A stretch of 10,299 nt of DNA from Bacillota bacterium (GTDB lineage Bacteria; Bacillota; Clostridia; Peptostreptococcales; Thermotaleaceae), in assembly GCA_023623095.1 (NCBI GenBank), contig JAMNXX010000004.1, positions 1 through 10,299 on the forward strand, read 5' to 3'. Positions 1-10,299 of this stretch are shown in pieces. The translations under genes were made by a program, and so were the position numbers. The notes beneath the pieces were generated by a model. The model did not search any database. It saw nothing but the letters and a program-made list of their open reading frames with translations, and was not told where the DNA came from. Positions within the stretch are counted from its first letter, which is position 1. The number at the start of each line of letters is the position of its first letter.

Positions 1-1
1 A

Positions 2-379
2 ATCTATGGAAGAAATATCGGATATGCTTTTCAAATCATCGATGATATATTGGATTTTATAGGAAATGAAAAAATACTTGGAAAACCTACAGGATGCGAT
101 TTAAAAGAGGGGCATATCACACTGCCCATATTGAAATTAATGGAAAATAAAAAATATAAAAATTGGATTCAGAAAATATTGAGCATGAAGGAAAATATAT
201 CCCGATATAATGAGGAAATTGTAAAGTATCTAAAGGAGAGCGGGGCGATTGAGCTTTCTTATCGAGAGGCGGCAATGTGTGTGGATATGGCAAAAAAATC
301 CCTATATGGGATAAAAGATTCTCCTTATAAAAAAATTATGATGGATCTTGCTGATCATATCCTGCTACGGATGCATTAA
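2..379 (+). CDS. trans-polyprenyl diphosphate synthase, C-terminal part (5' end outside window)
   Basis: This is the C-terminal third or so of an all-trans polyprenyl diphosphate synthase, which adds isopentenyl diphosphate units to an allylic primer in the cytoplasm. The frame is already open at base 2 and reads through the second aspartate-rich motif (GYAFQIIDDILDF, encoded at about 20-60), whose DDxxD binds Mg-diphosphate. It is followed by the family signature GKPTGCDLKEGHITLPIL. The stop is TAA at 377-379. The motif context resembles the long-chain synthases (heptaprenyl or octaprenyl, HepT/IspB-like), but chain length is set by N-terminal residues that lie outside the window, so no gene symbol is given. 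It converges on the DUF2600 cyclase gene with a 4-base overlap and may supply its C35 substrate; that link is inference from the neighbourhood. The first in-window ATG at 50 is internal to the domain and is not the real start. Confidence 0.9.
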   Translation: MYGRNIGYAFQIIDDILDFIGNEKILGKPTGCDLKEGHITLPILKLMENKKYKNWIQKILSMKENISRYNEEIVKYLKESGAIELSYREAAMCVDMAKKSLYGIKDSPYKKIMMDLADHILLRMH

Positions 380-1452
380 ACGATCGTTTTTTTCTTTCTC
401 AGAATTTTACAGATGCCATAGAGAATATTTGAGTTGAAGGGAACTTGCCGGAGCAGGTAATTGCCAATGGGTTTTTCTTCTTCTGCATTTGTTTTGGGAT
501 CGGAGAGATACATCGCCAAAAGTCCATGAATGATCGTCTGATGAAAAAGAGGATGAGGCAAGACAGATACTTTATCGATAGATTGGCGTAAAAAATGCGC
601 CAATCTTTGTTTTTTTTCCTCTTGGCTATTATAGTAAGAAACAAAATTCAGATCTCCGGCGATCCGATCTTCCTGTTCATCGATGAAATAATCCAGCAGA
701 ATATGAAATCCGCACACCCATGGGAAATAGGCATCCACCGTTTGCAGCACTTCATCCTTTGTCAGATTTTCATCTTCTGCAAGAACGCATAGCAAAAAGA
801 TTCCCAGCGTAGAACCTGCTGATGCAGAAAATTCCCAGGGAGATAATTCCGAATAACGAGAAGAATAGGGGCAGAACCAAGAGCGGATGGCATCTTCTCG
901 CTCGGATAATGAGATATGTTTATAGCTTTGCATTTCCCCATATAATTTGGCTAAGAATAAAACTTCTTTCCGGATCTGCTCATAGGAAGGAAGGGTACGA
1001 ATATAGATTTTGCAAGTATTTACAAGGGAACGAAGATAACCTCCATCGTTTTTATAAGGATAATTTGCATAATAATCCGAAAAATGAGGATTTGGATCGA
1101 GCGCATCCAAAATGGCTTGATGGAGTTGAAGGAAAGATTTTGCGTCCATTACGCCTACCCGATCGCATAGATTATCTAAATAATCGCTGATCGTCTGCAG
1201 CGCGACGATAAATTTTACAGACAGAGGGTTTTTCCGATTGGGATACAAACTATATATGGATCCTCCCTGAGCATGAAATGATTTTTTTTCGATGCTCATT
1301 GCTGCCTGCTGTGATAAAATGGAGTCAGGGATATTTTGTGCATAATGTTTCCAAAAAGACAATTCCTGATCAACAAGGGGAAAAATATATTTGATAAACC
1401 GATAAATGATTACCGCCTGAAAAAGAGCCATATTCACCATTTTATATTTCAA
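376..1452 (-). CDS. ytpB: Tetraprenyl-beta-curcumene synthase family protein (YtpB-like, DUF2600)
   Basis: About 358 residues, close to the roughly 367 of Bacillus subtilis YtpB, which cyclises linear heptaprenyl diphosphate (C35) to tetraprenyl-beta-curcumene. The family hallmarks are visible. An aspartate-rich stretch QTISDYLDNLCDR sits at about residues 86-98, where Mg-diphosphate binding is expected. A second acidic motif, HILLDYFIDEQED, is at about 250-262, and the segment PWEFSASAGSTLGIF is at about 205-219. There is no signal peptide. The start chosen is TTG at 1452, because AAAGGAG lies 8 bases upstream of it. The ATG at 1476 would add eight residues but has no Shine-Dalgarno sequence, and its first codons would contain the ribosome site. 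The gene ends in the stop of the convergent prenyl synthase gene. In Bacillus the product is further cyclised by a squalene-hopene-cyclase-type enzyme; no such gene is in the window. Family assignment is secure; the exact product is inferred. Confidence 0.88.
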   Translation of the reverse strand: MKYKMVNMALFQAVIIYRFIKYIFPLVDQELSFWKHYAQNIPDSILSQQAAMSIEKKSFHAQGGSIYSLYPNRKNPLSVKFIVALQTISDYLDNLCDRVGVMDAKSFLQLHQAILDALDPNPHFSDYYANYPYKNDGGYLRSLVNTCKIYIRTLPSYEQIRKEVLFLAKLYGEMQSYKHISLSEREDAIRSWFCPYSSRYSELSPWEFSASAGSTLGIFLLCVLAEDENLTKDEVLQTVDAYFPWVCGFHILLDYFIDEQEDRIAGDLNFVSYYNSQEEKKQRLAHFLRQSIDKVSVLPHPLFHQTIIHGLLAMYLSDPKTNAEEEKPIGNYLLRQVPFNSNILYGICKILRKKKTIV

Positions 1453-1460
1453 AGGGTTCA

Positions 1461-1467
1461 CTCCTTT
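1461..1467 (-). promoter_or_regulatory. Ribosome binding site deciding a TTG start for the DUF2600 gene
   Basis: AAAGGAG on the minus strand, with 8 bases between it and TTG at 1452. It lies inside the frame that would begin at ATG 1476, which favours the shorter product. Confidence 0.7.
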
Positions 1468-1496
1468 TATTTTCATGATTTGTTTTCGCTGAAAAA

Positions 1497-1526
1497 TTGA
1501 TTGAAAATAAAATGTATTTGTATTTT
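1497..1526 (+). promoter_or_regulatory. Possible sigma-A promoter for the uracil-DNA glycosylase pair
   Basis: TTGATT (1497-1502), an 18-base spacer and TATTTT (1521-1526) lie in the AT-rich gap between the divergent DUF2600 and glycosylase genes. The -10 matches the consensus at only four of six positions, so this is a weak candidate. Confidence 0.3.
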
Positions 1527-1605
1527 AAACAGATGAGCAGAAGTTCATTCATTTTTTGGAAAAGGATCCATATCTTCCAATCAATCTGAAAAAGCTATCG
1601 ACGAC

Positions 1606-1612
1606 GGGGGAG
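1606..1612 (+). promoter_or_regulatory. Ribosome binding site deciding the start of the first glycosylase
   Basis: GGGGGAG ends 6 bases before ATG 1619. The upstream in-frame TTG at 1556 has no such site, and the residues it would add are not part of the conserved family. Confidence 0.7.
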
Positions 1613-1618
1613 ATGGAA

Positions 1619-2191
1619 ATGTATACGCTGGAAGAGTTAAAATCTTTTGTTGTCAACTGTAGGAAATGTCCTTTATGCCGTGGGCGTACGAATGTTGTAT
1701 TTGGGCAAGGAAATCCAAAGGGAGATATTTTATTTGTCGGGGAAGGGCCCGGGTATTACGAGGATCAGCAGGGACTGGCTTTTGTCGGTCCTGCCGGCCA
1801 GCTTTTGACAAAAGCGATCGAGGGCATCGGATATACTCGGGATGAAGTGTATATTGCCAATATCATAAAATGTAGGCCTCCAAATAATCGAAATCCATTA
1901 AAAGACGAAGTCAATGCATGTATTCCCTATCTTCGTTGGCAGGTAAAGATCATTCAGCCCAAAATCATCATTTGCCTTGGAGCAGTTGCAGCAACCAATA
2001 TCATCGATCCGGATTTTAAAATCACGCAAGAACGGGGAAAATGGTATGAGAAAAAAGGGATATGGATCATGGCTACGTACCATCCATCTGCGGTGCTGAG
2101 GGATGCGCTTAAAAAAAGGCCTTTTTGGGAAGACTTTAAGGAGTTGAAGAAAAAACATGAAGAAATAAAGGATGAGATTCATGAAAATTGA
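1619..2191 (+). CDS. Uracil-DNA glycosylase, family 4 (Fe-S)
   Basis: A 190-residue cytoplasmic DNA repair enzyme that removes uracil from DNA as the first step of base excision repair. Family 4 (UDGa, COG1573) features are all present. The four cysteines expected to hold a [4Fe-4S] cluster are C14 and C17 (CRKC), C85 (IKCRPP) and C101 (ACIPYL). Motif 1, GEGPGYYEDQQG, is at about 41-52 and is followed by AFVGPAGQLL. Motif 2, YHPSA, has H155. Length is normal for the family. ATG 1619 is chosen for its GGGGGAG site. It is the first gene of a tight pair: its last 11 bases overlap the start of the next gene, so the two are probably translated together. The product is recognisable at family level; activity on uracil is inferred from the intact motifs. 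Confidence 0.9.
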   Translation: MYTLEELKSFVVNCRKCPLCRGRTNVVFGQGNPKGDILFVGEGPGYYEDQQGLAFVGPAGQLLTKAIEGIGYTRDEVYIANIIKCRPPNNRNPLKDEVNACIPYLRWQVKIIQPKIIICLGAVAATNIIDPDFKITQERGKWYEKKGIWIMATYHPSAVLRDALKKRPFWEDFKELKKKHEEIKDEIHEN

Positions 2192-2753
2192 TGAATTAAA
2201 AAAAGTTTATAAGCGCTGTCAAGAAGAAAATGCTGATCCCGTCATATTTGGAGACGGCAATCCGGATGCATCCATCCTGCTTGTTGGAGAAGCACCCGGG
2301 GCGAAAGAGATTGAGCAGGGAAAACCCTTTGTAGGACAAGCAGGAAAAAATTTGGATCATTTTTTAGAAATATTAGAGTTAGAGCGAGAAGATATTTATA
2401 TTACAAATGTGGTTAAATTCCGTCCTTATCGAGTGAGTGCGAAAACAGGAAAAAAAGTCAATCGGCCGCCAAATCGGCAGGAGATAGAAAAACATATACA
2501 ATATTTACAGGAAGAGATCGAGATCATACAGCCGAAGATCATCGTTACCCTTGGAAATGTCCCTTTGAGAGCTTTGCTTAGGGATGATCAAGCCAAGATT
2601 GGTGATTATCATGGAAAGATCATCGATAAAGATCCATTTTTCATTTTTCCTCTTTATCATCCGGCATCGATTCTTTATAATCGTGGGTTAGAGGAAATAT
2701 ATTTGGAAGATTTATATCGTTTAAAGAAACATATCACAGAAATGCTGCAATAA
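2181..2753 (+). CDS. Uracil-DNA glycosylase family 4-like protein lacking most Fe-S cysteines
   Basis: A 190-residue paralogue of the preceding glycosylase. Motif 1 (GEAPGAKEIEQGKPFVGQAG, about 36-55), the IIQPKIIVTLG strand (117-126) and motif 2 (YHPAS, H161) are kept, so the fold and the uracil pocket look intact. The cluster ligands are not. Where the first protein has CRKC, only C13 remains. The cysteine of IKCRPP is F80, and the one in ACIPYL is H105 (KHIQYL). It therefore probably does not carry the usual [4Fe-4S] cluster. The preferred start is ATG 2181, with AAAGGA 8 bases upstream. ATG 2172 directly abuts AAAGG and is too close. It overlaps the upstream gene by 11 bases, which implies translational coupling. 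Substrate may be uracil or another deaminated base; sequence alone does not decide. Confidence 0.82.
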   Translation: MKIDELKKVYKRCQEENADPVIFGDGNPDASILLVGEAPGAKEIEQGKPFVGQAGKNLDHFLEILELEREDIYITNVVKFRPYRVSAKTGKKVNRPPNRQEIEKHIQYLQEEIEIIQPKIIVTLGNVPLRALLRDDQAKIGDYHGKIIDKDPFFIFPLYHPASILYNRGLEEIYLEDLYRLKKHITEMLQ

Positions 2754-2793
2754 AAAAATAATAGAAATTGAAATCAATTTCTATTATTTTTTT
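2752..2793. terminator. Bidirectional intrinsic terminator between convergent genes
   Basis: A perfect 19-bp inverted repeat, with arms 2752-2770 and 2775-2793 around an AAAT loop. The core is ATAGAAATTG pairing with CAATTTCTAT, flanked by seven A on the left and seven T on the right. The left arm begins inside the stop codon of the second glycosylase gene. The symmetric A and T runs let it work for both that operon and the minus-strand chemoreceptor gene, although the stem is AT-rich. The rest of 2794-2899 shows no other structure. Confidence 0.8.
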
Positions 2794-2899
2794 ATTTTGT
2801 TATATGTAAATCAAAACTGTATGATTTGCGATAAAAGAATGGAAAAATATCATTTTATTTTACCATATTTTGTCACACCTGATTTTTGCTATTTTTTGA

Positions 2900-4897
2900 T
2901 TAAACTCTAAAAGAAGAAATGGCTTTAGCCAATCTGTCAGAACTACTTTTTGTTTCATTGGCACCTTTCATTACATGATGTGATTTTTCAGTTATAGCAG
3001 CTATTTTTTCAACGATATTCCCTACCCCAGTAGCGCCTTCATTGGTTGCAGCAGTTACTTCACCGATTGCTTGTGCCATATTCTGTATAGAATTCAACAG
3101 TTCCTCTGCTGTAGTGCTAAAATCTGTTATTAAATCACCAATATTATTAATATCATCTGTATATTGTTTTGTCGTTTCCAACATGATGCCATAATCTTTA
3201 TCTACATCATTGGCCATAAAGTTTAAAAGGTCGTTGGAGTTTTTTGCTAAATTATCAACAGAAGATACGACTACTTGCGTGATGTTTTGTATTTCTGTTG
3301 CTGTGTTTTTTGAGTCTTCTGCCAGCTTTCTGATTTCATCGGCTACGACGGCAAATCCTCTTCCGGCTTCTCCAGCTCTTGCAGCCTCAATAGCCGCATT
3401 AAGGGCAAGCAAGTTTGTCTGGGAAGTGATTTGAAGTATGCTTTCTGTTAGAGAATTGATTTTTTCTACGGCTTTTGATTCAGCCAGAGCATCTTCTAAC
3501 TTATTTTTTACCTCGTTAAATGTATGGAGTGCATTTTGTTGAGTTGTCAAGAAATTTGTTCTCATTTGTTCCGCACGCGTGCTGATATCCTTTGCAGCAA
3601 GAGCTCCTTCCTGGGCTTTGGAAGCCATATTTTCGACAGCTTTTTTTATCTCTTCAGAGGAGGCGTTCATTTCTTCTGCAGAAGCAGATGTTTCTTCCAT
3701 ACCTACGGATAACTCCTCCGTTGTGGCGGAGATATCCTCAATATTGGCGTTGAGCTCTCCCATATATATTTCTGCTTCTTCAACAGAATTGTTCATTTTG
3801 GCGGATTCGGTTTTTACATTTTCTATGATATCTCGCATACTGTTCTGCATGATGTTTAAGGATCGGATGAGCAGCCCTGTCTCATCATTTGATTTGGCCA
3901 ATTTTTCATCAACAGTCGGTGTCAAATCACCGGTAGAAAGGACTTCTAGATGCTTTGCTGCAGCTTTGACTGGCTTGCTGATCGATGAGGCGATCCAATA
4001 GCCGATAAAAAGTGCAAGCAAGAGAAAGGATATGGTGACTATTGCTATATTTCTTTTTAGTATAGTCAGGCCTTCCAATACTTCTGCTTTGGGTGCAGCG
4101 ACTGCAAGGGACCACGAAGTTCCTTCTATTGGTGCGTAGCCCAAATATTTTACTTCCCCTTTATATTGGTATTCTCCTGCACCGGTTTCTCTTGCTACCA
4201 TTGGTATATGAAGATCTGCAAAAGATTGTAAAGCAGGATCATCTTTCAGATCATTAAAAATATTATTTTGTTTGAATACCAGTTCCCTGTTATCATGAGC
4301 AATATTACAATAATTTTCATCGATTGCAAATGCGGCACCGGACTTGCCAAACTTGATCGTTTTAGTGATATCGCTCAATGTATATCCATCTGCAACTGCG
4401 ATTAAAGCACCTATTATATTGGAATCTTTCTTAACCGGTATAGCAAGGAATGTTTCAAGGGTTTTACCATCTTCATTGACCATAGGTGAGGTTATGATTC
4501 TATTGCCTTCGATTGCTTTTTTAAAGTAATAGGTATCACTGATATTGGCAGTAGTACCGTCATTAAAAATCGCATTTCCATCGATATCTGAAAACCCCAT
4601 TCTAAAGTACCCTACATTGGCAGTTTCTTTATCCAACATCAGTTTTAGCTTTTCCCATGAAGCATCATCACCGGTAAATTCATTATTTTCTGCGATGGTC
4701 TCCATAACATTAAAGCGGCCATTGATTCGATATGCTACAGAATCTGCTGCTTGTGTAGCCAATTGTGGCAGGGTTTCGTTTACTTTTTCGATCAGCGCTT
4801 TCGATGAAAAATGATAAGATGTAAATCCAAAACCACCGCATACGATTAATAGAAGCAAAAACAGGATTATCATAATTTTTGTTTTTAAACTTTTCAA
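2900..4897 (-). CDS. Methyl-accepting chemotaxis protein with extracytoplasmic Cache sensor
   Basis: About 665 residues; an inner-membrane chemoreceptor that would signal through CheW and CheA to the flagellar motor. Order of parts: TM1 at about 8-28 ([19 protein letters not shown]); an extracytoplasmic region of about 255 residues with Cache-like stretches ([43 protein letters not shown]); TM2 at about 284-306; HAMP at about 307-360 (starting SKPVK); then a long coiled-coil signalling domain. Its hairpin tip [19 protein letters not shown] begins near G509, the most conserved part of all receptors. The start taken is TTG 4897, because GGGGGA stands 6 bases before it. Frames opening at ATG 4912 or 4996 add a hydrophobic leader with no ribosome site. 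The gene stands alone between a shared terminator and the leuA leader. The ligand is unknown: I do not see the RxxW-type amino-acid-binding signature of some dCache sensors. Confidence 0.92.
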
Positions 4898-4903
4898 AAT
4901 AAT

Positions 4904-4909
4904 TCCCCC
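4904..4909 (-). promoter_or_regulatory. Ribosome binding site deciding a TTG start for the chemoreceptor
   Basis: GGGGGA on the minus strand, with ATTATT before TTG 4897. The start places the positively charged KSLKTK directly before TM1, as expected for a receptor N-terminus. Confidence 0.7.
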
Positions 4910-4953
4910 ATTCATAAAAGTGATAAATAAAATATATAAAAAAGTGACAAAAT

Positions 4954-4984
4954 ATGATAAATTCATACATTTCCATTTTATCAT
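4954..4984. repeat. Inverted repeat upstream of the chemoreceptor gene
   Basis: ATGATAAA (4954-4961) and TTTATCAT (4977-4984) form 8-bp arms around a 15-base spacer, in the 5' region of the minus-strand receptor gene. It could be an operator or a 5' UTR hairpin. In such AT-rich DNA it may also be chance. I could not place a convincing sigma-A or sigma-D promoter for the receptor in 4898-5076. Confidence 0.3.
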
Positions 4985-5076
4985 TATTTTTCCCATAATG
5001 GAATATCATGGTTAAATTTACATTTGATGACGCAAATAGAATCCTGATTTTAATGAAAAAATTTTCAGAAAAACTA

Positions 5077-5105
5077 TTGACAGTTTTATAAAAGCATGAT
5101 AGGAT
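5077..5105 (+). promoter_or_regulatory. Sigma-A promoter of the leuA T-box transcript
   Basis: A perfect -35 TTGACA (5077-5082), a 17-base spacer and -10 TAGGAT (5100-5105, four of six). The -35, the whole spacer and the first two bases of the -10 are identical in the promoter before cimA. Transcription should start near 5112, giving a leader of about 400 bases before leuA. Confidence 0.8.
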
Positions 5106-5133
5106 ACATTTCAACATTAAAATTTCAGTAAGT

Positions 5134-5400
5134 AGAAAGCGATGAAGGAGCAAAACATTTTACGAGGCAGTCTCAGAGAGTCGGTGGATGCTGCGAACCG
5201 ATACTGCAGTAAAATGGAACTCTCTCCTAAGCGGTTTCTCTGAAAGGAAAAGTAGGAGATAAACGGTAAGCCCCGTTATAGGCTAGGGTTTGATGGAACC
5301 TGGAAAGAGCGGCTCTTGCTATTTGTAGAGCAATTAGGGTGGTACCGCGGGAAAATAGACCTCGCCCCTGAATATAGATATTCATGGGCGGGGTTTTTTT
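5134..5400 (+). promoter_or_regulatory. T-box leader, leucine specifier (CTC), controlling leuA
   Basis: A tRNA-sensing riboswitch: uncharged tRNA pairs with the specifier and the T-box bulge, stabilising an antiterminator. Parts seen, in order. The Stem I base is AGAAA/TTTCT (5134-5138 with 5235-5239), with a GATGA K-turn strand at 5141-5145. AGGAG pairs with CTCCT (5146-5150, 5224-5228), and above the loop CATTTTAC pairs with GTAAAATG (5156-5163, 5209-5216). The specifier loop 3' strand is GAACTCT (5217-5223), with CTC at 5220-5222, a Leu codon. A Stem IIA/B pseudoknot has AACGG/CCGTT (5262-5266, 5273-5277) and AGCC/GGCT (5269-5272, 5281-5284). The T-box AGGGTGGTACCGCG is at 5336-5349, with TGGT (5340-5343) fitting a tRNA ending in A-CCA. 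The terminator follows. Structure is paired by eye. The Leu reading agrees with the downstream gene. Confidence 0.95.
5360..5400 (+). terminator. T-box-controlled intrinsic terminator before leuA
   Basis: CCTCGCCCCTGAATAT pairs with ATATTCATGGGCGGGG with one mismatch, then seven T (5394-5400). The 5' arm follows the T-box sequence, so antiterminator and terminator are mutually exclusive. Confidence 0.9.
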
Positions 5401-5416
5401 ATTGTTTAGGAAATCG

Positions 5417-5453
5417 ATCTGTCAATCGGTTTGGCAGATTTAACATGAATCTG
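5417..5453 (+). other. Competing short hairpins between the T-box terminator and leuA
   Basis: CAGAT(T) at 5435-5440 can pair either backwards with ATCTG (5417-5421) or forwards with AATCTG (5448-5453). The two pairings exclude each other. The segment has no counterpart in the cimA leader. Stems are only 5-6 bp, so a real switch is doubtful. Confidence 0.25.
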
Positions 5454-5471
5454 ATTGTGCTAAATATTTAA
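5445..5471 (+). CDS. Possible eight-residue leader peptide rich in branched-chain residues
   Basis: ATG at 5445 opens a mini-frame reading MNLIVLNI and stops at TAA 5469-5471. Five of its eight residues are Leu, Ile or Val, and it sits 38 bases before leuA. This looks like an amino-acid leader peptide. Against it, there is no good ribosome binding site upstream (only a weak GGCAG), and no terminator hairpin follows it. Its first half lies in the 3' arm of a possible hairpin. It may be chance. Confidence 0.2.
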   Translation: MNLIVLNI

Positions 5472-5509
5472 ACGATTAATCATAGAGAAGGAAAGGAGTT
5501 TTAGGAAGA

Positions 5510-7024
5510 ATGAGCAGGCAAATCAAAATCTTTGACACCACATTGAGAGACGGCGAGCAATCACCGGGGTGCAGTATGAACCTCAGGGAAAAAATACAAA
5601 TGGCAAAACAACTAGAAAATTTAAATGTTGACGTGATTGAGGCAGGATTTGCAGCTGCATCTCCGGGGGATTTTCAATCGGTAAGGGAAATCGCAAAGAT
5701 TATTAAAAAGTCTACAGTTGCAAGCTTGGCACGGACACGAGAGGATGATATTGACAAGGCTTGGGAAGCAGTCAAATATGCAGCAAAACCAAGGATTCAT
5801 ACTTTTATTGCTACATCGGATATTCATATGAAATATAAATTAAAAATGAAGCCTGAAGAAGTATTGAAGCAGGCTGTAGAAATGGTTCGATATGCAAAAT
5901 CCTATTGCGATGATATTGAATTTTCAGCAGAGGATGCCACGAGGAGCGATCCGGATTTTCTCGTTGAAATATTCGAGAAAGTGATCGATGCAGGGGCAAC
6001 GGTGATCAATGTGCCGGATACGGTTGGATATACGACACCGGATGAATTTTATAATCTCATCCAGACGATTCAAAAGAGAGTGAAAAATATTCATCGGGCG
6101 GAAATTTCCGTTCATTGTCATAATGATTTGGGGTTAGCTGTGGCAAATACATTAGCAGCAGCCCGTGCAGGAGCAACCCAATTGGAATGTACGATCAATG
6201 GAATCGGAGAACGGGCTGGAAATGCAGCTTTAGAAGAGATCGTCATGGCACTCCGGACCAGAAAAGATTTTTTCGATCTGCAGTGTGATATCGAGACGAC
6301 GCAAATTATGCGCGCAAGCAGATTGTTGTCGCAGATTACAGGAGTTCAAGTACAGCCGAATAAAGCGATTGTCGGTGCCAATGCATTCGCCCATGAATCG
6401 GGAATCCATCAACATGGTGTTCTCAATGAAAGGAGCACCTACGAGATTATGACTCCTGAGTCTGTAGGGCTTTCGCAAAATAAGATGGTTCTCGGAAAAC
6501 ATTCGGGACGCCATGCTTTTGAGGAAAGAGTGAAAATGCTTGGATATCAATTGTCTAAAGAAGAATTGAACAAAGCATTCCAAGAATTTAAGCAGCTGGC
6601 AGATAAAAAGAAAAATGTATACAATCGGGATATTGAAGCGATCGTATCGAAGGGCTCGATAGAAGTCCCGAAAGTTTATGAGCTGAAACGATTTATTATC
6701 AATACCGGCAATACCATTACATCGACTGCGACGATCATTTTGAAGGTGCAGGATCAAGAGATTGAAGAAGTGTCAGCAGGAGAAGGACCCATCGATGCAG
6801 CCTTTAAAGCCATCGAAAAAATTGTAGCATTGGATACCAGTCTGGAGGATTATGCACTGCATTCTGTTACGGAAGGAAAAGACGCCCAGGGGGATGCTAT
6901 CGTTAAATTGAAAAAAGATGAAAAAATATATGTTGGAAGGGGATTGAGCACCGACATCGTAGAATCTAGTATCCATGCTTATTTAGATGCGGTGAATAAA
7001 ATTTTGTTTGAAGCAGAAGAATAA
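5510..7024 (+). CDS. leuA: 2-isopropylmalate synthase
   Basis: 504 residues, the usual length for bacterial LeuA. It condenses acetyl-CoA with 2-oxoisovalerate to give 2-isopropylmalate, the committed step of leucine synthesis, in the cytoplasm. The N-terminal TIM barrel opens with FDTTLRDGEQSPG, where R13 is the catalytic arginine and D14 a metal ligand by family knowledge. The other metal ligands are visible as H202 and H204 (HCHND) and N238 (GERAGNAALEE). The linker signature NAFAHESGIHQHGV is at about 291-304. Residues from about 385 on match the LeuA regulatory (leucine feedback) domain. ATG 5510 is preceded by AAAGGAG at 11 bases and AGGA at 3, neither ideal. Its leader carries a Leu codon in the T-box specifier loop, which argues against homocitrate or citramalate synthase. 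No clear terminator follows in 7025-7093, so some transcripts may run on into the cimA leader. Confidence 0.95.
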   Translation: MSRQIKIFDTTLRDGEQSPGCSMNLREKIQMAKQLENLNVDVIEAGFAAASPGDFQSVREIAKIIKKSTVASLARTREDDIDKAWEAVKYAAKPRIHTFIATSDIHMKYKLKMKPEEVLKQAVEMVRYAKSYCDDIEFSAEDATRSDPDFLVEIFEKVIDAGATVINVPDTVGYTTPDEFYNLIQTIQKRVKNIHRAEISVHCHNDLGLAVANTLAAARAGATQLECTINGIGERAGNAALEEIVMALRTRKDFFDLQCDIETTQIMRASRLLSQITGVQVQPNKAIVGANAFAHESGIHQHGVLNERSTYEIMTPESVGLSQNKMVLGKHSGRHAFEERVKMLGYQLSKEELNKAFQEFKQLADKKKNVYNRDIEAIVSKGSIEVPKVYELKRFIINTGNTITSTATIILKVQDQEIEEVSAGEGPIDAAFKAIEKIVALDTSLEDYALHSVTEGKDAQGDAIVKLKKDEKIYVGRGLSTDIVESSIHAYLDAVNKILFEAEE

Positions 7025-7094
7025 ATTTTGAAAAAACTTTCATTTGATCTTTAAAAAATTTTTCTTTTTATATAAAATGTATTTGGAAAAATGA

Positions 7095-7123
7095 TTGACA
7101 GTTTTATAAAAGCATGATAAAAT
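7095..7123 (+). promoter_or_regulatory. Sigma-A promoter of the cimA-leuC transcript
   Basis: TTGACA (7095-7100), a 17-base spacer and TAAAAT (7118-7123, five of six). It is identical to the leuA promoter from one base before the -35 through the spacer and into the -10. The better -10 suggests it is somewhat stronger. Start of transcription is expected near 7130. Confidence 0.85.
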
Positions 7124-7149
7124 ACGTTTCAATATTAAAATTTTAATTT

Positions 7150-7417
7150 AAAATGCGATGAAAGAGACATGCATTTTTCAGAAGCAGCTTCAGAGAGTCG
7201 GTGTTTGGTGCGAACCGACGCTGTGGAAAAATGTGTATCACTCTTGAGCAGTCTCTCTGAAATGGAAGTAAGAGAGTAACGGTAAGCCCCGTTACAGGCT
7301 AGGGTTTGATGGAACCTGGAAAGAGTGGCTCCTGCTGTTTGCAGAGCAATTAGGGTGGTACCGCGGGAAAGCAGACCTCGCCCCTGAATTGGAATATTCA
7401 TGGGCGGGGTTTTTTTA
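7150..7417 (+). promoter_or_regulatory. T-box leader, isoleucine specifier (ATC), controlling cimA
   Basis: A near-copy of the leuA leader with the same architecture. GATGA is at 7157-7161. AAGAG pairs with CTCTT (7162-7166, 7241-7245), and CATTTTTC pairs with GAAAAATG (7172-7179, 7226-7233). The specifier loop 3' strand is the seven-base TGTATCA (7234-7240). The codon at the position of CTC in the first leader is ATC (7237-7239), an Ile codon. The pseudoknot is AACGG/CCGTT (7278-7282, 7289-7293) with AGCC/GGCT (7285-7288, 7297-7300). The T-box AGGGTGGTACCGCG is at 7352-7365, with TGGT at 7356-7359. The terminator follows. The Ile reading matches citramalate synthase, which feeds isoleucine synthesis. 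The pairings were found by eye. Confidence 0.95.
7376..7417 (+). terminator. T-box-controlled intrinsic terminator before cimA
   Basis: CCTCGCCCCTGAAT pairs across a short loop with ATTCATGGGCGGGG, then seven T (7410-7416). It is almost the same as the terminator before leuA; only the loop differs. Confidence 0.9.
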
Positions 7418-7468
7418 TTGATTTTTTAAATAAAATTTCAAAGTAATTCCTATAGGAGGAGAGAAAGA

Positions 7469-9115
7469 ATGGTTCATGAGGTCGTGATCTTTGATTCTAC
7501 ACTTCGAGACGGAGCCCAGACGAGAGGCGTTTCTTTTTCGGTAGATGATAAGATCAAAATTGTGAAAGCTCTGGATGTACTGGGAATTCAATATATTGAA
7601 GCAGGAAATCCCGGATCAAACATAAAAGATATAGAGTTTTTCAAAAGAGCGAAGAAACTTGAGTTAAAACATGCAAAGTTGACAGCTTTTGGGAGCACGA
7701 GAAGAAAAGATATTACCGTAGAAGAAGATAAGAATGTACAAAGTTTATTATCTGCAAACACATCAGCCGTTGCAATTTTTGGGAAGTCTTGGGATTTTCA
7801 TGTGACGGATATCATCAGAACTACATTGGAAGAAAATCTAAATATGATTCGAGATACCATCCGCTTTTTCAAAGAAAAACAAAAAGAAGTGATTTTTGAT
7901 GCAGAGCACTTTTTTGATGGATATAAAGCCAATCCCCTTTATGCAATGGAGACCCTCCGAGTTGCTGCAGAGGCAGGCGCGGATTGTTTGGTTTTATGTG
8001 ATACGAACGGAGGATCCTTTCCGGATGAAGTATATGAGGTGACGAAGAAGGTGGTTGAAACCTTTTCGACGGATGTGGGAATTCACTGCCACAATGACTG
8101 CGGTATGGCGGTTGCCAATACGATGATGGCAGTGAAAGCAGGTGCTGTGCATGTTCAAGGAACCTATATCGGATTAGGGGAAAGGTGCGGCAATGCGAAT
8201 CTATCGACATTAATTCCAAATCTGCAGATTAAAAAGAATATTCGGTGCATCCCGGAAGAACAGCTATCTCAACTGACTGCTACTGCTCGATACATCGCAG
8301 AGGTGACCAATATTTCTTTAGATGCAGCATCTCCTTATGTAGGAAATAACGCATTTGCACATAAGGGGGGGATGCATGTCGATGGTGTCAATAAAGCCAG
8401 CCGTTCTTTTGAGCATATTCCTCCTCATTTGGTAGGAAACAGCAGGAAGATTTTGATGTCGGAAGTTTCAGGGAAGAATACGCTTTTATCAAAGATCCAA
8501 AAAATAGAACCCAAATTGACAAAAGAATCTCCGCAAACGCAGGAAATTTTAGATAAATTAAAATTACTGGAGCACAAAGGATATCAATTTGAAGGAGCAG
8601 AAAGTTCTTTTGAACTGCTCATTCGAAAACATCTCGGAAAGTATCAGCCATTCTTTGAGCTGAATTATTATAAGGTTATTGAGGAAGGACCGACCGTTAA
8701 CGGAGAATATAGTTCTTCTGCGTTAATCAAGGTAAGGGTCAATGACAAGGAAGAAATGACTGCCACAGAAGGAAAAGGACCGGTACATGCGCTGGATTTG
8801 GCGCTCCGAAAAGCCTTGGAAGTATTTTATCCTATCCTTAAAACGGTATATTTAACTGATTATAAGGTAAGAGTGCTTGATGCAAAAAGTACGACGGCAG
8901 CAAAGGTAAGGGTTTTGATCGAGTCTACAGATGGAAAAGAATCTTGGACGACGGTGGGCGTATCCACGAATATTATTGAAGCCAGTGCGATTGCGCTTGT
9001 AGACTCTATTGAATACAAATTGATAAAAGAGCTGGAAAAAAACGAAAAAGGAGGAGCTTATCATGGGAATGACAATGACACAAAAAATACTAGCGGCGCA
9101 TGCCGGGTTGGATAA
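7469..9115 (+). CDS. cimA: (R)-citramalate synthase
   Basis: 548 residues. It joins acetyl-CoA and pyruvate to (R)-citramalate, which LeuCD and LeuB turn into 2-oxobutyrate for isoleucine synthesis without threonine. It is a LeuA-superfamily enzyme. [13 protein letters not shown] carries R13 and D14; HCHND gives H206 and H208; [12 protein letters not shown] gives N242; [14 protein letters not shown] is at about 293-306. The [10 protein letters not shown] and WDFHV stretches and the overall length fit the citramalate synthase branch rather than LeuA. The C-terminal LeuA-type regulatory domain spans about 410-530. AGGAGG at 7454-7459 sits 9 bases before ATG 7469. The last 18 or so residues (from about the GGAYHGND stretch) overlap leuC and look unconserved. 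The Ile codon in the leader specifier independently supports the function. Confidence 0.93.
9049..9054 (+). promoter_or_regulatory. Ribosome binding site of leuC inside the cimA coding region
   Basis: AGGAGG ends 8 bases before ATG 9063. It selects that start over the in-frame ATGs at 9069 and 9075, and shows that leuC initiates before cimA ends. Confidence 0.8.
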
Positions 9116-10299
9116 AGTAAAAGCAGGACAATTTATTGAAGCAAATTTGGATATGGTATTGGGAAATGACGTTACAACACCTGTTGCAATCAAAGAGTTT
9201 CAGAAAATGGGTGCCAAAAAAGTATTCGATAAGAAAAAGATCGCGATCGTTCCTGATCATTTTACGCCGAATAAAGATATTAAGGCAGCAGAACAGTGTA
9301 AAGCCATCCGCGAATTTGCTCAGGAGATGGAAATCGAAAATTATTTTGAAATTGGGGAGATGGGAATTGAGCATGCACTGCTTCCTGAAAAAGGTTTGGT
9401 TGTAGCCGGGGATGTTGTCATCGGCGCAGACTCCCATACTTGCACCTACGGCGCTTTGGGCGCATTTTCAACAGGAATCGGAAGCACGGATATGGCTGCA
9501 GGGATGGCTACAGGGAAATGCTGGTTTAAAGTGCCGAGTGCGATTCAATTTTCACTGAAAGGGAAATTAAATAAATGGGTTAGCGGAAAAGATGTCATCC
9601 TGCACATTATCGGGATGATCGGCGTAGATGGCGCTTTATATCAATCGATGGAGTTTGTGGGAGAAGGCATCAAAAATTTATCCATGGATGATCGTTTCTC
9701 AATCGCCAATATGGCCATCGAAGCCGGAGGGAAAAATGGGATCTTTTTGGTAGATGAAAAGACGATCGAATATATCAAAGCCCATTCTACAAAACCTTAT
9801 ACGGTCTATGAGCCGGATGAAGATGCGGAATATGAAAAAAGATATGAAATTGATTTAAGCGAGATTCGACCTACCGTTGCTTTCCCTCATCTTCCTGAAA
9901 ATACCCGCACCATTGATGAAGTAGGAGATATCAAAATCGATCAGGTCGTCATTGGATCTTGTACCAATGGGCGTATCGAGGATTTGAGGACAGCGGCAGC
10001 GATCCTAAAAGATAAGAAAGTAGCAAAAGGCGTACGCACGATTATTTTCCCTGCAACACAAAAAATTTATCTTCAAGCCCTTCAGGAAGGCCTTATCGAA
10101 ACATTTATTAAAGCGGGAGCTGCTGTGAGCACACCTACCTGCGGACCTTGTCTGGGTGGACATATGGGGATTTTAGCAAAAGGAGAAAGAGCGGTTGCTA
10201 CAACAAACCGGAATTTCGTCGGCAGGATGGGGCATCCGGAATCAGAAGTATATTTGGCAAGTCCGGCAGTTGCAGCGGCTTCTGCAGTGACTGGGAAAA
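9063..10299 (+). CDS. leuC: 3-isopropylmalate dehydratase large subunit (3' end outside window)
   Basis: 412 codons are present, beginning [22 protein letters not shown]; the frame is still open at the window edge. The protein is the aconitase-fold large subunit that, with LeuD, isomerises 2- to 3-isopropylmalate and also handles citramalate. The three expected [4Fe-4S] ligands are C300 (IGSCTNGR), C360 and C363 ([11 protein letters not shown]). Other signatures are [24 protein letters not shown] (given here in outline, about residues 121-144) and [20 protein letters not shown] near the end. Its size and motifs match the shorter, archaeal-type LeuC of about 420 residues, so only a few codons should be missing. 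It overlaps cimA by 53 bases in a different frame. leuD and leuB are expected next but are outside the window. Confidence 0.95.

Follow-up and report, generated by a model that had tools for sequence, protein, structure and literature searches.

Duplications and specificity changes of T-boxes are already known (TBDB, PMC7778990). In the account of T-box evolution given by Wels et al. (2008, PMC2494555), duplication followed by divergence to a new specificity is one of four modes; a single-base specificity change in tyrS is cited there, and in the example given the Phe leader of a transporter arose from the Tyr leader of a tRNA ligase. Tandem T-boxes on branched-chain operons in Bacillota have been reported in a 2025 survey (PMC12452182).

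The window analyzed here, a stretch of 10,299 nucleotides of a Bacillota genome (contig JAMNXX010000004.1, positions 1 to 10,299), carries one T-box leader ahead of leuA and another ahead of cimA. Both are like the transcriptional T-boxes of the Leu and Ile types in Rfam family RF00230 in their end-to-end match, T-box sequence and terminator. The arrangement resembles the fourth mode as outlined by Wels et al. (PMC2494555), a leader copied within a genome with its specifier altered to suit a new gene. Unlike their example, however, the copy lies one gene downstream of its source, at a place where many relatives keep one operon. As in the tandem T-boxes described in the survey (PMC12452182), two complete T-boxes lie close together on branched-chain genes, but the survey describes two T-boxes in series ahead of one gene, whereas here leuA lies between them and the specifiers differ. 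The literature searched, which left out most subscription journals, held no report of the present Leu/Ile arrangement. We consider it probable that a copy of the leuA promoter and T-box leader, lacking the gene itself, was placed between leuA and cimA, and that CTC became ATC in the specifier of that copy. The leader pair is a clean example of a change already described for T-boxes, and knowledge of T-boxes is unchanged by it. Its value lies in its good preservation: copied unit, altered codon and controlled genes are each identifiable, and the pair shows how a single-input operon can gain a second input.

Two T-box leaders and their specifier codons

The features of the locus, all on the + strand, are as follows.

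5068..5407, +, regulatory cassette copy 1, promoter to terminator (83% DNA match to 7086-7423)
5077..5105, +, promoter 1: TTGACA, 17-base spacer, TAGGAT (consensus scan, 10/12 matches)
5133..5372, +, T-box leader 1, ahead of leuA (RF00230, 133.4 bits, E 3e-30)
5220..5222, +, specifier 1, CTC (Leu), in the predicted stem I loop (column matches CTC/ATC of other leaders)
5336..5349, +, T-box sequence 1, AGGGTGGTACCGCG, antiterminator (sequence, RF00230 alignment)
5361..5400, +, intrinsic terminator 1 (fold -18.4 kcal/mol, z -4.18, then seven T)
5510..7024, +, leuA, 2-isopropylmalate synthase, 504 aa (NCBIfam NF002086 and TIGR00973 above cut-off)
7086..7423, +, regulatory cassette copy 2 (83% DNA match to 5068-5407)
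7095..7123, +, promoter 2: TTGACA, 17-base spacer, TAAAAT (consensus scan, 11/12)
7149..7388, +, T-box leader 2, ahead of cimA and leuC (RF00230, 128.5 bits, E 5.6e-29)
7237..7239, +, specifier 2, ATC (Ile) (specifier column of other leaders; unpaired in fold)
7352..7365, +, T-box sequence 2, AGGGTGGTACCGCG, antiterminator (sequence, RF00230 alignment)
7377..7416, +, intrinsic terminator 2 (fold -18.1 kcal/mol, z -3.83, then seven T)
7469..9115, +, cimA, (R)-citramalate synthase, 548-aa frame (NCBIfam TIGR00977 above cut-off)
9063..10299, +, leuC, 3-isopropylmalate dehydratase large subunit, truncated by the contig end (NCBIfam TIGR02083 above cut-off)

An earlier note on this DNA had recognized two T-box leaders followed by LeuA and CimA. 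The covariance model RF00230 finds both leaders (133.4 and 128.5 bits); both scores lie above the Rfam gathering score (93), and both matches span the whole model (1-219). The downstream genes were likewise identified as had been proposed, LeuA by NF002086 (804.6 bits, cut-off 532) and CimA by TIGR00977 (740.4 bits, cut-off 450). The cimA frame and the start of leuC overlap by 53 bases. The consensus scan gave 11 promoter-like sites in the region, compared with a shuffle mean of 6.4; in promoter 1, TG precedes the second hexamer. Both promoters are of the sigma-70 type. Both T-box terminators were recognized by folding, the simple terminator scan having failed to detect them. When the antiterminator fragment is folded by itself, its best fold is the antiterminator in leader 1 but not in leader 2.

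The near-equal spacing that had been pointed out was found again when read from the sequence. The distance from promoter to specifier is 143 bases in leader 1 (5077 to 5220) and 142 bases in leader 2 (7095 to 7237), and that from the specifier to AGGGTGG of the T-box is 116 bases (to 5336) and 115 bases (to 7352). The two specifiers, CTC at 5220-5222 and ATC at 7237-7239, fall in one alignment column and differ in a single base; the two codons are those given in the earlier note. CTC encodes leucine and ATC encodes isoleucine. A loop strand of exactly seven bases had been described for both leaders. This description holds for the predicted fold of leader 1 (GAACUCU, with CUC at positions 4-6) but not for the minimum-energy fold of leader 2, in which the strand has four bases (AUCA). 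In that fold, which is no better than those of shuffles (z -0.59), the upper helix is extended by three weak pairs, and AUC is still unpaired. The seven-base loop predicted for leader 2 (TGTATCA) rests on homology.

The specifier column was further analyzed in an alignment of 47 leaders, made up of 44 from relatives, leaders 1 and 2, and the ilvC-type leader that the same genome also carries. The column holds CTC in 28 leaders, ATC in 18 and TCC in one. In 21 hand-picked leaders of the 47, pairing is kept in 95.2% of cells in the helix above the specifier loop and in 93.3% in the helix below it, and two-sided changes are found in 5/8 and 2/5 pairs, respectively. Over the whole fold, two-sided changes occur in 17 of the 31 pairs in these 21 leaders (mean of 7.8 after shuffling, 2 to 8 in slid versions); the outermost helix, with pairing in 35.6% of cells, is without support. 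The base 3' of the specifier is A in leader 2 and U in leader 1. A purine at this position, described as conserved (PMC7583486), is found in the usual T-box, and leader 1 differs in this respect; the purine is absent in 7 of the 47 leaders, being usual and not defining.

The specifier follows the genes. Leaders of leuA without cimA carry CTC in 16/16 cases and those of cimA without leuA carry ATC in 9/10 cases, while operons with both genes are divided (7/12 CTC, 5/12 ATC). For leuA-only against cimA-only leaders, Fisher's test gives p 3.2e-6, which overstates the association since the leaders share kinship; the gene-content and adjacency labels were given by hand. Among the 47 leaders the Leu/Ile specifier switched repeatedly, with at least six changes forced by well-supported branches. 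Leader 2 most likely senses isoleucine.

Copied leaders and anciently separate enzymes

The earlier note had held that the leaders can be aligned from the -35 box to the terminator, and they are indeed about 83% identical over this length. In a global alignment of 5061-5509 with 7077-7468, 321 of the 389 ungapped columns are identical. A DNA search of the genome with one copy returned the other at 83% identity (E 1.3e-91), which excludes chance likeness. Recognizable homology runs from just 5' of the -35 box to just 3' of the terminator (5068-5407 and 7086-7423), and 3' of the terminator the alignment is mostly gaps. Judged from the sequence, the unit copied is the regulatory cassette alone, with the genes not included.

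The two leaders were also duplicates in the phylogenetic analysis, as had been claimed. In the tree of the 47 leaders, from which the specifier columns had been removed, they form a sister pair with support of 99/98; one leader is therefore a copy of the other. The specifier difference between the sisters fits the controlled gene, CTC standing ahead of leuA and ATC ahead of cimA. Eleven more T-boxes of the same genome above cut-off, and two below cut-off, lay outside this tree, and 5 of the 41 loci in the T-box search of relatives (L086, L104-L107) were without a T-box above cut-off. The position of the sister pair inside the tree is not fixed. We compared alternative topologies by the AU test, with groups picked after the tree was seen. 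Placing leader 1 with six leuA leaders (G005, G012, G013, G014, G015 and G020) and leader 2 outside was rejected (p 0.009), and placing both window leaders with those six was not (p 0.244). For the cimA leaders of G042 and G067, shared inheritance with leader 2 was tried and rejected (p 8.4e-16). A grouping of leader 2 with the ilvC-type leaders was not rejected at 5% (p 0.073; log-likelihood 19.2 lower).

Identity between the copies is uneven, amounting to 48/55 in the promoter and start, 72/98 (73.5%) in stem I and 118/129 (91.5%) from antiterminator to terminator. Such unevenness would be expected if cimA had possessed its own Ile T-box, the promoter and antiterminator half of which were overwritten by the leuA leader in a gene conversion that kept ATC; the ATC of cimA leaders in operons without leuA would agree with this. 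The promoter, however, is likewise common to both copies, and no other mapped genome has a T-box above cut-off between adjacent leuA and cimA. We regard gene conversion as quite unlikely. It is worth noting that gene conversion of two older leaders would yield the same sister tree.

The genes themselves have a different history. The earlier note had read the locus as a tandem duplication of leader and leuA together, the second gene turning into cimA, with a parallel change of specificity in RNA and protein. LeuA and CimA have Pfam domains in common and the leaders are duplicates, as this account would require. The proteins, however, are only 28% identical, compared with about 83% for the leaders, and the CimA of the window is 77-78% identical to the CimA of relative G005. 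A quick tree was built from 59 proteins of at least 450 aa, and a single branch with support of 99 separates its 33 LeuA rows from its 26 CimA rows; long-branch warnings concerned a few rows, none of them from the window. Given this split on one supported branch, the divergence of the two enzymes is far older than the copying of the leaders. The duplication thus stands for the leaders and fails for the genes, and the parallel change of the protein falls with the old split of LeuA and CimA. A tandem duplication of leader and gene is refuted by the protein identity and the 59-protein tree, and we consider it extremely improbable. As the varied placement of cimA in relatives shows (see below), CimA was an enzyme of the isoleucine pathway before acquiring leader 2.

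Direction of copying and gene order in relatives

Apart from each other, both promoters of the window best match the stand-alone leuA promoters of relatives G012, G014 and G015, the leaders behind which carry CTC. The local scores with these three are 55, 54 and 50 for promoter 2 (shuffle 99% point 42) and 42 each for promoter 1 (shuffle 99% point 39). Because both promoters match leuA promoters that drive CTC leaders, a specifier change from Leu to Ile appears to be the likelier direction. The leader columns gave no direction: of 37 informative differences, 15 are shared with leader 1, 14 with leader 2 and 8 with neither, and one of the 15 is the specifier itself. The test of direction against the remaining leaders likewise gave no signal (9 vs 8).

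The copying may also have run the other way, with an Ile leader ahead of leuA-cimA as the original and leader 1 as a copy that turned to CTC. The ATC leaders of ilvN-ilvC-leuA-cimA operons resemble the pair as much as the leuA leaders do (73-75%), the purine after the specifier is kept in leader 2, and the cassette of leader 2 has the better -10 box. The match of both promoters to CTC-driving leuA promoters above the shuffle 99% point speaks against it, although copy 1 passes that point barely (42 vs 39). We therefore take this reverse order to be unlikely.

In the preferred reading, the leuA cassette was inserted between two genes, leuA and cimA, that were already neighbors. We compared gene order at 41 loci, where most names come from similarity clusters with NCBIfam-named representatives. 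Among 25 genomes, including that of the window, 15 have leuA directly 5' of cimA; G074 and G045 were omitted, since their contigs end at cimA. In none of the 14 others with this adjacency is there a T-box above cut-off between the two genes; a T-box stands ahead of the leuA-cimA operon in 11 of them, often with ilvN-ilvC first. In a second set, the best 80 of 560 named loci, some records of which may duplicate species of the first, leuA lies directly 5' of cimA in 22, and 21 of these 22 gaps are of 132 bases or less, too short for a T-box. A T-box motif pattern had no match within 700 bases 5' of cimA in the same best 80 of 560 loci; the pattern is blind to T-boxes with TGGTAACGCG, and the short gaps were for that reason given more weight. 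T-boxes with TGGTAACGCG are common among these loci.

The placement of cimA varies among relatives, the gene lying behind leuA, behind ilvC-ilvB, behind ilvC or alone. Five relatives of the same family have the order T-box-ilvC-ilvB-cimA-leuC with leuA elsewhere; in four of the five, a T-box stands ahead of leuA, and in G007 none was found there above cut-off. The ilvC-type Ile leader of the window's own genome, on contig C100, stands ahead of an apparent ACT-domain gene, ilvC, ilvB and ilvE (named by eye), and this locus is without cimA. Conceivably, cimA once followed ilvB and was relocated to its position after leuA, as the five relatives and the T-box, ilvC and ilvB of contig C100 lacking cimA would suggest. 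We set this account lower in view of the leuA-cimA adjacency in 15 of the 25 genomes. On the CimA tree the adjacency requires five changes, the place of the window in that tree not being fixed.

tRNAs and the predicted control of leuA, cimA and leuC

The assembly contains a tRNA-Leu(GAG) with an ACCA end, which fits the antiterminator bulge TGGT of leader 1, a sequence complementary to tRNA ending in ACCA. No tRNA-Ile gene was found around 15 tRNA matches in the assembly, which is 76% complete. Insertion of a copied leuA promoter and leader into a pre-existing leuA-cimA operon, with ATC replacing CTC in the specifier of the copy, would have split an operon that has one shared input in many relatives into a Leu-controlled leuA and an Ile-controlled cimA-leuC. 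Uncharged tRNA-Leu(GAG) would read CUC in leader 1 and allow RNA polymerase to proceed into leuA; uncharged tRNA-Ile(GAU) would read AUC in leader 2 and allow it to proceed into cimA and leuC. One shared leader listens to a single amino acid, and two leaders can hear both. A switch of the specifier is described as letting another tRNA act, never fully (PMC7583486), so that the codon change by itself may not give full isoleucine control.

The interval between leuA and promoter 2 showed no terminator in the scan, which also missed both known terminators. Folding of 7025-7094 gave only A+T-rich hairpins (z -0.68) and no terminator. With no terminator seen in this interval, RNA started at promoter 1 probably continues into leader 2. 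The locus could then act as a serial gate spanning a coding gene, though we hold this to be doubtful: leuA would need only uncharged tRNA-Leu, and transcription of cimA-leuC from promoter 1 would need both tRNAs uncharged. Under such a gate, cimA-leuC would be made from promoter 2 once tRNA-Ile is uncharged, and leuC, which is required for leucine synthesis, would sit under isoleucine control.

LeuC serves both the leucine and isoleucine pathways. The oddest consequence of the arrangement is that leuC, needed for leucine as well, lies behind an Ile leader. This placement is a cost to leucine synthesis unless leader 2 leaks or transcripts from promoter 1 pass it.

Leaders with changed specifiers

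In the leader tree, the lineage of ilvC-type leaders includes the leuA leader of a relative, G002 (support 100/99). Here a leader of the Ile type stands ahead of leuA and carries the Leu specifier, the case of the window in reverse. The leader alignment and tree also showed ATC in all four of the other ilvC-ilvB-cimA leaders, whereas that of G014 carries CTC, a specifier change in its own right.

T-box leaders in relatives
L094:7052-7318 (G002), ahead of leuA, specifier CTC, not ATC
L081:1140-1413 (G014), ahead of ilvC-ilvB-cimA, specifier CTC
L098:1365-1605 (G067), ahead of leuC, specifier CTC
L098:4798-5088 (G067), ahead of cimA, specifier ATC

The two G067 leaders are related, lie in a single region and are 73% identical.

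Leader 1 and other T-boxes of the genome

Directly 3' of the CTC specifier of the window's leuA leader is a U (window 5223), a position occupied by a purine in 40 of the 47 leaders aligned. The genome itself has 14 T-boxes above the cut-off (Rfam RF00230, gathering score 93); judged by eye from their translations, the genes behind some of them resemble serS, proB, argS, thrS and metG.

Other genes in the window

2-379, polyprenyl synthetase gene (end only)
376-1476, DUF2600 gene, on the opposite strand and facing the preceding gene
1556-2191, family-4 uracil-DNA glycosylase gene
2172-2753, second such gene, neighbouring and overlapping the first; both above the TIGR00758 cut-off
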